Notes under the pieces: model-generated
What the model saw: the letters and a program-made list of their open reading frames with translations, nothing else
Databases searched by the model: none
Told to the model about the DNA's origin: nothing
Part shown: positions 1 through 64,000 of the stretch, one piece after another
Numbering within the stretch: the first letter of the stretch is position 1
Layout: every line of letters begins with the position of its first letter
Assembly (NCBI RefSeq): GCF_002934605.1
Contig: NZ_PTJC01000005.1
Location: forward strand, 1,178,001-1,242,000
DNA: 64,000 nucleotides
Reading direction: 5' to 3'
Source: Neolewinella xylanilytica
GTDB taxonomy: Bacteria; Bacteroidota; Bacteroidia; Chitinophagales; Saprospiraceae
Program-made: the position numbers and the translations under genes

Positions 1-591
1 GAAACCAGGTACCGGCTACCTAAATTACGTCCGCTGCTCTACGCCACCGCAATTGGGTTGGTAGGCATTCTTCAGGTCAATACCCACTTTTTACTATTAC
101 CCACGGATCGCGACCTCACCGCTACCATCTTTACTTCCGGTCGAACGGTTTATACTGGGTCGGACTATGTGGTGGCGGAAACCAACTACACCGCCAACAA
201 ACGCGCCGGGCTGTTGATCGGAGCGGCACACCCCTGGCTGGGCGTAGGCCCCGGCCGCTTCCAGGACTACACCGAAGCCCTGGTACCGAGCGGTAATTAC
301 CCGGCTCACTTTGGCCGCTTCAACCCGCATTCCGCTTGGACCGGCGCTTTCGCCGAAACCGGCCTCTTCGGCTTGCTGGGGCTGATCGCATTGGTGGCCA
401 GTCTGCTTTACTACCGGCCGGAAGGGTGGACGGTCGCCGCGGTGGTTTTACTGCTCTTCCTGGTGGCCAGCATCTTCAAGGACGTGATGAACTTCCGGGG
501 GCTGTGGGTGCTGGTGGGGCTGTATCTGGCCAACAGCACCGAAGGGTATTCGGAAAAGAAACCCTTCCTTCCATCTCAACAGGCTGTGTAG
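1..591 (+). CDS. O-antigen ligase/polymerase family protein, C-terminal part
   Basis: The reading frame is open from the left edge of the window to the TAG at 589-591, so only the C-terminal ~196 residues are present. The periplasmic-loop signature of the Wzy/WaaL O-antigen ligase family is visible (HPWLGVGPGRF, then FNPHSAWTGAFAETG), followed by two hydrophobic segments (GLLGLIALVASLL and VAAVVLLLFLVASI). In this family such loops contact the undecaprenyl-linked glycan, and the enzyme polymerises or ligates glycan in the inner membrane. A flippase and several glycosyltransferases follow within 9 kb on the same strand, which fits a surface polysaccharide locus. The start lies outside the window. 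Whether it is a polymerase or a ligase cannot be told from this fragment. Confidence 0.8.
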   Translation, partial: ETRYRLPKLRPLLYATAIGLVGILQVNTHFLLLPTDRDLTATIFTSGRTVYTGSDYVVAETNYTANKRAGLLIGAAHPWLGVGPGRFQDYTEALVPSGNYPAHFGRFNPHSAWTGAFAETGLFGLLGLIALVASLLYYRPEGWTVAAVVLLLFLVASIFKDVMNFRGLWVLVGLYLANSTEGYSEKKPFLPSQQAV

Positions 592-757
592 CTGTCTAGA
601 GGAAAATAGATCCCGAGGCATCTGGAATAATCCCTCACCGGATAGCTGTCTGACAAGGTTGGTATTGAGCCATTGTAAACGCTGTGAATGGCAGTAGGCT
701 TACGCTTGCGCACCGGGCTAATCAACTTGTTCTGCAATCGATGACAGCAAGGGGGAA

Positions 758-788
758 TTGCCGCTTTGGCGTTAAATCGCTAAATTTG
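758..788 (+). promoter_or_regulatory. Bacteroidetes-type promoter for the T9SS cargo gene
   Basis: A perfect -7 box TAAATTTG lies at 781-788 and a -33 TTG at 758-760, separated by 20 bases, as expected for the Bacteroidetes housekeeping sigma factor. Transcription should begin near 793, giving a leader of about 80 bases before the gene at 873. The rest of 592-872 shows no gene. Confidence 0.6.
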
Positions 789-872
789 GTTCGGTTTTGA
801 AGCCCGTACTGTCTAAGGTGCGTCAGTATTTTCCTCGAGGCGTTATTACCCTCCACCGCTAACCCCAAGTTA

Positions 873-2537
873 TTGCTTGTGTTACTCAGCCGTTACCTCC
901 CCCACCTGATCTGTCTGCCCTTAGCTCTCCTATCCTTCTGGGGTAGCACCGAGGCACAAAACTGTGACGGCAGTACGGGACCCGTGATTTTCGCCGAGGA
1001 TTTTGGTTCCGGCGCCGGTCCGGGGGAACCCCTAGCTCCCGGAACTACCACGTACACCTACGGTTCCGTGGGTGGGGGAAACTATTCGGTCACGAACACG
1101 ACCGGAATCAATCGCGACCGCTGGCACGATGCGCCCGATCATACCGAGGGCGATGTAAATGGCTACGCCCTGGTCTTCGATGCTTCGGACGACCCGGGAA
1201 TTTTCTACCGCGCCACCTTCGACAGCCTCTGTGAGAATACCGACTACACCTTCTCGTGCTATGTGGCCAATGTCGTTCGGCCATTTGCCTGTGAAGGGAA
1301 CAGCATCGAACCCAATCTAAAGTTTTCCCTTTTCGATCCTGCCACCGGGAATAGCCTCGGCTCCGTGATTACCGGTTCTATTCCGACGACGGATACCCTC
1401 ACCTGGAATCAATTCTCCATTTCCTTTCGTACCCGCCCCGGTCAGCGCGACGTGGACATCGAGATCACCAACAATGCCATTGGCGGATGCGGCAACGACC
1501 TGGCCATCGATGATTTTCGTTTTAGCCGGTGCAATCCCGTCCGCGAACAGCGCTTTGATCTGTGCCAGCTACCGGAACAAATGGTGGTTGTTGGAGCGGA
1601 CACCCTTCGGACCCCCGGTGTATATGAGTCCTTTATCGACCTGCCGAACACCTGTAACGACAGTACCATCATCACTACCCTGTACGGGGAAGCGAGCTCC
1701 AACACGGTAGAAGTAATTGCAAGTTGCATCGGAGACGTCGTCACGGTAGACGGTGTCGATTACACGAGTGACACCGTTTTTATCGATACGATCGCTCACG
1801 CAGGAGGATGTGTTTCCACCGTCACCTACAACCTGACCTTTTCCGAAACCGTGACAACCGAATTACAAGCGACGATTTGTCAGGGTGATAGCCTGTTGTT
1901 TGCCGGAAGCTGGATAAAGGAAGAAGGAGTGTACCGGGATACCCTGACTTCGGTGAACGGATGCGATAGTAGTGTAGTCTATACGGTTCGAGCCGTTGAT
2001 TTTTCGGTTGACATAGTCGGATTGCCTACCATGCCCGTGGAGGTGGGCGATACCCTGGCACTCGGCGTAATCACTTCCTCCACGGGTACCGTTGCTTATA
2101 CCTGGACGCCCCCTCAGGTATTTGATTGCCCGACTTGTCAGGAAGTGTTGCTTTCCATTCTTCGGACGACTACCATCGGTTTGTCGGCTATCGACGAGGT
2201 CAGCGGATGTGTGGATTCCGTTTTCTTCACTTTGGAGACGGAGCCGTGCGGGGGATCTTATTTCCCGAATGCCTTTTCGCCCAATGGAGATGGCGCCAAT
2301 GATATCTACCACCCCTTTTTGAGCGACTGCACGACGGAAGTTGTCGCCTTTGAAATTTTCGATCGCTGGGGCGCGAAGGTCCACAGCCAATCCGGCGTAA
2401 CGGCCGACCAGGTGGTTTGGGATGGCCAATGGAATCGCCATGCCGCCCCAATCGGGGTGTACTCCTATTTTGTCTCCTACGTTCTTTCCAACGGAGGCAC
2501 CCGACTGGATAAGGGCCATGTAACGCTACTGCGTTAG
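873..2537 (+). CDS. T9SS cargo protein with CHU_C (gliding-motility type B) C-terminal sorting domain
   Basis: The product is a 554-residue secreted protein. Residues 1-28 form a signal peptide ending after TEAQ. The last ~95 residues are a typical CHU_C sorting domain: FPNAFSPNGDGANDIY, then FDRWG, WDGQW, GVYSYFV, and a basic end LLR. This domain directs export across the outer membrane by the type IX system. The middle (about 30-220) resembles a carbohydrate-binding or jelly-roll module and is followed by Cys-containing repeats of the sort TICQGDSLLFAG and CDSSVVYTV. No catalytic motif was recognised, so it may be an adhesin or surface-structure protein. The TTG at 873 was chosen because it begins the signal peptide; no ATG is available nearby. 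It sits inside the glycan locus, and this gene and the next two look less GC-rich at third positions than the flippase that follows. Confidence 0.85.
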   Translation: MLVLLSRYLPHLICLPLALLSFWGSTEAQNCDGSTGPVIFAEDFGSGAGPGEPLAPGTTTYTYGSVGGGNYSVTNTTGINRDRWHDAPDHTEGDVNGYALVFDASDDPGIFYRATFDSLCENTDYTFSCYVANVVRPFACEGNSIEPNLKFSLFDPATGNSLGSVITGSIPTTDTLTWNQFSISFRTRPGQRDVDIEITNNAIGGCGNDLAIDDFRFSRCNPVREQRFDLCQLPEQMVVVGADTLRTPGVYESFIDLPNTCNDSTIITTLYGEASSNTVEVIASCIGDVVTVDGVDYTSDTVFIDTIAHAGGCVSTVTYNLTFSETVTTELQATICQGDSLLFAGSWIKEEGVYRDTLTSVNGCDSSVVYTVRAVDFSVDIVGLPTMPVEVGDTLALGVITSSTGTVAYTWTPPQVFDCPTCQEVLLSILRTTTIGLSAIDEVSGCVDSVFFTLETEPCGGSYFPNAFSPNGDGANDIYHPFLSDCTTEVVAFEIFDRWGAKVHSQSGVTADQVVWDGQWNRHAAPIGVYSYFVSYVLSNGGTRLDKGHVTLLR

Positions 2538-2731
2538 GCTTCAGCCGCTGAATGTATGATTCTCGTATATGGGTATCTCTGCGGGAGGCCCCCATTCACG
2601 TCGCTAGCCATGCGGGCATACAGAACATCCCCGTACCTTTGGCGCTGACGGCGGGCTGCGCAGGATTTCCTCTCAGCTTTGAGTCGGTCTTCTTCGTCCG
2701 CTCCTCCCCGAACCAAATTCGATCGAACTGC

Positions 2732-3370
2732 ATGCCTACCATTCTCAAATTGATTTCCGGTTTTTTGCCCAGGTCCCTGCGGGGATGGTGGAAGCGGAGA
2801 AAAGATGCAAAGGAATTGCAACAGTGGGAGGAAAGCGGTCAGCCCGTTCCACCGCCCCACGCCGTAAAGCAGCGCACTATTCGGTCCGTGCACCAGCGCT
2901 TTCCCTATACGACCTTCGTGGAAACCGGAACCTTTATGGGGGACATGGTAGAGGCCCAGCGAAAGCATTTTGCCCGGATCTTCTCCGTTGAGTTGAGCAA
3001 GCCATTGTTCATTCGGGCCGTGAAGCGCTTTCGGGGGGATAACCACATTACCATCCTTCAGGGCGATAGTGGCAAAGTCCTTCGGTCGGTCGTTCCCGAA
3101 CTGCAGGAGCCCGCAATATTTTGGCTTGACGGTCATTATTCCGGCGGCGTAACCGCGCTGGGTGAAAGCGTATCTCCCATCCTTGCGGAAATCGAAACAA
3201 TTTTATCAGACACCCTTCACGACCATGTCCTGCTGATCGACGATGCCCGGTTATTCGTTGGCGACGAGAATTATCCGGACCTTGAGACCGTGACGGCATT
3301 AGTACACCGTCTGGACACCAATTACCGGATCGACATTACGGAAGACTGTATCTGCGTTACACCGCAGTAA
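2732..3370 (+). CDS. SAM-fold protein, possible methyltransferase
   Basis: The product has 212 residues. I chose the ATG at 2732 because the longer frame upstream (from 2552) has no protein-like composition. The region VETGTFMGDMVEAQ followed by IFSVELSKPLF looks like the first two strands of a class I SAM-dependent methyltransferase (glycine-rich loop, then an acidic residue ending strand 2). WLDGHYSGG and LLIDDARLF suit the later strands and possible metal ligands, as in the macrocin O-methyltransferase/FkbM-like group. The N-terminus is basic and hydrophobic (ISGFLPRSLRGWWKRRKD) and could be membrane associated. It lies between the T9SS cargo gene and a second methyltransferase, so it may decorate a glycan. 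The substrate is unknown. Confidence 0.55.
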   Translation: MPTILKLISGFLPRSLRGWWKRRKDAKELQQWEESGQPVPPPHAVKQRTIRSVHQRFPYTTFVETGTFMGDMVEAQRKHFARIFSVELSKPLFIRAVKRFRGDNHITILQGDSGKVLRSVVPELQEPAIFWLDGHYSGGVTALGESVSPILAEIETILSDTLHDHVLLIDDARLFVGDENYPDLETVTALVHRLDTNYRIDITEDCICVTPQ

Positions 3371-3391
3371 ATCTTTCGGTCTACTTTTCCT

Positions 3392-4066
3392 ATGACTTCC
3401 CAACAACCAGGCAATTCGCTGAAAGAATCGTACATCGGCTTACGTACCGACATCATAGGCATGTTGGAGGGTGAGGCCAGCGCGACGATACTGGACGTTG
3501 GTTGTGCGACCGGAGTGAACGGAGCCTACCTCTTAGATCATGGTCACGCCAAGGAGGTGTATGGTATTGAGTACGACGCAGTAATGGCGAATTTGGCGAA
3601 AGACCGTTACCGGGAAGTATGGCAAGGAGACATTGAAGCCATGCAATTCACGGAGCTATTCAAAGATCTACGCTTCGATTGCCTGATTTTCGGGGACATT
3701 CTCGAGCACCTTCGCGATCCTCAATTAATTCTCAACGATTTGCTTGCCTTCCTGCGCCCCGGCGGCCGGGTGGTGATCTCAGTCCCGAATATGCAGCACG
3801 TCTCCGCACTGTGGACACTTGCCGCGAAAGGGTATTGGCCTCGGAATGACCGCGGCATTTTCGATCGGACGCATTTGCAGGTCTTTACCCGGAAAAACCT
3901 GATCGAGCTGGTGGAGTCATCCGGTTTGGAGGTTGAACAATTGCAGCGCGTGTTTCGCTACCGGGATCGTTTGGGGAGTCAATTTCCCATCTACGGTCGC
4001 TTGCTTAAAGTAGCCTTTCCCGATTACTATACTTTCCAGTATCTCGTACTGGCGAAGAAGCCGTAG
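3392..4066 (+). CDS. Class I SAM-dependent methyltransferase
   Basis: The product has 224 residues. Motif I is clear (ILDVGCATGVNGAYLL, about residues 32-47), followed by the acidic motif II residue (VYGIEYD). A motif IV/post-I region LIFGDILEHLRDPQLIL and FLRPGGRVVISVPN are typical of the Methyltransf_11/23 families. The C-terminal half (FDRTHLQVFTRKNLIELVESSGLEVE) matches the usual layout of ubiquinone/biotin/sugar methyltransferases. The gene ends exactly where the flippase begins (TAG at 4064-4066, ATG at 4067), implying translational coupling. It probably modifies a sugar or lipid intermediate of the surface glycan. The acceptor cannot be read from the sequence. Confidence 0.8.
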   Translation: MTSQQPGNSLKESYIGLRTDIIGMLEGEASATILDVGCATGVNGAYLLDHGHAKEVYGIEYDAVMANLAKDRYREVWQGDIEAMQFTELFKDLRFDCLIFGDILEHLRDPQLILNDLLAFLRPGGRVVISVPNMQHVSALWTLAAKGYWPRNDRGIFDRTHLQVFTRKNLIELVESSGLEVEQLQRVFRYRDRLGSQFPIYGRLLKVAFPDYYTFQYLVLAKKP

Positions 4067-5470
4067 ATGAGCTTCCAGCGCCAGATAGTAAACAACTTCC
4101 TGAAGGTCGGGCTGCTGAAGTATTCCGGGCTCGTCGTCACCTTCGCGGGTAGCGCACTGGTCAGCCGGCAACTCGACCCCGAGGAGTACGGGGTACAGGC
4201 CATCGGCGCGATCTACTTCGGGGTGGTGACGCTCTTTCTCGACGCCGGCTTCTCCCTGGCCGTCATCCGGGAGGTCGATACCCCGGCCTTCCAGCGCAGC
4301 GTCCGCCTGTTCGCGCTGGGCATGGGGGCGTTGCTCGGGTCGCTGCTGATCCTGGCCGCCTATCCCATCGCGTGGTGGTATGGGATGCCGGAAATTACCT
4401 GGGTACTGGTGCTCTACGGGGTCTGCGCCTTTCTGAACGCCATCCCCATCGTCCACGAAGCCATCCTGTCGCGCCGGGAACAGTTCGGCTACATCGCCCG
4501 GGTGGCCCTGCTGGCCACGGTGGTGCAGGTAATCGCTACCTACCTGCTGGCCCGCGCCGGATTCAGCTACTATGCGCTGATCCTCCCCCTCTTGGCGGTC
4601 CCCCTGCTCAAGTACGCTTTTTACCACGGCAAGGTCGACCTCATCGCCCGCGGCCGACCGTGGCGGCAGCTGCCCTTTCGCGCCAGTTTTCGGCGCATCC
4701 GGAGCCTGATGGTCAACCTGTCGGTCTTCCAGGTCCTGCTGTACGTCTCCTCCAACATCGACAATCTTTACCTGAGCAAGCTGTATTCCACGGCCAACCT
4801 CGGACTCTACAATCGCGCCTACAACTTCAATCGCCTGCCGCTGACCATCGTCTCCGGCGTCATCTCGACCATCCAGCTGCCGATGTTCGAGCGCATCCGC
4901 CAGGAGGGGCAGAACGTGAAGTACGAGTTTACCCAGTACATCCACCTTCTGGGAGGCATCGCTTTTCCCGCGGTGGTCATTTTCCACCTGTTCCCCTACG
5001 AGATCAGCGCCTTTATCTGGGGGGAAGACTGGCGGCAGGTGGGCGCTTACCTCTACCCCCTGTCCATCCTCTTGCCCACCTCGCTGATGATCAGCGCGGC
5101 CGGAAACCTGTTTATCGTGTTTCGGGGAGAACGGTTTCTGGTGTACAATACCGCCATCAGTTCCCTGGCCCAGATCGTCGGCGCCTCGATCGGGGTTTAC
5201 TATTCCATCGAAGGCATGATCGTCGGTATCATTCTCGGTAACCTGTTCGGTTCGCTTCCCGTCACGATGTACTTTGGGTTCTACCGCCTGTTTGGGTACA
5301 CGCTCTGGGAGATTTTCCGGGTATGGTGGTTCAATTACCTGATGGTCATCGGCCTGTTGTCGTGCTACATTAGTGGAAACGCGGAAGCAACCTACGCGGT
5401 CCTGGCGGTCTACTCCGCGGGATCGCTCTATTCCATCGGCCGCTACGTCAAGCACAACTATTTTGGCTAG
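4067..5470 (+). CDS. Wzx-type polysaccharide flippase (MOP superfamily)
   Basis: The product has 467 residues with about 12-14 hydrophobic segments. The N-terminal region (NFLKVGLLKYSGLVVTFAGS, then SRQLDPEEYGVQAIG) is typical of the polysaccharide transporter family PF01943/PF13440. The internal segment SSNIDNLYLSKLYSTANLGL is the conserved loop at the second half-repeat. These inner-membrane proteins flip undecaprenyl-linked sugar units from the cytoplasm to the periplasm. It starts immediately after the methyltransferase stop and overlaps the next glycosyltransferase by eight bases, so the genes form one operon. The overlapping minus-strand frame across 3917-5491 is an antisense artefact of the GC-rich codons. 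Confidence 0.9.
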   Translation: MSFQRQIVNNFLKVGLLKYSGLVVTFAGSALVSRQLDPEEYGVQAIGAIYFGVVTLFLDAGFSLAVIREVDTPAFQRSVRLFALGMGALLGSLLILAAYPIAWWYGMPEITWVLVLYGVCAFLNAIPIVHEAILSRREQFGYIARVALLATVVQVIATYLLARAGFSYYALILPLLAVPLLKYAFYHGKVDLIARGRPWRQLPFRASFRRIRSLMVNLSVFQVLLYVSSNIDNLYLSKLYSTANLGLYNRAYNFNRLPLTIVSGVISTIQLPMFERIRQEGQNVKYEFTQYIHLLGGIAFPAVVIFHLFPYEISAFIWGEDWRQVGAYLYPLSILLPTSLMISAAGNLFIVFRGERFLVYNTAISSLAQIVGASIGVYYSIEGMIVGIILGNLFGSLPVTMYFGFYRLFGYTLWEIFRVWWFNYLMVIGLLSCYISGNAEATYAVLAVYSAGSLYSIGRYVKHNYFG

Positions 5471-6371
5471 GATCCTCACCATCGTGGTCACTTACCAGGC
5501 GGAAGCCTGGCTCGATACCTGCCTGGGGGCGGTAAGCCAACTGGGCGCGCTGACCGATCTTGCCGTGGTCGACAACGCCTCCACCGACGGAACGCGGGCG
5601 CGCCTGAAAACGGACTTTGAGGAAGGTATCGACCACCTGCATCTCTCCGACCGCAATCTAGGTTTCGGCAAAGCCCACAACCTCGTGTTTAGCCAACCGT
5701 ACAGCCAGGCCTACGACTACTTTTTCCTGCTGAACCAGGATGCCGCGATCGGAGCGGAAGATTTGCGTCGGTTGGTGGCCGTCGCGGACGAGCATCCCTC
5801 TTTCGGCATCCTGAGTCCGTTGCAGTATGCGGGCGACGGGGCGCTGGAACCCAGGTTCGCCAGTTACCTTCCGGGCGCGTCCATACCCCAGGACACGGCG
5901 GTCTTCCCCGTCAACTTCGTGAACGCCGCGTTGTGGCTGGTCCGTGCCCGCGTGGTGGAGCGGATCGGGTATTTCAATCCCGTCTTTCCCCACTACGGAG
6001 AGGACGTAAACTACGTCACCCGCACCCAGCTGGCCGGATTTCGGGTCGGTGTCGTTCCCGCCGCGCGGGGGTACCACTACCGGACCGGAGCCACCGTTAC
6101 CGGTCGCCTCGATCATCCCCCCTACGATCACTGGATCCTCGGCTTGCTGCGGGTGGTGGATCCCTCCACCTCAACGGCGGTGGCGCTGCGGCAAACCCTG
6201 GGGGATTACGCCGGGCTATGCTTGGGGTTGCTGGTGCGGGGTAAGGTTTCCCTGGCGGCTATGCACCTGCGGTACCTCGCCCGTTTGCTACGTCACGTAC
6301 CGGAGTACCGGACGTACGCCAGCCTGCACATCGATCGGCCGGATTTCGGCGGAAAAACCATCGAACCATGA
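5463..6371 (+). CDS. Glycosyltransferase family 2 (rhamnosyltransferase-like)
   Basis: The product has 302 residues from a TTG at 5463. The catalytic domain begins at once (ILTIVVTYQAEAWLDTCL), which argues against the longer upstream frame. GT-A motifs are DNASTDGT near residue 38 and the divalent-metal region LLNQDAAIG near residue 93. FVNAALWLVRARVVERIGYF and HYGEDVNYVTRTQLAGFRVG are the acceptor-site helix and ED motif typical of rhamnosyltransferase-like GT2 proteins. It overlaps the flippase stop at its 5' end and the next glycosyltransferase by four bases (ATGA). It acts in the cytoplasm, adding a sugar to the lipid-linked repeat unit. Donor and linkage are unknown. Confidence 0.88.
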   Translation: MARILTIVVTYQAEAWLDTCLGAVSQLGALTDLAVVDNASTDGTRARLKTDFEEGIDHLHLSDRNLGFGKAHNLVFSQPYSQAYDYFFLLNQDAAIGAEDLRRLVAVADEHPSFGILSPLQYAGDGALEPRFASYLPGASIPQDTAVFPVNFVNAALWLVRARVVERIGYFNPVFPHYGEDVNYVTRTQLAGFRVGVVPAARGYHYRTGATVTGRLDHPPYDHWILGLLRVVDPSTSTAVALRQTLGDYAGLCLGLLVRGKVSLAAMHLRYLARLLRHVPEYRTYASLHIDRPDFGGKTIEP

Positions 6372-7399
6372 GCGGCGGCCTGGTCTCCATCCTCGTCCCG
6401 GTTCACAACGCCGCGGGCTATCTGTCCGAGCTCATTGCTTCGGTGCGCGCGCAGACCTACGGCAACTGGGAACTCCTCCTGGTCGATGACCTTTCCACCG
6501 ACCAGAGTTATGCGCTTATGCAGCGCGCGGCGGCGGAAGATGCCCGCGTCGTCGCCCTGCGGAACGAGCAAAACCGCGGTCCATCCGCCACCCTGAATCG
6601 GGCGGCGCGCCAGGCCGGCTCCGATATCCTGTTCCGCCTCGACGCCGACGATACCATGGAGCCGCAACGCCTGGAAAAGCAACTGGCGTTTCTCGACCGC
6701 CATCCGCAAGTCGGTCTGTTGGGTAGCGCCTACTACGAAACGGACGCGCACGGCCACATCCGGGGGCAGCACGGCAGTAGCGTACGGGAAAGCGCGGAGC
6801 TGAAGGCCAAGTTCATGTTCACGAATGCCATGGGCCACAGCACCGTCGTCTACCGCCGGGCGGCCTTTGACAGGGTAGGAGGGTACGACGAATCGCTCCG
6901 TGCCTCCCTCGATTACGATCTGCTGGCCCGCCTCAGTACGGTCACGGAATGCGGCTTCCTCCCCGAACCGCTGGTGCACTACCGGACCCACGCCGAGAAC
7001 ATTACTACCACCCGTCGGGAGGCCCAGCGGACCAATGCCGCCGCCGTCCAACGGTATATGTTAGGCCATTACGGATTCACCGCCACTCCGGAAGCGCTCC
7101 AAATCCACCGCCACGTCGGCGTGGAGCCCTTCGTGGGCGATAGCGCGGCCTATGCCACCTTCATTCGGCGGGCACGGGGGTGGTTTGCCGAGCTCGATCG
7201 GCAGAACCTGCAGCTCCGGGCTTTCGAACCGGCCGCTTTTCGCCGCGTGCTGGAGGAAATGCATACCGGCCTCTACACCCGTGCTTCCTGCTCGCTCCGG
7301 CTGCGGGATTTCGGGCGCACCCTTACGACGGACTACGGCTCCCTGCGCCCGCTTCCCTTCCTGAAGCAGCTGGCCCATTCCGCGAAGAATGGGATCTGA
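6368..7399 (+). CDS. Glycosyltransferase family 2
   Basis: The product has 343 residues. The GT-A fold is plain: VSILVPVHNAAGYL at the N-terminus, VDDLSTDQS, the DXD-type motif FRLDADDTM near residue 94, and the conserved acceptor segment DRVGGYDESLRASLDYDL. The C-terminal ~100 residues are helical and less conserved. Its ATG overlaps the TGA of the preceding glycosyltransferase, so the two are translationally coupled. It probably adds another sugar in the same glycan pathway. Confidence 0.9.
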   Translation: MSGGLVSILVPVHNAAGYLSELIASVRAQTYGNWELLLVDDLSTDQSYALMQRAAAEDARVVALRNEQNRGPSATLNRAARQAGSDILFRLDADDTMEPQRLEKQLAFLDRHPQVGLLGSAYYETDAHGHIRGQHGSSVRESAELKAKFMFTNAMGHSTVVYRRAAFDRVGGYDESLRASLDYDLLARLSTVTECGFLPEPLVHYRTHAENITTTRREAQRTNAAAVQRYMLGHYGFTATPEALQIHRHVGVEPFVGDSAAYATFIRRARGWFAELDRQNLQLRAFEPAAFRRVLEEMHTGLYTRASCSLRLRDFGRTLTTDYGSLRPLPFLKQLAHSAKNGI

Positions 7400-7436
7400 T
7401 CCGCTTCCCCGGTTATCCCTAGTTGCCCCGGCCGCT

Positions 7437-7444
7437 TACCTTTG
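7437..7444 (+). promoter_or_regulatory. -7 box TACCTTTG next to a start codon
   Basis: TACCTTTG matches TAnnTTTG exactly and ends five bases before the ATG at 7450. Transcription would start at or within a base or two of that ATG, so the message would be leaderless. The -33 region is weak (TTAT at the right distance). Confidence 0.5.
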
Positions 7445-7449
7445 CGGCG

Positions 7450-8331
7450 ATGTTGGTACTGGTAGATAAGGAAGGACAGCTGTGCAACCGGTTATGGTCC
7501 TACGCCCCGTTCATCGCGTACGCCCTGCACCACGACATTGCGGTGCGGGTCCTGTATCTGGGGCCCTACCACGAAGCTTTCGAGGATCTCGGCCGTTTTC
7601 CCCGGATCACCTTCCCCGAATGGTCGTCCCGGTCTTACGATTATCTCAAGCAATTGACCCATTTGGTGCACCGGCTGCCCCGCTCGCTGCGGCGGGCCTT
7701 GCGGGTAGATTCGCTCCGGTTCGGGGATCCAGCCTACGAACGGGTCAAGCCATTGGATCGGGACGGACTCGTACTCGTGCAATCCTGGCGGGCCCCCGTG
7801 CCCCAGCGGTACATGCAAAGCGAGCACGACCGCATCCGGGAGCTGTTCCGCTTTCGACGGGAATCCACAACTAAGGTAGACGCGCTATTGTCGCGGGAGC
7901 TACGTCCGGATGACATCCTGGTGGGAATCCACCTGCGCCGGGGGGACTACGCCACGTACCGGGACGGGGAGTACTACTACGACGATGCCACCTACGCCGC
8001 CTTCCTCCGGCAGTTGCCAGCGCAGTTTCCCGGTAAACGCCTGCGGGTCCTGCTCTGCTCCAATGAGGCAATTCGTCCGGAGGCTTTCGCCGAGTTCGCC
8101 CACTTTTCCGTGCCGGATGCCACGGGCGTCGAGGACCTCTACGCTTTGTCCCGCTGCGATTACATCATGGGTCCCCCGAGTACGTATTCCATGTGGGCTT
8201 CGTATTACGGACGGGTACCCTTGCTGTTTCTGGAATCCGCCGCTACTCCAGTGAAGCGGGAAGACTTCAGCGTCATCATCCACCAGAATCACTTTGCCAA
8301 CGGCCGGGTGCTGTACGGCGAGTCGCGCTGA
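7450..8331 (+). CDS. GT11-like glycosyltransferase (alpha-1,2-fucosyltransferase family)
   Basis: The product has 293 residues from the ATG at 7450; an upstream in-frame TTG at 7423 would place the -7 box inside the gene and is rejected. The N-terminus (EGQLCNRLWSYAPFIAYAL) carries the GxLxNxL/M loop of the GT11/GT65-type fold. The diagnostic nucleotide-sugar motif HLRRGDY is present (IHLRRGDYATYRDGEYYYD), followed by LRVLLCSNEA and the SxxS/T-type motif LSRCDYIMGPPSTYSMWASYYG. Family members transfer fucose or a similar sugar from a GDP donor in the cytoplasm. It is the last glycosyltransferase before the decayed gene at 8486-9100 and seems to have its own promoter. Confidence 0.75.
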   Translation: MLVLVDKEGQLCNRLWSYAPFIAYALHHDIAVRVLYLGPYHEAFEDLGRFPRITFPEWSSRSYDYLKQLTHLVHRLPRSLRRALRVDSLRFGDPAYERVKPLDRDGLVLVQSWRAPVPQRYMQSEHDRIRELFRFRRESTTKVDALLSRELRPDDILVGIHLRRGDYATYRDGEYYYDDATYAAFLRQLPAQFPGKRLRVLLCSNEAIRPEAFAEFAHFSVPDATGVEDLYALSRCDYIMGPPSTYSMWASYYGRVPLLFLESAATPVKREDFSVIIHQNHFANGRVLYGESR

Positions 8332-8485
8332 AGCATGGCGGTCATGCCCTCCGACCCACCTTTACCATCCTAATCGACGGGATCCTGCGCTTTTTGGTGG
8401 CATGCTGCTGGGGCGAAGGCATCTTTTTTCCCGCGCTCCGCCGCCAAAACCAGGATTCGGTATGCAGGTTATCCTCCGGCTGGGA

Positions 8486-9100
8486 TCAGCGGACCAGGTG
8501 AACCAGTCCCTTCAACTCGACCTCTTCGCCGTTGACCGGGCGCGCTACGAAGACGTAGGCGTACACCCCGTAAGACTTTCGGTCAGGGTTAACGTAAACC
8601 GATCCACTGCGATCGGCAAAAAGCTCGGGTATTGCGCACGTATCGCATAGGGCGAAGTCTCCGGACCAAAGGAACGCTATACCGGTGTCGGGCAGCCCTG
8701 TGTCCAGCGTGGTACCAATAGTAATTCACCCCGTTGGTGCCGCCGCGGTGGTCGCTGGTGAAGATCCAGTATTCGTCGGGACTGCCCCCCACCGGTATGA
8801 CTACGCCCGAACTGGTGCTGGAGGGGTGCCCGAGCAAGCCATCGGCCACCTTCACGTCATTTCCGTTGAATACGGAAATACCGGCGGTGTAAAATAGCAG
8901 CTTGCCCGCCGCATCGGAAACACTGGCCGTCCCTTCGCGACGCTGCAGGGCGGACGGCGTGATCTCTAGGTTTCCGTCTTCGAACCGAAGCCCGCCGTAA
9001 CAACCGAAATGCCAGTTTCCGTTTTCCTTCCGGGCGGTGAGGGCAAAACCCAACAAAGAAGGCTGATGGTGAAAAGCGCTTGTGTCCGTATACCGGTCAT
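8486..9100 (-). pseudogene. Decayed CHU_C / gliding-motility type secreted protein
   Basis: Three pieces of one gene family lie in three frames. An ATG at 9100 starts a signal peptide (TQALFTISLLCWVL), but that frame runs to an early stop. A shifted frame then reads ENGNWHFGCYGGLRFED and SVSDAAGKLLFYTAGISVFNG to about 8720, the N-terminal module of many large Bacteroidetes CHU_C proteins. After another shift near 8715 the frame reads YGVYAYVFVARPVNGEEVE and ends KGLVHLVR at the TGA 8486-8488, which is the tail of a T9SS type B sorting domain. Proteins of this type normally exceed 500 residues, so the central part has been deleted and at least two frameshifts have accumulated. It is divergent from the glycosyltransferase at 9181. 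Confidence 0.75.
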
Positions 9101-9170
9101 TATGCGGGTATAGCCAGTTGGGTGGTTTTTCGGCACGATACGCTTTCCTTCCCGCGGGTTTCCCGACCTT

Positions 9171-9178
9171 TACGTTTG
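9171..9178 (+). promoter_or_regulatory. -7 box TACGTTTG two bases before a start codon
   Basis: TACGTTTG fits TAnnTTTG and is followed by only two bases before the ATG at 9181. A transcript from it would start at or inside the start codon. No good -33 element is seen at the usual distance. Confidence 0.45.
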
Positions 9179-9180
9179 CT

Positions 9181-10122
9181 ATGATCCCACCCCTGTTCAC
9201 CGTAATCATCTGCACCTACGACCGGTCCGACTTACTGCGCCATTGCCTCGACTCGCTGGCGGACCAAAGCGACGCGCCCGAAGACTGGGAGCTCCTGGTC
9301 ATAGACAACAATAGCACCGACGCCACGCCGCGGGTAACCGACGACTTCCTGGCCGCCCATCCGCAACTGAACGGCCGGCGCATCCGTGAAGCACAACAGG
9401 GGCTAAGCCACGCCCGCAACCGCGGTTACCGGGAGGCCGCCGCCGACTGGGTCATCTACCTGGACGACGACGCCCGGGCCGATCGGCGGTTCCTCGCGCG
9501 GACCGCCGAGCTCGTTCGCGATCGCCAATACCGTATCGTCGGTGGCGTTTACTACCCCTGGTACCACTACGGCCGGCCGGATTGGTACCGGGACCGCTAC
9601 GCCAGCAACGCCCTGCCGGCCTACCGCAGCCTCAGCGTTCCCCCGGCAAACTACGTGGCTACCGGGGGGGTCATGCTGTGGGAGAAGAACCTCCTGGCCG
9701 AACTGGGCGGCTTCGACCCGCGGGTGGGCATGGTCGGCAAGCGCATCGCCTACGGGGAGGAGACCTACCTCCAGGCCAAGGCCCGGGCGCGGGGCATCGC
9801 GGTGGCCTATGACCCCCGGCTGATCATTTACCACGTGGTGATACCGAAGAAGCTTTCGGTCGACTGGTTCTTCCGCTCCTACTTCGCCGCGGGGCGGGAC
9901 GCGGTGCTCGGCGGTAAAGTGAAGCCCGGATTCTTTTCCCTCGCGAAGGAACTACTCCTGGCCGCTGGAGTTATGACTAAGGATCTCCTTTGGTACACCC
10001 CGCGTTTATTAGGGCCTGATTATTACCTGGAAAACTGGCTCATCGACGTGTTTCGGAAGGTGGCTAAACGCGTCGGTACCGTCTACACCGCCTTGCTGCA
10101 TGATCGAGTTACTCACCGCTAG
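9181..10122 (+). CDS. Glycosyltransferase family 2
   Basis: The product has 313 residues, taking the ATG at 9181 as start. The upstream in-frame extension to 9082 runs over the decayed gene and the -7 box and is not credible. GT-A motifs: FTVIICTYDRSDLL, IDNNSTDATP, SHARNRGYREA and the metal-binding motif IYLDDDARAD near residue 96. FDPRVGMVGKRIAYGEETYL is the acceptor-site ED region. A C-terminal hydrophobic/amphipathic stretch (FFSLAKELLLAAGVMTKDLLWY) may sit on the membrane. It overlaps the next gene by 23 bases. It is the third GT2 enzyme of the locus; the donor sugar is unknown. Confidence 0.88.
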   Translation: MIPPLFTVIICTYDRSDLLRHCLDSLADQSDAPEDWELLVIDNNSTDATPRVTDDFLAAHPQLNGRRIREAQQGLSHARNRGYREAAADWVIYLDDDARADRRFLARTAELVRDRQYRIVGGVYYPWYHYGRPDWYRDRYASNALPAYRSLSVPPANYVATGGVMLWEKNLLAELGGFDPRVGMVGKRIAYGEETYLQAKARARGIAVAYDPRLIIYHVVIPKKLSVDWFFRSYFAAGRDAVLGGKVKPGFFSLAKELLLAAGVMTKDLLWYTPRLLGPDYYLENWLIDVFRKVAKRVGTVYTALLHDRVTHR

Positions 10123-11731
10123 TCCGTTACTCCTCCTCTTCGCCGTCATGGCCATCGGCTATGGCGTAGGCGAGATCCGCATCAAAAGCTTCAAACTCGG
10201 GGTAGCCGCCGTTCTTTTCGTCGGACTGGGCTTCGGCGCCCTCAGCCCGGCCCTCGAAGTGCCGCAGTTCATCGTCTTTATGGGGCTGGCGATCTTCGTG
10301 TACACCGTCGGACTCAGCTCGGCCCCCGCCTTTTTCGCCAGTTTTCAACGCAACGGCTTCCGGGACATTTACTTCGCCACGGGTACGATCCTGCTGTCCG
10401 CGGCGCTGGCCTACGGGATCGGGGTATGGCTGGACTTCGATGCCGCCACCACCAGCGGACTCTACGCCGGCGCGAGCACCAATACCCCGGCCCTGGCCGG
10501 CCTCCTCGACGCGATCCAGAAGAACGTGCCGCTGGCCGGCCAGGACGCCATGTCGCAGCAGGCGGTGGTCGGGTATTCGCTGGCCTATCCGCTCGGGGTG
10601 TTGGGCGTGATGCTCGGCCTGTTCGCCCTCCAGCGCATTATGGGGATCAGCTACGCGGAGGAATACCGGGAGCTCCAGAAGGATTACCCCCTCGGCGAAA
10701 AGTTACTCAGCCGCACCTTCCGCGTCGAGCATCCCGATATGGCGGGCCATACGCTGCGGGAATTTCGCCTGCAACACCGTACGGGAGTGGCTTTCGGCCG
10801 GATGCTCCACAACGGCGAAACCTACCTCACCACCTGGGACAGCCAGCCGGAAACGGGCGACCTCATCGTACTCGTCGGCTCCGAGGAAGCCATCCAGGAA
10901 ACGGCGCAGTACGTCGGCCCGGCCGAAGAGGGACAACTGAACCACGACCGCTCCGTCTTCGACGTCCGGCGCATCTTCGTTTCGAACGAGGAGATCGCCG
11001 GTAAGACCATCGCCTCCCTCAACCTCCAGGAACGCTTCAACGTGCTCATCACCCGGGTACAACGGGGCGATATGGACCTGCTGGCCAGCGGCGATACCGT
11101 GCTGGAACTGGGCGACCGCATCCTGCTCGTAGCCCACCGTAAGGACCTCCCGGAGGTGTTCCGGGTGTTCGGCAACAGCTACGAGGCATTATCGAAGGTG
11201 AATTTGCTTTCCTTCGGCTTGGGCATCACCCTCGGGCTGCTGCTGGGCATGATCACCTTCGAGCTGCCGGGGGGCTACTCCTTTAGTTTGGGTTTCGCCG
11301 GCGGTCCGCTGATCGTCGCCCTTATCCTCGGCCAGCTCCGCCGTACGGGGCCCATCGTCTGGACGCTGCCCTACGGCGCCAACCTCACCCTACGGCAGCT
11401 CGGTTTGATCTTCCTGCTGGCGGGCATCGGTATCCGTTCCGGTCAGACGTTTTACCAGACGCTGCAGACCGACCTCGGTCTCAAGCTCTTCCTCGCCGGC
11501 GGCGTCATCGCGATGATCACGACGGTCGCGACCATTTTGGTGGGGTACCGCCTTCTGAAGATCCCCTTTTCCTTCCTCGGCGGTATGGTCGGCAGCCAGC
11601 CCGCCATTCTGGAGTTCGCCGTGGAGCAGGCCGGGAACAAGTACCCGACCATCGGCTACACCCGCATGCTTCCCGTGGTGCTGATCGGGAAGATTCTGGC
11701 GGTGCAGTTGTTGTACTCTCTGCTGAGTTAA
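10100..11731 (+). CDS. AspT/YidE-type antiporter with two RCK_C (TrkA-C) domains
   Basis: The product has 543 residues. The N-terminal membrane half (about 1-185) shows GYGVGEIRIKSFKLGVAAVLFVGLGFG and the conserved YAGASTNTPALAGLLDA re-entrant loop of the aspartate:alanine exchanger (AAE) family. Two cytoplasmic TrkA-C domains follow (about 205-275 and 290-370). The second membrane half (about 380-543) includes GGPLIVALILGQLRRTGPIVW and ends GKILAVQLLYSLLS. In AspT the two membrane repeats form the substrate path and the RCK domains regulate it. The substrate here is unknown. The gene overlaps the glycosyltransferase upstream and is the last plus-strand gene before the 79-bp array. Confidence 0.88.
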   Translation: MIELLTASPLLLLFAVMAIGYGVGEIRIKSFKLGVAAVLFVGLGFGALSPALEVPQFIVFMGLAIFVYTVGLSSAPAFFASFQRNGFRDIYFATGTILLSAALAYGIGVWLDFDAATTSGLYAGASTNTPALAGLLDAIQKNVPLAGQDAMSQQAVVGYSLAYPLGVLGVMLGLFALQRIMGISYAEEYRELQKDYPLGEKLLSRTFRVEHPDMAGHTLREFRLQHRTGVAFGRMLHNGETYLTTWDSQPETGDLIVLVGSEEAIQETAQYVGPAEEGQLNHDRSVFDVRRIFVSNEEIAGKTIASLNLQERFNVLITRVQRGDMDLLASGDTVLELGDRILLVAHRKDLPEVFRVFGNSYEALSKVNLLSFGLGITLGLLLGMITFELPGGYSFSLGFAGGPLIVALILGQLRRTGPIVWTLPYGANLTLRQLGLIFLLAGIGIRSGQTFYQTLQTDLGLKLFLAGGVIAMITTVATILVGYRLLKIPFSFLGGMVGSQPAILEFAVEQAGNKYPTIGYTRMLPVVLIGKILAVQLLYSLLS

Positions 11732-11742
11732 GGGGTTAGGAC

Positions 11743-12691
11743 AAGGAGTGAATTTTTGAATTAGTGAGGGACTGAATGGGGCGGCACAGTAAGCCCCTGG
11801 CTACGCGCGGCGCGGGTACGCAGATAGACGAAAGTAAGGCGGGCTATGGACTGAAAAGGGCGGGACACTAGGTGCCTGGCTACGCGCGGCGCGGGTACGT
11901 AGAGTAGATAGACGAAAGTAAGCCGGGCTATGGACTGAAAAGGGCGGGACAGTAGGTGCCTTGCTACGCGCGGCAAGAGTACGGAGATAGGCGCTCGTAA
12001 GTTGGGCTAGGGACCGAAAAGGGCGGGACAGTAGCGGCCTTGCTATGCGCGGCACGAGTACGCAGATAGGCGCTCGTAAGTTGGGCTAGGGACCGAAAAG
12101 GGCGGGACGGTAGCGGCCTTGCTACGGGCTGCACGAGTACGCAGATAGGCGCTCGTAAGTTGGGCTAGGGCTGAAAAGGGCGGGACGGTAGCGGCCTTGC
12201 TACGCGCGGCAGGAGTACGCAGATAGGCGCTCGTAAGTTGGGCTAGGGACTGAAAAGGGCGGGACAGTAGCGGCCTTGCTACGGGCTGCAGGAGTACGCA
12301 GATAGGCGCTCGTAAGTTGGGCTAGGGCTGAAAAGGGCGGGACAGTAGCGGCCTTGCTACGCGCCGCGCGGGTACGCGGATAGGCGCTCGTAAGTTGGGC
12401 TAAGGACTGAAAAGGGCGGGACGGTAGCGGCCTTGCTACGCGCCGCGCGGGTACGCGGATAGGCGCTCGTAAGTGTGGGCTAAGGACTGAAAAGGGCGGG
12501 ACGGTAGCGGCCTTGCTACGGGCTGCAGGAGTACGCAGATAGGCGCTCGTAAGTTGGGCTAGGGACCGAAAAGGGCGGGACAGTAAGCGCCTTGCTACAC
12601 GTGGCATCCGTGCGCACCGACCCGAGCGCAGCGAGGGGCCAGCCTCCAACGGCCCCATTCAGTCCTTCAGTCCTTCAGCCCTTCACTCCTT
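11743..12691. repeat. Imperfect inverted repeat bounding the tandem array
   Basis: The left arm (11743-11782) and the reverse complement of the right arm (12652-12691) share AAGGAGTGAA at the outer end and the 14-base GGACTGAATGGGGC at the inner end, at the same spacing (40 bases each). The middle of each arm differs. The arms enclose the whole 79-bp array. The right arm runs up to and overlaps the stop codon of the M23 gene; the left arm starts 11 bases after the stop of the AspT-type gene. No coding sequence lies between the arms. Confidence 0.7.
11769..12609. repeat. 79-bp tandem repeat array, about 11 units
   Basis: The motif CTGAAAAGGGCGGGAC (with C/T variants) recurs at 11772, 11851, 11935, 12014, 12093, 12171, 12250, 12328, 12407, 12487 and 12566, a period of 78-80 bases apart from one step of 84. 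Each unit carries the small dyad GTAGC-GGCCTT-GCTAC and then a variable segment that alternates between three forms (ACGCGCGGCA, ACGGGCTGCA, ACGCGCCGCG). The left-most units are the most diverged. The period is not a multiple of three and unit lengths vary, so the open frames across it change phase and are not credible genes. It fills the gap between two convergent genes. Confidence 0.9.
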
Positions 12692-13589
12692 AAAAACTAA
12701 CGAACTCCCCCGGATCCACCGCCCGCCCCTGGTGCCAGAGCTCGAAGTGGAGGTGGGGCCCGGTGCTCTGGGTGCCGGTATTGCCGATGATGGCGATGGC
12801 TTCGCCGGCCTTGACGCGGTCGCCTACCTCCTTAAGGAGCTTGCTGTTGTGTTTGTAGAAGCTGATGAGGTTATTATCGTGCTGGATGCCGATCATGTTG
12901 CCGTTCGCATTGCTGTACTCCGAAAGGAAGACGATGCCCTCCCGGGTGGCCTTCACGGCGGTGTTCTGGGGGGCGAGGATGTCCACCCCGGTGTGGTCGG
13001 TGGCCAGGTTGAAGCCCGCGCTCACTTCTCCATTCAGGGGGGCAACGAGGTAGACCGAAGCGAGGGTGACGTCGTTGCTGCCGGGCGAAGGCAGGCTGAC
13101 GGTCATCGCGGCCGGTACGGCCATCCGTTCCTGCTCCATATCGCGGCGTAGCTGGATTTCGGCCTCCGAGGGGGGTAGGGGGTCCACCTCTTCGCTGGCC
13201 ACGATCTCGGTGCGCTTTTCGACGCTGTCGGCCGTGATGACCTTACCCAGCAGGGTGCGCTTCAGGTTTTCGATGTATAGGTTCTGTCCGTCCACGATCT
13301 CGGTCAGCTCGCCCACCGTATACTGCAGGTCGGCCATTTCCTCGCGTTGTACCACGTCGCCGTAGCCCGGCACGTACTGCCGCAGCGGGGTAAAGGCGAT
13401 CAGCCCGATCACGATCACCGCCACCACCAGGAAAAGGGTGGAAAGGGCGGCGTATACGTTGAGCGGCGTCAGGTTGTAGCTGCCGATCTCGTGGTAGTTG
13501 TGGGTATTCCGCACGACCAGTTGGTACTCGTCCTGGCTACGTTCCTTGAAGCGGTTCCAACGACTTTGATTCTCCTGTGTTTCCTCCAT
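12690..13589 (-). CDS. M23 family metallopeptidase, membrane anchored
   Basis: The product has 299 residues. I chose the ATG at 13589 (MEETQENQSRWNRFKERSQ) because a perfect -7 box lies 17 bases before it; longer starts would overlap that box. A cytoplasmic N-terminus is followed by one membrane segment (ALSTLFLVVAVIVIGLIAF, about 47-65), a coiled-coil-like stretch, and a C-terminal LytM/M23 domain. Zinc and catalytic motifs are visible: NLATDHTGVDI and TGPHLHFELW. Such enzymes cleave peptidoglycan cross-links in the periplasm, or regulate other hydrolases if inactive. Its 3' end runs into the inverted repeat of the neighbouring array. Confidence 0.9.
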   Translation of the reverse strand: MEETQENQSRWNRFKERSQDEYQLVVRNTHNYHEIGSYNLTPLNVYAALSTLFLVVAVIVIGLIAFTPLRQYVPGYGDVVQREEMADLQYTVGELTEIVDGQNLYIENLKRTLLGKVITADSVEKRTEIVASEEVDPLPPSEAEIQLRRDMEQERMAVPAAMTVSLPSPGSNDVTLASVYLVAPLNGEVSAGFNLATDHTGVDILAPQNTAVKATREGIVFLSEYSNANGNMIGIQHDNNLISFYKHNSKLLKEVGDRVKAGEAIAIIGNTGTQSTGPHLHFELWHQGRAVDPGEFVSF

Positions 13590-13606
13590 GATAAGGTCCT
13601 GTAAGC

Positions 13607-13614
13607 CAAACATA
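13607..13614 (-). promoter_or_regulatory. -7 box TATGTTTG for the M23 gene
   Basis: On the minus strand TATGTTTG is a perfect TAnnTTTG box, 17 bases before the ATG at 13589. It predicts a short leader of about a dozen bases and decides the start of the gene. Confidence 0.5.
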
Positions 13615-13639
13615 CCCGCCCGCATCCCATTCTTTTTTC

Positions 13640-13659
13640 GGGCGCCGGGCGCGGGTGCC
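13640..13659. repeat. Dispersed GC-rich intergenic motif, copy 1
   Basis: The sequence starting GGGCGCCGGGCGCGGGTGCC lies about 25 bases upstream of the M23 promoter. The same motif recurs at 17741, 32036 and 57999, always between genes. Confidence 0.5.
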
Positions 13660-13780
13660 ATACAAATTCGGGAAATGGCGGCCAGACACCGGGGGCAGCC
13701 TACACTTTCCGCTACCTTGCGCGCGTTTACCGCGTACCTCCCATGTTAAGGGGGGCAGGGCAAGCACTAAAGCATAAGGT

Positions 13781-16700
13781 TTGAGATTAACGAAGTTGTT
13801 GCTGGTTTTATTGACCCTCCAGGTGATCGTCGCGAGTTGTGCGTCGACCAAGAGCCGGGAGGAGCAGGGCGTCGTGGCAAAGCTATGGCATAACACCAAT
13901 TCCCACTACAACGGCTACTTCAATGCGCGCGAGATTATGGACGAAAGTCTGCTCGCTCTGAACGAACAGCATACCGACAATTATAACCAGCGGCTCGAAA
14001 TGTTCCCCTTCCTGGCCGTCGACAACACCGGCACCGTAGCCAGTGAGCTCGATCGCGCCATCGAAAAGGTCGCCGTGGTCGTCAAAAAGCACCCCTTCAG
14101 CAACTGGACCGACGACAGCTACCTTCTCGTCGGGCAGGCCCAGCTGCTTAAGCAGGACTACGAGGGCGCCGAACGCACCCTGGATTTCGCGATGAAGGAA
14201 TTTCGCCCCCGCCCCGAGCGCAGTAAGCGGAAGAAGGGTAGCGAAGCCGAAGGGGAGGAAGACGAGTTCGAAAGCGGCCGGGAAGTGGAGGTCAGCGAGA
14301 CCCAGTCCCGCCGCGACCGTATCAAGGCCCAACGCGAAGCCCAGCGCGAACGGCAACGTACCATCCGCCAGCGCCAGAAGGAACGAAAGGCCGAACAGAA
14401 AGCCCGGGAAAAGGCAAGGAAGGAACTAATCCGCGCCCGCAAGAAGGGCATCCGGCTGCCCTCCCGAAACACGCCCGCCGATACCACCGCGCTCGCCGGA
14501 CTCGAAAACGAACCGGAAGAAACGCCCGAGGAGGCCGTCGAGCTGGAAGAAGGTCCCATCGGCATGATCTCCATCTTCGGGAATCGCTCCGCCGCCGACG
14601 CCGGCAGCGGGGAATATGGCAGCAAGCCCGATAGCTACTTGGTCAAACACCGCCCGGCCTACCAGGAGATCCGTCTCTGGCTCGCCTGGACGCTCATCAA
14701 ACGCGACGATTACGACCGGGCCCAGATGATCCTCCAGGACCTGCGCAATGACCGCGGCACCTTCGCCGACGTCCGCCGCAAGGCCATGGCCGTACAGGCC
14801 TACCTCTATCTGGAGCAGGACCGGCTCGACGAGGCGATCCCCTTCCTCGAGTCCGCCGCCGAAGTGGCCGAGGAGCGCAACGAACGGGCCCGCTACTACT
14901 ACATCGCCGGTCAGCTCAACCAGGAGCTCAGTCACCCCGCCGCGGCCGTCGCCGACTTCGAGCAGGTCGTCGCCGCCAAGCCCGCCTACGTACTCGAGCT
15001 GGGCGCCCGCATCAGCATGGCCCAAAACGCCTACCTAAGCGGTGGCGGTAGCCCCGGGGAAGCCCTCAGCCAGCTGGAGCGGATGACCAAGGAAGAGAAG
15101 AACCTGGAATACGAGTCGCAAATCCTCTATTCCATGGCCGGTATCGCCCTGCGCAGCGGCGACGATGCCGCCGGCGGGGAGTACCTGCGCCGGGCCCTCA
15201 ACAGCCCGTACAGCGGACCCGACACCCGCGTCGAAGCCTATCGGCTACTCGGTGATATGGCCTACGAGGAACGGGATTACCTCTCCGCCAAACAGTACTA
15301 CGATAGTACGCTACAATCAATGCCCGAAACCGACCTCCGGTTTGCCGCTACGTCGGGGCGCCGCGACCAGTTGGGCAACGCGGCCATGCAACTGCAGTCG
15401 ATCCAGCGCAACGACAGCCTGCTCCGTATCGCCACGCTTCCGGAAGCGGAACGGCGCAGCTGGGCCGAAGAGCGCTTCGCCCTGAGCCGGGCCACCAACA
15501 GCGCCGCCCTCTACAGTACCCCCGCTACCCGGGGCAGTATCCCGGTCACGAACGCGGCCGCTTCCGTTTCCAACAGCGCGTTCTGGGGCTACAACAGCCA
15601 GACCATCCGCCGCGGGCGCCGCGACTTCGAACGCCGCTGGGGCGATCGCTCCCTGGAAGACAACTGGCGACGCAGTACCCGCACGAATGGCAACCTCTTC
15701 GCCGACGAGGGCGATGCGGGCGCCCTCGTCGCCGGCGGGATGGATGCCGCCCTGGTCACCGAAGATGAGATCAGCCGTATCCTGGCCGACGTGCCCATCG
15801 ACCCCGAGGCGCAAACCGCCACCCGCGCCGAACTCGCCGAGGCCTACTTTACCCTGGGCCGGGAGTACCGCGACCGCGTCGAAGACAACGAATACGCCAT
15901 CCAGGCCTTCGAAACCCTGGACGAGCGCTTCCCCGATAGTCCCCACGAACCCGAAAGCTGGTACTACCTCTACCTCCTCCACACCGATGACGGAGCTACC
16001 GGGAAGGCAACGGAATACGCCCGACGGCTACAAGAAAAGTACCCGGATAGCAAGTTCGCCCGCCTCGCCAACGACCCCAATTACGCCCGGGAAATGATGG
16101 ACGAAGCCGCCGGTAGGATGCGCGACTACGAGCGGGCCTACCGGGCGTTCGAGGAGCGTGACTTCGCCGCCGCCCAAAGCCTGATCGATTCCGGCACCCG
16201 CGAAATCGCCGCCGACCATCCCCTGCGGGCCCGCTACGACCTGCTCAGCGCGATGGTTGCCGGTAAGCTCGAAGGCCGGGCCGCCTACATCGCCGGCCTC
16301 CAGCAGGTCGTGGCCGATCATGAGAATTCACCCGAGCAAACCCGCGCGCGCGAGATCCTGCGCCTGCTCGGGGAGTCCGGCGCCCGTATCCCGGGCCAGG
16401 CGACCGCCGGCCAGGCGGTCACCGCCCCCTTCCAGGATTCTCCCAATGAGATTCACTACATGCTGATCGTTTTCAATAACCAGGAGGCCAAACTGAACGA
16501 ACTGAAGGTGGAGTTGGAAGATTTCAACCAGAAATACAATAAGCTGGACCGCCTCCGCTCCACGCCGATCTACATCGGCCGCGATAATGAAATCCCCATG
16601 CTCGTCATGCGGCGGTTCAACAACGCCATGGATGCGATGACTTATTACCGCAATGCCACCGAGCACCGCGACGAGTTCCTCAACGGAACCGAGGAAGGGT

Positions 16701-16798
16701 ATACCATTCTCCCCGTTTCCCAGTCCAATTACCGCGAGATCCTCAAGGCCCGGGCGATCGCCGGCTACGACCGCTGGTTCGAGGCTAACTATCTGTAG
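13781..16798 (+). CDS. sprE: T9SS lipoprotein SprE/PorW, TPR-rich
   Basis: The product has 1005 residues. A lipoprotein signal peptide (KLLLVLLTLQVIVASC) puts the lipid-bearing cysteine near residue 20. The next ~120 residues match the SprE/PorW family start: NSHYNGYFNAREIMDESL, LNEQHTDNYNQRLE and SNWTDDSYLLVGQAQLLKQDYEGAERTL. A highly charged insert rich in Arg, Lys and Glu occupies about 145-260. TPR helices follow (300-500 and 690-880), and the C-terminal region (HYMLIVFNNQEAKLNELKVELEDF) is the conserved tail. SprE/PorW is an outer-membrane lipoprotein of the gliding and type IX secretion machinery linking periplasmic and outer-membrane parts. The TTG at 13781 was chosen because it starts the signal peptide. 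It overlaps the convergent gene by 14 bases. Confidence 0.82.
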   Translation: MRLTKLLLVLLTLQVIVASCASTKSREEQGVVAKLWHNTNSHYNGYFNAREIMDESLLALNEQHTDNYNQRLEMFPFLAVDNTGTVASELDRAIEKVAVVVKKHPFSNWTDDSYLLVGQAQLLKQDYEGAERTLDFAMKEFRPRPERSKRKKGSEAEGEEDEFESGREVEVSETQSRRDRIKAQREAQRERQRTIRQRQKERKAEQKAREKARKELIRARKKGIRLPSRNTPADTTALAGLENEPEETPEEAVELEEGPIGMISIFGNRSAADAGSGEYGSKPDSYLVKHRPAYQEIRLWLAWTLIKRDDYDRAQMILQDLRNDRGTFADVRRKAMAVQAYLYLEQDRLDEAIPFLESAAEVAEERNERARYYYIAGQLNQELSHPAAAVADFEQVVAAKPAYVLELGARISMAQNAYLSGGGSPGEALSQLERMTKEEKNLEYESQILYSMAGIALRSGDDAAGGEYLRRALNSPYSGPDTRVEAYRLLGDMAYEERDYLSAKQYYDSTLQSMPETDLRFAATSGRRDQLGNAAMQLQSIQRNDSLLRIATLPEAERRSWAEERFALSRATNSAALYSTPATRGSIPVTNAAASVSNSAFWGYNSQTIRRGRRDFERRWGDRSLEDNWRRSTRTNGNLFADEGDAGALVAGGMDAALVTEDEISRILADVPIDPEAQTATRAELAEAYFTLGREYRDRVEDNEYAIQAFETLDERFPDSPHEPESWYYLYLLHTDDGATGKATEYARRLQEKYPDSKFARLANDPNYAREMMDEAAGRMRDYERAYRAFEERDFAAAQSLIDSGTREIAADHPLRARYDLLSAMVAGKLEGRAAYIAGLQQVVADHENSPEQTRAREILRLLGESGARIPGQATAGQAVTAPFQDSPNEIHYMLIVFNNQEAKLNELKVELEDFNQKYNKLDRLRSTPIYIGRDNEIPMLVMRRFNNAMDAMTYYRNATEHRDEFLNGTEEGYTILPVSQSNYREILKARAIAGYDRWFEANYL

Positions 16799-17717
16799 GG
16801 GAGGGGTGACTCACCTTCCAGCTCCGGTGTAGGTTCTTCTTCCGGAAGTCTTGCGGGAGCGTACGGGCGGTTATTTCCCGGAGCTGACCGCTTATCGCGT
16901 TCTCGTCGAGCCTGAATTTGCGGTAATTCGTGCTGAAGTACAACGTTCCCCCGGGCAGCAGCCGGTCCAGCGACCGGTTCACGAGCTCGGCGTGGTCGCG
17001 CTGGGTATTCAGTACCGCGTCCATCATTTTCGAATTGGAAAAGGTGGGCGGGTCGAGGACGATCAGGTCGTAGCGTTCCCTCACCGGCCCCCGCAGCCAG
17101 CTCAGGGCATCTTCCCGGAGGAATCCGTGGCCGGCGGGATCGAGGCCGTTGAGGATGAAGTTGCGCTTTCCCCAGTCGAGGTAGGTATTGCTGAGGTCGA
17201 GGTTGTCAACCCGGACGGCACCGCCGGTAGCGGCGTACACCCCGAAGGAGCAGGTGTAGGCGAAGAGGTTGAGGATCCGCTTACCGCTCGCCGCTTCGCC
17301 TACCATCCGGCGGGTCTCCCGGTGGTCGAGGAACAGGCCGGTGTCGAGATAATCGTGCAGGTTAACGTAGAAACGCCGACCGTACTCCGCTACGGGAAAC
17401 TCCCGGCCGATCTCCGCCAGCTTTTCATACTGCTGCTTGCCGCTCTGCCGCTCCCGGATCTTGAAGTGAATCCGGTCGGGATCCACCTCCAGGGCCGTGG
17501 CGATGTCGTCGCGGTAGCCTTCCGTATCGGCAGCTTCCCCCCGGGCGTAGACCGCTACGTAGAGGCGGTCGCCGTACCGGTCTACCGTCAGCGGGAAGGC
17601 CTCCAGGTCGGCGTCGTAGACGCGGTAAGCTTCCAGTCCCTTACGGCGGGCCCACTTACCGTAGTGGCGGTCCATTTTCCGCAGGCGGTTGTGAAAGGCT
17701 TCAAGTTGGGGATCCAT
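16785..17717 (-). CDS. rlmK: Stand-alone RlmK-type 23S rRNA guanine-N7 methyltransferase
   Basis: The product has 310 residues. It matches the C-terminal (RlmK) half of the enterobacterial fusion protein RlmKL along its length: NRLRKMDRHYGKWARR, YRVYDADLEAFPLTVDRY, RERQSGKQQYEKL, NLHDYLDTGLFLDHRETRR, motif I LNLFAYTCSFGVYAA, and the catalytic DPPTFSNSK. RlmK makes m7G2069 in 23S rRNA. Here the RlmL part (m2G2445) is not fused and not next to it. An RlmI-like activity on a cytosine is a less likely alternative, because the RlmI PUA domain is missing. The 3' end overlaps sprE tail to tail. Confidence 0.8.
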   Translation of the reverse strand: MDPQLEAFHNRLRKMDRHYGKWARRKGLEAYRVYDADLEAFPLTVDRYGDRLYVAVYARGEAADTEGYRDDIATALEVDPDRIHFKIRERQSGKQQYEKLAEIGREFPVAEYGRRFYVNLHDYLDTGLFLDHRETRRMVGEAASGKRILNLFAYTCSFGVYAATGGAVRVDNLDLSNTYLDWGKRNFILNGLDPAGHGFLREDALSWLRGPVRERYDLIVLDPPTFSNSKMMDAVLNTQRDHAELVNRSLDRLLPGGTLYFSTNYRKFRLDENAISGQLREITARTLPQDFRKKNLHRSWKVSHPSPTDS

Positions 17718-17740
17718 AGGTCAGGGTTCGGAAGGGCATT

Positions 17741-17758
17741 GCACCCGCGCTCCGGCGC
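17741..17758. repeat. Dispersed GC-rich intergenic motif, copy 2
   Basis: GCACCCGCGCTCCGGCGC is the reverse complement of the core found at 32036 and 57999. It lies between hemF and the RlmK gene, 24 bases upstream of the latter's start. Confidence 0.5.
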
Positions 17759-17767
17759 AAAAAAATA

Positions 17768-18661
17768 TCACCAGTCGATCCCCTTGCGCAACCAGTTGAG
17801 GGTTTCGGCTTCCCGGCTGTCCGGCGGTGGCTGGTGATCGTAAGCCCAGCCCGCCAGCGGGGGCAGGCTCATCAGAATGCTTTCGGTGCGGCCGCTGGTA
17901 GTGAGGCCGAACTTGGTGCCCCGGTCCCAGACCAGGTTGAATTCCACGTACCGGCCCCGCCGTAGCCGCTGCCAGTCCCGTTCGGACTCGGTGACGGGCG
18001 TCTGCCGGTTGAGCGCCAGCAGTTGGAGGTAGGTGGGGGCAAATGTTTCTCCTACCGCCGCGGTGAAGTCGAAGAGCTCCCGCTTGCTTTTTCCCTCCGC
18101 AGCGGGCTCGAGACGGTCGAAGAAGATGCCCCCGATACCGCGCGTCTCCTCCCGGTGGGGAATGTAGAAGTAGTCGTCCGCCCAGCTTTTGAACCGGGGG
18201 TAGTAGGCCGCGTCGAAGCGGGCGCAGGTAGCCCGAAGCTGAGCGTGAAACCAGGCCGCCTGCTCTGGCACCACGTAGTGCGGGGTCAGGTCGATGCCGC
18301 CGCCGAACCAGAAGCGCCCGCCCTCCAGTTCGAAGTAGCGCACGTTCATGTGGATAATGGGTACGTGGGGGTTGCGCGGGTGGAGGACGATGCTGACCCC
18401 AGTGGCGTAGAATTCGGTCTGCCCCGCTTCGGCGTGGAGGCTGGCCGCGGCGGCCGGGGAGAGCTCCCCGTGGACGGCGCTGTAGTTGACGCCGCCCTTT
18501 TCGATGTCCTGGCCGTTGATCACCCGGGCGCGCCCGCCGCCGCCGCCGGGGCGGTCCCAGCTGTCTTCCCGGAATTCGGTACCGTCGGCCGCGGCGAGCT
18601 GCCGGCAGATATCGTCTTGGAGGCCCTGGAAGTAAGCGCTTATTTCGTGGAGGTCCGGCAT
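17768..18661 (-). CDS. hemF: Oxygen-dependent coproporphyrinogen-III oxidase
   Basis: The product has 297 residues, the usual HemF length. Family signatures are present: FREDSWDRPGGGGGRARVI, KGGVNYSAVHG, HPRNPHVPIIHMNVRYFE, FGGGIDLTPHYV, RGIGGIFFDRL and YVEFNLVWDRGTKFGL. HemF decarboxylates coproporphyrinogen III to protoporphyrinogen IX with molecular oxygen in the cytoplasm, a late step of heme synthesis. Its ATG overlaps the stop of the ArsC-like gene. Heme oxygenase and a bacteriophytochrome lie just upstream on the same strand, so heme made here could feed the chromophore pathway. Confidence 0.95.
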   Translation of the reverse strand: MPDLHEISAYFQGLQDDICRQLAAADGTEFREDSWDRPGGGGGRARVINGQDIEKGGVNYSAVHGELSPAAAASLHAEAGQTEFYATGVSIVLHPRNPHVPIIHMNVRYFELEGGRFWFGGGIDLTPHYVVPEQAAWFHAQLRATCARFDAAYYPRFKSWADDYFYIPHREETRGIGGIFFDRLEPAAEGKSKRELFDFTAAVGETFAPTYLQLLALNRQTPVTESERDWQRLRRGRYVEFNLVWDRGTKFGLTTSGRTESILMSLPPLAGWAYDHQPPPDSREAETLNWLRKGIDW

Positions 18662-19014
18662 CAGGCGTCGAGGGCTTCGCGGGTACCGGCAACGCTTTTT
18701 TTCGCACTGCCGATGAAGATGCGGTCGCCGACGACGGTCACCGGGCGCTTCAGGAAGGTATATTCTTCGAGGATGAGCCGGCGGTAGTCCTGCTCGGTCA
18801 GCTCCCGGTCGGCCAGGCCCAGGCTGCGGTATTTCATCGCCCTCCGGCTAAAGAGGGCTTCGTAGCTGCCGGCCAGCTCGGCCATACGGTCGAGCTCCGG
18901 CGGGGTGATGGCGGTTTCCTTGATGTTGACGACCTCGAGGTCGGGGCGGTCACCGATTTCGGTGCGGATGCGCTGACAGGTCTTGCAGGTACTTAGCTGG
19001 TACATTTTTGCCAT
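18661..19014 (-). CDS. ArsC/Spx/MgsR-family thioredoxin-fold protein
   Basis: The product has 117 residues. The N-terminal strand and CxxC motif (MYQLSTCKTCQRIRTEI) and the pattern of ArsC-family proteins (ELDRMAELAGSYEALFSRRAMKYRSLGL, then LILEEYTFLKRPVTVVGDRIFIG) are clear. The terminal domain keeps the cis-Pro region LKRPV. It could be an arsenate reductase-like enzyme or a redox regulator; no ars operon is nearby, so its role is open. It starts four bases after a TAGCTTTG box and overlaps hemF by one base. Confidence 0.82.
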   Translation of the reverse strand: MAKMYQLSTCKTCQRIRTEIGDRPDLEVVNIKETAITPPELDRMAELAGSYEALFSRRAMKYRSLGLADRELTEQDYRRLILEEYTFLKRPVTVVGDRIFIGSAKKSVAGTREALDA

Positions 19015-19018
19015 GGCG

Positions 19019-19026
19019 CAAAGCTA
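19019..19026 (-). promoter_or_regulatory. -7 box TAGCTTTG four bases before a start codon
   Basis: On the minus strand TAGCTTTG (a perfect TAnnTTTG) is followed by CGCC and the ATG at 19014. It would give the ArsC-like gene and hemF a leaderless message independent of the upstream phytochrome block. Confidence 0.5.
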
Positions 19027-19042
19027 AGGCTTTTGCCCGCCG

Positions 19043-19573
19043 TCAGCCCGGCGTGGCCCACTCCGCCGCGAAGCGGGCGAAGGTGTCCCGGGCGCTCTGC
19101 TCGGCCCGCCGCAGGTCGTCCTCTCCGAGGGGTACCGTGGCGATCATTTTCGTGAAGGCCCGCCACTGCTTTACGCCCCATTCCGACTGCTCCCGGTAGA
19201 AGGTAAAGGGGGCCTCCGAGCGGAGCCGTTCGTTGTCCTGCAGCTTGCGGTAGATCAGGCTTCCTCCCAGGCTGGCTCCCTCGAGCACGTACAGGCGGCC
19301 GAGTACCTCCGGTAAGTCGTAGGAAGTGTCGGGCGACGGGGGCGCGGGAGTTAGGAAACGGGGACGGTAGGCATAGTCTCCCCGGGCGAACCCGTTGACC
19401 AGCGGCTCCAGTAGCAGGTGGACGCGTCGCTGCCAGTCGATCACCCGACGGTATTCGGCCGCGGTAAGCGATCCGTCCATCATTTTTGCGCCCATCGTCA
19501 TGCTTTCCAGGTGCCGGTGGTCCGCGCTGGTAGCGGACCGCAGTCGGTCCAGGAGCTGTTGGCCGTCGCTCAT
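19043..19573 (-). CDS. bphO: Biliverdin-producing heme oxygenase of the phytochrome operon
   Basis: The product has 176 residues. The heme-ligand region is TSADHRHLESMTMG (His19 most likely proximal). The distal-helix signature LGRLYVLEGASLGGSLIYRKL fits bacterial heme oxygenases of the BphO/HemO group. It opens heme to biliverdin, iron and CO in the cytoplasm. Biliverdin is the chromophore of bacteriophytochromes, and the gene follows the response regulator of the phytochrome with an ATGA overlap, so kinase, regulator and chromophore enzyme are made together. Confidence 0.88.
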   Translation of the reverse strand: MSDGQQLLDRLRSATSADHRHLESMTMGAKMMDGSLTAAEYRRVIDWQRRVHLLLEPLVNGFARGDYAYRPRFLTPAPPSPDTSYDLPEVLGRLYVLEGASLGGSLIYRKLQDNERLRSEAPFTFYREQSEWGVKQWRAFTKMIATVPLGEDDLRRAEQSARDTFARFAAEWATPG

Positions 19574-20049
19574 ACGTCGATGTGGTTGAACTTGATCCAG
19601 AAGGTGGACAGACAGGCAACCAGGTCCTTCAGGTCGCCGTAGCGCTCCGGCTTGGTAAGGTAGGCGTTGACGTTGTGGCGGTAGGCGCGCTGGATATCCT
19701 TCTTTTCGGAGGAGGCACTAAGGATGATAACGGGCAGCCGGCGGAGCCGGGTACGGCTGCGAATGAACTCCAACAGGTCGAGTCCGGTGAGACCCGGCAT
19801 TTTGATGTCCAGCACGATCAGGTTCGGCAGGCGGTCGTTGTGCTCCAGTCGTTGCAGGAGGTAGTCGCGCGTTAGCTTTCCGTTGGACTGGTGTACCAGC
19901 GGGTAGTCAGGATTGAACTTCCGGAAGGCCCGCTCGAAGAAGATGTAATCGGCGTAATTGTCCTCCGCGTAAAGAAGATAGGGCTCCGTGTGGAGGATGT
20001 CCGAATGCTCCGGCGCAGCGGGCTCCTGATTAGCGTCAGCCATGGGCAT
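19570..20049 (-). CDS. Single-domain response regulator (Rcp1-like)
   Basis: The product has 159 residues with one receiver domain and no output domain. The acidic pocket is LLYAEDNYADYIFF, the phospho-acceptor Asp is in NLIVLDIKMPGLTGLDLLE, and VIILSASSE and YLTKPERYGDL supply the Thr/Ser and Lys switch residues. A longer loop before the phosphorylation site is typical of regulators paired with phytochromes. The C-terminal STFWIKFNHID resembles the end of the other regulator here (SFWIKTNRL). It starts one base after the bacteriophytochrome stop. Confidence 0.9.
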   Translation of the reverse strand: MPMADANQEPAAPEHSDILHTEPYLLYAEDNYADYIFFERAFRKFNPDYPLVHQSNGKLTRDYLLQRLEHNDRLPNLIVLDIKMPGLTGLDLLEFIRSRTRLRRLPVIILSASSEKKDIQRAYRHNVNAYLTKPERYGDLKDLVACLSTFWIKFNHIDV

Positions 20050-20050
20050 C

Positions 20051-22351
20051 TTAAAGCTGTTCGGGGGCGAGGTAGAAATTGAAGGTGACGCCCAGGATAT
20101 CGTCAGATACCCACACTTTGCCGTTGTGGCGGTTGACGATGCGTTCCACGATGGCCAGGCCTACCCCCGTGCCCTCGGTCTCCGACTGGGTGGACAAGCG
20201 GCTGAACATCTCAAAGATGGTATCCGCGTATTCCTTGGGGATGGACGGCCCGGTATTGGAGATGTAAAAGGAGGGGCGGTTGTCCCGCCCGTGCTTCCTG
20301 GTACCGATCTGCAGTGCGGACTCGCTGTCGGGCCCCGGTTGCATATACTTCAGCGCGTTGGAGATCAAGTTCATGAGCAACTGGCGTAACATGCGCTTAT
20401 CGGCGATCACGGTCGGCATGTTTTCGGTCATCTCGATCCGGATCTCCGTGTCGGCAGCGTATACGGGCAGCAACTCGGCGATCACCTCGGCGGCGATGGC
20501 GGATACCTGCAAGCTTTCCAGTTGCATGCCCCCGCTCCCGACGCGGCTGAGTTCCAGGATGTCGGTGATGAAACTGTTCATTTGCTGCACCCCGGCGTGG
20601 ATCTTGGTGATGATCTCGTGGCCTTCGGCGTCGAGCTGATCGCCGTAATCTTCGGCCAGGATCTCGGTGTAGCCGTTGATGGCCCGCAGGGGGGCCCGCA
20701 GGTCGTGGGAAACGGTGTAGGAAAACGTCTCCAGATCCTGTAGGGCCTTCTTCAGTTGTTCGTTGACCTGTTTTACCTCGGTGTAGCGCTCCATGAGGCT
20801 ATTGAGGATCGTGATCCGTAGCGAGATCGCGGTATCAATCTCTTCCTTGAGCCAGGGCGCGCTGCATCCCTCTACCGTTTCCACGTAGCGGGCGAAACTT
20901 CTGCGGGGGCCGAGGCGGCGGGTTCCGTCCTCCGAGGTGATCAACTCCTTTTCCGGCTGTCCGCCCCAGGTTATGGTTTGGGAAATGCCCGGACGGAACC
21001 AGCAGATCCAGTCCGAAAAGTCTGGATTCATGAAAATGATCAGCACGCCGGCGGCTTCGTCGCAGTAGTGCTCAAAGGGTTTGAAAACCTCACCGATCTT
21101 TTCATTGGTGAAGACGAGGTTCGACTCCGGGTTGCCCTTTTCCTGGACGAATCTGATCAGGGCCTGAATATCCTCCAGGGGAGGCGTGGTATCGTACGCC
21201 TCGTAGCGATTCTCGAAGTGGATGGCCGCCCCGGAGATGCCGGAGAACAGGTTGCGGATGTTGTGGGTGCCCTTGGTAAGCCCGTCGAACAAGTTGCGGG
21301 TCTTCGTGATCATCTCCCCGATCGCCAGCCGAGCCAGGTTACGGGTGAGGGTTTCCTGGCGGTAGCGGTTCGCGGACTGCAAAGAGAGATGGCCGCTGAA
21401 AATCTGGCCTACAAAAGCCAGCATGCTTCGGATACTGTAGTCGATGAACCGCGGCGAATAATGGTGGAGCGCGAATAAGCCCCACAATTTGCCTTCCAGT
21501 ACGATGGCTACGCTCAGCGAATTATTGACACCCATATGGCTCAGGTACTCCAGGTGGACCGGAGAGACGCCCCGGCTGGTAGCCATGGTCAGGTCGAGGG
21601 GGGCTTCCTCCACGGCGACACTACTGTGCAGGCGGGCCGGCGTTTCCACCCCGTTGCTGATAAGGCGTACCCGGTTCTTCAGGTACAGCTCCCGGGCCTG
21701 CTTGGGAATGTCGGTGTGGGGGTACCGCAGGCCCTCGAAGGGTTCCAGGTTTTCGCCGCGGGCTTCGGCGATCACCTCCCCGTTGTAGTCTTTATCGAAG
21801 CGGTATACCATCACGCGATCGTAGGCGGTTACCTGGCGAATGACCTTGGCCGTTTCCGTAAACAGATTGTCGTACTCCCGTATCTGCTGAATCTTGGCAA
21901 TCGCCCGCGAGAGCAATTGCTGGTAACGCGATGCCTGGATGAATTCGGAGGCGGACTCCACCTCGACCAGCAGGAAGTCGCCGTTCTGGTGAATGATCAC
22001 GTTCTTCAGTACCCGCTCGGTACCGACCTTGAAAAAGGCCTGGATGGGATTGAGGGTCTCGAAACCGTCTTCCCGTCCCAGGCCCACCGATATCTGCGCG
22101 GTGATCTCGTAGGGGAGAATCTCCCGCATGTGCCGGTCCATAATCTCCTGCCAGGGTTTCCCGATGATCTCCTGGGAATTTCCGCTGACGTAGCGGGCAA
22201 TGAGGTCGTCTTTTCCCAGCGCGATCAGGCAGGCGTGTGCCTGGATGACCTGAATGTGGCGCAGGGGTTCGTCGTCGCAATTCTCTAAATCTACCCGGTA
22301 AGGATAAATCTGGCGAATATTATTGGCTACCGGGTCATTGGTTACGTGCAT
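20051..22351 (-). CDS. bphP: Bacteriophytochrome histidine kinase (PAS-GAF-PHY-HisKA-HATPase)
   Basis: The product has 766 residues. The biliverdin cysteine is Cys25, in NCDDEPL, the usual C-x-x-EP place before the PAS domain (about 30-125). The GAF domain (about 145-305) carries Asp214 in TDIPKQAR, His266 in SPVHLEYL and the terminal His pair in GLFALHHYSPR, all chromophore-pocket residues of the family. PHY covers about 320-510. HisKA has the phospho-acceptor His near 549 (FSYTVSHDLRAPLRA), followed by N box NLISNALKY and G box GTGVGLAI. In the ATPase the usual DNG box reads SNTGPSIP, so the Asp is replaced; this change should be checked for activity. It senses red/far-red light and phosphorylates the adjacent regulator. 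Confidence 0.95.
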   Translation of the reverse strand: MHVTNDPVANNIRQIYPYRVDLENCDDEPLRHIQVIQAHACLIALGKDDLIARYVSGNSQEIIGKPWQEIMDRHMREILPYEITAQISVGLGREDGFETLNPIQAFFKVGTERVLKNVIIHQNGDFLLVEVESASEFIQASRYQQLLSRAIAKIQQIREYDNLFTETAKVIRQVTAYDRVMVYRFDKDYNGEVIAEARGENLEPFEGLRYPHTDIPKQARELYLKNRVRLISNGVETPARLHSSVAVEEAPLDLTMATSRGVSPVHLEYLSHMGVNNSLSVAIVLEGKLWGLFALHHYSPRFIDYSIRSMLAFVGQIFSGHLSLQSANRYRQETLTRNLARLAIGEMITKTRNLFDGLTKGTHNIRNLFSGISGAAIHFENRYEAYDTTPPLEDIQALIRFVQEKGNPESNLVFTNEKIGEVFKPFEHYCDEAAGVLIIFMNPDFSDWICWFRPGISQTITWGGQPEKELITSEDGTRRLGPRRSFARYVETVEGCSAPWLKEEIDTAISLRITILNSLMERYTEVKQVNEQLKKALQDLETFSYTVSHDLRAPLRAINGYTEILAEDYGDQLDAEGHEIITKIHAGVQQMNSFITDILELSRVGSGGMQLESLQVSAIAAEVIAELLPVYAADTEIRIEMTENMPTVIADKRMLRQLLMNLISNALKYMQPGPDSESALQIGTRKHGRDNRPSFYISNTGPSIPKEYADTIFEMFSRLSTQSETEGTGVGLAIVERIVNRHNGKVWVSDDILGVTFNFYLAPEQL

Positions 22352-22491
22352 GCAAAAGTCTCTGTACGACCACTATCCCAAAAGATGATGAGTGGGCGAT
22401 AATGAAGTGGACTCCAGCCCGGGCGGGACCGGTCGGTGTTATCCGCTAGCGGAAGCACCTGGGCCGGGACGGGAGGGGGGCAAGAACTCCA

Positions 22492-22920
22492 TCACATCAC
22501 CATGGGGCGCAAACGATTGGTTTTAATCCAGAAAGAATTGATGGAATTGACCAGCTCCCGGAGGTCCTGGAAGCGGTTGGGTTTTACCAGGTAACCGTTG
22601 GCTCCGTAGTCATACGCCATGGCAATGTCCTGCGGCTCGTCGCTACTGGACATGATGATGACCGGTAAATTTTTGGTTCGTTCGTCGCTTTTCAGTTTAG
22701 CCAGTAGCTCCAGGCCGCTCATGCCGGGCATTTTGATGTCGAGAATCGCCAGGCGGGGCAGGAGCTTGGAATTGGTCACGTCACTGAGGCCCTCCAGTGC
22801 TTCCAAACCGTTCTTGCACCACACGAGCTCGGGGGGCGAATCCAGTCTGCGCAATGCGCGTTGAAAGAATTCAGCATCGGTGGAGTCGTCCTCGGCGAGT
22901 AAGATTTGATTAGCGTACAT
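22492..22920 (-). CDS. Single-domain response regulator
   Basis: The product has 142 residues: ILLAEDDSTDAEFFQRAL, the Asp in AILDIKMPGMSGLELL, VIIMSSSDEPQD and YLVKPNRFQDL. There is no output domain. It lies between the phytochrome-like kinase (76 bases upstream) and the true bacteriophytochrome (140 bases downstream), and probably belongs to the former. The end SFWIKTNRL is shared with the other regulator, which suggests duplication of a kinase-regulator pair. Confidence 0.9.
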   Translation of the reverse strand: MYANQILLAEDDSTDAEFFQRALRRLDSPPELVWCKNGLEALEGLSDVTNSKLLPRLAILDIKMPGMSGLELLAKLKSDERTKNLPVIIMSSSDEPQDIAMAYDYGANGYLVKPNRFQDLRELVNSINSFWIKTNRLRPMVM

Positions 22921-22996
22921 GGGGCAAGAGCGTAACTGAAAAAACGGGGCAAGGCGGGCAAACCGTTAAAGAACTACAGAAACAACTCAAATTTCG

Positions 22997-25168
22997 CTAG
23001 AATAGTTTGCTGGCATCGGAAAGATTTGGATCGGTATTAAAGAGAAAGGTTGCCCCCCTCCCCGCTTCGCTTTCGATCCGTATTTCGCCGTTGTGCCGGC
23101 TGAGGATACGGCGGGAAATGGCCAGTCCTACACCGTTTCCCGCGTAGTCCTCCTTGGTTACCAGGCGGTTGAACATACCGAATACCCGCTCCTGGTGGGC
23201 TTTGTCGATACCGATGCCGTTGTCGCGGACGAAATATTCGCCGTCACCGTATTCGTTGGCGGGCCGGTAACCGACTTCCACAATGGGTTCGGTTTGTCCT
23301 GCGCTGTACTTAAAGGCATTGGAGAGTAGATGGCGAAATACCATGGTTAGGAGTCGACGGTCTCCCCGTAGCGGGGGCAGGCCCTTCTGGATCCTAATCT
23401 CCAGCGGGAACGCGAACTGGTTTTCGAGTTCTTTTTTCGCCGTACGCACCATTTTAGCCACGTCGCAGACGGTGACCTGGAGCGTTACCCTACCGATGCG
23501 GCTCAACTCCAAAATGTCGGTGATGAATTGATTCATCCGGGCCGCGTTATTTTGGATCACCTGGATCAGTGCCTGGCCCTCGGCGTCGATCTGCGGCCCG
23601 AAATCTTCCATCAAAATTTCGGCAAACCCATCGATCCCCCGCAGCGGTGCCCGCAGGTCATGGCTCACCGTATAGCTAAAGGATTCCAGCTCCTCGTAGG
23701 CAACCTGGAGGCGGTGGTTGATCCGGGTGAGCTGGCCATAGCGTTCCATGATGACGTCGCGGATGTAGTGTTGGAGGTCCCGGGCCGTATCCTGGTTTTC
23801 ATCCGACCAGGGCAGGGAATAGCCACGGCGGATCTCCGTCGTCGATTCGAACCGTTTTCCGCCGGCTTCCGCTCCTTCGTTCTGGCGGCTCCCATAGATG
23901 ACTTTCTGGGCTATTTCCCCCCGGAACCACGCGATCCATTCCGTACACCGGATGTTCAGCGGGATGGCCAGGAAGCCCGCCGCGGTGGCGGTAAGGTCGG
24001 AGGCCGTCGGGACAAGGGAAGCCAGGTGATCGGTATTGAATACGTCGTTGCTGGCGACCTGGGATTTGGCCCAATCCAGCAACTCGCGCACCGTGCTTTC
24101 GGGTGGCGTCAGGCCAATCGTCACCAGGTCGCCGTCCAGTAGGATGGCCGCTCCGCTGGTGTCCGGCATGAGGTCCATAATGCTGGGGTCGGAACGCTGT
24201 AGCCCCGCCAGTAAACTGGGAGCGGTCGCTAAATTCTCCCGCACTTGGGTCCGGATAAGTTCGGTGGCCAGCAGTTGCCGGTGCGCGACGTTGAAGGCGC
24301 GGTACGCCAGGGCCTGACTGGTCAGGTTGCCAATGAGGTGGGCGAAATTTCGCAGTTGATGATCCAGGTACACGGGTTGCTTGGCGTGGCCGAAAATCAT
24401 TCCCCATAATTCATCATCTTGCCACAGGGCGATGCCGAGATAACCCTGCAGGCTTGCCTCCTCGACAAACCGGATTATCGTGTCGAACACCTTCCGGCTC
24501 CCCAAGCAATGGCGGATCATACCCGCTGCTTCCGTAGCGTCGCCCACGAAGGTGGTTTCGGCGTGGTTCCCGAATGGATAGCTGTGCACGCTTTCCAGGC
24601 GGTAGAGGTGGTGTGCTTCCAGCGGGAAGTCCTGTTGGCGGTACCGTAACCCGTTGATGGAGGGTAAAACACCATTGTTGTATTCCTCCGTAATGACGCC
24701 CGAACCGTCGTGCTCGAGGTGGTAAATGACTACCCGATCGTACTTGAGGTAGGTAGCGATGCGGCTGCAAACGCCCTGCAGCAATTCCGAGGTACTGGTT
24801 GCCCGGATGATAGCCTGGTTGATTTCCCGTAGGGCCGCCCCGTGGGGGAAGTCAATCTCCATCCGGGTTCTTGGCTCCACTTCCAGGACGAGCAGGTTAT
24901 CCGTGTGGTGGGCGATCACCTGTTTGTGGTCCCAGTCTACCGGCTCCCGCTCGGTAAGCTGGATCTCCGCGATTTCCAACTGCTTGATCATGTGCCTGGC
25001 GGCACCCAGTGTCGACGGACTGAATAGTACGGTGGCCGGTTGGCCGATAAGGGTTTCGGCACTTGCTCCGACAATCGTTTCGACGTTTTTGGTCACGGCA
25101 GTGATCGAACCCGCATCATCAACGACGATCACGTAGGCGTAAGCTTGTATGGATAGGGTTTCGGACAT
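22997..25168 (-). CDS. Degenerate phytochrome-like histidine kinase lacking chromophore residues
   Basis: The product has 723 residues from the ATG at 25168. It has the phytochrome layout: PAS-like (about 1-110), GAF (115-285), PHY-like (290-490), HisKA (FSYTVSHDLRAPLRG) and a canonical HATPase (VRDNGIGI, NGVGLAI). It begins at the strand equivalent to IQAHACLI of the neighbouring bacteriophytochrome and so lacks the N-terminal lasso with the biliverdin Cys. DIPxQAR is changed to DFPLEAHHLY, the SPxHLEYL His is absent (FDTIIRFVEEAS), and the HH of the GAF end is GHA. It is therefore unlikely to bind bilin covalently, and perhaps not at all. It may sense something else or pair with the true phytochrome. 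A longer start at 25234 adds no phytochrome sequence. Confidence 0.85.
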   Translation of the reverse strand: MSETLSIQAYAYVIVVDDAGSITAVTKNVETIVGASAETLIGQPATVLFSPSTLGAARHMIKQLEIAEIQLTEREPVDWDHKQVIAHHTDNLLVLEVEPRTRMEIDFPHGAALREINQAIIRATSTSELLQGVCSRIATYLKYDRVVIYHLEHDGSGVITEEYNNGVLPSINGLRYRQQDFPLEAHHLYRLESVHSYPFGNHAETTFVGDATEAAGMIRHCLGSRKVFDTIIRFVEEASLQGYLGIALWQDDELWGMIFGHAKQPVYLDHQLRNFAHLIGNLTSQALAYRAFNVAHRQLLATELIRTQVRENLATAPSLLAGLQRSDPSIMDLMPDTSGAAILLDGDLVTIGLTPPESTVRELLDWAKSQVASNDVFNTDHLASLVPTASDLTATAAGFLAIPLNIRCTEWIAWFRGEIAQKVIYGSRQNEGAEAGGKRFESTTEIRRGYSLPWSDENQDTARDLQHYIRDVIMERYGQLTRINHRLQVAYEELESFSYTVSHDLRAPLRGIDGFAEILMEDFGPQIDAEGQALIQVIQNNAARMNQFITDILELSRIGRVTLQVTVCDVAKMVRTAKKELENQFAFPLEIRIQKGLPPLRGDRRLLTMVFRHLLSNAFKYSAGQTEPIVEVGYRPANEYGDGEYFVRDNGIGIDKAHQERVFGMFNRLVTKEDYAGNGVGLAISRRILSRHNGEIRIESEAGRGATFLFNTDPNLSDASKLF

Positions 25169-25260
25169 GGGAAAGACCAATGGAAAATACGGTAGTAAAC
25201 CCGTTACGTATAAAGCGCAACGAACAACTTCCATGTTTAAGGCCGCAAGTTAAAAAGCGG

Positions 25261-25276
25261 TGGTTTAGCTAAACCA
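25261..25276. promoter_or_regulatory. Perfect 16-base palindrome, possible operator
   Basis: TGGTTTAGCTAAACCA is a perfect dyad in the divergent gap between the phytochrome-like kinase (minus) and the membrane protein at 25304 (plus). It ends 20 bases before the -7-like TAGCTTTA at 25297-25304, so a bound protein would cover the -33 region of the plus-strand gene. Confidence 0.4.
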
Positions 25277-25303
25277 TGTGGGGCAATCCGGAATAATAGC
25301 TTT

Positions 25304-25807
25304 ATGGAAGCAAGCGAACGGCTTATACGACACCCTGGCCTCGACCCCCTGTGGCGAAGCATTGAGCGGGAACACCGCGGGAAACTGCTGGCGGCGGTCG
25401 TTTTGGTAACGGGCGGTCTGCTGCTTTGCGTCTTTTCTCGCCTGTATTCCGCCTGGTGGCCCTTCGCCGGTTCGCTGAGCGCCACGTTGGGTGCGGTCTG
25501 GTTACTACGCTCCCTCGGTCGGCAGCCGGTCGCCGCCTGGCGGGAGGATTTGCGGGAACGACCCGGGCGTTTCGTCTGGGTTTACGGAATGGTGACCGAA
25601 CGAATGCCGTTCGGGCTAAACCTGATGCGTAGCGGCGTCCTTTATATCTACGATGATACCGGCGAAGGACACAGCTTCAGTATGCCGGCCGATCAGTTGC
25701 TACTGGTTACCAAAACGCTGAACCGCCTGTTGCCCCGCGCGGAATTCGGCTATACCCAGGAACGGGAGTTGCATTACCGCGGTGAGATCAGCCGGCTAAA
25801 CAAATAA
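25304..25807 (+). CDS. Two-helix membrane protein of unknown function
   Basis: The product has 167 residues. Two hydrophobic helices (LLAAVVLVTGGLLLCVFS, then FAGSLSATLGAVWLL) occupy about 30-70; the C-terminal ~95 residues are soluble, with a repeated pattern of Arg and acidic residues (WREDLRERPGRFVWVYG). I do not recognise a family. It is followed four bases later by another unknown gene and may form a small operon with it and the DUF4174 gene. Confidence 0.7.
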   Translation: MEASERLIRHPGLDPLWRSIEREHRGKLLAAVVLVTGGLLLCVFSRLYSAWWPFAGSLSATLGAVWLLRSLGRQPVAAWREDLRERPGRFVWVYGMVTERMPFGLNLMRSGVLYIYDDTGEGHSFSMPADQLLLVTKTLNRLLPRAEFGYTQERELHYRGEISRLNK

Positions 25808-25810
25808 ATT

Positions 25811-26431
25811 ATGGCCAACTTCTGGCAAAAAATCACCGCGCTCTTCGATTCCGCCGAGCAGAGCGGCCCCGCCGATCCGGCCGTGCACGAAATGATCGAG
25901 CGCGACGAAGCGGAACTTCAGGATTACGCCCGCTGGAAACGCACCCTCGGCCGGCGCAGGCTCCTCGACTGGCTCACCGATCAGTACGCCGTCCAGCAAA
26001 CGATGGGAAACGGCGACCGGGCGGTGGACTTTCTCGATACCCCGAGCAGCAAAGGCTTCGTCATCCACTTCAGCGAAACCCAATATACCAAGCCGGAAAT
26101 CACCCACTTTTTCCACTACCTGAAAGAACGGGTGCTGGAGCTCAATTACCGTACGCAGATCAGCGACCGCAGGGTGTACAGCCGGCCCGACTGGGTAGAA
26201 ACCCAGGAACGGCACTACCTCAAACCCCGGACCCGTACCCAGCGACTGGCCGGACCGGTGGAGCGGGGCGGTCTGGAACAGAAATTCGGCAACATCACCG
26301 TGGAACTCGAACTCCGGAACGACGTCCCCTGGAACCTGCGGCTCCGCGCCACCACCTATCAGGATGCCCTGTACGGGGAGCCGGAGTCGTTTCGGGCCCT
26401 CCTAATGGCCCTGGCCGGAACAACGGATTAG
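25811..26431 (+). CDS. Conserved-looking protein of unknown function
   Basis: The product has 206 residues, soluble, with no signal peptide. It is rich in charged residues; the middle contains FVIHFSETQYTKPEITHFFHYLKERVLEL and the end has an ELELRND beta stretch. Codon use matches its neighbours and spacing is tight (3 bases from the gene before, 19 to the next), so it is very likely real. No family is recognised. Confidence 0.7.
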   Translation: MANFWQKITALFDSAEQSGPADPAVHEMIERDEAELQDYARWKRTLGRRRLLDWLTDQYAVQQTMGNGDRAVDFLDTPSSKGFVIHFSETQYTKPEITHFFHYLKERVLELNYRTQISDRRVYSRPDWVETQERHYLKPRTRTQRLAGPVERGGLEQKFGNITVELELRNDVPWNLRLRATTYQDALYGEPESFRALLMALAGTTD

Positions 26432-26450
26432 CCTTCCACGTTTCCGTGGT

Positions 26451-26942
26451 ATGAAGCTCGTTTCCAGCCTGTTAGTCTTTCTTGCCCTTCCGCTGTGCCT
26501 TTCGGCCCAGAGCCTGAACGAATTCCGGTGGAAATCGCGGGTGATTATCCTCTTTGCCCCCAGCCTCGACGATCCCCTCTTTCTAAAGCAGTACGCCGCG
26601 CTCGACGATGCCCGCGAAGCGCTGCAGGAGCGGCGAACGGTCGTACTGATGGTTACCCCCGAAGGCGTGCATGAAAACAGCGGACTTTTCCTGGCCGAAA
26701 GCAGTTCGGAATACTTTTATAACCAGTTCTCCGCCCAGCCCTACCAACTCGAGTTATCCCTGGTCGGGCTGGATGGTACCGAAAAATACCGGGCGAAGAA
26801 TACCGTCACCCCGGTTAGCGTCTTGCTGGAACTGGTGGACGGCATGCCCATGCGGCAACGGGAGCTGCAGCGGGGAACGGGCAATCGCAGCCAGATCAAT
26901 TCCAAGGATCCCACTCCGGACATTCCGGACGGTAAGAATTAA
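26451..26942 (+). CDS. DUF4174 domain secreted protein
   Basis: The product has 163 residues: a signal peptide (KLVSSLLVFLALPLCLSAQ), then a thioredoxin-like domain with the DUF4174 marks FRWKSRVIILFAPSLDDPLF, LVGLDGTEKYR and the end VDGMPMRQREL. The family is periplasmic or secreted; the biochemical role is not established. The C-terminal ~20 residues are polar and probably disordered. Confidence 0.82.
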   Translation: MKLVSSLLVFLALPLCLSAQSLNEFRWKSRVIILFAPSLDDPLFLKQYAALDDAREALQERRTVVLMVTPEGVHENSGLFLAESSSEYFYNQFSAQPYQLELSLVGLDGTEKYRAKNTVTPVSVLLELVDGMPMRQRELQRGTGNRSQINSKDPTPDIPDGKN

Positions 26943-26956
26943 AGGGGATCCGCCCG

Positions 26957-27571
26957 CTAGCGGATTAGGTCCCGCACGTTGTAGATTTTCGGCCGCCAGT
27001 AAGAGGAAGCTAAAATGTTTTCCCGAATGACGCCCCGGCTACTGGTGGGGTGAATTACCCAGATTGCGCCGGGTGAAGCATCCACGATCATCGATACGTG
27101 AAAAACGGGCTGGTTCGGTCCACGCCGGTAGAAGACCAGGTCTCCCGGACGGGCGGTCTCGGGATCGATGGGCGTCCCCTCCTTCGCCTGGTCGCGGGAT
27201 ACGCGTTGGATGTCCAGGCCCTGGTCGTTGTACAAATACTTGACGAAGCCCGAGCAGTCGAATCCTTCTTTCGGGGTGTTGCCGCCGTACTTGTACCGGA
27301 TACCGAGCAGGGTTTCTGCCTGGCTTACCAGTTCGGTACGTACCATCGCCGTGGGGCCACTTACGGTACGGGCCTTTTCTACCTTTTCCGGTTTGCGCAC
27401 CCGGGGCTGATCTTCCGTCCGGCTGGGTGGCCGGGGTGTCCGGCTACGCTCCACGGTTGCCGAAGACCCGCCCCCCCGGGAAGGGTTACGCATGCCGACG
27501 GGCGTACGGAAGGAGCCACAGCTACTCAGCGCGAGACTCAGGACAACGAAAAAGAGGAGCGGTAATTTCAA
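26957..27571 (-). CDS. NlpC/P60 (C40) peptidoglycan endopeptidase lipoprotein
   Basis: The product has 204 residues. A lipoprotein signal (PLLFFVVLSLALSSCGS) puts the cysteine near residue 18, followed by a disordered Pro/Arg linker (about 25-75) and a C40 domain: KYGGNTPKEGFDCSGFVKYL with the catalytic Cys, FHVSMIVD with the His, and a third polar residue near VIHPTSS. It would cut peptide stems of peptidoglycan in the periplasm. The TTG at 27571 was chosen because it starts the signal peptide. It is convergent with the DUF4174 gene. Confidence 0.9.
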   Translation of the reverse strand: MKLPLLFFVVLSLALSSCGSFRTPVGMRNPSRGGGSSATVERSRTPRPPSRTEDQPRVRKPEKVEKARTVSGPTAMVRTELVSQAETLLGIRYKYGGNTPKEGFDCSGFVKYLYNDQGLDIQRVSRDQAKEGTPIDPETARPGDLVFYRRGPNQPVFHVSMIVDASPGAIWVIHPTSSRGVIRENILASSYWRPKIYNVRDLIR

Positions 27572-27621
27572 AGGATGGGATTGTTAACACACAACGCGAA
27601 CTGTGGCAAATTTAGTTTAGT

Positions 27622-28980
27622 TTGGCCGTCGTGACCACCGGAATTAACCCTATCCTAACGCACCTGTCGAATGTTTACCTCGGCAATCGCTTTTTCTACG
27701 CCCTCGGTGGGGTAGTGCTGCTGTCGGCGCTCGGGTTCCGCTATGCTGCCCTGTTCTTCATGGCCGTAATTGGCGCGGCACTGCTGCTGCTCGGTACCAT
27801 TTATGACCTGTACCGCCTCTACCGGTCGGCCAGTCGGATCAGCGCGGATCGGACGCCCCCATCCGTGCTCTCCCTCGGAGACGAGCTGCCGGTTACCATC
27901 ACCCTGGGGAACGCGAGCACGACGGACCTCCGGGCGGTGGTCACCGACGAACTGCCCGAACAACTCCAGGTGCGCGACCAGCGCATCTCCGTTCTGCTGC
28001 CCGCCGCCACCCGGCAGACGGTCAGCTACCCCGTCCGCCCCGCCACCCGCGGGGTGTACCGCTTCGGTGATCTGAACGTATTTCTCCAGACGGCCTGGCG
28101 ACTGGCCGAGCGCCGGCTCGTGGCCCCCCAGGTGCGGGAGATCGCCGTCTATCCCAGCATCGTCGGGATGCAGCACTTCCGGCTGGAGGCGCGGGCAAAC
28201 GTACCCCACGGGGGAAAAAGCCAGCCGCGACCGGTTACGCGGAGTTACGAATTCGACCAGATCAAAACCTACGTGCGGGGAGACGATCTGCGCAACGTCA
28301 ACTGGAAGGCAACCGGGCGGCGCGGACAGGTAATGGTCAACCAGTACGAAACCGAGCGGGCCCAGCGCATTTACTCGATCATCGATAAAGGGCGGACGAT
28401 GCTGATGCCGTTCGCCGGGCTTAGCCTGCTGGATCACGCCATCAATGCCAGCCTCGCCCTGTCGCGGGTCATTCTCGACGGCCAGGACCGGGCCGGCCTC
28501 CTGACCTTTTCCGATAAACTGGGTGACGTTATCCCGGCCGACAATAAGCCGGATCAACTCGCCCGCATCCTCCAACTGCTGTACCGACAGCGGGAACGGG
28601 AGGGGGAAAGCGATTACGATCTACTCTACTACGCCACCCGCCGGGTACTGCCGGGCCGCAGCCTGCTGTTGCTCTTCACCAACTTCGAAAGCAATTACGC
28701 GCTGGACCGGGTACTGCCAACCCTGAAACGGATTGCCAAAAATCATAGCCTGGTAGTGATCCTGTTCGAAAATACGGAGGTAGCCGCCCTGTTGCAGGAA
28801 AAAACGGTGGATATCGGCTCCGTTTACCTGAAGAGCACGGCCAGGCGCTACGTGCAGGAGCGGCAGTTGATGGCCCTCCGGCTGCGGCGCAACGGCATTC
28901 GCGTTGTCCTGACGCCCCCGGAGGGCTTAAGCGGGGCGGCCATCCAGGAATACCTGCGAATCAAGCGAAAGGGCTTTTAG
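27622..28980 (+). CDS. DUF58 domain membrane protein
   Basis: The product has 452 residues. Two N-terminal membrane helices (about 25-60) are followed by a beta-rich region and the DUF58 core: RSYEFDQIKTYVRGDDLRNVNWKATGRRG and NQYETERAQRIYSIIDKGRTM (a vWA-like MIDAS segment). In other bacteria such genes sit beside MoxR ATPases; here no MoxR gene is adjacent, so its partner is elsewhere. Start choice: TTG at 27622 or GTG at 27631, both plausible. Confidence 0.85.
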   Translation: MAVVTTGINPILTHLSNVYLGNRFFYALGGVVLLSALGFRYAALFFMAVIGAALLLLGTIYDLYRLYRSASRISADRTPPSVLSLGDELPVTITLGNASTTDLRAVVTDELPEQLQVRDQRISVLLPAATRQTVSYPVRPATRGVYRFGDLNVFLQTAWRLAERRLVAPQVREIAVYPSIVGMQHFRLEARANVPHGGKSQPRPVTRSYEFDQIKTYVRGDDLRNVNWKATGRRGQVMVNQYETERAQRIYSIIDKGRTMLMPFAGLSLLDHAINASLALSRVILDGQDRAGLLTFSDKLGDVIPADNKPDQLARILQLLYRQREREGESDYDLLYYATRRVLPGRSLLLLFTNFESNYALDRVLPTLKRIAKNHSLVVILFENTEVAALLQEKTVDIGSVYLKSTARRYVQERQLMALRLRRNGIRVVLTPPEGLSGAAIQEYLRIKRKGF

Positions 28981-28983
28981 GGA

Positions 28984-29352
28984 TCAGTGCAGGCCCGGAA
29001 AAAAGACGTCGGGGTAATGGTCCAGCTCGTAGTCGTTATCCGATCGATACAGAATGGCGATCAGGTCGAAGCGAATCTCCCACTCGTAGTCGATGGCTTC
29101 CATGTAGGCCGAGGCGGCGCGACTGATGCGGCGCTGCTGGGCGGCCTTGAAAAAGCTGCTGGGGTGCCCGAAGGCCAGCGATGTCCGGGTTTTAACCTCA
29201 ACGAAAACCAGGATGTCCCCGTCCCAGGCGATCAGGTCGATTTCGGTACGGCGGTAGCGGTAATTGGTTCGGTCGATCCGGTACCCCCGTTCCGCTAAGT
29301 AGGCGCTGGCCAACGCTTCACCCGCGTTTCCCGTCTTCTTACGGTCGGTCAT
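28984..29352 (-). CDS. yraN: YraN/UPF0102 family nuclease-fold protein
   Basis: The product has 122 residues. It has the UPF0102 pattern: GNAGEALASAYLAERGYRI, NYRYRRTEIDLIAWDGDILVFVEVKTR (restriction-endonuclease-like E-x-D...E-V-K site), then AAQQRRISRAASAYM. Function in the cell is poorly known; it has been linked to DNA processing. The ATG lies four bases after TAGCTTTA. Confidence 0.92.
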   Translation of the reverse strand: MTDRKKTGNAGEALASAYLAERGYRIDRTNYRYRRTEIDLIAWDGDILVFVEVKTRTSLAFGHPSSFFKAAQQRRISRAASAYMEAIDYEWEIRFDLIAILYRSDNDYELDHYPDVFFPGLH

Positions 29353-29356
29353 AGGC

Positions 29357-29364
29357 TAAAGCTA
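29357..29364 (-). promoter_or_regulatory. -7-like box TAGCTTTA four bases before the yraN start
   Basis: The minus strand reads TAGCTTTA, GCCT, then the ATG at 29352. The last base differs from TAnnTTTG. The same box at the same kind of distance is seen before the porP-type gene. Confidence 0.4.
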
Positions 29365-29408
29365 GTACAAACTCCCGCGGCCGACACCCGAATCCCTCGA
29401 TCGACCGT

Positions 29409-29416
29409 TATCTTTG
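29409..29416 (+). promoter_or_regulatory. -7 box TATCTTTG
   Basis: A perfect TAnnTTTG box 21 bases before the ATG at 29438. It supports that ATG over an in-frame TTG at 29414, which lies inside the box. Confidence 0.5.
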
Positions 29417-29437
29417 CCCACCAATAACTCGTACTCC

Positions 29438-30061
29438 ATGCCGCGTCTTGCTTCTTTTTTACTACTCATCGGCCTGCTCCTGTCCACGCTGGTATCGGCC
29501 CAAACCAGGGAGGATGCGGCCCGGGACGATCTTGGTTACGGCTCCCGGGGACGGACGGCGCAGGATACCGAGGCCGGTCAGCTCTGGTACGGGGCGGGGG
29601 CTACCATCGGCTTCTCAGCCAACCAGTTTTCCAATCTCTTCCGCATTGGCGTCGCGCCGATGGTCGGGTACAAGTTTAATAATTTCCTCAGCGCGGGACC
29701 GCGGGTGAGCGTGATCTACAACCGCTATCACAGCGATGCATTCGGTAGCGTGGACGAGTTTACCGACAACTCGTTCAGCTGGGCGGCGGGCCTGTTTGCG
29801 CGCGGCAAGGTATTTCGCAGCTTTTTCGTCCACGCCGAATACAGCCTCCTCAGCGAGAAAGACTTTTACACGGCCCCCAACGGTCAATTGGCGGAAAACC
29901 GCACCTTACGGGCCATCCCTTACCTCGGCGGTGGTTTCAACCAGGGAGGTGGCCCCGGCGCTACCGGATTCGAGTTTCTGCTGCTCTTCCGCCTCACCCA
30001 GCCGGACCGCCTCAACGACGCCCCCTACGAGATCCGCTCGGGCTTCACTTACAATTTCTAA
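29438..30061 (+). CDS. Outer membrane beta-barrel protein of unknown function
   Basis: The product has 207 residues: a signal peptide (RLASFLLLIGLLLSTLVSAQ), then alternating polar/hydrophobic strands with aromatic girdle residues (FSNLFRIGVAPMVGYKFNNF, FARGKVFRSFFVHAEYSLL) and a C-terminal Phe (SGFTYNF), typical of small Bacteroidetes outer-membrane barrels. No transport function can be assigned. Confidence 0.75.
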   Translation: MPRLASFLLLIGLLLSTLVSAQTREDAARDDLGYGSRGRTAQDTEAGQLWYGAGATIGFSANQFSNLFRIGVAPMVGYKFNNFLSAGPRVSVIYNRYHSDAFGSVDEFTDNSFSWAAGLFARGKVFRSFFVHAEYSLLSEKDFYTAPNGQLAENRTLRAIPYLGGGFNQGGGPGATGFEFLLLFRLTQPDRLNDAPYEIRSGFTYNF

Positions 30062-30262
30062 ACTGCCAACTTCGTGGGAGGCATTTCCGCTCCTCCGACT
30101 TGCCCCCGCAAACGTTTAGGGCACCTTTCCCGGCTACCGCTGGAGAGTGGAAGCCGGATCATACTCCTAAACACTTTCGCTATTCCGGCCATTGCCCCAG
30201 CCCCAAACAGGGGGAGGGGGTCGGATTTCCGAATACCGTAAAATCGAGATGAGCTGAGAAAT

Positions 30263-30300
30263 AAAAAAGCCCCGGTTCGCGATGAACCGGGGCTTTTTTA
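30263..30300. terminator. Bidirectional rho-independent terminator
   Basis: A perfect stem (AAAAAGCCCCGGTTC with its complement) closes the loop GCGAT and is flanked by an A run on the left and a T run on the right. It serves both the barrel gene (plus) and, read the other way, the DUF697 gene (minus), which are convergent. Confidence 0.9.
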
Positions 30301-30314
30301 TCGGGAGGGTGGCA

Positions 30315-30902
30315 TTACTTATTGTCGCCCATCAGGTAGCCGAAGCTTCCTTTCCATCCGCCTACGCGGGTAGGGTTCCATTTTCCTTCCTGTACCTGTT
30401 GTACGATGTGGTTAACAATCTCGCTGACCGTGATGTCCGAAGGATTGTCGCCACTGGAAAGGCGAGCCTGGTAGATCTTTCCGATCTCGGCCGTGGTGAA
30501 TCCGCTCAGGGCAGCCTGGGTAGCACCGCCTACGAGGAATTTCAGCGGACTGAACGCCCGGGTAATGCTGCTGGCGATGCCGGTCAGTAGGCGGCCACCC
30601 AGAGCACAGACTCCGGTGGTGATCGTGGTCCGGATCATCTGGTCGTCGATATCGTAATCGTACAACTCGGCCAGTTCCCGGATCATTTTGACCTGAATGA
30701 CGGTGAGGGCGGCTACGTCGAGTCCGAAAGAAGGAATCAGACCGGTAGCGGTTCCGAACAGGGCGTACTTACGAATGATGGAATCCGCTTTGTCGGATTT
30801 TCCCGCATCGTTGGTTTTAGCCGGCAGATTTTCGTTGTTCACGTTGCTGCCGAGAGTAGGGTTGTCGGTGGTAGTCTTTGTAGTAGATTCGGGCGTTGCC
30901 AT
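30315..30902 (-). CDS. DUF697 family membrane protein
   Basis: The product has 195 residues. A Thr/Asn-rich disordered N-terminus (about 1-40) precedes the DUF697 core: YALFGTATGLIPSFGLDVAALTVIQVKMIRELAELYDYD, with Gly-rich helices TTGVCALGGRLLTGIASS. The family includes YcjF-like and GTPase-linked membrane proteins. The C-terminal ~50 residues are soluble. No partner GTPase is adjacent. Confidence 0.82.
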   Translation of the reverse strand: MATPESTTKTTTDNPTLGSNVNNENLPAKTNDAGKSDKADSIIRKYALFGTATGLIPSFGLDVAALTVIQVKMIRELAELYDYDIDDQMIRTTITTGVCALGGRLLTGIASSITRAFSPLKFLVGGATQAALSGFTTAEIGKIYQARLSSGDNPSDITVSEIVNHIVQQVQEGKWNPTRVGGWKGSFGYLMGDNK

Positions 30903-30979
30903 GTTGTAGGTATGTTTTCGTTAGTACCCATACAACCGGAATTATCGCCCCATATGTTCGGTCTCGCGCCGTATTGTGT

Positions 30980-31999
30980 CTACATCCCGTACTGATCCAA
31001 CAGCAAAGAAGCCAACTCCTCGCTATTGATGGTGATCTTGCCCGTAGCCTCGTCGACGTGCACCTGCCCGTTGCGGAAGTGGTCCTTGGTACAGGTAATG
31101 CTGATCCCGCCCACCCCCGCCCGGAGGTAGAATTGGTTACGGAGCGCTTTGCGATCTACCCGGAATCCCTGATCGAGCGGACTGTTCTGGTCGGCCAGCA
31201 TCTCCTGGAGGGGTTTTTCGTTTCCGTAGAAGTGCTCGTCGAAGTCCTGGACGCGGATCGTCTGCTGCGGTGCCTTCGCGGCGTATTTCACCAGCGCTTT
31301 CTCGAAGTCTCCCTCATTCATGGCGAAGCCCGTCTCCCGGTCTTTCGGTACCGGCAATTCTTCCACCATTTCCAGGAAGGACTGGGTAAGCTCCGCGCTG
31401 GTCTCCGCCCGGTCGATCCCCACCCAATCGGTAAAGTACTGGCTGATGCTACTCTGGGTGCGGGCGTGGCGGATCATCTGCACGTTCCGACCCGGTCCGG
31501 CCAGTAACCGCGCCGCCATGGCCATGTTCTTGATGTCGAGGTAGGTGGTCGTCCGCAGTTTAAGCGTCGGGTCTTCGCCCTCCTCCTCGAAAATCATGCC
31601 CTCGGCATTGCGGATCATGTAGATCCCCAGTATCCGTTGCTCCTCCATCGTGTAGTCGGCGAACAGCAGGTAGCCCCCCTTGGCACCGACCACGCCCTCC
31701 AGGTTGTCCTTCAGCACCGCCATGGAGTGGCCGCTGAACTCGATAAAGGGTTGCCGCCCCCGCCCCGCTTCGAGCCAGTTCTGGTAGTATGCCGGGAACA
31801 GCCCCTCGTCCGGTTCCAGCAAAAATCCCTGGAGCAGGTCCGATTTGCGTTCGAAGGTCTCGTCCAGCCGGCCGATCAGTTCGGTGGCCTGTTCCGTGAT
31901 CGGCAGCGCTTCGCTACTCAGCAGCAGCGAGGCTTCCGCCATCTCCGGCTGTTTCTTCAGCTCGTGGACGATGGCGTGGTGAATGATAAGTTGGTCCAT
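30980..31999 (-). CDS. Nucleoid-associated protein, YejK/NdpA family
   Basis: The product has 339 residues matching PF04245 along its length: IIHHAIVHELKK at the start, GYLLFADYTMEEQRILGIYMIRN, LDIKNMAMAARL, and SQYFTDWVGIDRAETSAELTQ. YejK-type proteins bind DNA and co-purify with the nucleoid. It begins four bases after a TACCTTCG box. A copy of the dispersed GC-rich motif lies 37 bases upstream. Confidence 0.85.
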   Translation of the reverse strand: MDQLIIHHAIVHELKKQPEMAEASLLLSSEALPITEQATELIGRLDETFERKSDLLQGFLLEPDEGLFPAYYQNWLEAGRGRQPFIEFSGHSMAVLKDNLEGVVGAKGGYLLFADYTMEEQRILGIYMIRNAEGMIFEEEGEDPTLKLRTTTYLDIKNMAMAARLLAGPGRNVQMIRHARTQSSISQYFTDWVGIDRAETSAELTQSFLEMVEELPVPKDRETGFAMNEGDFEKALVKYAAKAPQQTIRVQDFDEHFYGNEKPLQEMLADQNSPLDQGFRVDRKALRNQFYLRAGVGGISITCTKDHFRNGQVHVDEATGKITINSEELASLLLDQYGM

Positions 32000-32003
32000 G
32001 CCG

Positions 32004-32011
32004 CGAAGGTA
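32004..32011 (-). promoter_or_regulatory. -7-like box TACCTTCG four bases before a start codon
   Basis: The minus strand reads TACCTTCG, CGGC, ATG (31999). One mismatch to TAnnTTTG; spacing is the same as for the other start-adjacent boxes in the window. Confidence 0.35.
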
Positions 32012-32035
32012 AGTTGCCCGGAAGAAGAAAGGGGA

Positions 32036-32056
32036 GGGCGCCGGAGCGCGGGTGCC
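32036..32056. repeat. Dispersed GC-rich intergenic motif, copy 3
   Basis: This 21-base copy has the core GCGCCGGAGCGCGGGTGCC, flanked by GG. It is in the gap between the nucleoid-associated protein gene and the pirin gene. Confidence 0.5.
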
Positions 32057-32242
32057 AAAGCGGAGTCGACCCGATTGTCATTTCTACTCATCCGATGGTT
32101 GCCACCGGCCGAAAGCCTAGCCGAATCGGGTAGCTTACCTAGCTGCGGGAAAGGAAAATCATCCCCCGATACCGGAGCCGAAACTAAGCCAGGCTGTGAG
32201 TGTTATGCAAGTGTATTTAATGTACCTACAATATAAGTTCCC

Positions 32243-32962
32243 ATGAAAACGATTTATCACGCCGCGGGGTCCCGTGGCCACGCTAACCACGGCTGGCTCA
32301 ATACCTATCACACCTTTAGTTTTGCCGGTTACCGCGATCCCGAACGTATGCACTTCGGCGTACTACGGGTATTGAATGACGACGAGGTGGCCGGCGGCCG
32401 CGGCTTCGGCGGTCATCCCCACGATAATATGGAGATCGTCAGCATCCCGCTCGAGGGTGACCTGGAGCACAAGGATAATATGGGCAATACCACCGTCATC
32501 CGCGAGGGAGATATCCAGGTGATGAGTGCCGGAACGGGGGTCGTGCATTCGGAAAAGAACAAGCATGCCGACCGTCCGGTCAAGTTTCTCCAGATCTGGG
32601 TATTCCCCGACCGGCGCGACGTAGCGCCCCGCTACGATCAGGTGACGATCGATCCGGCCGGGGAAGCCGACGCCTGGCAGACCGTGCTCACCTCCCGCGA
32701 CGATGCGGAGCCCGGTACGGTATGGATTCACCAGGATGCCCGCTTCAGCATCGGTAAATTCGCTCCCGGCGCCGAAACTAGCTACGCCCTCCGCGCTGCC
32801 GATCGGGGCGTTTACTTCTTCGTGTTGGAAGGGGGCGCGGAAGTCGCTGGAAAGCAGTTGGGCCGTCGCGACGGGCTCGGCGTCACCGACACCGATGCCC
32901 TCCCCGTCATTGCCGGTAGTGAAGGAGCCCGTATCCTGGCCATGGAAGTCCCGCTCGGCTAA
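32243..32962 (+). CDS. Pirin family protein (quercetinase-like bicupin)
   Basis: The product has 239 residues. It has the pirin signature: SRGHANHGWLNTYHTFSFAGY, RGFGGHPHDNMEIVSIPLEG with two metal His, and MSAGTGVVHSEKNKH with the remaining His and Glu ligands. The C-terminal cupin half is less conserved. YhhW-type members oxidise quercetin-like substrates; others regulate transcription or metabolism, so the role here is open. It is convergent with the FG-GAP lipoprotein gene, overlapping by four bases. Confidence 0.92.
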   Translation: MKTIYHAAGSRGHANHGWLNTYHTFSFAGYRDPERMHFGVLRVLNDDEVAGGRGFGGHPHDNMEIVSIPLEGDLEHKDNMGNTTVIREGDIQVMSAGTGVVHSEKNKHADRPVKFLQIWVFPDRRDVAPRYDQVTIDPAGEADAWQTVLTSRDDAEPGTVWIHQDARFSIGKFAPGAETSYALRAADRGVYFFVLEGGAEVAGKQLGRRDGLGVTDTDALPVIAGSEGARILAMEVPLG

Positions 32963-35900
32963 CGGCTCAGTACCGCTTCCGCGCCGGCGAAGGTGATAAT
33001 TCGAAGGTCGGTCGCACCGGCGGGAAGCCACAGGTCGCGGGTGGTCTGGCTCAGGAAACCGCTGCCGTAATAGACCTCCGTTACCGTTGGATTTCCGTTT
33101 AAGCGGTAGTGCACCCGCTGGGCGTTGGGCGGTACGCTTATCCGTTGCAGCCGTGGAGCGTCGATACTAAAGGCCCGCGTGGGCCCCTGGTTTTCAGCGG
33201 CAACGATGATCGGCGTACCGGCTACGTTCATCACGGTAAGGCTACGACCGTTGCCCGGTACGATAAATGCGTTGCTTACCCCCGGAACGAACGTGGCGGT
33301 GGCGGGCTCGAAGAGCAGGACCAGTCCGTTCAGGGCGTCCAGCATCCCCATGCCGGTTTCCGTACCGTAGTCGTTGCCGATGGCGACCAGGTCCGGATAG
33401 CCGTCGGCGTTAACGTCCATTGGTTGCATGCCGAAGATGGGTGCCACCTGGGCGGGGCGGGGTAGGGGATGCAGGGCAAAGTTACCGTCGCCCAGATTTT
33501 CGATCCACGCCGATTTGAGGTAATTGGCCTTAAGGGTAGTGACTTCGGCGTCGGGATAGCCGCTCAGGACCTCAGCGATCGTTGCCCGACCGAATTGCTC
33601 ATGGCGGGGATACCGGCGTTTGACGCTGATGATCTGCTTCTCCGTATCCGTTCGCTGGTGGTGGGGGAATTCTACCAGCTCGCCGTCCTCGGCCAGCGCC
33701 AGTTCTCCGATCAGGAGATCGTACCCTCCGTTGCCGTCGAAATCGCCGCCGTAGAGGCCGACGTACCCATTGTCGGTAGCACCGTAGAGGTGGTTATCAC
33801 CGAAGTTGCCGGCCACGTAGTCGATGTCGCCGTCGCGATCGAAGTCGGCCGCCGCCAGACCGTTCCACCAGCCCCGGTGCTCCGAGAGCGTCGCCGGGGT
33901 TTCGTCCGTGAGCGTTCCTTCCCGATTGCGGAACAGGCGGAGCGGCATTCCCTGGCCTGCAATCAGGAGGTCGGTCCACCCGTCTCCGTCGTAGTCCGTC
34001 CAGAGGGCATCGCAGACCAGGCCGATTTGCGCGAAGGCGGCGGGCGATTGCTCCGAGAAGCTACCGGTACCGTCGTTGATCAGGAGGTAGCTGTCTACCG
34101 GCTCGGGGAAGCGGGCCGGTTTGAGCCGGGAACCGACGAACAGGTCGAGGTCGCCGTCGCGGTCGAAATCGGCGGCGCGCACGCAGGAGCCACTGGCCCG
34201 GAGCGGCGGCAGGGCCTCACCGGCCGGGGTGAAGTTCCCGTTCCCGTCGTTCAGCAGCAGTTGGTCGGCGAGTTCCGGTCGGTCGAGGGCGAACTCGCTG
34301 CCGCCGGCCACGAGGTACAGGTCGCTATCGCCGTCGTTATCCGCGTCGAAGAACAGCGACCCCAGCTCTTCGGCCGCTTCCATGGTGGCCGGGATCGGCC
34401 GGGGTGAAAAGGTGGGCGACCCGTTCGCTGACCGCCCCTGAATAAGCAGGTCTCCCCGGTAGAAATGACTCCCCGAGCGGTAGAGGTCGTCGAGGCCGTC
34501 GCCATTCACGTCGGCCACGGCCATTCCCGGCCCGAATTCCGAAAGTTTGTGGGGCAACAGCGGCTGCACGTTAAAGTCGATGAAGAGGCAGTCGCGGTGT
34601 ACGGTCAGCTTAGCGAGCAGGTCGGGGCGGGCGGTGAGGTAGTCGGTGGCGGCCACGGGGGGCGGGGCGTCCGTTGCCGGGTTGCCCTGACCGCGTTTTA
34701 GGGTGGTTCGGTTATTCCATTTGACGGAAGGGTAGTGCTCCCGCGCGCCGTCCGGCCAAATAATTTCTACCATACGGAGGCTGTCTCCCGGTTGAAAGCC
34801 GAAGTGCAGTACGTTGCTGACGCTGGAGAGGAAGCCGCGGACGGGGCTGTTGAAGGCGGTCATTCGGCTCAGGTCGGTGTGTACTACGACACGGGCCCCA
34901 ATGGCCTGGGGGTTGGCACCGGGCTGCCGCAGGTCGAGTTGCAGCCAGTGCACCTGACCGGAGGGGGTGGACGGACCGATCAGGTCGTTCCGGAAGAGGA
35001 AACAGCTGTCGTTGATGTTGTTGACCACGTAATCTAGGTCGCCGTCGTTGTCGAGATCGGCGTAAGCGGCCCCGTTGCTGAAGCTGGGGTAGTCGAAGCC
35101 CCACTCGGCGATTCGTTTGGTGAAGTGGGGGACGGATTGGCCGTCGTTTTCGTAGGCGTAATTCGGAATCTTTATGGAAGGAATCTGGGCCAGTCGGGTT
35201 TCGCGGGAGGCTAGCCGGCTGTTGACGACATTGTAGTCCATGAAGTCCCGGTCGGTAACGTCGCGGGGAAAGCCGTTCGTGATGAGCAGGTCGCGGTCGC
35301 CGTCGTTGTCCACGTCGGCGGCCAGGGGGCTCCAGCTCCAGTCGGTAGAAGCTATGCCGGCCATCATCCCGACGTCGCTCATGCTGAAGGTAGTATCGTC
35401 GATTCTGCGGTTTAGCTGGAGGGTATTACGGGTGAACTGGGGCAAGTAACCGAAACGCGCGTTGTTCAGATAGGCCGTGTAGTTATTCGGCGGCATCATG
35501 GCCTTGCGACGGAGGTTATTCTCCGGGTACATGTCCACGGTGATGACATCTTCCAGACCGTCATTATTCAGGTCGGCCACGTCGTTCCCCATGGCGGAGT
35601 AGCTGCTGTGCTTGAGGAAGTCGGCCGCCCGGTCGGTGAAGGTGCCGTCCTGGTTATTGATCCAGAGCAAGTCGTTGCTGATGTAATCGTTGGTGACGTA
35701 GAGATCGGGCCAGCCGTCGTAATTCAGGTCGCAAACCGATACCCCGAGGCCGTAGCCTTCGCGCAGGATGCCTGCGTCCCGGGTCACTTCCGTGAAGCGA
35801 GGCAGCCCGTCGGGACCGGGGCCGTCGTTGCGGAAAAGCTTGTCGTTCTTCTTGCCGCTACCGTCGGTGATTTTGGGGAGGTAGCGATTGGGGATGGCGC

Positions 35901-36507
35901 GATCGTCCATCTCGTTGATGAGCAGGTAGAGGTCCAGGTCGCCGTCGTGGTCGTAATCGAGGAAGGCGGACTGGGTGGTGTGGGAGGTGTCGGCGATGCC
36001 GCAGGACGCGGCAACTTCGCGGAAGCGGGGAAGGTCGAGGCCGTCCGGACCGGTTTCGTTGCCCAGGTTGAGGTAAAGGAGGTTAGCGCGGCGGGCACCG
36101 GGCTCGTAGGTGGTGGCGCTTACGTAGATGTCGGGGCGGCCGTCCGCGTTCACGTCCGCCACGACTACGCCGCTGCACCATCTGCCGGTGGCGGCCACCC
36201 CGGCTTCCGCGGTCACTTCGGTGAACTGGAGGTCGCCGCGGTTGAGAAAGAGTTTGTTGTCGGCGGTATTGCCGGTGAAGTAGATGTCGGTGAGCCCGTC
36301 GCCGTTAAAATCGCCGGTACCGACGCCGCCGCCGTTGTAGACGTACTCGAAATCGAGAATGTTAAACGTGTCGTTTTCCGTAATCCGATTGGCGAAGGTA
36401 AGGCCGCTTATCTGGGTAGGTATACGTTGAAAAAGGATGGTGGCTTCGTTTTCCCGGCAGCCCGTGATCAAAAACAGGAATCCGGCAAGGAAGATAAACG
36501 GTTTCAT
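32959..36507 (-). CDS. FG-GAP/VCBS repeat and ASPIC/UnbV (CRTAC1-like) lipoprotein
   Basis: The product has 1182 residues from the ATG at 36507, where a lipoprotein signal begins (FIFLAGFLFLITGC, Cys near 17). Many FG-GAP repeats with calcium-type motifs of the form DxDxDGxxD follow (DFNGDGLTDIYF, DYDHDGDLDLYL, DVNADGRPDIYV), forming one or two beta-propellers. Near the middle is the ASPIC/UnbV domain (IGARVVVHTDLSRMTAF, VEIIWPDGAREHY). Such lipoproteins are common beside SusC/SusD pairs and are thought to bind glycans or other polymers at the cell surface. It is divergent from the SusC gene at 36710. Confidence 0.9.
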   Translation of the reverse strand: MKPFIFLAGFLFLITGCRENEATILFQRIPTQISGLTFANRITENDTFNILDFEYVYNGGGVGTGDFNGDGLTDIYFTGNTADNKLFLNRGDLQFTEVTAEAGVAATGRWCSGVVVADVNADGRPDIYVSATTYEPGARRANLLYLNLGNETGPDGLDLPRFREVAASCGIADTSHTTQSAFLDYDHDGDLDLYLLINEMDDRAIPNRYLPKITDGSGKKNDKLFRNDGPGPDGLPRFTEVTRDAGILREGYGLGVSVCDLNYDGWPDLYVTNDYISNDLLWINNQDGTFTDRAADFLKHSSYSAMGNDVADLNNDGLEDVITVDMYPENNLRRKAMMPPNNYTAYLNNARFGYLPQFTRNTLQLNRRIDDTTFSMSDVGMMAGIASTDWSWSPLAADVDNDGDRDLLITNGFPRDVTDRDFMDYNVVNSRLASRETRLAQIPSIKIPNYAYENDGQSVPHFTKRIAEWGFDYPSFSNGAAYADLDNDGDLDYVVNNINDSCFLFRNDLIGPSTPSGQVHWLQLDLRQPGANPQAIGARVVVHTDLSRMTAFNSPVRGFLSSVSNVLHFGFQPGDSLRMVEIIWPDGAREHYPSVKWNNRTTLKRGQGNPATDAPPPVAATDYLTARPDLLAKLTVHRDCLFIDFNVQPLLPHKLSEFGPGMAVADVNGDGLDDLYRSGSHFYRGDLLIQGRSANGSPTFSPRPIPATMEAAEELGSLFFDADNDGDSDLYLVAGGSEFALDRPELADQLLLNDGNGNFTPAGEALPPLRASGSCVRAADFDRDGDLDLFVGSRLKPARFPEPVDSYLLINDGTGSFSEQSPAAFAQIGLVCDALWTDYDGDGWTDLLIAGQGMPLRLFRNREGTLTDETPATLSEHRGWWNGLAAADFDRDGDIDYVAGNFGDNHLYGATDNGYVGLYGGDFDGNGGYDLLIGELALAEDGELVEFPHHQRTDTEKQIISVKRRYPRHEQFGRATIAEVLSGYPDAEVTTLKANYLKSAWIENLGDGNFALHPLPRPAQVAPIFGMQPMDVNADGYPDLVAIGNDYGTETGMGMLDALNGLVLLFEPATATFVPGVSNAFIVPGNGRSLTVMNVAGTPIIVAAENQGPTRAFSIDAPRLQRISVPPNAQRVHYRLNGNPTVTEVYYGSGFLSQTTRDLWLPAGATDLRIITFAGAEAVLSR

Positions 36508-36709
36508 GCGGTGAAAGTGTGGGCCCAAGATAGGCAACACGCCGGCGGAAACGGACAAACGGGAACGTAAGCCACCGGTCAAAAAGAAAAATACGGCCGC
36601 TAATTCTCTTCGGAATATTTGGTATGTTAGCGTCCGGAAAGCGCATAATATTAGGCACGGAAGTGACCTTTACCTATGAACTTTCGAACTCACTAACTTA
36701 ATCTCGATC

Positions 36710-39700
36710 ATGAAACAACTTTTGAGCCTATTGGTGGCGCTGCTGTGTTCAGCCGCCATTTACGGGCAGAATTCAGTAACCGTCAGCGGGACGATAACCG
36801 ACCCGGATGGCTTGCCCCTGATTGGCGCGACCGTTATTGCCCAGGGTACCTCCGTCGGTACCGTAGCCGACATCGACGGCAACTATGAATTAACCGTTCC
36901 GGCCACCGTTACGGACTTGGTGTACTCCTTTACGGGTTACGAAACCCAGACCATTACCCTGAGCGGTCAGACGATCGTCGATGTCGTAATGTCGGAGGGG
37001 GTTGCCCTGGACGAAGTCGTGGTAACCGGTTACGCCGTCACCAGTAAGCGGCAGACCACGGGCGCCATTTCCACGGTGAGTGCCGAGGAGCTGACGGCCA
37101 TTCCGTCGGGCAACGTCGAGCAGCAGCTGCAGGGACGCGCGGCGGGCGTGACCGTCATCACCAACGGGCAGCCGGGAACGCAATCGATCATTCGGGTCCG
37201 TGGATTCGGATCTTTCGGTGGTAACAACCCCCTTTACGTCGTGGACGGGGTGCCGCAAACCAACATCGATTTCCTCTCCCCCGACGATATTCAGAACACC
37301 TCGATCCTTAAGGACGCGGCTTCCGCTTCCATCTACGGTGCGCGCGCCGCCAACGGCGTGGTGGTTATCCAGACGAAGCGCGGTAGCCAGGAGGCTTCTC
37401 CGCTGAAGGTTACCTACAACGGACTTACCGGCTTTACCGATCCCGGTAGTGGCAACCCGATTCTGACGCCCCAGCAGGATGCGACCAAGACTTGGGAAGC
37501 GATCCGGAATACGGCCGCGGCTAACGGCGTCGACCCGGTTTTCAACCATCCCCAGTATGGAACCGGTGAAACTCCGGTCATCCCTGACTACATCATGGTA
37601 GGGGCAACGAGCGGCTACGTAGGCGAAATCGACGTGGAGGATGAGCGCACCCGGTACAACATCGATCCCGCTTCCGGAGATTATTACCAGGTAGTCCGCG
37701 CGAATAAGGAGGGCACCGATTGGTACGACGCCATTACCCGGACGGCCATGGTCAACCGCCATACCCTCGGCTTTTCCGGTTCCACGGATGCTACGCGCTA
37801 CTACGTTAGCCTTGGCGCTCAGATACAGGAGGGAATCCTGTTGAACAACGATTTCGAGCGCTATACCGCCCGCATGAACACGGAATTCGACCTGGGTAGC
37901 AAGGTGCGGTTTGGACAGAACCTCCAGTTCACCCACCGGAAGGTGCTCGGCCTGACGGGTGGCGGTGGCGGTGCCGGCAGCGCCAACGAGGAAAACCAAA
38001 TCCTCTCCGCCTTCCGCCTTAATCCCCTCATTCCCGTGCGGGATATCTTCGGAGGATACGCCGGAACGGCCGCTCAAGGCTTCGGTAACCCCCGCAACCC
38101 CGTCGCCGAGCGGGAGGGCCTGGCCAACAACCAGAGTTTCGAGAACATCGCCTTCGGTAATCTATACCTGGAATTCGAGCCCATCGAATCCCTTGTCCTC
38201 CGTTCGAGCTTCGGCGGTAAATACGTCGGCTTCAACGGTCGGTCCTACGGGCGTCGCACTTATGAAAACGCCGAAAACATCGGTAGCTTCAGCTACAGCG
38301 AGTTTCAGGGTTACAGTACCGACTGGATTTGGTCGAACACCGCCACCTATACCATGGATTTCGGTGCGCACAACCTCAACGTACTGGGTGGGGTAGAAGC
38401 ACTGGAAATCGGAAATTTCCGCTCCAGCAACGGATCGGGCATCAATCCCTTCAGCGAAAGCGTAGACTTCGTGTCGCTGAACAACGTCGATAGCCGGGTG
38501 GTCACCTCCGGCTTCACTTACGGAAGTCGTTTCTACTCCCTTTTCGGGCAGGTCAACTATAACTTTAACGACAAGTACTACCTGACCGGCGTTTTACGGC
38601 GTGACGGTTCCAGCCGTTTCGGTGCGGACAACCGCTACGGTACCTTCCCCGCCATATCCGCCGCCTGGCGGGTTACCGCCGAGCCCTTTATGCAGAACCA
38701 GACCTTCTTCGCCGATTTAAAGATTCGCGGTGGATGGGGGCAGATGGGTAACTCCAACAACGTATCGGGCGATAACCGCTTTAACCTTTTCGGTACGGGA
38801 CTCGGCCCATCGAGCTACGACATCGGCGGCACCAACTCATCCGCCGTTGCGGGCTTCTACCGCAGCCGTATCGGCACGGAAACCGCCCGGTGGGAAACCT
38901 CGGTAACCTCGAATATCGGCTTTGACGCTACGCTGTTGGGTGGCAACTTCGACGTCATCGTCGATATCTGGCGCAAGGAAACGAACGACCTGTTGGTACA
39001 GCTTGCCGTTCCCAACGTTCTCGGACCCTCCGCGACGCCACCTTCGATCAATGTAGGTAGCATGCTGAACGAAGGCATTGACGCCCAGCTCATCTACCGG
39101 ACGAAAATCGCCGGAGACTTTGGTATCGAGGCCACCATCAACGGTGCGATACTGAACAATGAGATCACGAAGTTTACGGATGACGTGGACTTCTTCGATA
39201 GCAACGTGGCCAGCCCCCGGATCAGCGGCACCATCGTGCGCAACCAGGTGGGCATGCCGCTTTCGTCCTTCTTTGGCTACAACGTGGTCGGGCTATTCCA
39301 GAGTGACCTGGAAGTACAGAACGCTCCCGACCAGGAAGGTGCCGCTCCCGGCCGTTTCCGCTTCGAGGACAACAACAGCCGCGATGAAAATGGCGAACTC
39401 ACGGGTATTCCCGACGGACAGATCACGGAAGCCGACCGCACCTTCCTCGGTAGCGCCGTACCCGATTTCACCGGCGGTGTCAACTTACGCTTCGATTACA
39501 AAGGGTTCGATCTGACTACTTTCTTCTACACCTCCCTCGGTGGTGAAGTGTACAACTACGGGAAGTGGTTTACCGACTTCTACGGCACCTTCGTAGGTGC
39601 GGCGGTATCTACCCGCGTACTGGATAGCTGGACTCCCCAGAACCCCAGTACCAACGTGCCGATCTACGAAAACATCTCCAACTTCAGTACCTCGACCGAA

Positions 39701-39961
39701 TCCAGCAGCTACTACGTGGAAAGCGCTGATTACCTGCGCCTGCAGAATATCTCGCTGGGGTACTCTTTCCCGGATGATTCGTTCCGCGGCTTCGTAAGCA
39801 CCCTACGGGTAGCTATTTCCGCCAACAACCTCTTCACCATCAGTGGTTATGACGGCCTGGATCCGGCCGTTGGCGGTGCCGCTGACACCCTTTTCGGGGT
39901 AGACCTGGGTAACTACCCCGTAACCCGGGGCTACAACCTGGCGCTAACCGTCGGATTCTAA
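36710..39961 (+). CDS. SusC/RagA-type TonB-linked outer membrane transporter
   Basis: The product has 1083 residues: a signal peptide (QLLSLLVALLCSAAIYGQ), a CarboxypepD_reg-like domain (VSGTITDPDGLPLIGATVI, about 22-100), a TonB plug with VDGVPQTNIDFL and SASIYGARAANGVVVIQTK, and a 22-strand barrel ending GYNLALTVGF. SusC proteins import oligosaccharides or peptides bound by their SusD lid, using the proton-motive force through TonB. SusD follows 78 bases later. No glycoside hydrolases or regulators of a full utilisation locus lie nearby, so the substrate is unknown. Confidence 0.97.
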   Translation: MKQLLSLLVALLCSAAIYGQNSVTVSGTITDPDGLPLIGATVIAQGTSVGTVADIDGNYELTVPATVTDLVYSFTGYETQTITLSGQTIVDVVMSEGVALDEVVVTGYAVTSKRQTTGAISTVSAEELTAIPSGNVEQQLQGRAAGVTVITNGQPGTQSIIRVRGFGSFGGNNPLYVVDGVPQTNIDFLSPDDIQNTSILKDAASASIYGARAANGVVVIQTKRGSQEASPLKVTYNGLTGFTDPGSGNPILTPQQDATKTWEAIRNTAAANGVDPVFNHPQYGTGETPVIPDYIMVGATSGYVGEIDVEDERTRYNIDPASGDYYQVVRANKEGTDWYDAITRTAMVNRHTLGFSGSTDATRYYVSLGAQIQEGILLNNDFERYTARMNTEFDLGSKVRFGQNLQFTHRKVLGLTGGGGGAGSANEENQILSAFRLNPLIPVRDIFGGYAGTAAQGFGNPRNPVAEREGLANNQSFENIAFGNLYLEFEPIESLVLRSSFGGKYVGFNGRSYGRRTYENAENIGSFSYSEFQGYSTDWIWSNTATYTMDFGAHNLNVLGGVEALEIGNFRSSNGSGINPFSESVDFVSLNNVDSRVVTSGFTYGSRFYSLFGQVNYNFNDKYYLTGVLRRDGSSRFGADNRYGTFPAISAAWRVTAEPFMQNQTFFADLKIRGGWGQMGNSNNVSGDNRFNLFGTGLGPSSYDIGGTNSSAVAGFYRSRIGTETARWETSVTSNIGFDATLLGGNFDVIVDIWRKETNDLLVQLAVPNVLGPSATPPSINVGSMLNEGIDAQLIYRTKIAGDFGIEATINGAILNNEITKFTDDVDFFDSNVASPRISGTIVRNQVGMPLSSFFGYNVVGLFQSDLEVQNAPDQEGAAPGRFRFEDNNSRDENGELTGIPDGQITEADRTFLGSAVPDFTGGVNLRFDYKGFDLTTFFYTSLGGEVYNYGKWFTDFYGTFVGAAVSTRVLDSWTPQNPSTNVPIYENISNFSTSTESSSYYVESADYLRLQNISLGYSFPDDSFRGFVSTLRVAISANNLFTISGYDGLDPAVGGAADTLFGVDLGNYPVTRGYNLALTVGF

Positions 39962-40039
39962 TATGTTTCTTGCCCGCATCGCCCGGACCCTGTCCGGGCG
40001 ATGCGGACGGGATACGATCACCTTCTAACATTAACTATC

Positions 40040-41761
40040 ATGCAGACTAGAAAACGTCTCACATATATTTTAGTAACCTTCGCGGCGCTGGGTATGGTCT
40101 TCCATAGCTGCTCGGATGACTTCCTGGAAGTTGCCCCCACCGGATCGCTCAACGAGTCGGTCCTCAGTAGCCGGGCCGGTATCGACGGTCTACTGGTCGG
40201 CGCTTATTCTCAGTTGGGCGGCCGCGGTAATTACTTCGCCGGCGCCTCGAACTGGGCGAACGGCTCCATCCAGGGTGGCGATGCCAACAAGGGGACGGAA
40301 ACCGGTGACTTTACGGATATCAACGAACTGGTTCGGTATCAGCTTACGCCGACCTCCCGGATTCCTGCCGACCGTTGGAACGGATTATTTGAAGGCGTAG
40401 CGCGTTCGAACGCGGCCATTGCAATCGCCAAGAATTCCACCGACGTTAACGTTAGTGAAGAATTCCGTACCGCAGCACTCGCCGAAGGTCGGTTCCTACG
40501 GGCATTGTACTATTTCCAACTCAAGATTTCCTACAACAAAGCGCCATTTATCTCCGAGGATCTGATCCCGGAAGAAGCGGTTCTGGTGCCTTCCAGCGAA
40601 CTTTGGTCGGAAATCGAGGCGGACTTCCAGTTTGCCTACGAAAACTTGCCCACTATTCAGGATCAGGCCGGACGGGCTAACAAAACCGCCGCTGCCGCCC
40701 TGCTCGGAAAAACGTATTTGTACCAGGAGAATTGGGCGCGAGCCAAGGAAATGTTCGACTGGGTAGTGGCGAACGGAAGAACGGCAAATAACCAAGCCGT
40801 AGCACTGGTAGCAAATTACGGGGATCTCTTCAACGCCGCCTTCGACAACAATAGTGAGTCCATCTTTGCCATTCAGGCGGCCGCTAATACCGGTACGGTG
40901 AATAACGCCAACCCGGACTTCGTGCTGAATTTCCCCCACAACACCGGAGCCAGCGGCCCCGGCGGTTGCTGTGGCTTTTTTCAGCCGAGTTTCGATTTGG
41001 TGAACTCCTTCCGCACCGAGGGGGGAAAGCCGCTCTTCGACCAGGCGTACCGGTCGGATGCCAACGCGATCGCCAATGATTTCGGCCTGACCGCCGAGGA
41101 TCCCTTCACGGTTGACCCGAAGCCGGTAGATCCGCGTCTCGACCATTCCGTTGGTCGCCGCGGTGTTCCCTACCTGGATTGGGGCCTCTTTCCCGGCCGG
41201 CCCTGGATCCGTGACCAACCCCACGGCGGACCATACGCCCCGAAGAAATTCATTTACTACCAGTCTCAAGAAAACACGTTCTCGGACGGAACGAGCTGGA
41301 CCCGGGGCTATCCTGCCGTGAATTACGTAATCATCCGGTACGCCGACGTCTTACTGATGCTGGCCGAGGCGGAAATCGAAATGGGTAATCTGAGTCGTGC
41401 ACTCGAACTGATCAACATGATCCGCCAACGAGCCGCCAACTCCGTACTGCCCGGCTCTCCGGCAAACTACCAAATTTCGCTGTACGATGATCTAGGCAGC
41501 CAGGACAATGCCCGCAAGATTCTGCAGTTCGAGCGGAAGCTTGAGCTCTCCGGCGAGGGTCACCGCTTCTTCGATCTTCGTCGTTGGGGCCGCCTGGAAA
41601 GCTTCATCCCCGGCTACATCGATTACGAGCGGCAGTATCTGCCGGTTCAGTTCGGCGGAGCCCAATTTACTTCCCCCCAGGACCTGTACTACCCCATTCC
41701 CCAGGGGCAGATCGACCTGCAGACGTTGGAGGTACTCGGACAAAATCCCGGATATAACTAG
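40040..41761 (+). CDS. RagB/SusD-family nutrient-binding lipoprotein
   Basis: The product has 573 residues from the ATG at 40040, the start of the lipoprotein signal (YILVTFAALGMVFHSC, Cys24). The SusD fold is shown by FLEVAPTGSLNES, the TPR-like helix AEGRFLRALYYFQLKISYNKAPF, VNYVIIRYADVLLMLAEAEIEMG and LQFERKLELSGEGHRFFDLRRWG. It sits on the outer face of the outer membrane as the lid of the SusC channel. The upstream gap of 78 bases carries no promoter that I recognise; the two genes are probably co-transcribed. Confidence 0.97.
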   Translation: MQTRKRLTYILVTFAALGMVFHSCSDDFLEVAPTGSLNESVLSSRAGIDGLLVGAYSQLGGRGNYFAGASNWANGSIQGGDANKGTETGDFTDINELVRYQLTPTSRIPADRWNGLFEGVARSNAAIAIAKNSTDVNVSEEFRTAALAEGRFLRALYYFQLKISYNKAPFISEDLIPEEAVLVPSSELWSEIEADFQFAYENLPTIQDQAGRANKTAAAALLGKTYLYQENWARAKEMFDWVVANGRTANNQAVALVANYGDLFNAAFDNNSESIFAIQAAANTGTVNNANPDFVLNFPHNTGASGPGGCCGFFQPSFDLVNSFRTEGGKPLFDQAYRSDANAIANDFGLTAEDPFTVDPKPVDPRLDHSVGRRGVPYLDWGLFPGRPWIRDQPHGGPYAPKKFIYYQSQENTFSDGTSWTRGYPAVNYVIIRYADVLLMLAEAEIEMGNLSRALELINMIRQRAANSVLPGSPANYQISLYDDLGSQDNARKILQFERKLELSGEGHRFFDLRRWGRLESFIPGYIDYERQYLPVQFGGAQFTSPQDLYYPIPQGQIDLQTLEVLGQNPGYN

Positions 41762-42101
41762 GCGCGCACGCTTGCTCGCTTGACCCAGCGGCCCCGATCG
41801 GAATGTCCTTCCGTTCGGGGCCGCTTGCATTTACGCAAGTAGTCCGCCTTTACCCTTCGACACCTCTTCCGGACCGGGTTGCTGCGAATACGTAGTGTAT
41901 ACAACCGAATGAGTACGAGCTTAGCCGTTTGCGGCAGCGGCCCTCGTGCATGCCCCCGAAGATCCCTTCTCGCTTGATATTATATCCATCAGCGAAGGAG
42001 GAGCGAAGGAACCGCAGCTCCGCGCTTCCACCATCGTCCGTTTCCGGCTACTATCGGTCAGTAGGGAGAAGTCCGGCTGGATTATCAACGCGGCAAAGAC
42101 G
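41762..42101. other. Convergent intergenic region without a gene
   Basis: It lies between the susD stop and the porU stop. Apart from the GC-rich hairpin at 41789-41824 I see no gene, repeat or promoter. Plus-strand open frames starting here are continuations of the antisense of porU. Confidence 0.6.
41789..41824 (+). terminator. Strong hairpin after susD, probable terminator
   Basis: GCGGCCCCGATCGGAA pairs with TTCCGTTCGGGGCCGC around a TGTCC loop, one mismatch. A long T run is missing on either side, so it may act as an mRNA-stabilising 3' structure as much as a terminator. Confidence 0.55.
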
Positions 42102-45100
42102 TTACCGAAGGATTACCAGCTTCTCCAAATCGCCGTTGACGACGTTCGATCCATCGCCCTGCAGCCGGACCTGGTAGAGATATACCCCGCGGGCAAGCTG
42201 GTCGCCGTAGTCGTCCAGGCCGTCCCACTCGATGCAGTCGTCCTGGCGGATGGAACCGTCGCTGATCGCGAAATCGGCCTCCAGGGACTTGACCAGTCGG
42301 CCACTCACCGTATAGATCTGGATCAGCGCGTTCACTTCCTGGCCGATGAGGGTGTGGTCGAACTGAAAGCAGGTGGAGGTGGTGAACGGATTAGGATAAT
42401 TCAGGACGTGGGTCAGGGCATCCCCCATATCCGAGGCAACGATGAATTCCGTGGTCTCTACCGTGCTGTTGTTCGCTACGTCCCAGGCGCGTACCGTAAC
42501 GGTATGCAGGCCGGGTTCGAGGTCGAAGAGGGGGTAGCGGACTTTCCCGCTGCGGTAATTGTCGATGTCGGCTTCGTAATAGTCGTTGAGGACGATCGGG
42601 TTACGGGAATCCTCGTCGAGGACGGCTTCCAGGTCGTGACCGATGCTGTTGCCGGTAACGTTGATTCCGAGGTCGTCGGTAAGGTGCAGCAGTAGGACCG
42701 GATCCTCGGATACCTCTCCTCCGGCTACGAAATCGGTGTTGTCGAGATACACCTCGATCGCGGGGCCCTCGTCGTTGGCCGCGGTGTCGTCTCCCGTTCC
42801 CCCGATGATGAGGCGGTCGTAAAAACCGGCGGCGTCGATCCGCTGACCCTTATCGGCGGCGTAATAGCTGACCTTGGCCGGCCCGAAGGAATAGTCGATA
42901 TCGTTCGGCACCACGAATTCGAAGGAAAACTTACCGTTGGTAACGGTAGCCCGCCCCCGGAAGACGATGTTTCGTTGCACTTCGATTTCCAACAGGGGGC
43001 TGTCGCTGTTCTGCTGCAGGGTGGAGATGGTCTGCGCCTTATCGTAAATGGTGGGAAATACCTCCCCGTTGAAGTTCGAAAGGAGTACGCTGTCAAGGGT
43101 GATCACTTCCCCGCTGATGCGAACTTTTTGTAGCGCGCGGACGGTATCGGTGCGGGCCATGTCTGCCGGTAGGGTGTCGATCATGGTGGTCCGAACGCTG
43201 TGACGCGGCAGGGCGAGCACGGTGGCCGGGTCGCCGAGCAGGGTATACTTCCGGGCGTTCTCCGTGTCGCTCTTTAGAAAGTTGGCGTCGTCGACCGGGG
43301 TTGTTTCGTTTTTGGCGATCCGGATGATATCCCCGAGGCTCGGCCATTCCCCGTTCGTCCGGTCGAGCATGGCCTGCACCGTATTGTTGGTCAGCTGGTA
43401 GTTGCGGGTGGCGAATACCGGCCGCGTGGTGGTCATGAGGGCGATTACACCGCCATTCGGGGTTAGCAGGGCTTCCTCTCCCGCACTCACGAAGGAGGCG
43501 TCGTCGTAATTGCTAAACGTGCAGGTGGCGGTAATAAAGACCGGGGGCTGGATGGGGTCCGGCGCGTTTTCGGGGCGTGTCCAGTTTCGGATCTGGGGGA
43601 TCGTCAGTACGCGTTCCTGGGCCCACCCTCTCGGGCCGCCGTGCCCCAGGTAGGTGACGGCCATGGCGCCGCGGAAGATAGCCCGGTCGAGTCCTTCGGT
43701 AATGGCGGGATAGCGCTCACCGGCCGAAATACTTTGTTGGGGGTACAGATCGAAGTAAAGCTTGTCGAAATTGAGGTCCGGTTTGCGACTTTCCACGGCG
43801 TTAGCTACGCGATTGACGTCAATCGTATGGCGGCCGCGGTCTTCGTCGTCTCCCACGAACACCATGCGCGTACGCCAGTCGCCGAGGGTGGACGGATCGG
43901 TATCGTAGCGAATCAGCTTATCCACCAGCGGACCGGCTTCGTCGGCCGATTTAACGGGCAGCCGACCGACGGCGATACTCAGGTCCGGGGCCAGGGGCTC
44001 GTTGCCGTAGGCATCGGTCATGATGCCGTAGAAATCGTCCGCGGGGAAACTGCTTACTTCCGTGAAGCTTCCCTCGTGTTGGAAAACGGGGATGAAATTC
44101 GTCCCTAACTTGTAGATATTCCGGTGGTCGAAGCTGCCATCGCCGAAAAGGAGGAGGTACTTCAGGGCGGGGTCACGTTCGTAAACCATCCGGACGAAGT
44201 TGCGGATGGCCGCCGGGTCGTCGCGGCCGCTGCTGAACTCATGGTAAATCTGCTGGGTGGTGACCAGGCGCACGTTGTAGCCATTGTGGCTGCGGCGGTG
44301 TTCCGCCAGGTTTTCGGCCTGACTAAGGAACTCCGGGTGGGTTACGATGATCATATCCGCCCGGTCGATCCCATGGAGGTTCTGATTGGCTACCTTGCCC
44401 ACGGCGCGGGGTTCCAGTCCGGCGGTAGAACGGAACGCCACGTATTCATACGACGTACCGGCGGGGGCGGTGAACCGGCTACCCGAGAGGTTGGCTTCCA
44501 GGGCTTCCGCGCCGTCTACCCGCCAGACCCGGGTATCGGCTGGCGGGTTCAGGAATTGGAAGGTCACAGCCGTGGCGGCGGCCGTACGGGTGTCGCGAAA
44601 CGGGAACTGCGTAAGCGACCCGAAACTGAGGCGCCGTCGGGCGCGAAGCTGAACGTAATCGAGCCAGGCCTCACTGCGGGCGGCACCGCCGGGCCGGGGA
44701 TAAACAACGGTCACGTCCAGGCGATCCGTAGTGGCCGTAATCGAGCCCGACAGGCCGGTCGATCGGGCGGCGGGGCTCTGCTCCTGCGCCCCGTAGGTGA
44801 CGGCGGAGGCGAGGGAGCTCACCACTTCGGTCCCGTTCACTTCCACGATATAGCGGCTGGATGTTTCGGCCCGCACGGCCATATTCGCCCGCACGCCCAC
44901 CGGTTCGGTGGTCACCAAGTCCGGAAATACGAAGGTGGGATAGGCTTTTTCGCGGTTGGCTTCGAAGTGTTCGCCCCACCAGCTTTGTCCGGAGCCGTGG
45001 CTGTTCCCGTCCAGTTCGTGCAGGATATTGTAGGCATCCTCTTCGTAATGGCGGACATCGTCGAAGGCATCGGTGACCGTTCCGCCGGAGCTTGCCGGCA

Positions 45101-45977
45101 GGGGGCTTACGCGGCGCCCGCGGCCGGGCACGTTGAGCTGCAGGTAGTAATAGTTTTCGGTGGCGTAGATATTCTTTTCCAGCCCGAAGCGATCGGCAAC
45201 CGCATCGTAGGTTTGCCGGTCGGGTCCTTCGGCGTAGAAGAGGATAAAATCACCGCCGTCGAAGCGACCGTCGGACTCTCCTTCGATGTAGATCGCCAGT
45301 TCGGGCAGGTCGTCGGGGGGGGTGAGGTTCGTAACTTCGGGGAGCATGCCCCCCCGCTGGCCGTATAGTTTGATGTCGCGGGGGTCGATGCCCTCCAGCC
45401 CCGTCACCTTTAGCGCATCCGTGAGGAAGGAGCGGGATAAGCGGTGGATGCCGCTCGTGGTAACCGCGATTCGGTAAATATCCCCCTGGCGCAGTACGGA
45501 TTCGGTAGCGAAGGAATTCAGCGATTTCGGGTTCGGCTTGCCAGCTTCCGGGACCAGGCGGAGATCGACCGAAGTGAGGCGCTGCAGCCCGGTAGGGGAG
45601 TTGATGACCGATGGTCCGCTGATCTTTCCCAGCCACCCTTCGGGCTGGAGCGACGCGGCGTAACTAAACGAGAAGGCGGTTTCCTCGGGCGGCTCGAATC
45701 CGGACGGGGGAAGAAAGGCTTCACTCTCCAGACCGGCAATTTCGACGCGGTAAGCACGTCCGTCGCCGGGTTTCAGGGTATGGAGAAAGGGAGGAAGTTT
45801 GCCGGTATGCAATGCTCCCGCGTCCCCGCCCAAGGTGTACGAAAGCACCACGCGGCGGTTACCCTCCCATTCCACGACCGTCGGCTCTTCCCAATTAAGC
45901 ACCTGAGAAACAGCGAGCTGCGCACCGAGCCCCGTGGAGATGAGTAGGCAGAAAAGGGGCAGAAGAAACTTGGGCAT
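42102..45977 (-). CDS. porU: Type IX secretion system sortase PorU
   Basis: The product has 1291 residues from the ATG at 45977, the start of the signal peptide (KFLLPLFCLLISTGLGAQ). The central part is a C25 (gingipain-type) cysteine peptidase: DDFYGIMTDAYGNEPL, SIAVGRLPVKSADEAG, MAVTYLGHGGPRGWAQE with the catalytic His, and PVFITATCTFSNYDD with the catalytic Cys. The C-terminal part has the FlgD-like and sorting-type end (LTHVLNYPNPFTTSTCFQFDH, DQLARGVYLYQVRL). PorU cuts the C-terminal signal from T9SS cargo and attaches it to lipid at the cell surface, so the cargo at 873 is a likely substrate. It is divergent from the porP-type gene, as is common for T9SS genes in this phylum. Confidence 0.93.
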   Translation of the reverse strand: MPKFLLPLFCLLISTGLGAQLAVSQVLNWEEPTVVEWEGNRRVVLSYTLGGDAGALHTGKLPPFLHTLKPGDGRAYRVEIAGLESEAFLPPSGFEPPEETAFSFSYAASLQPEGWLGKISGPSVINSPTGLQRLTSVDLRLVPEAGKPNPKSLNSFATESVLRQGDIYRIAVTTSGIHRLSRSFLTDALKVTGLEGIDPRDIKLYGQRGGMLPEVTNLTPPDDLPELAIYIEGESDGRFDGGDFILFYAEGPDRQTYDAVADRFGLEKNIYATENYYYLQLNVPGRGRRVSPLPASSGGTVTDAFDDVRHYEEDAYNILHELDGNSHGSGQSWWGEHFEANREKAYPTFVFPDLVTTEPVGVRANMAVRAETSSRYIVEVNGTEVVSSLASAVTYGAQEQSPAARSTGLSGSITATTDRLDVTVVYPRPGGAARSEAWLDYVQLRARRRLSFGSLTQFPFRDTRTAAATAVTFQFLNPPADTRVWRVDGAEALEANLSGSRFTAPAGTSYEYVAFRSTAGLEPRAVGKVANQNLHGIDRADMIIVTHPEFLSQAENLAEHRRSHNGYNVRLVTTQQIYHEFSSGRDDPAAIRNFVRMVYERDPALKYLLLFGDGSFDHRNIYKLGTNFIPVFQHEGSFTEVSSFPADDFYGIMTDAYGNEPLAPDLSIAVGRLPVKSADEAGPLVDKLIRYDTDPSTLGDWRTRMVFVGDDEDRGRHTIDVNRVANAVESRKPDLNFDKLYFDLYPQQSISAGERYPAITEGLDRAIFRGAMAVTYLGHGGPRGWAQERVLTIPQIRNWTRPENAPDPIQPPVFITATCTFSNYDDASFVSAGEEALLTPNGGVIALMTTTRPVFATRNYQLTNNTVQAMLDRTNGEWPSLGDIIRIAKNETTPVDDANFLKSDTENARKYTLLGDPATVLALPRHSVRTTMIDTLPADMARTDTVRALQKVRISGEVITLDSVLLSNFNGEVFPTIYDKAQTISTLQQNSDSPLLEIEVQRNIVFRGRATVTNGKFSFEFVVPNDIDYSFGPAKVSYYAADKGQRIDAAGFYDRLIIGGTGDDTAANDEGPAIEVYLDNTDFVAGGEVSEDPVLLLHLTDDLGINVTGNSIGHDLEAVLDEDSRNPIVLNDYYEADIDNYRSGKVRYPLFDLEPGLHTVTVRAWDVANNSTVETTEFIVASDMGDALTHVLNYPNPFTTSTCFQFDHTLIGQEVNALIQIYTVSGRLVKSLEADFAISDGSIRQDDCIEWDGLDDYGDQLARGVYLYQVRLQGDGSNVVNGDLEKLVILR

Positions 45978-46096
45978 ATACGGTCGATGAGGTGCGAAAA
46001 TAAGATACGCCGTCAGGCGGGAAACGTTGTCCCGGGCCGGCAGATTGCCGGCGGGGGCAGGCCAGCTGTCGTAGGGGCGACGGCTGGGCAGCGCAA

Positions 46097-46128
46097 TTTG
46101 GAAACCGCTTACCCAGGGAGTAGCTTTA
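46097..46128 (+). promoter_or_regulatory. Promoter of the porP-type gene, predicted leaderless
   Basis: A -33 TTTG at 46097-46100 is followed after exactly 20 bases by the -7 box TAGCTTTA at 46121-46128. The ATG at 46132 is only three bases further on, so transcription should start at the start codon. This is the best-formed example of the start-adjacent promoters in the window. Confidence 0.55.
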
Positions 46129-46131
46129 GGC

Positions 46132-47142
46132 ATGCGCAATCTTTATTTTTTACTGTTTGCCCTATTGTGCGGTCTGGAGGCGGTCCAGGCCCAGGACGCG
46201 GTTTTTTCGCAGTTCTATGCTTCCCCGCTTCAGCTAAATCCGGCCTTTACCGGGGTTAGCGCCGCGCCGCGGATCACGTTGAACTATCGCAGCCAACACA
46301 CGAGCTACCCCAGTGCCTACCGCACCTTCGCCGCAAGCTACGAACAACCCGTGGCGAACTCTCCCTCCAATTTCGGTATCCGGCTGCTGACCGACAGCCA
46401 ACTCGAGGGACTGTACAAAACCAGTCAGCTAGCCTTCGTCTATGCTTACGACGTACGCATCAACCAGGACTTTCACGCCAGAATCGGACTGAGCGGCGGT
46501 ATTCTCGACAGCCGGATCGACTATAACGGCTTGGTCTTTGGCGACATCATCGATCCGACCGACGGTCCCGGCGGGGTTTCCGAAGAGCAATTGGAGGCTG
46601 CCTCCAGAACCTCCGTCGATCTCGGTACCGGAATTCTGATTTACGGGAAGAACGTGTACGGCGGACTGAGCATCGAGCACCTTAACCGACCGGACGAGGG
46701 GCTCCTTGCCCTGGACGATAACCTCTATGCCGGGAGGCCCCAGCGGTTTAGCCTCCATACGGGGGCTCAGTTCGACCTCAAGCGCTACAGTAATCCGCGC
46801 CGGCCCGCCTACGTTACCCCCAACGTACTCTTCACCAGTCAGGCCAATTTCCAACAACTGAACATGGGAGCCTACTTCGGCTACGGAGCCTTTTCATTGG
46901 GGGGGTGGTACCGTCACGCTTTCGGAAACGCGGACGGATTCATCGCCGCCGTCACCTTCCGGGAGGATATACTACGGATCGGTCTGAGCTACGATAGCGT
47001 CATTTCGGCGCTGCGGAGCGTACCCGGTGGCCTGGGAGCGACCTTTGAAGTCAGCTTTACGATCGATTTCGGCGACAGCCAGGAGCTGCAGCGGCGGCGG
47101 CACGCGGACCGGTACAACGACTGCCTGGGCATGTTTCGTTAG
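46132..47142 (+). CDS. PorP/SprF family T9SS outer membrane protein
   Basis: The product has 336 residues: a signal peptide (YFLLFALLCGLEAVQAQ), then the family start DAVFSQFYASPLQLNPAFTG and beta strands to FEVSFTIDF. PorP/SprF proteins are outer-membrane barrels that associate with the PorK/PorN ring or act as anchors for particular type B cargo such as SprB. It faces porU across a 154-base gap. The C-terminal tail (QRRRHADRYNDCLGMFR) is basic and outside the barrel. Confidence 0.93.
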   Translation: MRNLYFLLFALLCGLEAVQAQDAVFSQFYASPLQLNPAFTGVSAAPRITLNYRSQHTSYPSAYRTFAASYEQPVANSPSNFGIRLLTDSQLEGLYKTSQLAFVYAYDVRINQDFHARIGLSGGILDSRIDYNGLVFGDIIDPTDGPGGVSEEQLEAASRTSVDLGTGILIYGKNVYGGLSIEHLNRPDEGLLALDDNLYAGRPQRFSLHTGAQFDLKRYSNPRRPAYVTPNVLFTSQANFQQLNMGAYFGYGAFSLGGWYRHAFGNADGFIAAVTFREDILRIGLSYDSVISALRSVPGGLGATFEVSFTIDFGDSQELQRRRHADRYNDCLGMFR

Positions 47143-47205
47143 CGCGGGAAAGCCAAGTTTTGGAAAGTTCCTCGGTTATCCCCTAACTTTAGTGCCGTCG
47201 TAGCA

Positions 47206-47239
47206 CAAAAAAAGCGCCAACCGAAGAGCGGTTGGCGCT
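47206..47239 (-). terminator. Rho-independent terminator, minus strand
   Basis: An 11-base-pair stem (AGCGCCAACCG with its complement, loop AAGAG) is followed on the minus strand by seven T. No annotated minus-strand gene ends here, which is why a small RNA is proposed. Confidence 0.8.
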
Positions 47240-47427
47240 GTCGTTATAATTTCGCTAAAACCGGTAAGCTGACACGAGGCTAGTTATGTCAACCACTCCT
47301 TTGATGAAAACCCCACATTCAAGGGTTGCGAATTATAACTAAAGAGACACTATGAACAAACACAATTTCATAAAACTCAAGATTAGATCTTAGGAAAAGT
47401 AGTTTTAGGTGTTTTTCCGTTGTTGAT
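47206..47427 (-). ncRNA. Candidate structured small RNA
   Basis: On the minus strand a -7 box TATATTTG (47432-47439) would start a transcript near 47427, and a strong rho-independent terminator ends it. Between them GTTATAATTCGC (47328-47339) can pair with GCGAAATTATAAC (47243-47255) to close a domain of about 85 bases that holds an inner AACCC/GGGTT hairpin. No open reading frame of useful length exists on this strand. A 20-base segment at 47346-47365 recurs at 61163-61182, also before a minus-strand terminator. I do not recognise a known RNA family. Expression is unproven. Confidence 0.4.
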
Positions 47428-47590
47428 GATACAAATATAGAGCGCGGAGGTACCGAAAAGTAAGCGTTTTCAGCTATTTTGCAGCACGTTATCGAGCGCT
47501 ACCTTCTCGCTTATTTTTTATAACTGGCTGATAATTAGTTTTTTGTATCGCTCGTAATCGCTCACTTCGGCCTCATTCCGTAACATCATA

Positions 47591-49144
47591 ATGGAGGATA
47601 TCCAGGAACTTTTAGAGATCGCCTCTGGAAAAAAAGTAGCCAAGCTGCTCAAAATCAGCCAGGCGAAGGGAAAGCAATCCATGATTGCCGAGCTACACGC
47701 CCTGATCAAGAAGGGAAATCTGGAAGAAGACGATATCGTGGAGCGGCTTTACGGCGTCGGAGCTACCAGCAGCCATGCGGCTTATCGCGCGCTGAAGGGC
47801 CGCTTGCGGGATTTGATCACTACCGCCATAATGGACGATGACGTCTATTCGGCAAACTACCGTACCTACGACGAGGCCCAGGTCAACGGCTACCAGCAGC
47901 TTAATCTCATCAGCCTGTTGCTCACCCGCCGGGCGTGGCAAAGCGTCAAGTACCTGGCGCATCTCACCCTGCGAAGGGTACAGGACTACGAGATCCTTCC
48001 CATCAACAGCCGGCTGACTTCCATCCTGGCAAGTCTGTATTTGGGGGTTGGATTTGACGACAAGCGCTTTTCGAAGTATCAGGAACTGGCGGACTATTAC
48101 GCTCGCGCGGAGTGGGTGCTGAATAAAGTGACCAGTCGGTACCGGGAGATGCGGAGAATGATTTACACGCATAAACTGCTACCCAACGAGATTGGATCCA
48201 CCGTGTCCGAGTTCGTAGCCGAATGCGAACCCGAGGTGAAAAAGTATCCCAAGGTGTCCGCCATGCAGGCGATGTTTTATATGATGAAGGTGCACAGCCT
48301 AACCCTGTTGGGGAACTACCTCGAAGCGATCCATACGGCGAACGAGGCGGAGATCGTGCTGCGCAACTGCAAGGGGGCCGGGAATCAGTCGTTGTCCCTC
48401 ATGGCGCTAACGCGCGTGGAATGCTCGGTCAAGCTAAAGGACTTTAAGGAGGGATATTTGCAGGTGAAGCGGGCGAAGGCCATGATCGCGGAGAACTCGA
48501 TCAACGACCTGAAGCTTTCGGAATACGCCATAACGCTGGGGCTGCAAACCGGGCATTACGATTACGCTTACGAGCAACTGGCTCAGGTGGATCGCGCCGC
48601 CCTAAAGCGGTTGCTGAAGCAGCAGCACGTGGAGTACTGGTTTATCCTGGAGGCGTATATTAATATCCTGATTTTGTCCGGAATGATCGATCCCGCCAAA
48701 ATGCAGGGAACGCTACCGGACTTCAAGCTATCCAAATTTGTCAATAACGTACCGTCCTATTCGAAAGACAAGCAGGGAATGAATATTCAGATCCTGATCC
48801 TGCAGGTCATTTACTTCATTATTCAGCAGCAATACGGAAAGGTGATGGATCGGACCGATGCCCTTAGCCGCTACGGTAGCCGCTACTTGATGAATAACGA
48901 AAACTTACGGAACAACTGCTTCTTTAAGCTGCTGCTTACCGCCAACAAATGTGAATTTCACCGGGCGGCAACGATGCGGAAGTCAAGTAAAACGTATCAG
49001 AAAATGGTCAGCCCGGAAGCGAAGAAACTCGGTAGGGCCAACAGTACCGAAATGATCCGGTACGAAACACTATGGGAGATCGTGTTGCAGAACCTGGATG
49101 ATAAAGCTCCCGACCGTAGGCGCATGCGGATGCCAGCCAAATAA
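47591..49144 (+). CDS. Large helical (TPR-like) protein of unknown function
   Basis: The product has 517 residues, nearly all predicted helical, with repeated helix pairs such as LGNYLEAIHTANEAEIVLRN, LKDFKEGYLQVKRAKAMI and TGHYDYAYEQLAQVDRAALK, consistent with a TPR-like superhelix. It has no signal peptide and no catalytic motif. The N-terminus (EDIQELLEIASGKKVAKLLK) is charged and the C-terminus basic. It ends 36 bases from the tail of the repeat-peptide cluster and is convergent with it. I do not recognise the family. Proteins of this kind often act as scaffolds or peptide-binding adaptors; any link to the peptides is a guess. Confidence 0.8.
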   Translation: MEDIQELLEIASGKKVAKLLKISQAKGKQSMIAELHALIKKGNLEEDDIVERLYGVGATSSHAAYRALKGRLRDLITTAIMDDDVYSANYRTYDEAQVNGYQQLNLISLLLTRRAWQSVKYLAHLTLRRVQDYEILPINSRLTSILASLYLGVGFDDKRFSKYQELADYYARAEWVLNKVTSRYREMRRMIYTHKLLPNEIGSTVSEFVAECEPEVKKYPKVSAMQAMFYMMKVHSLTLLGNYLEAIHTANEAEIVLRNCKGAGNQSLSLMALTRVECSVKLKDFKEGYLQVKRAKAMIAENSINDLKLSEYAITLGLQTGHYDYAYEQLAQVDRAALKRLLKQQHVEYWFILEAYINILILSGMIDPAKMQGTLPDFKLSKFVNNVPSYSKDKQGMNIQILILQVIYFIIQQQYGKVMDRTDALSRYGSRYLMNNENLRNNCFFKLLLTANKCEFHRAATMRKSSKTYQKMVSPEAKKLGRANSTEMIRYETLWEIVLQNLDDKAPDRRRMRMPAK

Positions 49145-49180
49145 CTGGAAGGAAGCTAAGACAGGTAAGTAACAGGGGGG

Positions 49181-49267
49181 CTACAGGATGATATCTTCTA
49201 CCATGGCTGGATTGGGTTGTATCCCCGTAGGGAAAGGTGTACGATGAAGGATATAGATAGATTCTGC
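49181..49267 (-). other. In-frame remnant ending in MVEDIIL behind the first repeat gene
   Basis: After the TAG that ends the repeat gene (49268-49270), the same frame stays open for 28 codons and ends QPNPAMVEDIIL at the TAG 49181-49183. The last seven residues are identical to the end of the 27-residue peptide at 50722-50805. It has no start codon other than the ATG of MVEDIIL itself. It may be a decayed second peptide gene or an extension lost through a nonsense mutation. Confidence 0.5.
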
Positions 49268-49765
49268 CTAAGCGCGGGTAACGATATCTTCGACAACGAT
49301 GTTCGCACTGGCTAGTTCGGTGCCCCGGGTTACAATGTCTTCGACAACGATGTTGTTACTGGCCAGTTCGGTGCCCCGGGTTACGATGTCTTCGACAACG
49401 ATGTTGTTACTGGCCAGTTCGGTGCCCCGGGTTACGATGTCTTCGACCACGATGTTGTTACTGGCCAGTTCGGTGCCCCGGGTTACGATGTCTTCGACCA
49501 CGATGTTGTTGCTGGCTAACTCGGCGCTGCGGGTTACGATGTCTTCGACCACGATGTTGTTGCTGGCTAACTCGGCGCTGCGGGTTACGATGTCCTCGAC
49601 CACGATGTTGTTGCTGGCGTAGGTTACGATATCTTCTACGACGATGTTGGCGTAGGTTACGATGTCCTCGACCACGATGCTGGGGGTGAGATCGCCCAGG
49701 CTTTCAAAGGCGGTGCGGGCGGCTTCGAGGGTTTCGGGAGTAAAGAGGTTTACAAAGAATTCCAT
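49268..49765 (-). CDS. Repeat peptide 1: leader plus nine IVVEDIV repeats
   Basis: The product has 165 residues. A 29-residue leader (start MEFFVNLFTPETLEAARTAF) is followed by nine copies of IVVEDIV. The first two units are short (10 and 13 residues, ending in TYA or TYASN); then come 17-residue units, NIVVEDIVTRSAELASN twice and NIVVEDIVTRGTELASN four times (the last ends ASA), and a final truncated unit ending TRA. There is no Cys, Lys, His or Trp and no signal peptide. Leader plus near-identical acidic cores looks like a multi-core precursor of a modified peptide, but a repetitive beta-rich structural protein is also possible. The strand was chosen because only this one gives Met-leader-repeat-stop in three paralogues. 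TATCTC directly precedes the ATG. Confidence 0.8.
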   Translation of the reverse strand: MEFFVNLFTPETLEAARTAFESLGDLTPSIVVEDIVTYANIVVEDIVTYASNNIVVEDIVTRSAELASNNIVVEDIVTRSAELASNNIVVEDIVTRGTELASNNIVVEDIVTRGTELASNNIVVEDIVTRGTELASNNIVVEDIVTRGTELASANIVVEDIVTRA

Positions 49766-49822
49766 GAGATAGGTCTTAAGCGAGAGAAAAATGCGAGGCG
49801 TGAGTGGGAAGTTGGGGGAAGA

Positions 49823-50167
49823 TCAGGCGCGGGTCACGATGTCCTCGACGACGATGTTATTGCTGGCTAACTCGGCGCTGCGGGTTACGATGTCCTCGAC
49901 GACGATATTGTTGCTGGCTAACTCGGCGCTGCGGGTCACGATATCCTCGACCACGATATTGTTGCTGGCTAACTCGGCGCTGCGGGTCACGATGTCCTCG
50001 ACGACGATGTTGTTGCTGGCGTAGGTTACGATATCCTCGACGACGATGTTGGCGTAGGTCACGATGTCTTCGACGACGATGCTGGGGGTGAGGTCGCCCA
50101 GGCTTTCAATGGCGGTGCGGGCGGCTTCGAGGGTTTCGGGAGTAAAGAGGTTTGCAAAGAATTCCAT
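49823..50167 (-). CDS. Repeat peptide 2: leader plus six IVVEDIV repeats
   Basis: The product has 114 residues. The 29-residue leader differs from that of repeat peptide 1 at two positions only (Val to Ala in MEFFANLF, Phe to Ile in ARTAIESLG). Six repeats follow: two short ones ending TYA and TYASN, three of NIVVEDIVTRSAELASN and the short last unit ending TRA. Promoter-proximal and downstream flanks match those of gene 1, including TATCTC before the ATG. It lies 57 bases upstream of gene 1, so the two are probably on one transcript. Confidence 0.8.
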   Translation of the reverse strand: MEFFANLFTPETLEAARTAIESLGDLTPSIVVEDIVTYANIVVEDIVTYASNNIVVEDIVTRSAELASNNIVVEDIVTRSAELASNNIVVEDIVTRSAELASNNIVVEDIVTRA

Positions 50168-50224
50168 GAGATAGGTCTTAAGAGGGAGAAAAATGCGAGG
50201 CGTGAGTGGGAAGTTGGGAGAAGA

Positions 50225-50638
50225 TTAGGCGCGGGTCACGATGTCTTCGACCACGATGTTGTTGCTGGCGAGCTCGGTGCCACGGGTCACGATGTCCTCG
50301 ACCACGATGTTGTTGCTGGCGAGTTCGGCGCCACGGGTCACGATATCTTCGACCACGATGTTGTTGCTGGCGAGTTCGGCGCCGCGGGTTACGATGTCTT
50401 CGACCACGATGTTGTTGCTGGCGAGCTCGGTGCCACGGGTCACGATGTCCTCGACCACGATGTTGTTGCTGGCGAATTCGGCACCGCGGGTCACGATGTC
50501 CTCGACCACGATGTTGTTGCTGGCGTAGGTTACGATGTCTTCTACGACGATGTTACCGGCAAGCGTATTGAAAAAATCTACGGCAGCTTGTGCGGTTTCG
50601 ATAATTTCGGGAGAGAGAAGTTCGTTGATGAATACCAT
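50225..50638 (-). CDS. Repeat peptide 3: divergent leader plus seven IVVEDIV repeats
   Basis: The product has 137 residues from the ATG at 50638; a much longer frame upstream has no leader character. The leader (MVFINELLSPEIIETAQAAV) is different in sequence from the other two but has the same length, charge pattern and helical amphipathic look. Seven repeats follow, with TRGAEFASN, TRGTELASN and TRGAELASN variants, and the same terminal TRA. Conservation of the repeat together with a changed leader indicates that the repeats are under selection. It is 57 bases upstream of gene 2. Confidence 0.8.
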   Translation of the reverse strand: MVFINELLSPEIIETAQAAVDFFNTLAGNIVVEDIVTYASNNIVVEDIVTRGAEFASNNIVVEDIVTRGTELASNNIVVEDIVTRGAELASNNIVVEDIVTRGAELASNNIVVEDIVTRGTELASNNIVVEDIVTRA

Positions 50639-50672
50639 GATGAAAGTTTGTTTGAGAAAGAGACTTGAGAAA

Positions 50673-50692
50673 ATCACCCCGCTTCGGGTGAT
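50673..50692 (-). terminator. Hairpin with T tract between the short peptide and the repeat genes
   Basis: On the minus strand ATCACCC and GGGTGAT form a seven-base-pair stem followed by TTTTCTC. It lies after the 27-residue peptide gene (ends 50722) and before repeat peptide 3 (starts 50638), so it could end most transcripts there, acting as an attenuator for the repeat genes. Confidence 0.45.
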
Positions 50693-50721
50693 GGTGAAAG
50701 AAAATTCGAAAACCGGCGCGA

Positions 50722-50805
50722 TTAGAGGATAATATCTTCTACCATGATTCTTGTGGGTTGTGGCCTGGGTCGGCCGGATGAGGAGAATCGGTTTAGTGTT
50801 TTCAT
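50722..50805 (-). CDS. 27-residue peptide ending in MVEDIIL
   Basis: It is a small gene: ATG at 50805, TAA at 50722-50724. The product begins MKTLNRFSSSGRPRPQPTR and ends MVEDIIL, so a basic, Pro/Ser-rich leader of about 20 residues is joined to a single core like the IVVEDIV of the neighbouring genes. It is the first gene of the cluster in the direction of transcription. TATCTC directly precedes the ATG, as in repeat genes 1 and 2. A -7-like CATCTTTG is at 50842-50849. Its reality rests on the shared core and context, since it is too short for codon statistics. Confidence 0.6.
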   Translation of the reverse strand: MKTLNRFSSSGRPRPQPTRIMVEDIIL

Positions 50806-50841
50806 GAGATATTGTATCCTGCGTTTCCGCTGATTGTGATC

Positions 50842-50849
50842 CAAAGATG
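50842..50849 (-). promoter_or_regulatory. Possible promoter of the repeat-peptide cluster
   Basis: CATCTTTG on the minus strand differs from TAnnTTTG at the first base. It would give a leader of about 32 bases before the ATG at 50805. No convincing -33 element is seen. Confidence 0.3.
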
Positions 50850-50940
50850 CGGGGTGGGGTGAGCCGGAATTGCAGCACTTTTCGACCGGGAAATAGGTCG
50901 AAATTCGAACATTAAATCGCGCAAAATTTCGTAAAACAAA

Positions 50941-50970
50941 GAAAGCCAGTGTCTTGCGGCACTGGCTTTC
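50941..50970 (-). terminator. Rho-independent terminator after phoH
   Basis: GAAAGCCAGTG and CACTGGCTTTC form an 11-base-pair stem; on the minus strand it is followed by TTTGTTTT. It lies 37 bases after the phoH stop and insulates the repeat-peptide cluster from phoH. Confidence 0.8.
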
Positions 50971-51006
50971 TTGTTATACGGAATATAATAAATACAATAA
51001 ATTGTC

Positions 51007-52050
51007 TTAATCTCCGGGATTTTCCGTGATTTCCTCGTCCCGCCGGCTTCTTCCTGGCGCACCCAATCGCTCGAAGGTGCTTTCCGGTGGTGGACCGAAG
51101 CGTCCGCGCCCCTCCGCTTCGTCGTCGGCGTCGTAAGCTTTGATGATCGCCTTCACGAGCCGGTGGCGCACGACATCCTCGGCGGTAAGGCGTATGATGG
51201 CGATTCCCTTAATCGGAGCGAGGATATTTATCGCCCGCCTTAGGCCGGATACCTGATTACGGGGTAAATCCACCTGGCTCAGGTCACCGGTCACGATGCA
51301 CTTGGCGGAGGGCCCCAACCGCGTCAGAAACATTTTGATCTGCGAGGTGGTGGTATTTTGGGCCTCGTCCATAATCACGAAGCAGTTGTCCAGCGTCCGG
51401 CCCCGCATATACGCGAGGGGCGCGATTTCTATTGTGCCGTCTTCCCGAAACTTGTCCAGCCGCTCCCGGGGGAGCATATCGTCGAGGGCGTCGTAGAGCG
51501 GGCGCAAATAGGGATCGATCTTGTCTTGCAGGTCACCGGGTAAGAAGCCGAGGCTTTCTCCCGCTTCCACCGCCGGCCGGGTAAGGATGATCTTTTTGAC
51601 CAGCTTATTCTTCAGGGCGCGGATAGCCAGGGCGACGGCCGTATAGGTTTTGCCGGTACCGGCGGGCCCGACGGCAAACACGATATCGTTGGCCTCGGCG
51701 GCCTCGATCATCACGAACTGATTCGGCGTACGGGCCTTGATGGGCTTACCGTTCCGACCGAACACGATGGTCTTGTTCGCACTGCCGGTACCCAAGCGGG
51801 TCTGAAAGGGGTTCTCCCCCGCCAGCAGGTCCTCCACGGTGTGGGTGCTGAGTTCGCGGTTATCCAACAACAGCCGCATCATCAGTTCCAGATGATGCTT
51901 GATCTTTTGGGCTTCCGGTTTTTCGGCCTTAATCTTGATGTTCGTCCCCCTCTGGGTGACGGTTGCCTCGGGATAAGCCGACCGAATCAGGTTCAGCTTA
52001 TTGTTGTTTTCCCCGAGCAAGGAAACGGGATCTACCCCGTTGATTGACAT
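51007..52050 (-). CDS. phoH: PhoH family ATPase
   Basis: The product has 347 residues from the ATG at 52050; a TTG five codons upstream is possible. Walker A is VGPAGTGKTYTAVALA, Walker B region FVIMDEAQNTT, with LTRPAVEAGESLGFLPGDL, AYMRGRTLDNC and TGDLSQVDLPR, all standard for PhoH. An N-terminal KH-like part (IKIKAEKPEAQKIKHHLELM) is present. PhoH proteins are cytoplasmic ATPases linked to RNA metabolism. A terminator follows. Confidence 0.95.
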   Translation of the reverse strand: MSINGVDPVSLLGENNNKLNLIRSAYPEATVTQRGTNIKIKAEKPEAQKIKHHLELMMRLLLDNRELSTHTVEDLLAGENPFQTRLGTGSANKTIVFGRNGKPIKARTPNQFVMIEAAEANDIVFAVGPAGTGKTYTAVALAIRALKNKLVKKIILTRPAVEAGESLGFLPGDLQDKIDPYLRPLYDALDDMLPRERLDKFREDGTIEIAPLAYMRGRTLDNCFVIMDEAQNTTTSQIKMFLTRLGPSAKCIVTGDLSQVDLPRNQVSGLRRAINILAPIKGIAIIRLTAEDVVRHRLVKAIIKAYDADDEAEGRGRFGPPPESTFERLGAPGRSRRDEEITENPGD

Positions 52051-52138
52051 TACGATTTCGCTCAAACGATTGATTTTTAGCCCCGTGGACGGTTACGGGG
52101 CAATTGATCTACTTAACTACCTACGGGAGGGCAAAGTT

Positions 52139-54523
52139 TCAGACTTTTACCCGGAACCTTAGGGCGTTTAGGCCGCTCACCGACTGGAGCGGATCGAGGG
52201 ACAAGTGCTCCACGTCACCGTCGATATAGCCGGCCTGGTGCAGGTAATGAAGGTAGTCTTCGTATTCCTCTAGGTCCTTGTCTTGCATGTATACGATACT
52301 CACCATACCCGGCTGGGTCAGGCGTTCCGCGCCCTGGTGAATAGTGGCCTTATCGATCCGCTTCTTCAGGATTTCGTACCGCACGTTGTAGTCTCCGTCC
52401 ACGTCGAAACGCTTCTCGTCCATCCGGAAGCGGATGTTCAGTGTAGACGTATAGGCGAAGATCAATTGTGCCGTTCGCAACGGCATCGGCAGCTGCGGGG
52501 TCAGCTCGGCTGCTTTCCGCGTTAGCTGGCACATGTCCACCAGCTGGGAAAGCCGCAGGTTGCGCAGGTGCAGGTCGGTGAAGCGGTGTTGTTTGAGGAG
52601 GCTCTGCCCCACGTACATCTCGTACTCCACCCCATCCGTTTTGTACTTTTCGAAGTAGTGCGGGAGGACCTTCTGGGCCGCCTGATCCCGTTCGGAGAGA
52701 AAATCACCGATCATCCGGTTGAGGCTGTTGACGCTCGATTCGTAGTCTCGGCGTACCCGGTAGAAGAGCCGCAGATCGGCATCGAGGTGGCTGAGGTAGT
52801 CGGCCACGAGTTCGCGTAATTCGGGAAACGATTGTCCGAGCTGCTCGACCAACGGAGTAAGCTGGCGGTGAATGAAGTCGCCCATTTTGACCTCGTGGCT
52901 GTTATCGAATTCCGCGAGGCTGGTGCGCAGGTGAACGTCCATCGTCAAAATCACCTGGTTGATAATCGGAAACTCGACCAGGTCGAGCGCACGAACCAGT
53001 ACGAAGCGCCCCGCCCGGAGGTTGTCGATCAGATCCTGGTAAATGGCGGCGTTGCGCAGGTTGCTGCTGCCCACGATATCCAACTGTCCGTATAAAGGAT
53101 AGACCTTTTTAAAGCGGATCTCCTCGGCTACGGGTGGCAGCCCTTCTTCCTGCCGCTTAAGAATATTGAAGGCCGCCTCGGTAAACCGCCATTCCACGGT
53201 AGGATGCAGACTGGTGTATTGCTCCCGCAGGATGACCTCGATCCGGTTGTTGATGTACTCCCGGCTACGCTCCACGGCCGTCCGGAATAGCCCCCGGATT
53301 TCCTCGAATTTGGATTCCATGAAGGCATTGAGCACGTTCGGCTCCGGGCTGGCTAACTCCACGATGCCGATCACGTGTTTTCCCTGACTTAACAGGGGAG
53401 CCAGGAGGAGACTGCGGTAGCCGAGGTCGATGAGGCGTTCTTCGAGCAGGGTGGGGGCGGAGAGGTCGCGCAGGTCCTGGACGACGAGCATTTCCCCGGA
53501 CTTAAATACCCGTTCGTAAATACTGCCCGCGTAGGCCGGGTCGGTCAGGGTGGCGACCTCGTCGGCCAACAAGTTATACCGGATGCGGTACTCGTGGTCG
53601 ACGGCCCGCTCCTGGGGGTAGTCCACCGCAGTGAGGCCGAGTTGCAGGTGCGGGAGTTGGAAATGCAGGCGGACCAGATTGGCCAACTCCTTGACCCGCT
53701 CCACGTCGAGGACGGCATCGCGGCTGATCAGCCGGTGCTTGAGTCGGCTGAGGCTTTCTTCCGCCGTAACGTCGTGGAGCTCGGCGAGGTGGAATCCGTG
53801 GAAGCTGAACACCTCCGGCGGAAGCAATTTCTGCCAGAGTTCGGTATCGTGTATGTTGTTGAGCAGCCGTTGAATCTGGACGTCCCGGAGTTTCGGCAGC
53901 TTCCCCTCGACCTTCACGGCAACGTAGTCGTGATTGAAGATGGGTTTGTAAAAGCGCGTGAGCCGGGTACGCGGGTCCGGTACCGTCAACATGGCCGTCG
54001 GGTCGATATCCAGTTCCACCCCGTAACATTGCTTGAGGATGGTACAGCCCACGGTCACCATGTGTTTATTCCATACTTCCCGCGCTCCGCCGCCAAACGT
54101 ATAGCAGACGTCCTGCTGCCCCATCAGGGCGTTCAGGCTTTCACTGGCGAACAGCGGTTGCATGGTAAAGGGCAGGGAGAATTTGTAGAGTTGGGAACCA
54201 CGCTTCTCCGGCGATATCAGGAAAAGCATAATCAGATCGACCAAGTCCTGGTGGCGGTCGAGCAGGGAAAGGTCGTGAATGGGCTGGCGAAAGGCGGGGA
54301 CTCGCTCCACCTGCCGCAGCACCTCCGCCGCGAGAAAGCGAACACCGGCGGTGCCTTCCTCCGCCAGTAAGGTCACTTTTTCCAGGATCCGTTCGAAACT
54401 GAGAACCGAAGCATAGGGAATGACGAAGGGGTCAAAGCCCGGGCCGTGTGGCTCGGTTTCGTCGAAAACTACCGGAATACCCGACTTGCTGTCCCGCTCA
54501 CGGACTGCGATCTCCAGATTCAT
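52139..54523 (-). CDS. Large GAF-domain protein of unknown function
   Basis: The product has 794 residues from the ATG at 54523. A GAF-like domain is visible at about 300-420 (IYERVFKSGEMLVVQDLRDL, LIDLGYRSLLLAPLLSQGKHVIGIVELASP). The remainder is helical and lacks kinase, cyclase or phosphodiesterase motifs. The N-terminus (PHGPGFDPFVIPYASVLSFERILEK) looks conserved. It probably binds a small ligand; no output is apparent. The 3' end is 73 bases from phoH's start region; the 5' end is 36 bases after pgk. Confidence 0.75.
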   Translation of the reverse strand: MNLEIAVRERDSKSGIPVVFDETEPHGPGFDPFVIPYASVLSFERILEKVTLLAEEGTAGVRFLAAEVLRQVERVPAFRQPIHDLSLLDRHQDLVDLIMLFLISPEKRGSQLYKFSLPFTMQPLFASESLNALMGQQDVCYTFGGGAREVWNKHMVTVGCTILKQCYGVELDIDPTAMLTVPDPRTRLTRFYKPIFNHDYVAVKVEGKLPKLRDVQIQRLLNNIHDTELWQKLLPPEVFSFHGFHLAELHDVTAEESLSRLKHRLISRDAVLDVERVKELANLVRLHFQLPHLQLGLTAVDYPQERAVDHEYRIRYNLLADEVATLTDPAYAGSIYERVFKSGEMLVVQDLRDLSAPTLLEERLIDLGYRSLLLAPLLSQGKHVIGIVELASPEPNVLNAFMESKFEEIRGLFRTAVERSREYINNRIEVILREQYTSLHPTVEWRFTEAAFNILKRQEEGLPPVAEEIRFKKVYPLYGQLDIVGSSNLRNAAIYQDLIDNLRAGRFVLVRALDLVEFPIINQVILTMDVHLRTSLAEFDNSHEVKMGDFIHRQLTPLVEQLGQSFPELRELVADYLSHLDADLRLFYRVRRDYESSVNSLNRMIGDFLSERDQAAQKVLPHYFEKYKTDGVEYEMYVGQSLLKQHRFTDLHLRNLRLSQLVDMCQLTRKAAELTPQLPMPLRTAQLIFAYTSTLNIRFRMDEKRFDVDGDYNVRYEILKKRIDKATIHQGAERLTQPGMVSIVYMQDKDLEEYEDYLHYLHQAGYIDGDVEHLSLDPLQSVSGLNALRFRVKV

Positions 54524-54559
54524 TACTGAATAACGCGGTGGCGACAAAAAGGCTGACCC

Positions 54560-55774
54560 CTAAGCGCGAATCGCCTTAATACCAGGAAGCTCCTTGCCTT
54601 CCAGCAACTCGAGCATGGCACCGCCGCCGGTCGATACGAAGCTGACCTTGTCGGCCAGGCCCGCCTGGTTGATGGCCGATACCGAATCGCCACCCCCGAT
54701 GAGGCTGTACGCTCCGTTCGCTTCGGTGGCATCGGCCACGGCCTCCGCGATGGCGTTGGTGCCCTTGGCGAAGTTTTTCATTTCGAAAACGCCCATCGGG
54801 CCGTTCCACAGGATGGACTTACTCTTGGCGATCACGTCGGAAAAGATGGCTACGGATTTCGGGCCGATGTCCAGCCCCTGCCACTCGTCACCGATCTCTC
54901 CGGCGGGGACTACGTCGGATACGGTGTCGTTGCTGAATTCCTTACCCACCACGGTGTCAACGGGCAAGTAGATCTTGGTGCCCTTGGCTTCGGCCTTCTT
55001 CAGGAGGTCGAGGGCCTTGTCGGTCTTGTTCCGTTCCACGAGCGACTGGCCGACCTTCCCGCCCTGGGCCAGGCTGAAGGTGTAGGCCATGGCACCCCCG
55101 ATGATGATGTTGTCCGCGAAGTCCAAGAGCTTCTCCAACAGCAAAATCTTATCGCTCACCTTGGCACCGCCGACGATGGCCGTGACCGGGTGGGTCGGGT
55201 TGTTGAGAAGCTTATCGGCTCCGTCCAGTTCGGCACCCATCAGGAAGCCGAAACTTTTCTTGTCGGCGTCGAAAAATTTGGCCACCGTAGCCGTGGAGGC
55301 GTGTTCGCGGTGGGCCGCCCCGAAGGCGTCGTTGACGTAGAGGTCGGCCAGGGAAGCCATGGCCTTGGCCAGGTCCGCATCCCCCTTTTCTTCACCGGCG
55401 TAGAAGCGGGTGTTTTCGAGCAGCAGCACCTGCCCGGGTTCGAGGGCCTGGACGGCGGCTTTAGCGTCTTCCCCGATGGTGTCTTCCACGAATTCCACCT
55501 GGCAGCCGATATTGTCCTCCAGCGTGGCGACGACGGGGCGCAGGGTGAAGGCCTCCTTGTCGACCGTGCCGTCTTCCAGCTTTTCCTGCTGGGGGCGACC
55601 GAGGTGGGACATCAGGATTACGGCGGCACCGTTCTCGAGTAAGTATTTGATGGTCGGGGCGGCTTTTTCGATGCGGGTGGCATCGGTCACCGTTCCGTCT
55701 TCATCGATGGGAACGTTGAAGTCCACCCGTACGAGCACGGTTTTGTCTTGAAGGTTCAGGTCTTTCAGCTGCAT
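54560..55774 (-). CDS. pgk: Phosphoglycerate kinase
   Basis: The product has 404 residues, the usual length. Signatures: KTVLVRVDFNVPIDEDG, MSHLGRPQQ, LLLENTRFYAGEE, the nucleotide site GGAKVSDKI, GPMGVFEMKNFAKGT and GGGDSVSAI. It transfers phosphate from 1,3-bisphosphoglycerate to ADP in glycolysis. It lies directly downstream of gap on the same strand, separated by a terminator hairpin. Confidence 0.98.
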   Translation of the reverse strand: MQLKDLNLQDKTVLVRVDFNVPIDEDGTVTDATRIEKAAPTIKYLLENGAAVILMSHLGRPQQEKLEDGTVDKEAFTLRPVVATLEDNIGCQVEFVEDTIGEDAKAAVQALEPGQVLLLENTRFYAGEEKGDADLAKAMASLADLYVNDAFGAAHREHASTATVAKFFDADKKSFGFLMGAELDGADKLLNNPTHPVTAIVGGAKVSDKILLLEKLLDFADNIIIGGAMAYTFSLAQGGKVGQSLVERNKTDKALDLLKKAEAKGTKIYLPVDTVVGKEFSNDTVSDVVPAGEIGDEWQGLDIGPKSVAIFSDVIAKSKSILWNGPMGVFEMKNFAKGTNAIAEAVADATEANGAYSLIGGGDSVSAINQAGLADKVSFVSTGGGAMLELLEGKELPGIKAIRA

Positions 55775-55802
55775 GGGGAATAGAAGATTACCGGTAAAAG
55801 AA

Positions 55803-55835
55803 AACCGGGGCGCCCCGTTGTGGTGCGCCCCGGTT
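55803..55835 (-). terminator. Hairpin between gap and pgk
   Basis: AACCGGGGCGC pairs perfectly with GCGCCCCGGTT; on the minus strand TTTTCTTTT follows. It would end or reduce transcription from gap into pgk, so the two may be expressed at different levels. Confidence 0.8.
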
Positions 55836-55847
55836 GGGTAGGTTGGA

Positions 55848-56939
<1,092 letters not shown>

Positions 56940-56957
56940 TTAGCCCGCCACATTGTT

Positions 56958-56965
56958 CAAAGGTA
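56958..56965 (-). promoter_or_regulatory. -7 box TACCTTTG upstream of gap
   Basis: A perfect TAnnTTTG box 117 bases before the gap start would give a leader of about 110 bases. The -33 region is not convincing. The remainder of 56841-57150 holds no gene that I can see. Confidence 0.4.
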
Positions 56966-57150
56966 GCATGCTTAGTGTAAATATTACGGTTAGTCGGCGC
57001 CGGACTGCGGCTTATTTGCCCGCGCAGCACGGATTTCCGCTGCGTTTTGCTCCATTGCTGCCTCTGCGGTTGTGGTTTGGCTATTCCGATTCGGACACGC
57101 GAAGGTGCAAGCACGCTTCGAGGTCCTAGTGATTTTAGTGCTCGACTGCC

Positions 57151-57933
57151 CTATTCCGCCCAGATGCCCGTCTCCAGCGTCCAGTCGTAGTTTTCGTACT
57201 CCCGGTCTAGGTTTTTGTTTGCGTCCTCCAGCACTCCGTACGCCACCAGGAAATCGTCGACGCCGCCGCGGTCGCGGAAATCGCCCCGGAACCAGGAGAA
57301 GAGGGGGGAGGTAACCAGCACCCGTTGGCCGTCCCGCTCCTCGACGGTGGCGTGCTCGGCGAGGTAGGCACGCACCCGGGTGTCGATCTGCTCGTCGTAG
57401 GTTTCGGGGCGGTAGATCGCTACCGGCGGACAATCGCTCGCCCCGCAGTTCAGGGCGAAGTGAATGCGGGAGTCTCCTCCTTTTATGCGGAAGGTGCGGC
57501 TGAACTTGTCGGTGAACAGTTGGGGAATGAATCCCAGGCCCAGGCGGTTCTCCCCGCCGCGGATGATGCCGTGCTCGATGTCATTGGGGCTGAGCGCATG
57601 GCCGGCTACCGTAAAGCGGGGTGTACTGAAAAAGGCACTCCGATCGTCGTACCGGGCCGGTTCCTCCGTGAGCAGGTACTGCACCATACCATTATATACG
57701 TTCACCCAGAAGGCCAGCTTTTCGCTCCGGGTGTCGAGGGCGGCGGCCAGGTTGCCGGGTTCGTAGGTGGCGAGCCGGTCCACGATATCGTCTACATCCC
57801 GGCCCACCTTCAGCCCCTCGAGGAATTGTTGGCTCAACTGGTTCGGGCTGGTTTCCGGGTCGAAATTCGTGTCGGCCTGGTAGGTACCGCAGGCGGTGAG
57901 CAGCAGGAGGGATAGGGATAGCAGTCGGTACAT
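57151..57933 (-). CDS. DUF547 lipoprotein
   Basis: The product has 260 residues from the ATG at 57933. A lipoprotein signal (YRLLSLSLLLLTACGTY, Cys near 15) is followed by the DUF547 core: KLAFWVNVYNGMVQYLL, ALSPNDIEHGIIRGGENRLG, RIHFALNCGASDCPPVAIY and LVTSPLFSWFRGDF. DUF547 is widespread, with a transglutaminase/papain-like Cys-His pattern suspected, but the function is not established. Confidence 0.88.
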   Translation of the reverse strand: MYRLLSLSLLLLTACGTYQADTNFDPETSPNQLSQQFLEGLKVGRDVDDIVDRLATYEPGNLAAALDTRSEKLAFWVNVYNGMVQYLLTEEPARYDDRSAFFSTPRFTVAGHALSPNDIEHGIIRGGENRLGLGFIPQLFTDKFSRTFRIKGGDSRIHFALNCGASDCPPVAIYRPETYDEQIDTRVRAYLAEHATVEERDGQRVLVTSPLFSWFRGDFRDRGGVDDFLVAYGVLEDANKNLDREYENYDWTLETGIWAE

Positions 57934-57998
57934 GGTCGCGGATTGTATGGGGCTAACAACTGCTCCGCCCTTTGGCTCACCGAGCCTACGGGGTAATA

Positions 57999-58017
57999 GG
58001 GCGCCGGAGCGCGGGTG
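57999..58017. repeat. Dispersed GC-rich intergenic motif, copy 4
   Basis: GGGCGCCGGAGCGCGGGTG is identical over 19 bases to the copy at 32036. It lies 66 bases upstream of the DUF547 start. Confidence 0.5.
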
Positions 58018-58075
58018 GGAGGCCGGACCGACCGGACCGGCTGCCGCTCGCTCACCCTGATGCGTCGACAATGCG

Positions 58076-58228
58076 TTACCGCGCGGGTAAAGCCGTGCTT
58101 GCCGGGTAGCGATTGGCCACCACGGACTGCTCGGCGGGGCGGGGTTTTGGCTCGGATTCGAGGAAAAACAGGGCGATCGCCAGAAGGATCAGAAAAAGGT
58201 AGGCGCTGATGCGTTGGGCAAGGTTCAT
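58076..58228 (-). CDS. Small one-helix membrane protein, 50 residues
   Basis: ATG at 58228, TAA at 58076-58078. The first half is one hydrophobic helix (SAYLFLILLAIALFFLES) and the second half is polar and Pro-rich, ending PASTALPAR. No family is known to me. It is on the same strand as the DUF547 gene 142 bases downstream. Support is the well-formed transmembrane segment with a clean start; the short length leaves doubt. Confidence 0.45.
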   Translation of the reverse strand: MNLAQRISAYLFLILLAIALFFLESEPKPRPAEQSVVANRYPASTALPAR

Positions 58229-58425
58229 AGTGTAGGGTGTGAATAATAGGGTAGGAAACGGAACAAGGGGATCAGGGGGCGGCGAACCGCAGAAAGTTCC
58301 TGGATCCCTATCCTCAGCGCTGCAAAATTAGGGTGTTTCGGTACGCAGGACAAGCTTCAGTCATAGATTTAATTCAGGCTTATTCTGCGCTTTACGGCCC
58401 AGCCGTTTCCGCGGGGGAGAGCGGG

Positions 58426-59454
58426 CTACTCGAAGGAAAGCCGATGGGCGAAAAAGGGCAGCATGTCGGTAGGTACCCGTCCTTCGCGGGTGAAGATGCC
58501 GCTGGTGTGGGTGCCGATGTACTCCTCTGCCTGATGTTCGATGCCGACATTCTCCAGTCGCTGGCTGAACATCTCGCACTGCCGTACGAAGCGGTCGCCG
58601 GCGTTGCGGCCCCAGTCGAGGGCAATTCCGCGGAGCGATTGCAGCTGCGTCAGGTGGTCGGGGATCATGTGCACCGGCATTTCGGCGTACCACTTCTCCA
58701 GTACCTCGGGGTGCACCACCAGGCTGTCGTTCCGGTAGGTGAAGGGGACGTCGGCGTAGAAGGGGGGCTTATCCGGATTGGGGGACCAGGCCCGACCGAA
58801 GGCGACGATCACTTTGGGGAAGTAGGATTGCATAAGGTCCTCCATCGTCTCGATGCCGGCGAGTTCCTGGTAGGTGGGGCCGTTCGGGCCGTATTCGCCT
58901 ACGACGGTGAGGGCGCCGGGGCTGAGGGCGTAAACACTGCTGAAGGTCTGGGGGTAGCGCATCGCCAGCTTGAGTGCCCCGTACCCTCCCATGCTGTGGC
59001 CGGTGACGCCGCGGCTGTCGCGCCGGGCCAGGGTGCGGTAATGGGTGTCCGTATACCTCACCAGGTCTTCGGCCATGAAGGTTTCCCAGTTGCCGAAGTG
59101 CTCGGAATTGCTGTAAAAGCTGCCGTCGATGGCGGTGCGGTTGTCGGCCACCACCAGAATGAAGGGCGGAATCTTTCCCGAGGCGATGGCGTAATCCAGG
59201 ACGTCGATCATCTGGGGGGTCAGGGTATGGTCGTTCAGGAAACCGTGCAGGTAATAGATTACCGGGTAGCGGGTGTCGTCGGCGTCATAAGTCGGGGGTA
59301 AGTAAACGGACACCGCCCGGGTGGGGGATTCCCCGTACGCATTCTCCAGCGCCTCCGAGTAGAGGGAGTCGACGACCACCCGGCCGGCTCCCGCGGCGGA
59401 CTGGGCAAACGATAGCTGGTTGCAAAGCAGGCAAAGGGTAAGGATCCGGAGCAT
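58426..59454 (-). CDS. Secreted esterase, esterase D/S-formylglutathione hydrolase-like (alpha/beta hydrolase)
   Basis: The product has 342 residues from the ATG at 59454, the start of the signal peptide (RILTLCLLCNQLSFAQ). Alpha/beta hydrolase features: RAVSVYLPPTYDADDTRYPVIYYLHG with the oxyanion region, the nucleophile elbow RGVTGHSMGGYGALKLA (Ser), and a late catalytic His near FFAHRLSFE. This is the Esterase (PF00756) family, which includes feruloyl and acetyl xylan esterases as well as antigen 85. It acts in the periplasm or outside the cell; the substrate is unknown. Confidence 0.88.
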   Translation of the reverse strand: MLRILTLCLLCNQLSFAQSAAGAGRVVVDSLYSEALENAYGESPTRAVSVYLPPTYDADDTRYPVIYYLHGFLNDHTLTPQMIDVLDYAIASGKIPPFILVVADNRTAIDGSFYSNSEHFGNWETFMAEDLVRYTDTHYRTLARRDSRGVTGHSMGGYGALKLAMRYPQTFSSVYALSPGALTVVGEYGPNGPTYQELAGIETMEDLMQSYFPKVIVAFGRAWSPNPDKPPFYADVPFTYRNDSLVVHPEVLEKWYAEMPVHMIPDHLTQLQSLRGIALDWGRNAGDRFVRQCEMFSQRLENVGIEHQAEEYIGTHTSGIFTREGRVPTDMLPFFAHRLSFE

Positions 59455-59590
59455 TCGACTTGGTTTGGTCTCAAGGTCGGTAAAATCACGGGACCGCTCT
59501 CCGTCGCCGGCCTGCATTTCTCCCGCGCCCCGTCGCCATAAATTTCGGACCGGACCGGCCAACATCGCGCTCCCGGGGGGTTATAGGGGT

Positions 59591-60247
59591 ATGCCTGCTT
59601 CCGCCGCCCTTTCCGCTGTCCTACTTTTGCTCCTGCTGATCGGTTGCGGGGAGCCGGGTGCCAAAACGCCAATAGGGGCCCCACCCCCTCCGCGCGATCC
59701 ACCCGCTACCCTGACGGACCGGGAGGACGTACCCGACGCCGCCGACACCCTGCCACTCGCGCGAATCCGCGACCGCTACGCGCGGGTCCAACGGCTGCTC
59801 GACGGGGGAACGGTCCGCGCCGATACCCTGCGCACGAACTGCCGAAACCAGGACGGGGAGTTTTTCCTGGTGCGCTACTTCGACGGAGCGGACCTCATTA
59901 TGCTGCGCACGACTACCGGCATCGGGCACGCCTTCACCACCAAACGGATGTACTTCGATGACGGTACGCTCTTCTTTGCCTGGCGCCAGGACGAGCAATT
60001 CGGTCCGGCCGATCCACCCGACGGATCCGAGGACATGGGCTGGACGAGTGAATACACCGAAACGCGGTATTACGTCGCCGACGGTGTGGTGATCCGCCAA
60101 CTCACGAAAACCTACGAAACGCAGAGCTGGAACGACACCCTGTCTTCGGACGCCATCCCCAACACGCCGGTGGAAGCCGCTGAGGGGAAGCCCTTTCCGG
60201 ATGGGGAAGCGCTGGCGGATTGGAAGCGAGGGAAAGTGGATTGCTAA
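59591..60247 (+). CDS. Lipoprotein of unknown function
   Basis: The product has 218 residues from the ATG at 59591. A lipoprotein signal (ALSAVLLLLLLIGCGEP, Cys near 18) precedes a Pro-rich linker and a domain with a single clear core (GEFFLVRYFDGADLIMLRTTTG, FAWRQDEQF, ETRYYVADGVVIRQLTKTY). No family was recognised; similar small lipoproteins of this phylum are annotated as hypothetical. The longer upstream frame overlaps the esterase start and is rejected. Confidence 0.72.
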   Translation: MPASAALSAVLLLLLLIGCGEPGAKTPIGAPPPPRDPPATLTDREDVPDAADTLPLARIRDRYARVQRLLDGGTVRADTLRTNCRNQDGEFFLVRYFDGADLIMLRTTTGIGHAFTTKRMYFDDGTLFFAWRQDEQFGPADPPDGSEDMGWTSEYTETRYYVADGVVIRQLTKTYETQSWNDTLSSDAIPNTPVEAAEGKPFPDGEALADWKRGKVDC

Positions 60248-60289
60248 GGGGCAGGCCGGTGTCCGCGCCGTGGATCGACGTGGAATGGG

Positions 60290-60297
60290 TAAGTTTG
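60290..60297 (+). promoter_or_regulatory. -7 box TAAGTTTG upstream of the SGNH hydrolase
   Basis: A perfect TAnnTTTG box 48 bases before the ATG at 60346, predicting a leader of about 43 bases. The -33 element is weak. Confidence 0.45.
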
Positions 60298-60345
60298 GAA
60301 TCCTGCCGGAGGATGTCCCGGAAATAGTAACCGACAATCAAGATC

Positions 60346-61092
60346 ATGTCCAACAGAAGGGCCTTCATCAAAAACGCCGCCCTCGTGCCCGCCGCCCTGG
60401 CGGGAAGTGCGGCGCTTGCCCACCCCACCAAGCTGCCCGCCGACGTGCCCGACACCCTGACCGTCCTCTTCCAGGGGGATTCCATCACCGACGCCGGCCG
60501 CGACCGGGCGCGCACCGAGCCGAACGATTCCGGTAACATGGGAGTAGGCTACGCCCTGCTTGCTTCCGCGATGCTGGTCGGAGAATACCCGGGCACCGAT
60601 CTGACGTACTACAACAAGGGCATCAGCGGCAACAAAGTCTACCAGCTGGCCGAGCGCTGGCAGGCGGACGCCCTTGACCTGGAACCGGACGTGGTAAGCA
60701 TCCTGATCGGCGTTAACGATTTCTGGCACATGCTGAACGGCAACTACGACGGCACGGTCGAGGTATACCGCGACGATTTCCGGGCGCTGCTCGAGCGGAC
60801 GCGGGAGGCCCGGCCGGAAGTGAAGTTCATCGTTTGCGAACCCTTTATCATACGGGGTGGCAGCGCGGTGGAAAGCGAGCGGTGGGAGAGCGAGTTTCCG
60901 GCCTACCGGGAAGCGGCGCGGGCAGTGGCTTCCGAATTCGATGCGGCCTGGGTACCCTTTCAGCGGGTGTTCGACGAGGCGCTGGAGGATGCCCCCGCCG
61001 AGCACTGGAGCCACGATGGCGTACATCCGAGTCTGGCCGGCAGCTACCGGATGGCCCGGGCGTGGATGGAAGCCTTTAAGGAGTTGTGGTAA
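60346..61092 (+). CDS. SGNH/GDSL-family hydrolase, exported
   Basis: The product has 248 residues. The N-terminus (NRRAFIKNAALVPAALAGSAA) resembles a Tat-type or Sec signal with a short RR motif. SGNH blocks: LFQGDSITDAGRD (nucleophile Ser), NKGISGNKVYQL (Gly), SILIGVNDFWH (Asn) and the late DGVHPSLAGSY (Asp-His pair). Family members are lipases, carbohydrate esterases or acyl hydrolases; together with the esterase upstream it suggests polysaccharide deacetylation, which is inference. Confidence 0.9.
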   Translation: MSNRRAFIKNAALVPAALAGSAALAHPTKLPADVPDTLTVLFQGDSITDAGRDRARTEPNDSGNMGVGYALLASAMLVGEYPGTDLTYYNKGISGNKVYQLAERWQADALDLEPDVVSILIGVNDFWHMLNGNYDGTVEVYRDDFRALLERTREARPEVKFIVCEPFIIRGGSAVESERWESEFPAYREAARAVASEFDAAWVPFQRVFDEALEDAPAEHWSHDGVHPSLAGSYRMARAWMEAFKELW

Positions 61093-61122
61093 GCCTTTAC
61101 CCGAAGCGTTGGTAGTGTCCGG

Positions 61123-61152
61123 AAATAAAAAGGGCCCGGGCGAAGCCGGGCC
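61123..61152 (-). terminator. Rho-independent terminator, minus strand
   Basis: GGCCCGG pairs with CCGGGCC around GCGAAG; the minus strand continues into CCCTTTTTATTT. No annotated minus-strand gene ends just upstream, since DoxX has its own terminator at 61373, so an RNA of about 220 bases may lie between the two. Confidence 0.7.
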
Positions 61153-61346
61153 ATATCAAATTGACACTATGAACAAACACAAATACGATGATGAAAAACA
61201 GCATCGAGCAGGGCAATAGCCCTTGGGCACCAGGGTGTCAAGATGGTATTTCTGACGGATAATAGGTGGCTCTCGAAACTGATACCTACAGAATAATCTG
61301 CATGATATACTTCTAAAACGGCCGTTCCGCAGGCCATATTGCCAGT
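61126..61346 (-). ncRNA. Possible second small RNA sharing a motif with that at 47.3 kb
   Basis: The minus strand has a loose -7-like TATCATTTG at 61352-61360, then no gene, then the segment at 61163-61182 that is identical over 20 bases to 47346-47365, then the terminator. Evidence is the shared segment plus the orphan terminator. The plus strand would instead encode a 16-residue frame starting MNKH. Confidence 0.25.
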
Positions 61347-61372
61347 GTTAACAAATGATAATTGCCGGCCAT

Positions 61373-61405
61373 AAAAAAGCCCCGCCCGGAAATTCCGAAC
61401 GGGGC
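61373..61405 (-). terminator. Rho-independent terminator after doxX
   Basis: GCCCCG..CGGAA and TTCCG..CGGGGC form a two-part stem; the minus strand continues into TTTTTT. It is 170 bases downstream of the DoxX stop on the same strand. Confidence 0.75.
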
Positions 61406-61575
61406 AAGTAGAAGTGTTGTGTTAATGTGTAAGTAGCCTCTCAAATGTTATTCGCTTACCGGTATTAGTTGTCTATACAACTGTTGGGGCGGCGCGGAAG
61501 TTTCGTATTAAGAATTAAAGTATCGGGACGGCCGCTTCCGCTGGGTCGTGCGGTGCCCACTACCGCTGCGCGGTG

Positions 61576-62037
61576 CTAGGGGTTGTCGTCCCTTCCGATG
61601 GGGTGGCTGCCGTTGCCACCCCGTCCGGGGCGAATGCGCTGGGCGTTGCGGCCGGGAGAGACGGCATACCCATTATAGTCGGCGAAGAGGTAGAGTAGCG
61701 ACAGGTAGAGTCCGTAGAACATCTGGGTGGCAATCGACGACCAGTTTTCCTGGAAGCTCGATCCGAAGATGAGGATGCACACCAGCGCCACGCCCGCCGC
61801 GGACGACCGGCGCATCGCGGCGCCGAGGATCAGCGACAGCCCGAGCACCAGCTCCAGGAAGGGGAGTACGTAGGCGAAGCCCAGCGCGAGTCCGGTGGGG
61901 AAGAGCGTATCCTCGAAGCCGCCGGCCATGCTCTCCGCGAAGGCCTGCAGTTTAAAAATCCGCACGAAACCGTGACCGAAGAAACTGAACCCGATGGGCA
62001 GGCGGGCGAGGGCGTAGGCGGCGGAAGCTTGGGTCAT
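61576..62037 (-). CDS. DoxX family membrane protein
   Basis: The product has 153 residues from the ATG at 62037. Four hydrophobic segments fit the DoxX fold: LARLPIGFSFFGHGFVRIF, GLALGFAYVLPFLELVLGLSLILG, AGVALVCILIFGSSF and MFYGLYLSLLYLFADYNGY. The motif GHGFVR..F at the first helix and PFLELVLGL in the third are typical. DoxX-type proteins are inner-membrane proteins tied to thiosulfate, quinone or redox stress functions; the role here is unknown. Confidence 0.85.
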   Translation of the reverse strand: MTQASAAYALARLPIGFSFFGHGFVRIFKLQAFAESMAGGFEDTLFPTGLALGFAYVLPFLELVLGLSLILGAAMRRSSAAGVALVCILIFGSSFQENWSSIATQMFYGLYLSLLYLFADYNGYAVSPGRNAQRIRPGRGGNGSHPIGRDDNP

Positions 62038-62584
62038 GGTAGCGGGAGATGAAGGATTTACGGGATAACGGGGTGGGGGGCGGCGCAGGTTCGGGAAGGG
62101 CTTGGGCGGCGGGGCGCGGGAAGTGTGCTTGCCCATCGCTTCCGGTGGCCATGGGACCTTGCTGCCCACTCCGCTGGAGGTTCTCCTGGGTTTGCTGCCT
62201 TTAGTTTGTCGACCTCAACGAGTCAAGTGGCAAAAGCAGCCTACACCTCCCCTCGCACAGCTGTGGAACGCAGCCGCCGGGTGAAACCGATCTATGGGTA
62301 TGGAACCGCTCCGCTGCCGCCGTAAATTGTACCGCTGAAGGCGTGGACGGCCGCTTTGGGAGGGATCCCGATAAAGCCCACCTGCCTTCAGCGAAATAGG
62401 GGTATCGCCCCGCACCGCGATGCCCTGCCGTACCTGCTCTTCCGCGGCCACTGGTAGTGGCTAGACGCGTAAGCTTACCGAAGGCCATACCGGCAAGAGC
62501 AAATAATAAGTTGCTAGCGACCGCTCGGTTGCATCCGGCGATTCGCTTTGCATGTATGGAAAGAAATGACTTAACCGGTTGATT
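62038..62584. other. Intergenic region without a supported gene
   Basis: About 550 bases between the divergent DoxX and arr genes. One minus-strand open frame (62201-62662) runs into the arr coding region and has no protein-like features. No repeat, terminator or strong promoter was seen. Confidence 0.5.
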
Positions 62585-63043
62585 ATGCAAACAGACCAAG
62601 ATAAAAGCGGAATGCACCCGGCGGACCCGCGTCCAAGCCCCTTTGCTCAAACCTACTTCCACGGCACGAAGGCCGATCTCCAGCCCGGAGACCTCATCAC
62701 CCCTGGCTTCAATTCAAATTTTGGTCAGCGAAGAAGCGCCCGGTATTGCTTCCTGACGGCTACCCTGGATGCCGCGATCTGGGGGGCTGAGCTGGCTGTC
62801 GGTACCGGGCGGGAGCGGATCTACCTGGTCGAGCCGACGGGGCCCCTGGAAGACGACCCGGATGTAACGGACCGGAGGTTTCCCGGCAATCCCACGATGT
62901 CCTACCGGGCTACCCAACCATTCAAGGTCGTCGGTGAAGTCACGCTATGGCAGGGACATCCGGCCGGGCAAATCCGGGCCATGAAGGACAGCTTAGCAAG
63001 GCTAGGGGAGCAGGGAATCGACTCCTTGAACGACACGGAATAG
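62585..63043 (+). CDS. arr: NAD(+)--rifampin ADP-ribosyltransferase
   Basis: The product has 152 residues from the ATG at 62585 (a TTG six bases earlier is possible). It matches Arr proteins along its length: TYFHGTKADLQPGDLITPGFNSNF with the NAD-binding His, RYCFLTATLDAAIWGAELA with the Tyr, and YLVEPTGPLEDDPDVTDRRFPGNPTMSYR with the catalytic-loop Asp. Arr transfers ADP-ribose to the ansa-chain hydroxyl of rifampin and inactivates it. Chromosomal Arr homologues occur in many environmental bacteria, so this need not be acquired resistance. No mobile element is visible beside it. Confidence 0.92.
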   Translation: MQTDQDKSGMHPADPRPSPFAQTYFHGTKADLQPGDLITPGFNSNFGQRRSARYCFLTATLDAAIWGAELAVGTGRERIYLVEPTGPLEDDPDVTDRRFPGNPTMSYRATQPFKVVGEVTLWQGHPAGQIRAMKDSLARLGEQGIDSLNDTE

Positions 63044-63181
63044 CGAAGCAGGCCGCCAATGCCGAACCGCTAAGGGGTAGTTTTCGCCTTGCTACTGGTT
63101 CGGAAAGGCGAAAGCGTTGCGGTGGCGTATTCCTGGTTGGTTTCCCCAACTCCCGCGGTCCGTCGCCCAGACGTTCGCCAG

Positions 63182-63982
63182 CTAGTTTTCGTTGATCCGG
63201 GAATGGATGAAATCGTCGCCCGCTTCCCGCCCGTCGATACGGAAGGAGAGGCCGAAGTCGATGAAGTAGTCGGTTAGGCCATCCCGTCCCTGCCAGCCGG
63301 CGGAGACGTCCAGCAAGAGATTGTCGCCCACCAGGCGGCCAAATCCGCCGTCGAAGTTGGCGGTGGCCCCGTCACTCAGGGAGCCGTACATCTCGACGAA
63401 GGAGCTCCAGTTTTCGCCGAGGGAAAAGCCAAGGGCCGAGGTGTAACCCGTGGTGCGGGTGTTGTTGCCGCTCCAGCTGCGATGGAGGTTAAGCGTAAGC
63501 CCGGTAGCCGAAGTCAGGCTCCAGCCCGCGCTCACGATGAAGTTGGCGCCGGTATGGTCGCGACGAAAGGCTTCGTCCTGGGCGGTGAGGAGGGCGCGCC
63601 CCTGGACCGCCAGGGAGGGTCGCCACCCGGCATTTTGTAGCAGGTTGTAGCGTAGCCCCAGCTGGGTATTGCTGATACCCCGCTCGCGGGTGGTGCGGCC
63701 ATTCGCTGCGGATGCTACGGAAGCGCCCGCGATGACGCCGCTAAGCTCCAGGTGATCGAGTAATCCTACCCGGATGACGGTGGTTTCGGTCAGGTTGGTG
63801 CGTTTATCCGCGCCTTCCCCGATCCAGTTGACGTTTAGCCCGGTCTGTATTTGGTAGACTCGTCGTCCGACGGTTAGCCCGCCGATGGACTGCCCCGGCC
63901 GGCCCGTCACGATGGTGGGGCGGTACTGGGCGGCCAGCAGGACGGGAAGGAGGAGGCAGAGGAACAGTTGGGCAAATTTCAT
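63182..63982 (-). CDS. Phenol MetA-type outer membrane protein
   Basis: The product has 266 residues from the ATG at 63982 (a GTG at 63988 is possible). A signal peptide (FAQLFLCLLLPVLLAAQ) is followed by a barrel pattern with LLDHLELSGVIAGASV, SNTQLGLRYNLLQNAGWRPSLAVQ and LTDYFIDFGLSFRID, as in the MetA-pathway-of-phenol-degradation family (PF13557). Such proteins are outer-membrane barrels of mostly unknown transport function. The whole gene lies inside the window with its promoter at or beyond the right edge. Confidence 0.82.
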   Translation of the reverse strand: MKFAQLFLCLLLPVLLAAQYRPTIVTGRPGQSIGGLTVGRRVYQIQTGLNVNWIGEGADKRTNLTETTVIRVGLLDHLELSGVIAGASVASAANGRTTRERGISNTQLGLRYNLLQNAGWRPSLAVQGRALLTAQDEAFRRDHTGANFIVSAGWSLTSATGLTLNLHRSWSGNNTRTTGYTSALGFSLGENWSSFVEMYGSLSDGATANFDGGFGRLVGDNLLLDVSAGWQGRDGLTDYFIDFGLSFRIDGREAGDDFIHSRINEN

Positions 63983-64000
63983 GGTCACATAGCAGCCCGT

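Follow-up and report, generated by a model that had tools for sequence, protein, structure and literature searches.

A putative peptide-and-receptor pair in Neolewinella: one seven-residue motif in three gene formats next to a gene for a TPR-like protein

The window, a 64,000 nucleotide stretch of the Neolewinella xylanilytica genome (contig NZ_PTJC01000005.1), contains three minus-strand open reading frames, each encoding a 29-residue leader followed by 7, 6 or 9 units with the core IVVEDI. These multi-core precursor genes are gene 1 (50225-50638; 137 aa, 7 units), for which homologues are known, gene 2 (49823-50167; 114 aa, 6 units) and gene 3 (49268-49765; 165 aa, 9 units), and all three proteins share the terminus IVVEDIVTRA. 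An arginine follows the core in nearly all multi-core units, and the units of the window have no other basic residue. The original prediction, made from the letters alone, had described these leader-plus-repeat genes correctly and had given the unit a length of 17 residues. TRF detected the period-51 arrays independently. The spacing is not uniform, being 11, 13 and 17 residues in the window and 11-17 across species. The family had been called unrecognised, and so it proved: no Pfam or NCBIfam match reached its curated cut-off, the nearest being UL74A (23.4 against 27 bits) and TIGR04497, a putative ATP-grasp target (25.2 against 32 bits, E 1.3e-5), whose best stretch is 14 residues of one repeat. 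The suggestion of a beta-solenoid or fibre, which needs regular rungs and a confident model, fared worse, given the spacing of 11-17 residues and the existence of single-unit relatives; AF2 draws strands in the repeats with a mean pLDDT of 52.9 and a pTM of 0.29, and no confident solenoid.

The locus also holds two mini-ORFs of 7 codons for the heptapeptide MVEDIIL, one 5' of the array (50722-50745, minus strand) and one 3' of it (49181-49204, minus strand). The latter lies 36 bp from the stop of a convergent gene (47591-49144, plus strand) for a 517 amino acid TPR-like alpha-solenoid protein, the proposed binding partner of the core. The mini-ORFs, this gene and the single-core relatives found elsewhere were missing from the original inventory. 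Upstream of the array is phoH (51007-52065, minus strand), which served as syntenic marker, and between phoH and the array a terminator-like hairpin with a T-run follows phoH (50939-50972, minus strand; 13-pair stem); one such hairpin was found against a mean of 2.1 in shuffles, a count that is not significant. The four neighbours scanned with Pfam are PhoH, a GAF protein, PorP/SprF and a peptidase C25, and no maturase was recognised among these or among the other neighbouring ORFs read by eye. Neither an export signal nor a receptor output was found.

The core was searched at the DNA level without regard to frame, allowing at most 6 mismatches in 18, in 12 genes from 8 sources (the window and 7 loci). 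The search returned 100 matches (97 cores and 3 noise matches), of which 100 were in frame and 0 out of frame, which places the repeated core beyond chance. Pairwise differences, the noise included, numbered 10,818 at third, 790 at second and 691 at first codon positions. Counts on 98 units selected by their peptide (10,285 third, 97 first and 0 second position differences), like the 200 out of 200 third-position differences of mini-ORFs selected in the same way, prove nothing alone, because synonymous change is built in by the selection. DNA comparison of the precursor genes also found the core more constrained than the leader, and the repeat frame is intact in the homologues, a point in favour of the prediction. 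Judged by this codon pattern, the peptide sequence is under selection.

In 21 genomes of the same genus a mini-ORF pattern, composed only after the slot had been inspected, gave 34 matches, 32 of them within this locus slot, while the reversed pattern used as control gave 9. In 10 multi-core slots a frame-blind search covered 4797 windows of unmasked DNA, allowing up to 9 mismatches in 24; it was limited to the multi-core clade, from which its consensus was also derived. It returned 16 copies, all of them intact mini-ORFs, in which the 20 mismatches within codons 2-6 all fell on third positions. On the opposite strand four windows passed the threshold, with 8-9 mismatches, and by sequence look like near-complements of mini-ORFs. 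The start context of the distinct mini-ORFs is G-poor, with a pyrimidine pair before the ATG and 0.7 G per 15 nt, compared to 4.3 at other short ORFs (n=1558) and 2.5 at non-coding slot positions (n=9886). At the last position the heptapeptides have L, I, M, F or Y, examples being MVDDLML in G336 and MVEDVVL in G397. The frame of the 5' mini-ORF of the window is open up to an in-frame ATG 20 codons before and is readable as the end of a 27-codon frame; some other mini-ORFs also have open upstream frames. As an account of the family, mini-ORFs as tails of longer ORFs were rejected, the upstream frame closing within 2-6 codons in 8 out of 33 and within 12 in 16 out of 33. One of the genomes with a TPR-like orthologue (G283) has a peptide gene and no mini-ORF. 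The mini-ORFs are predicted to be translated, and 7-codon genes which pass a frame-blind test for synonymous change are unusual and directly testable minimal genes.

Other members of the genus carry in the same slot genes for proteins of 39-48 amino acids (39-51 over all single-core forms), composed of a related leader and one C-terminal core, so that the protein ends in a motif of the heptapeptide kind. Such genes were found in eight genomes, in six as tandem copies. Tandem single-core copies of six species differ from each other 329 times at third, 126 times at first and 36 times at second codon positions. In seven species the heptapeptide resembles its own C-terminal core more than permuted pairs do (5040 permutations, fraction 0.003, phylogeny ignored). 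The short forms are acidic, hydrophobic peptides; the seven counted contain no K, R or H and hence have no basic n-region. Multi-core proteins across the genus have up to 10 cores each. By sequence, one genus carries much the same seven-residue motif in three formats: as a heptapeptide of its own, at the end of a small protein and, in the window, as 6-9 tandem repeats, a natural series for the possible evolution of a multi-copy precursor. The C-terminal single cores and the free heptapeptide genes strengthen that part of the original interpretation which saw a multi-copy precursor of leader and repeated core; its other parts, a modified RiPP and a beta-solenoid or fibre, found no support.

The peptide family is present in all 17 genomes with a full-length orthologue (at least 39% identical) of the 517 amino acid gene, including one (G390) in which a contig break interrupts the array. 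The orthologues are of 502-519 amino acids in 16 of the 17 and of 561, counted from the first ATG, in one; in the slots measured, the gap between peptide genes and the convergent gene ranges from -4 to about 156 bp. Of the 21 genus genomes four are without peptides, two of which (G423, G468) have only distant or partial homologues of the gene and two (G469, G470) none. Eight out of nine distant same-genus paralogues (L066, L070-L076) showed no peptides; the exception, G344:C35, has its own convergent peptide gene 4 bp from the stop, and phoH was not recognised within the 10 kb listed. In G301 the array is flanked by two TPR paralogues. Residues R185 (11/11) and R188 (10/11) are conserved in the aligned linked orthologues and both mostly differ in 15 unlinked paralogues. 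The AF2 model of the protein is all-helical, its last 90 residues being unreliable. The family profile matches the KLC1 TPR (E 0.0016), which is also the best Foldseek match of the model (E 0.011, not significant). The window protein has no Pfam match, and TPR_2 was detected in 3 out of 28 family members, with a best E of 0.0086. At the N-terminus we suspected, by eye, a SARP-like helix-turn-helix pattern; a profile of 24 N-termini had PDB matches no better than E 0.87.

The TPR-like family is present in 287 of the 398 family genomes. No array was found at 43 distinct loci of other genera (sets of 13 and 40 with 10 shared; one of the 13 with only about 230 bp of 3' flank, three of the 40 cut by contig ends), and at 8 of the 40 no TPR signature was seen. 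The best mini/small-ORF twin scores were 1-18 in the 40 loci and 17-29 in eight positive controls, ranges which touch, and the scores of three controls (the window, L080 and L083) reflect a small ORF itself ending in the mini-ORF. The scan requires an ATG, and the TTG-start peptide gene of G283 was found by profile search alone. The rule that every TPR-like paralogue carries peptides was rejected on these 43 loci and the eight same-genus paralogues without arrays. Since the family is widespread without peptides, its ancestral job probably needs none.

Our preferred explanation, to which we give a probability of about 0.45, is that the TPR-like protein recognises the core as its ligand, which the cell makes as free heptapeptide and from single-core and multi-core precursors, and that the pair regulates some output. 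The motif would be approximately V-[ED]-D-[ILV]-hydrophobic-hydrophobic, made by direct translation of the free heptapeptide, as the C-terminus of the small leader-and-core protein in the more distant genus members, and as internal tandem cores in the window and its close relatives. The arginine after the core may be a processing site, which would convert internal cores into C-terminal ones. The most likely receptor would be the convergent alpha-solenoid, whose superhelical groove would hold the acidic-hydrophobic peptide, and the regulated output might be within the producing cell or between cells. A wider and rather doubtful extension is a form of peptide communication in Bacteroidota, in which heptapeptides and multi-core precursors would release one ligand. 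Its receptor, a TPR-like protein without sequence relationship to RRNPP, would belong to a large receptor-like family of which many Saprospiraceae genomes have several paralogues. The locus looks like an undescribed, putative peptide-and-receptor pair, none of the best matches of our searches of open-access papers dealing with these peptides, and it points to a candidate ligand for one protein of a large family not yet characterised.

Several other explanations were weighed. An unlikely one, though the least so of the four, is a multivalent intracellular scaffold, in which the beta-prone repeated cores would self-assemble or gather a partner protein, the heptapeptide acting as cap or seed, with no signalling. 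The conserved linkers, the many copies, the strands drawn by AF2 and the lack of a basic n-region in the seven short forms agree with it; the AF2 confidence of about 50 and the irregular unit spacing do not, and single-core relatives and free heptapeptides fit a pure scaffold poorly. Less likely again would be regulation in cis, the mini-ORFs and tandem genes acting through arrest of ribosomes or through transcription that runs convergently into the 517 amino acid gene, with the peptide secondary. Such a role would suit the short gap to the convergent gene and the size of the mini-ORFs, which is that of leader ORFs, but variation at third positions points to selection on the peptide and not on the RNA, and the motif is also internal in long proteins. 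In the multi-core clade, moreover, one mini-ORF is situated 3' of the array, and its strand has no further gene before the convergent one. The single Rfam match, below threshold (E 0.083, 26.2 against 55 bits), was a threonine leader read from the opposite strand, and an RNA element was rejected.

The original prediction had offered cross-linked products of a modified precursor as one of two readings. A multi-core precursor of a RiPP that is modified in trans, such as a graspetide cross-linked through esters or amides, now seems improbable. Graspetides are omega-ester peptides, and their multi-core precursors (TIGR04497) likewise have a leader and then repeated acidic cores. The weak TIGR04497 match noted above would also favour this reading, but it is below cut-off and has its best stretch in part of one repeat. 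No ATP-grasp enzyme or other maturase was recognised nearby, the core is under tighter constraint than the leader, and on the products of the free 7-codon genes a maturase would find no leader. We consider least probable of all a set of small amphipathic, acidic toxins or bacteriocins maintained as tandem copies, for which the neighbouring gene would supply control or immunity. The tandem small genes of six of the eight single-core genomes and the acidic, hydrophobic character of the peptides would allow it, but the seven short forms, lacking K, R and H, differ from cationic membrane toxins, constraint is strongest on a motif of 6-7 residues, and matches were limited to PADLOC at E 0.03-0.04, with none in Pfam above cut-off. 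Among known systems, the gene mccA of microcin C7 encodes a functional heptapeptide in 7 codons; this peptide has a C-terminal Asn, and a ThiF-type adenylyltransferase is encoded next to it. The gene size is the same here, but the last residue varies among L, I, M, F and Y, linked proteins contain the motif again, no adenylyltransferase or exporter was recognised among the neighbours and no ThiF-type domain in the four scanned.

The preferred peptide-and-receptor reading resembles the RRNPP(A) pairs of Gram-positive bacteria, such as Rap-Phr, PlcR-PapR, PrgX-PrgQ and Rgg-SHP (PMC10075063, PMC11343458). There too a short propeptide gene adjoins the gene for a TPR-type protein, the mature peptide has 5-10 residues, typically at the propeptide C-terminus, and in some propeptides the pheromone is tandemly repeated, 1 to 4 times (PMC11343458). 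The locus would work like such a pair, yet some defining features fail. The default propeptide range, 10-100 amino acids (PMC10075063), includes the single-core proteins and excludes the multi-core proteins of the window (114-165). Receptors are of 250-500 amino acids at -60 to 400 bp; the gaps here, -4 to about 156 bp, fall inside this range and the lengths, 502-519 (561 in one), slightly above it. RRNPP receptors have TPRs matching public models and, in most subfamilies, an N-terminal DNA-binding domain (Rap acts on proteins). Here the TPR matches are the weak ones given above, with no curated family match, and the PDB matches of the N-terminal profile start at E 0.87. Export by a Sec signal, or by PptAB for SHP and PrgQ, contrasts with no Sec-like signal here and no basic n-region in the seven short forms. 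The free heptapeptide here apparently has its own 7-codon gene, and up to 10 cores occur per protein. RRNPP systems are described from Firmicutes and their mobile elements, the present genes from Bacteroidota.

Synteny across the loci read points to vertical inheritance. A phage origin was rejected, tblastn of one repeat protein against a phage collection giving no match; five matches of the strict heptapeptide pattern in viral contigs all have TGG in place of the stop and are therefore not mini-ORFs. Ten peptide-profile matches outside the genus (E 0.006-0.05), without TPR signature and with frames mostly within unrelated long ORFs, were taken as chance. The eight named loci with homologues all belong to Lewinella, Neolewinella or a Saprospiraceae MAG, and a further weak profile match was obtained within the genus (G317:C29, E 0.016). 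The host group of the peptide genes consists of marine bacteria.

The array is composed of three minus-strand genes, as the original prediction had described, each encoding a 29-residue leader followed by IVVEDI units: a 137 amino acid protein with seven units (50225-50638), a 114 amino acid protein with six (49823-50167) and a 165 amino acid protein with nine (49268-49765). Two minus-strand mini-ORFs of seven codons, both encoding MVEDIIL, flank the trio (50722-50745 and 49181-49204), and the gene of a 517 amino acid protein adjoins the array in convergent orientation (47591-49144, plus strand). As a terminator-like hairpin (50939-50972) follows the upstream phoH, the array may be transcribed independently of it. 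The repeat proteins gave no Pfam or NCBIfam match exceeding the curated cut-off, and the 517-aa protein none at E ≤1.

The peptides are linked to the 517-aa gene. A full-length orthologue (identity at least 39%) is present in 17 of 21 genus genomes, and the same 17 carry strong peptide-family matches beside it (E ≤1e-8; in G390 the adjacency spans a contig break). The remaining four have distant, partial or absent homologues, including a 39% identical fragment in G468, and no peptides were found in them. In the slots measured, i.e. the array's place beside the 517-aa gene, the gap is -4 to about 156 bp and the orientation invariably convergent. Linkage looks closer to the 517-aa gene than to phoH, since a paralogue in G344 (contig C35) is accompanied by a 51-aa peptide of its own at a distance of 4 bp from the stop, and the 10 kb listed there include no recognised phoH, and since in G301 (L077:7657-12481) two 517-aa paralogues lie one on either side of the array. 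No arrays were seen at 43 distinct family members from other genera and at eight of nine distant same-genus paralogues, which counts against the peptides accompanying the 517-aa family universally.

The contig scan gave eight multi-core loci, all from Lewinella, Neolewinella or a Saprospiraceae MAG, with IMCC34183 counted twice (L009 and L014, one split genome). The multi-core profile matched 9 of 21 same-genus genomes at E ≤1; one repeat protein as query matched 2 of 150 family genomes in a first sample, the window's own included. The twelve multi-core genes read have 6-10 units each, spaced 11-17 residues (that of L009 reaches the contig end after seven). A frame-blind DNA search for the core in these genes returned 100 windows, of which 97 are cores; every window is in frame. 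Pairwise differences at codon positions 3, 2 and 1 were 10,818, 790 and 691 for cores (the three noise windows included) and 914, 397 and 800 for leaders aligned from the fixed start, from which constraint on the core is judged much stronger than on the leader. IVVEDI[VI][TM] is followed by Arg; the exceptions are terminal IIM forms and, in some genes, the opening unit or opening two units (TYA variants). The multi-core protein of two species terminates precisely at IVVEDIIM, and the mini-ORF there encodes MVEDIIM.

In eight genus genomes (G301, G344, G336, G116, G397, G328, G266, G283) the peptide family is present but the multi-core form is not; in each, the stretch adjoining the 517-aa orthologue was read. 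Their genes encode 39-48 amino acids, with a leader related to the multi-core leader and one core at the extreme C-terminus (IVVEDVAI, AIEDMIL, IVVDDLML, VVIEDIPM, IVVEDVVL, TVINDLML, ITIEDIML, IVIEDVLL). The gene is present once in G328 and G283 and in tandem repeats (169-357 bp) in the other six; one copy in G397 is N-masked. Between copies of the same species (six species compared), 329 differences fall on the third codon position, 126 on the first and 36 on the second. G116 and G344 have one broken copy apiece, and the G344 remnant (L078 ~9801-9887; G344:C39:140800-140886), with one in-frame stop and lying beyond the last intact copy, points to birth and death of copies.

Mini-ORFs occur in seven of these eight genomes (MTEDILI, MIDDIML, MVDDLML, MIEDILI, MVEDVVL, MIDDIML, MTDDIML); none was found in the slot of G283, whose peptide gene has a TTG start. 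Likeness of heptapeptides to the C-terminus of their own species summed to 150 against a permuted mean of 130 (fraction 0.003 of 5040 permutations, seven species, phylogeny uncontrolled). A degenerate pattern, composed after the slot had been seen, gave 34 matches in the 21 genus genomes, 32 of them within the slot and spread over 16 genomes, against nine for the reversed pattern; a stricter one, run on 396 order genomes, matched 15 times in 8 of them, always within the genus and in the slot, against one match for its control. When 4797 windows outside the repeat genes of 10 multi-core slots were compared with the mini-ORF consensus irrespective of frame, 16 had at most 9 mismatches in 24 bases, and all 16 were intact mini-ORFs; their mismatches fell 31, 5 and 2 times at codon positions 3, 1 and 2, and within codons 2-6 at third positions only (20/20). 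The 15 bases upstream of the start contain on average 0.7 G (33 mini-ORFs listed, 30 distinct with flanks), compared to 4.3 for other short ORFs (n = 1558) and 2.5 for overlapping non-coding positions from the same slots (n = 9886), and a pyrimidine pair directly precedes every mini-ORF (20% and 31%, respectively). The 28 distinct peptide-gene starts are likewise G-poor (0.4 G; pyrimidine pair 71%). The upstream frame is closed within 2-6 codons in 8 of 33 and within 12 in 16. On these grounds the mini-ORFs are taken to be translated genes. Two matches lie elsewhere: a lone MIEDIIL with a G-poor start in surroundings phage-like by eye (L146:3845-3868 minus; G317:C33:76844-76867), which could be chance, the control pattern giving about 0.4 per genome, and MVEDLLL overlapping a minus-strand gene start in a G-rich context (L147 ~3746; G356:C1:756745-756768), probably a chance match.

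The family of the 517-aa protein is widespread, 287 of 398 family genomes matching at E ≤1e-20. Its AF2 model is an all-helical solenoid (mean pLDDT 68.5; last 90 residues unreliable). The top-ranking Foldseek matches are TPR proteins, among them a KLC1 structure with peptide (E 0.011), domain III of MalT and LGN, and RapH and RapF come 43rd and 49th; no match is significant at 0.001. A 28-member family profile against the PDB gave the KLC1 TPR (E 0.0016). R185 is conserved in all 11 linked orthologues compared and R188 in 10 of them, and among 15 unlinked members other residues prevail at each position, which makes them candidate contacts for the E-D pair of the core.

The analysis establishes the genes, selection on the peptide sequences and their linkage to the 517-aa gene. 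The best-supported reading is that the core is a putative ligand motif of the TPR-like 517-aa protein; binding, processing, translation and output we infer. The ligand would come in three forms: the heptapeptide on its own, the tail at a protein's C-terminus, and the multi-core precursor, in which cleavage could plausibly occur at the Arg following internal cores. The modified precursors first proposed, with graspetide-type cross-links, fail on score and on the neighbours examined, and a beta-solenoid or fibre fails on the unit spacing and on the AF2 prediction for the repeat protein, in which the leader forms two helices and the strands are of low confidence, and which is uninformative for mechanism. 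The arrangement, and possibly the working, resemble RRNPP systems, in which, as described in PMC11343458 and PMC10075063, peptides of 5-10 residues, sometimes in 1-4 copies, are typically C-terminal in a propeptide encoded beside a TPR receptor. However, the array's host belongs to another phylum, its peptides have no visible export signal (the seven short forms contain no K, R or H, and thus no classical signal peptide), and the partner is slightly beyond the receptor length range, without curated TPR matches or a recognised DNA-binding domain; we therefore do not class it as RRNPP. No report of these peptides was found in open-access papers.

Near the array are genes for a C25-family (gingipain-type) peptidase (42102-46139) and PorP/SprF of the type IX secretion system (46132-47142), which recur at the locus in most close relatives read. 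Elsewhere in the window, following a transporter-like gene, about 10.5 tandem copies of a 79-bp unit (11767-12598) are partly covered by a repetitive minus-strand ORF of 152 codons.
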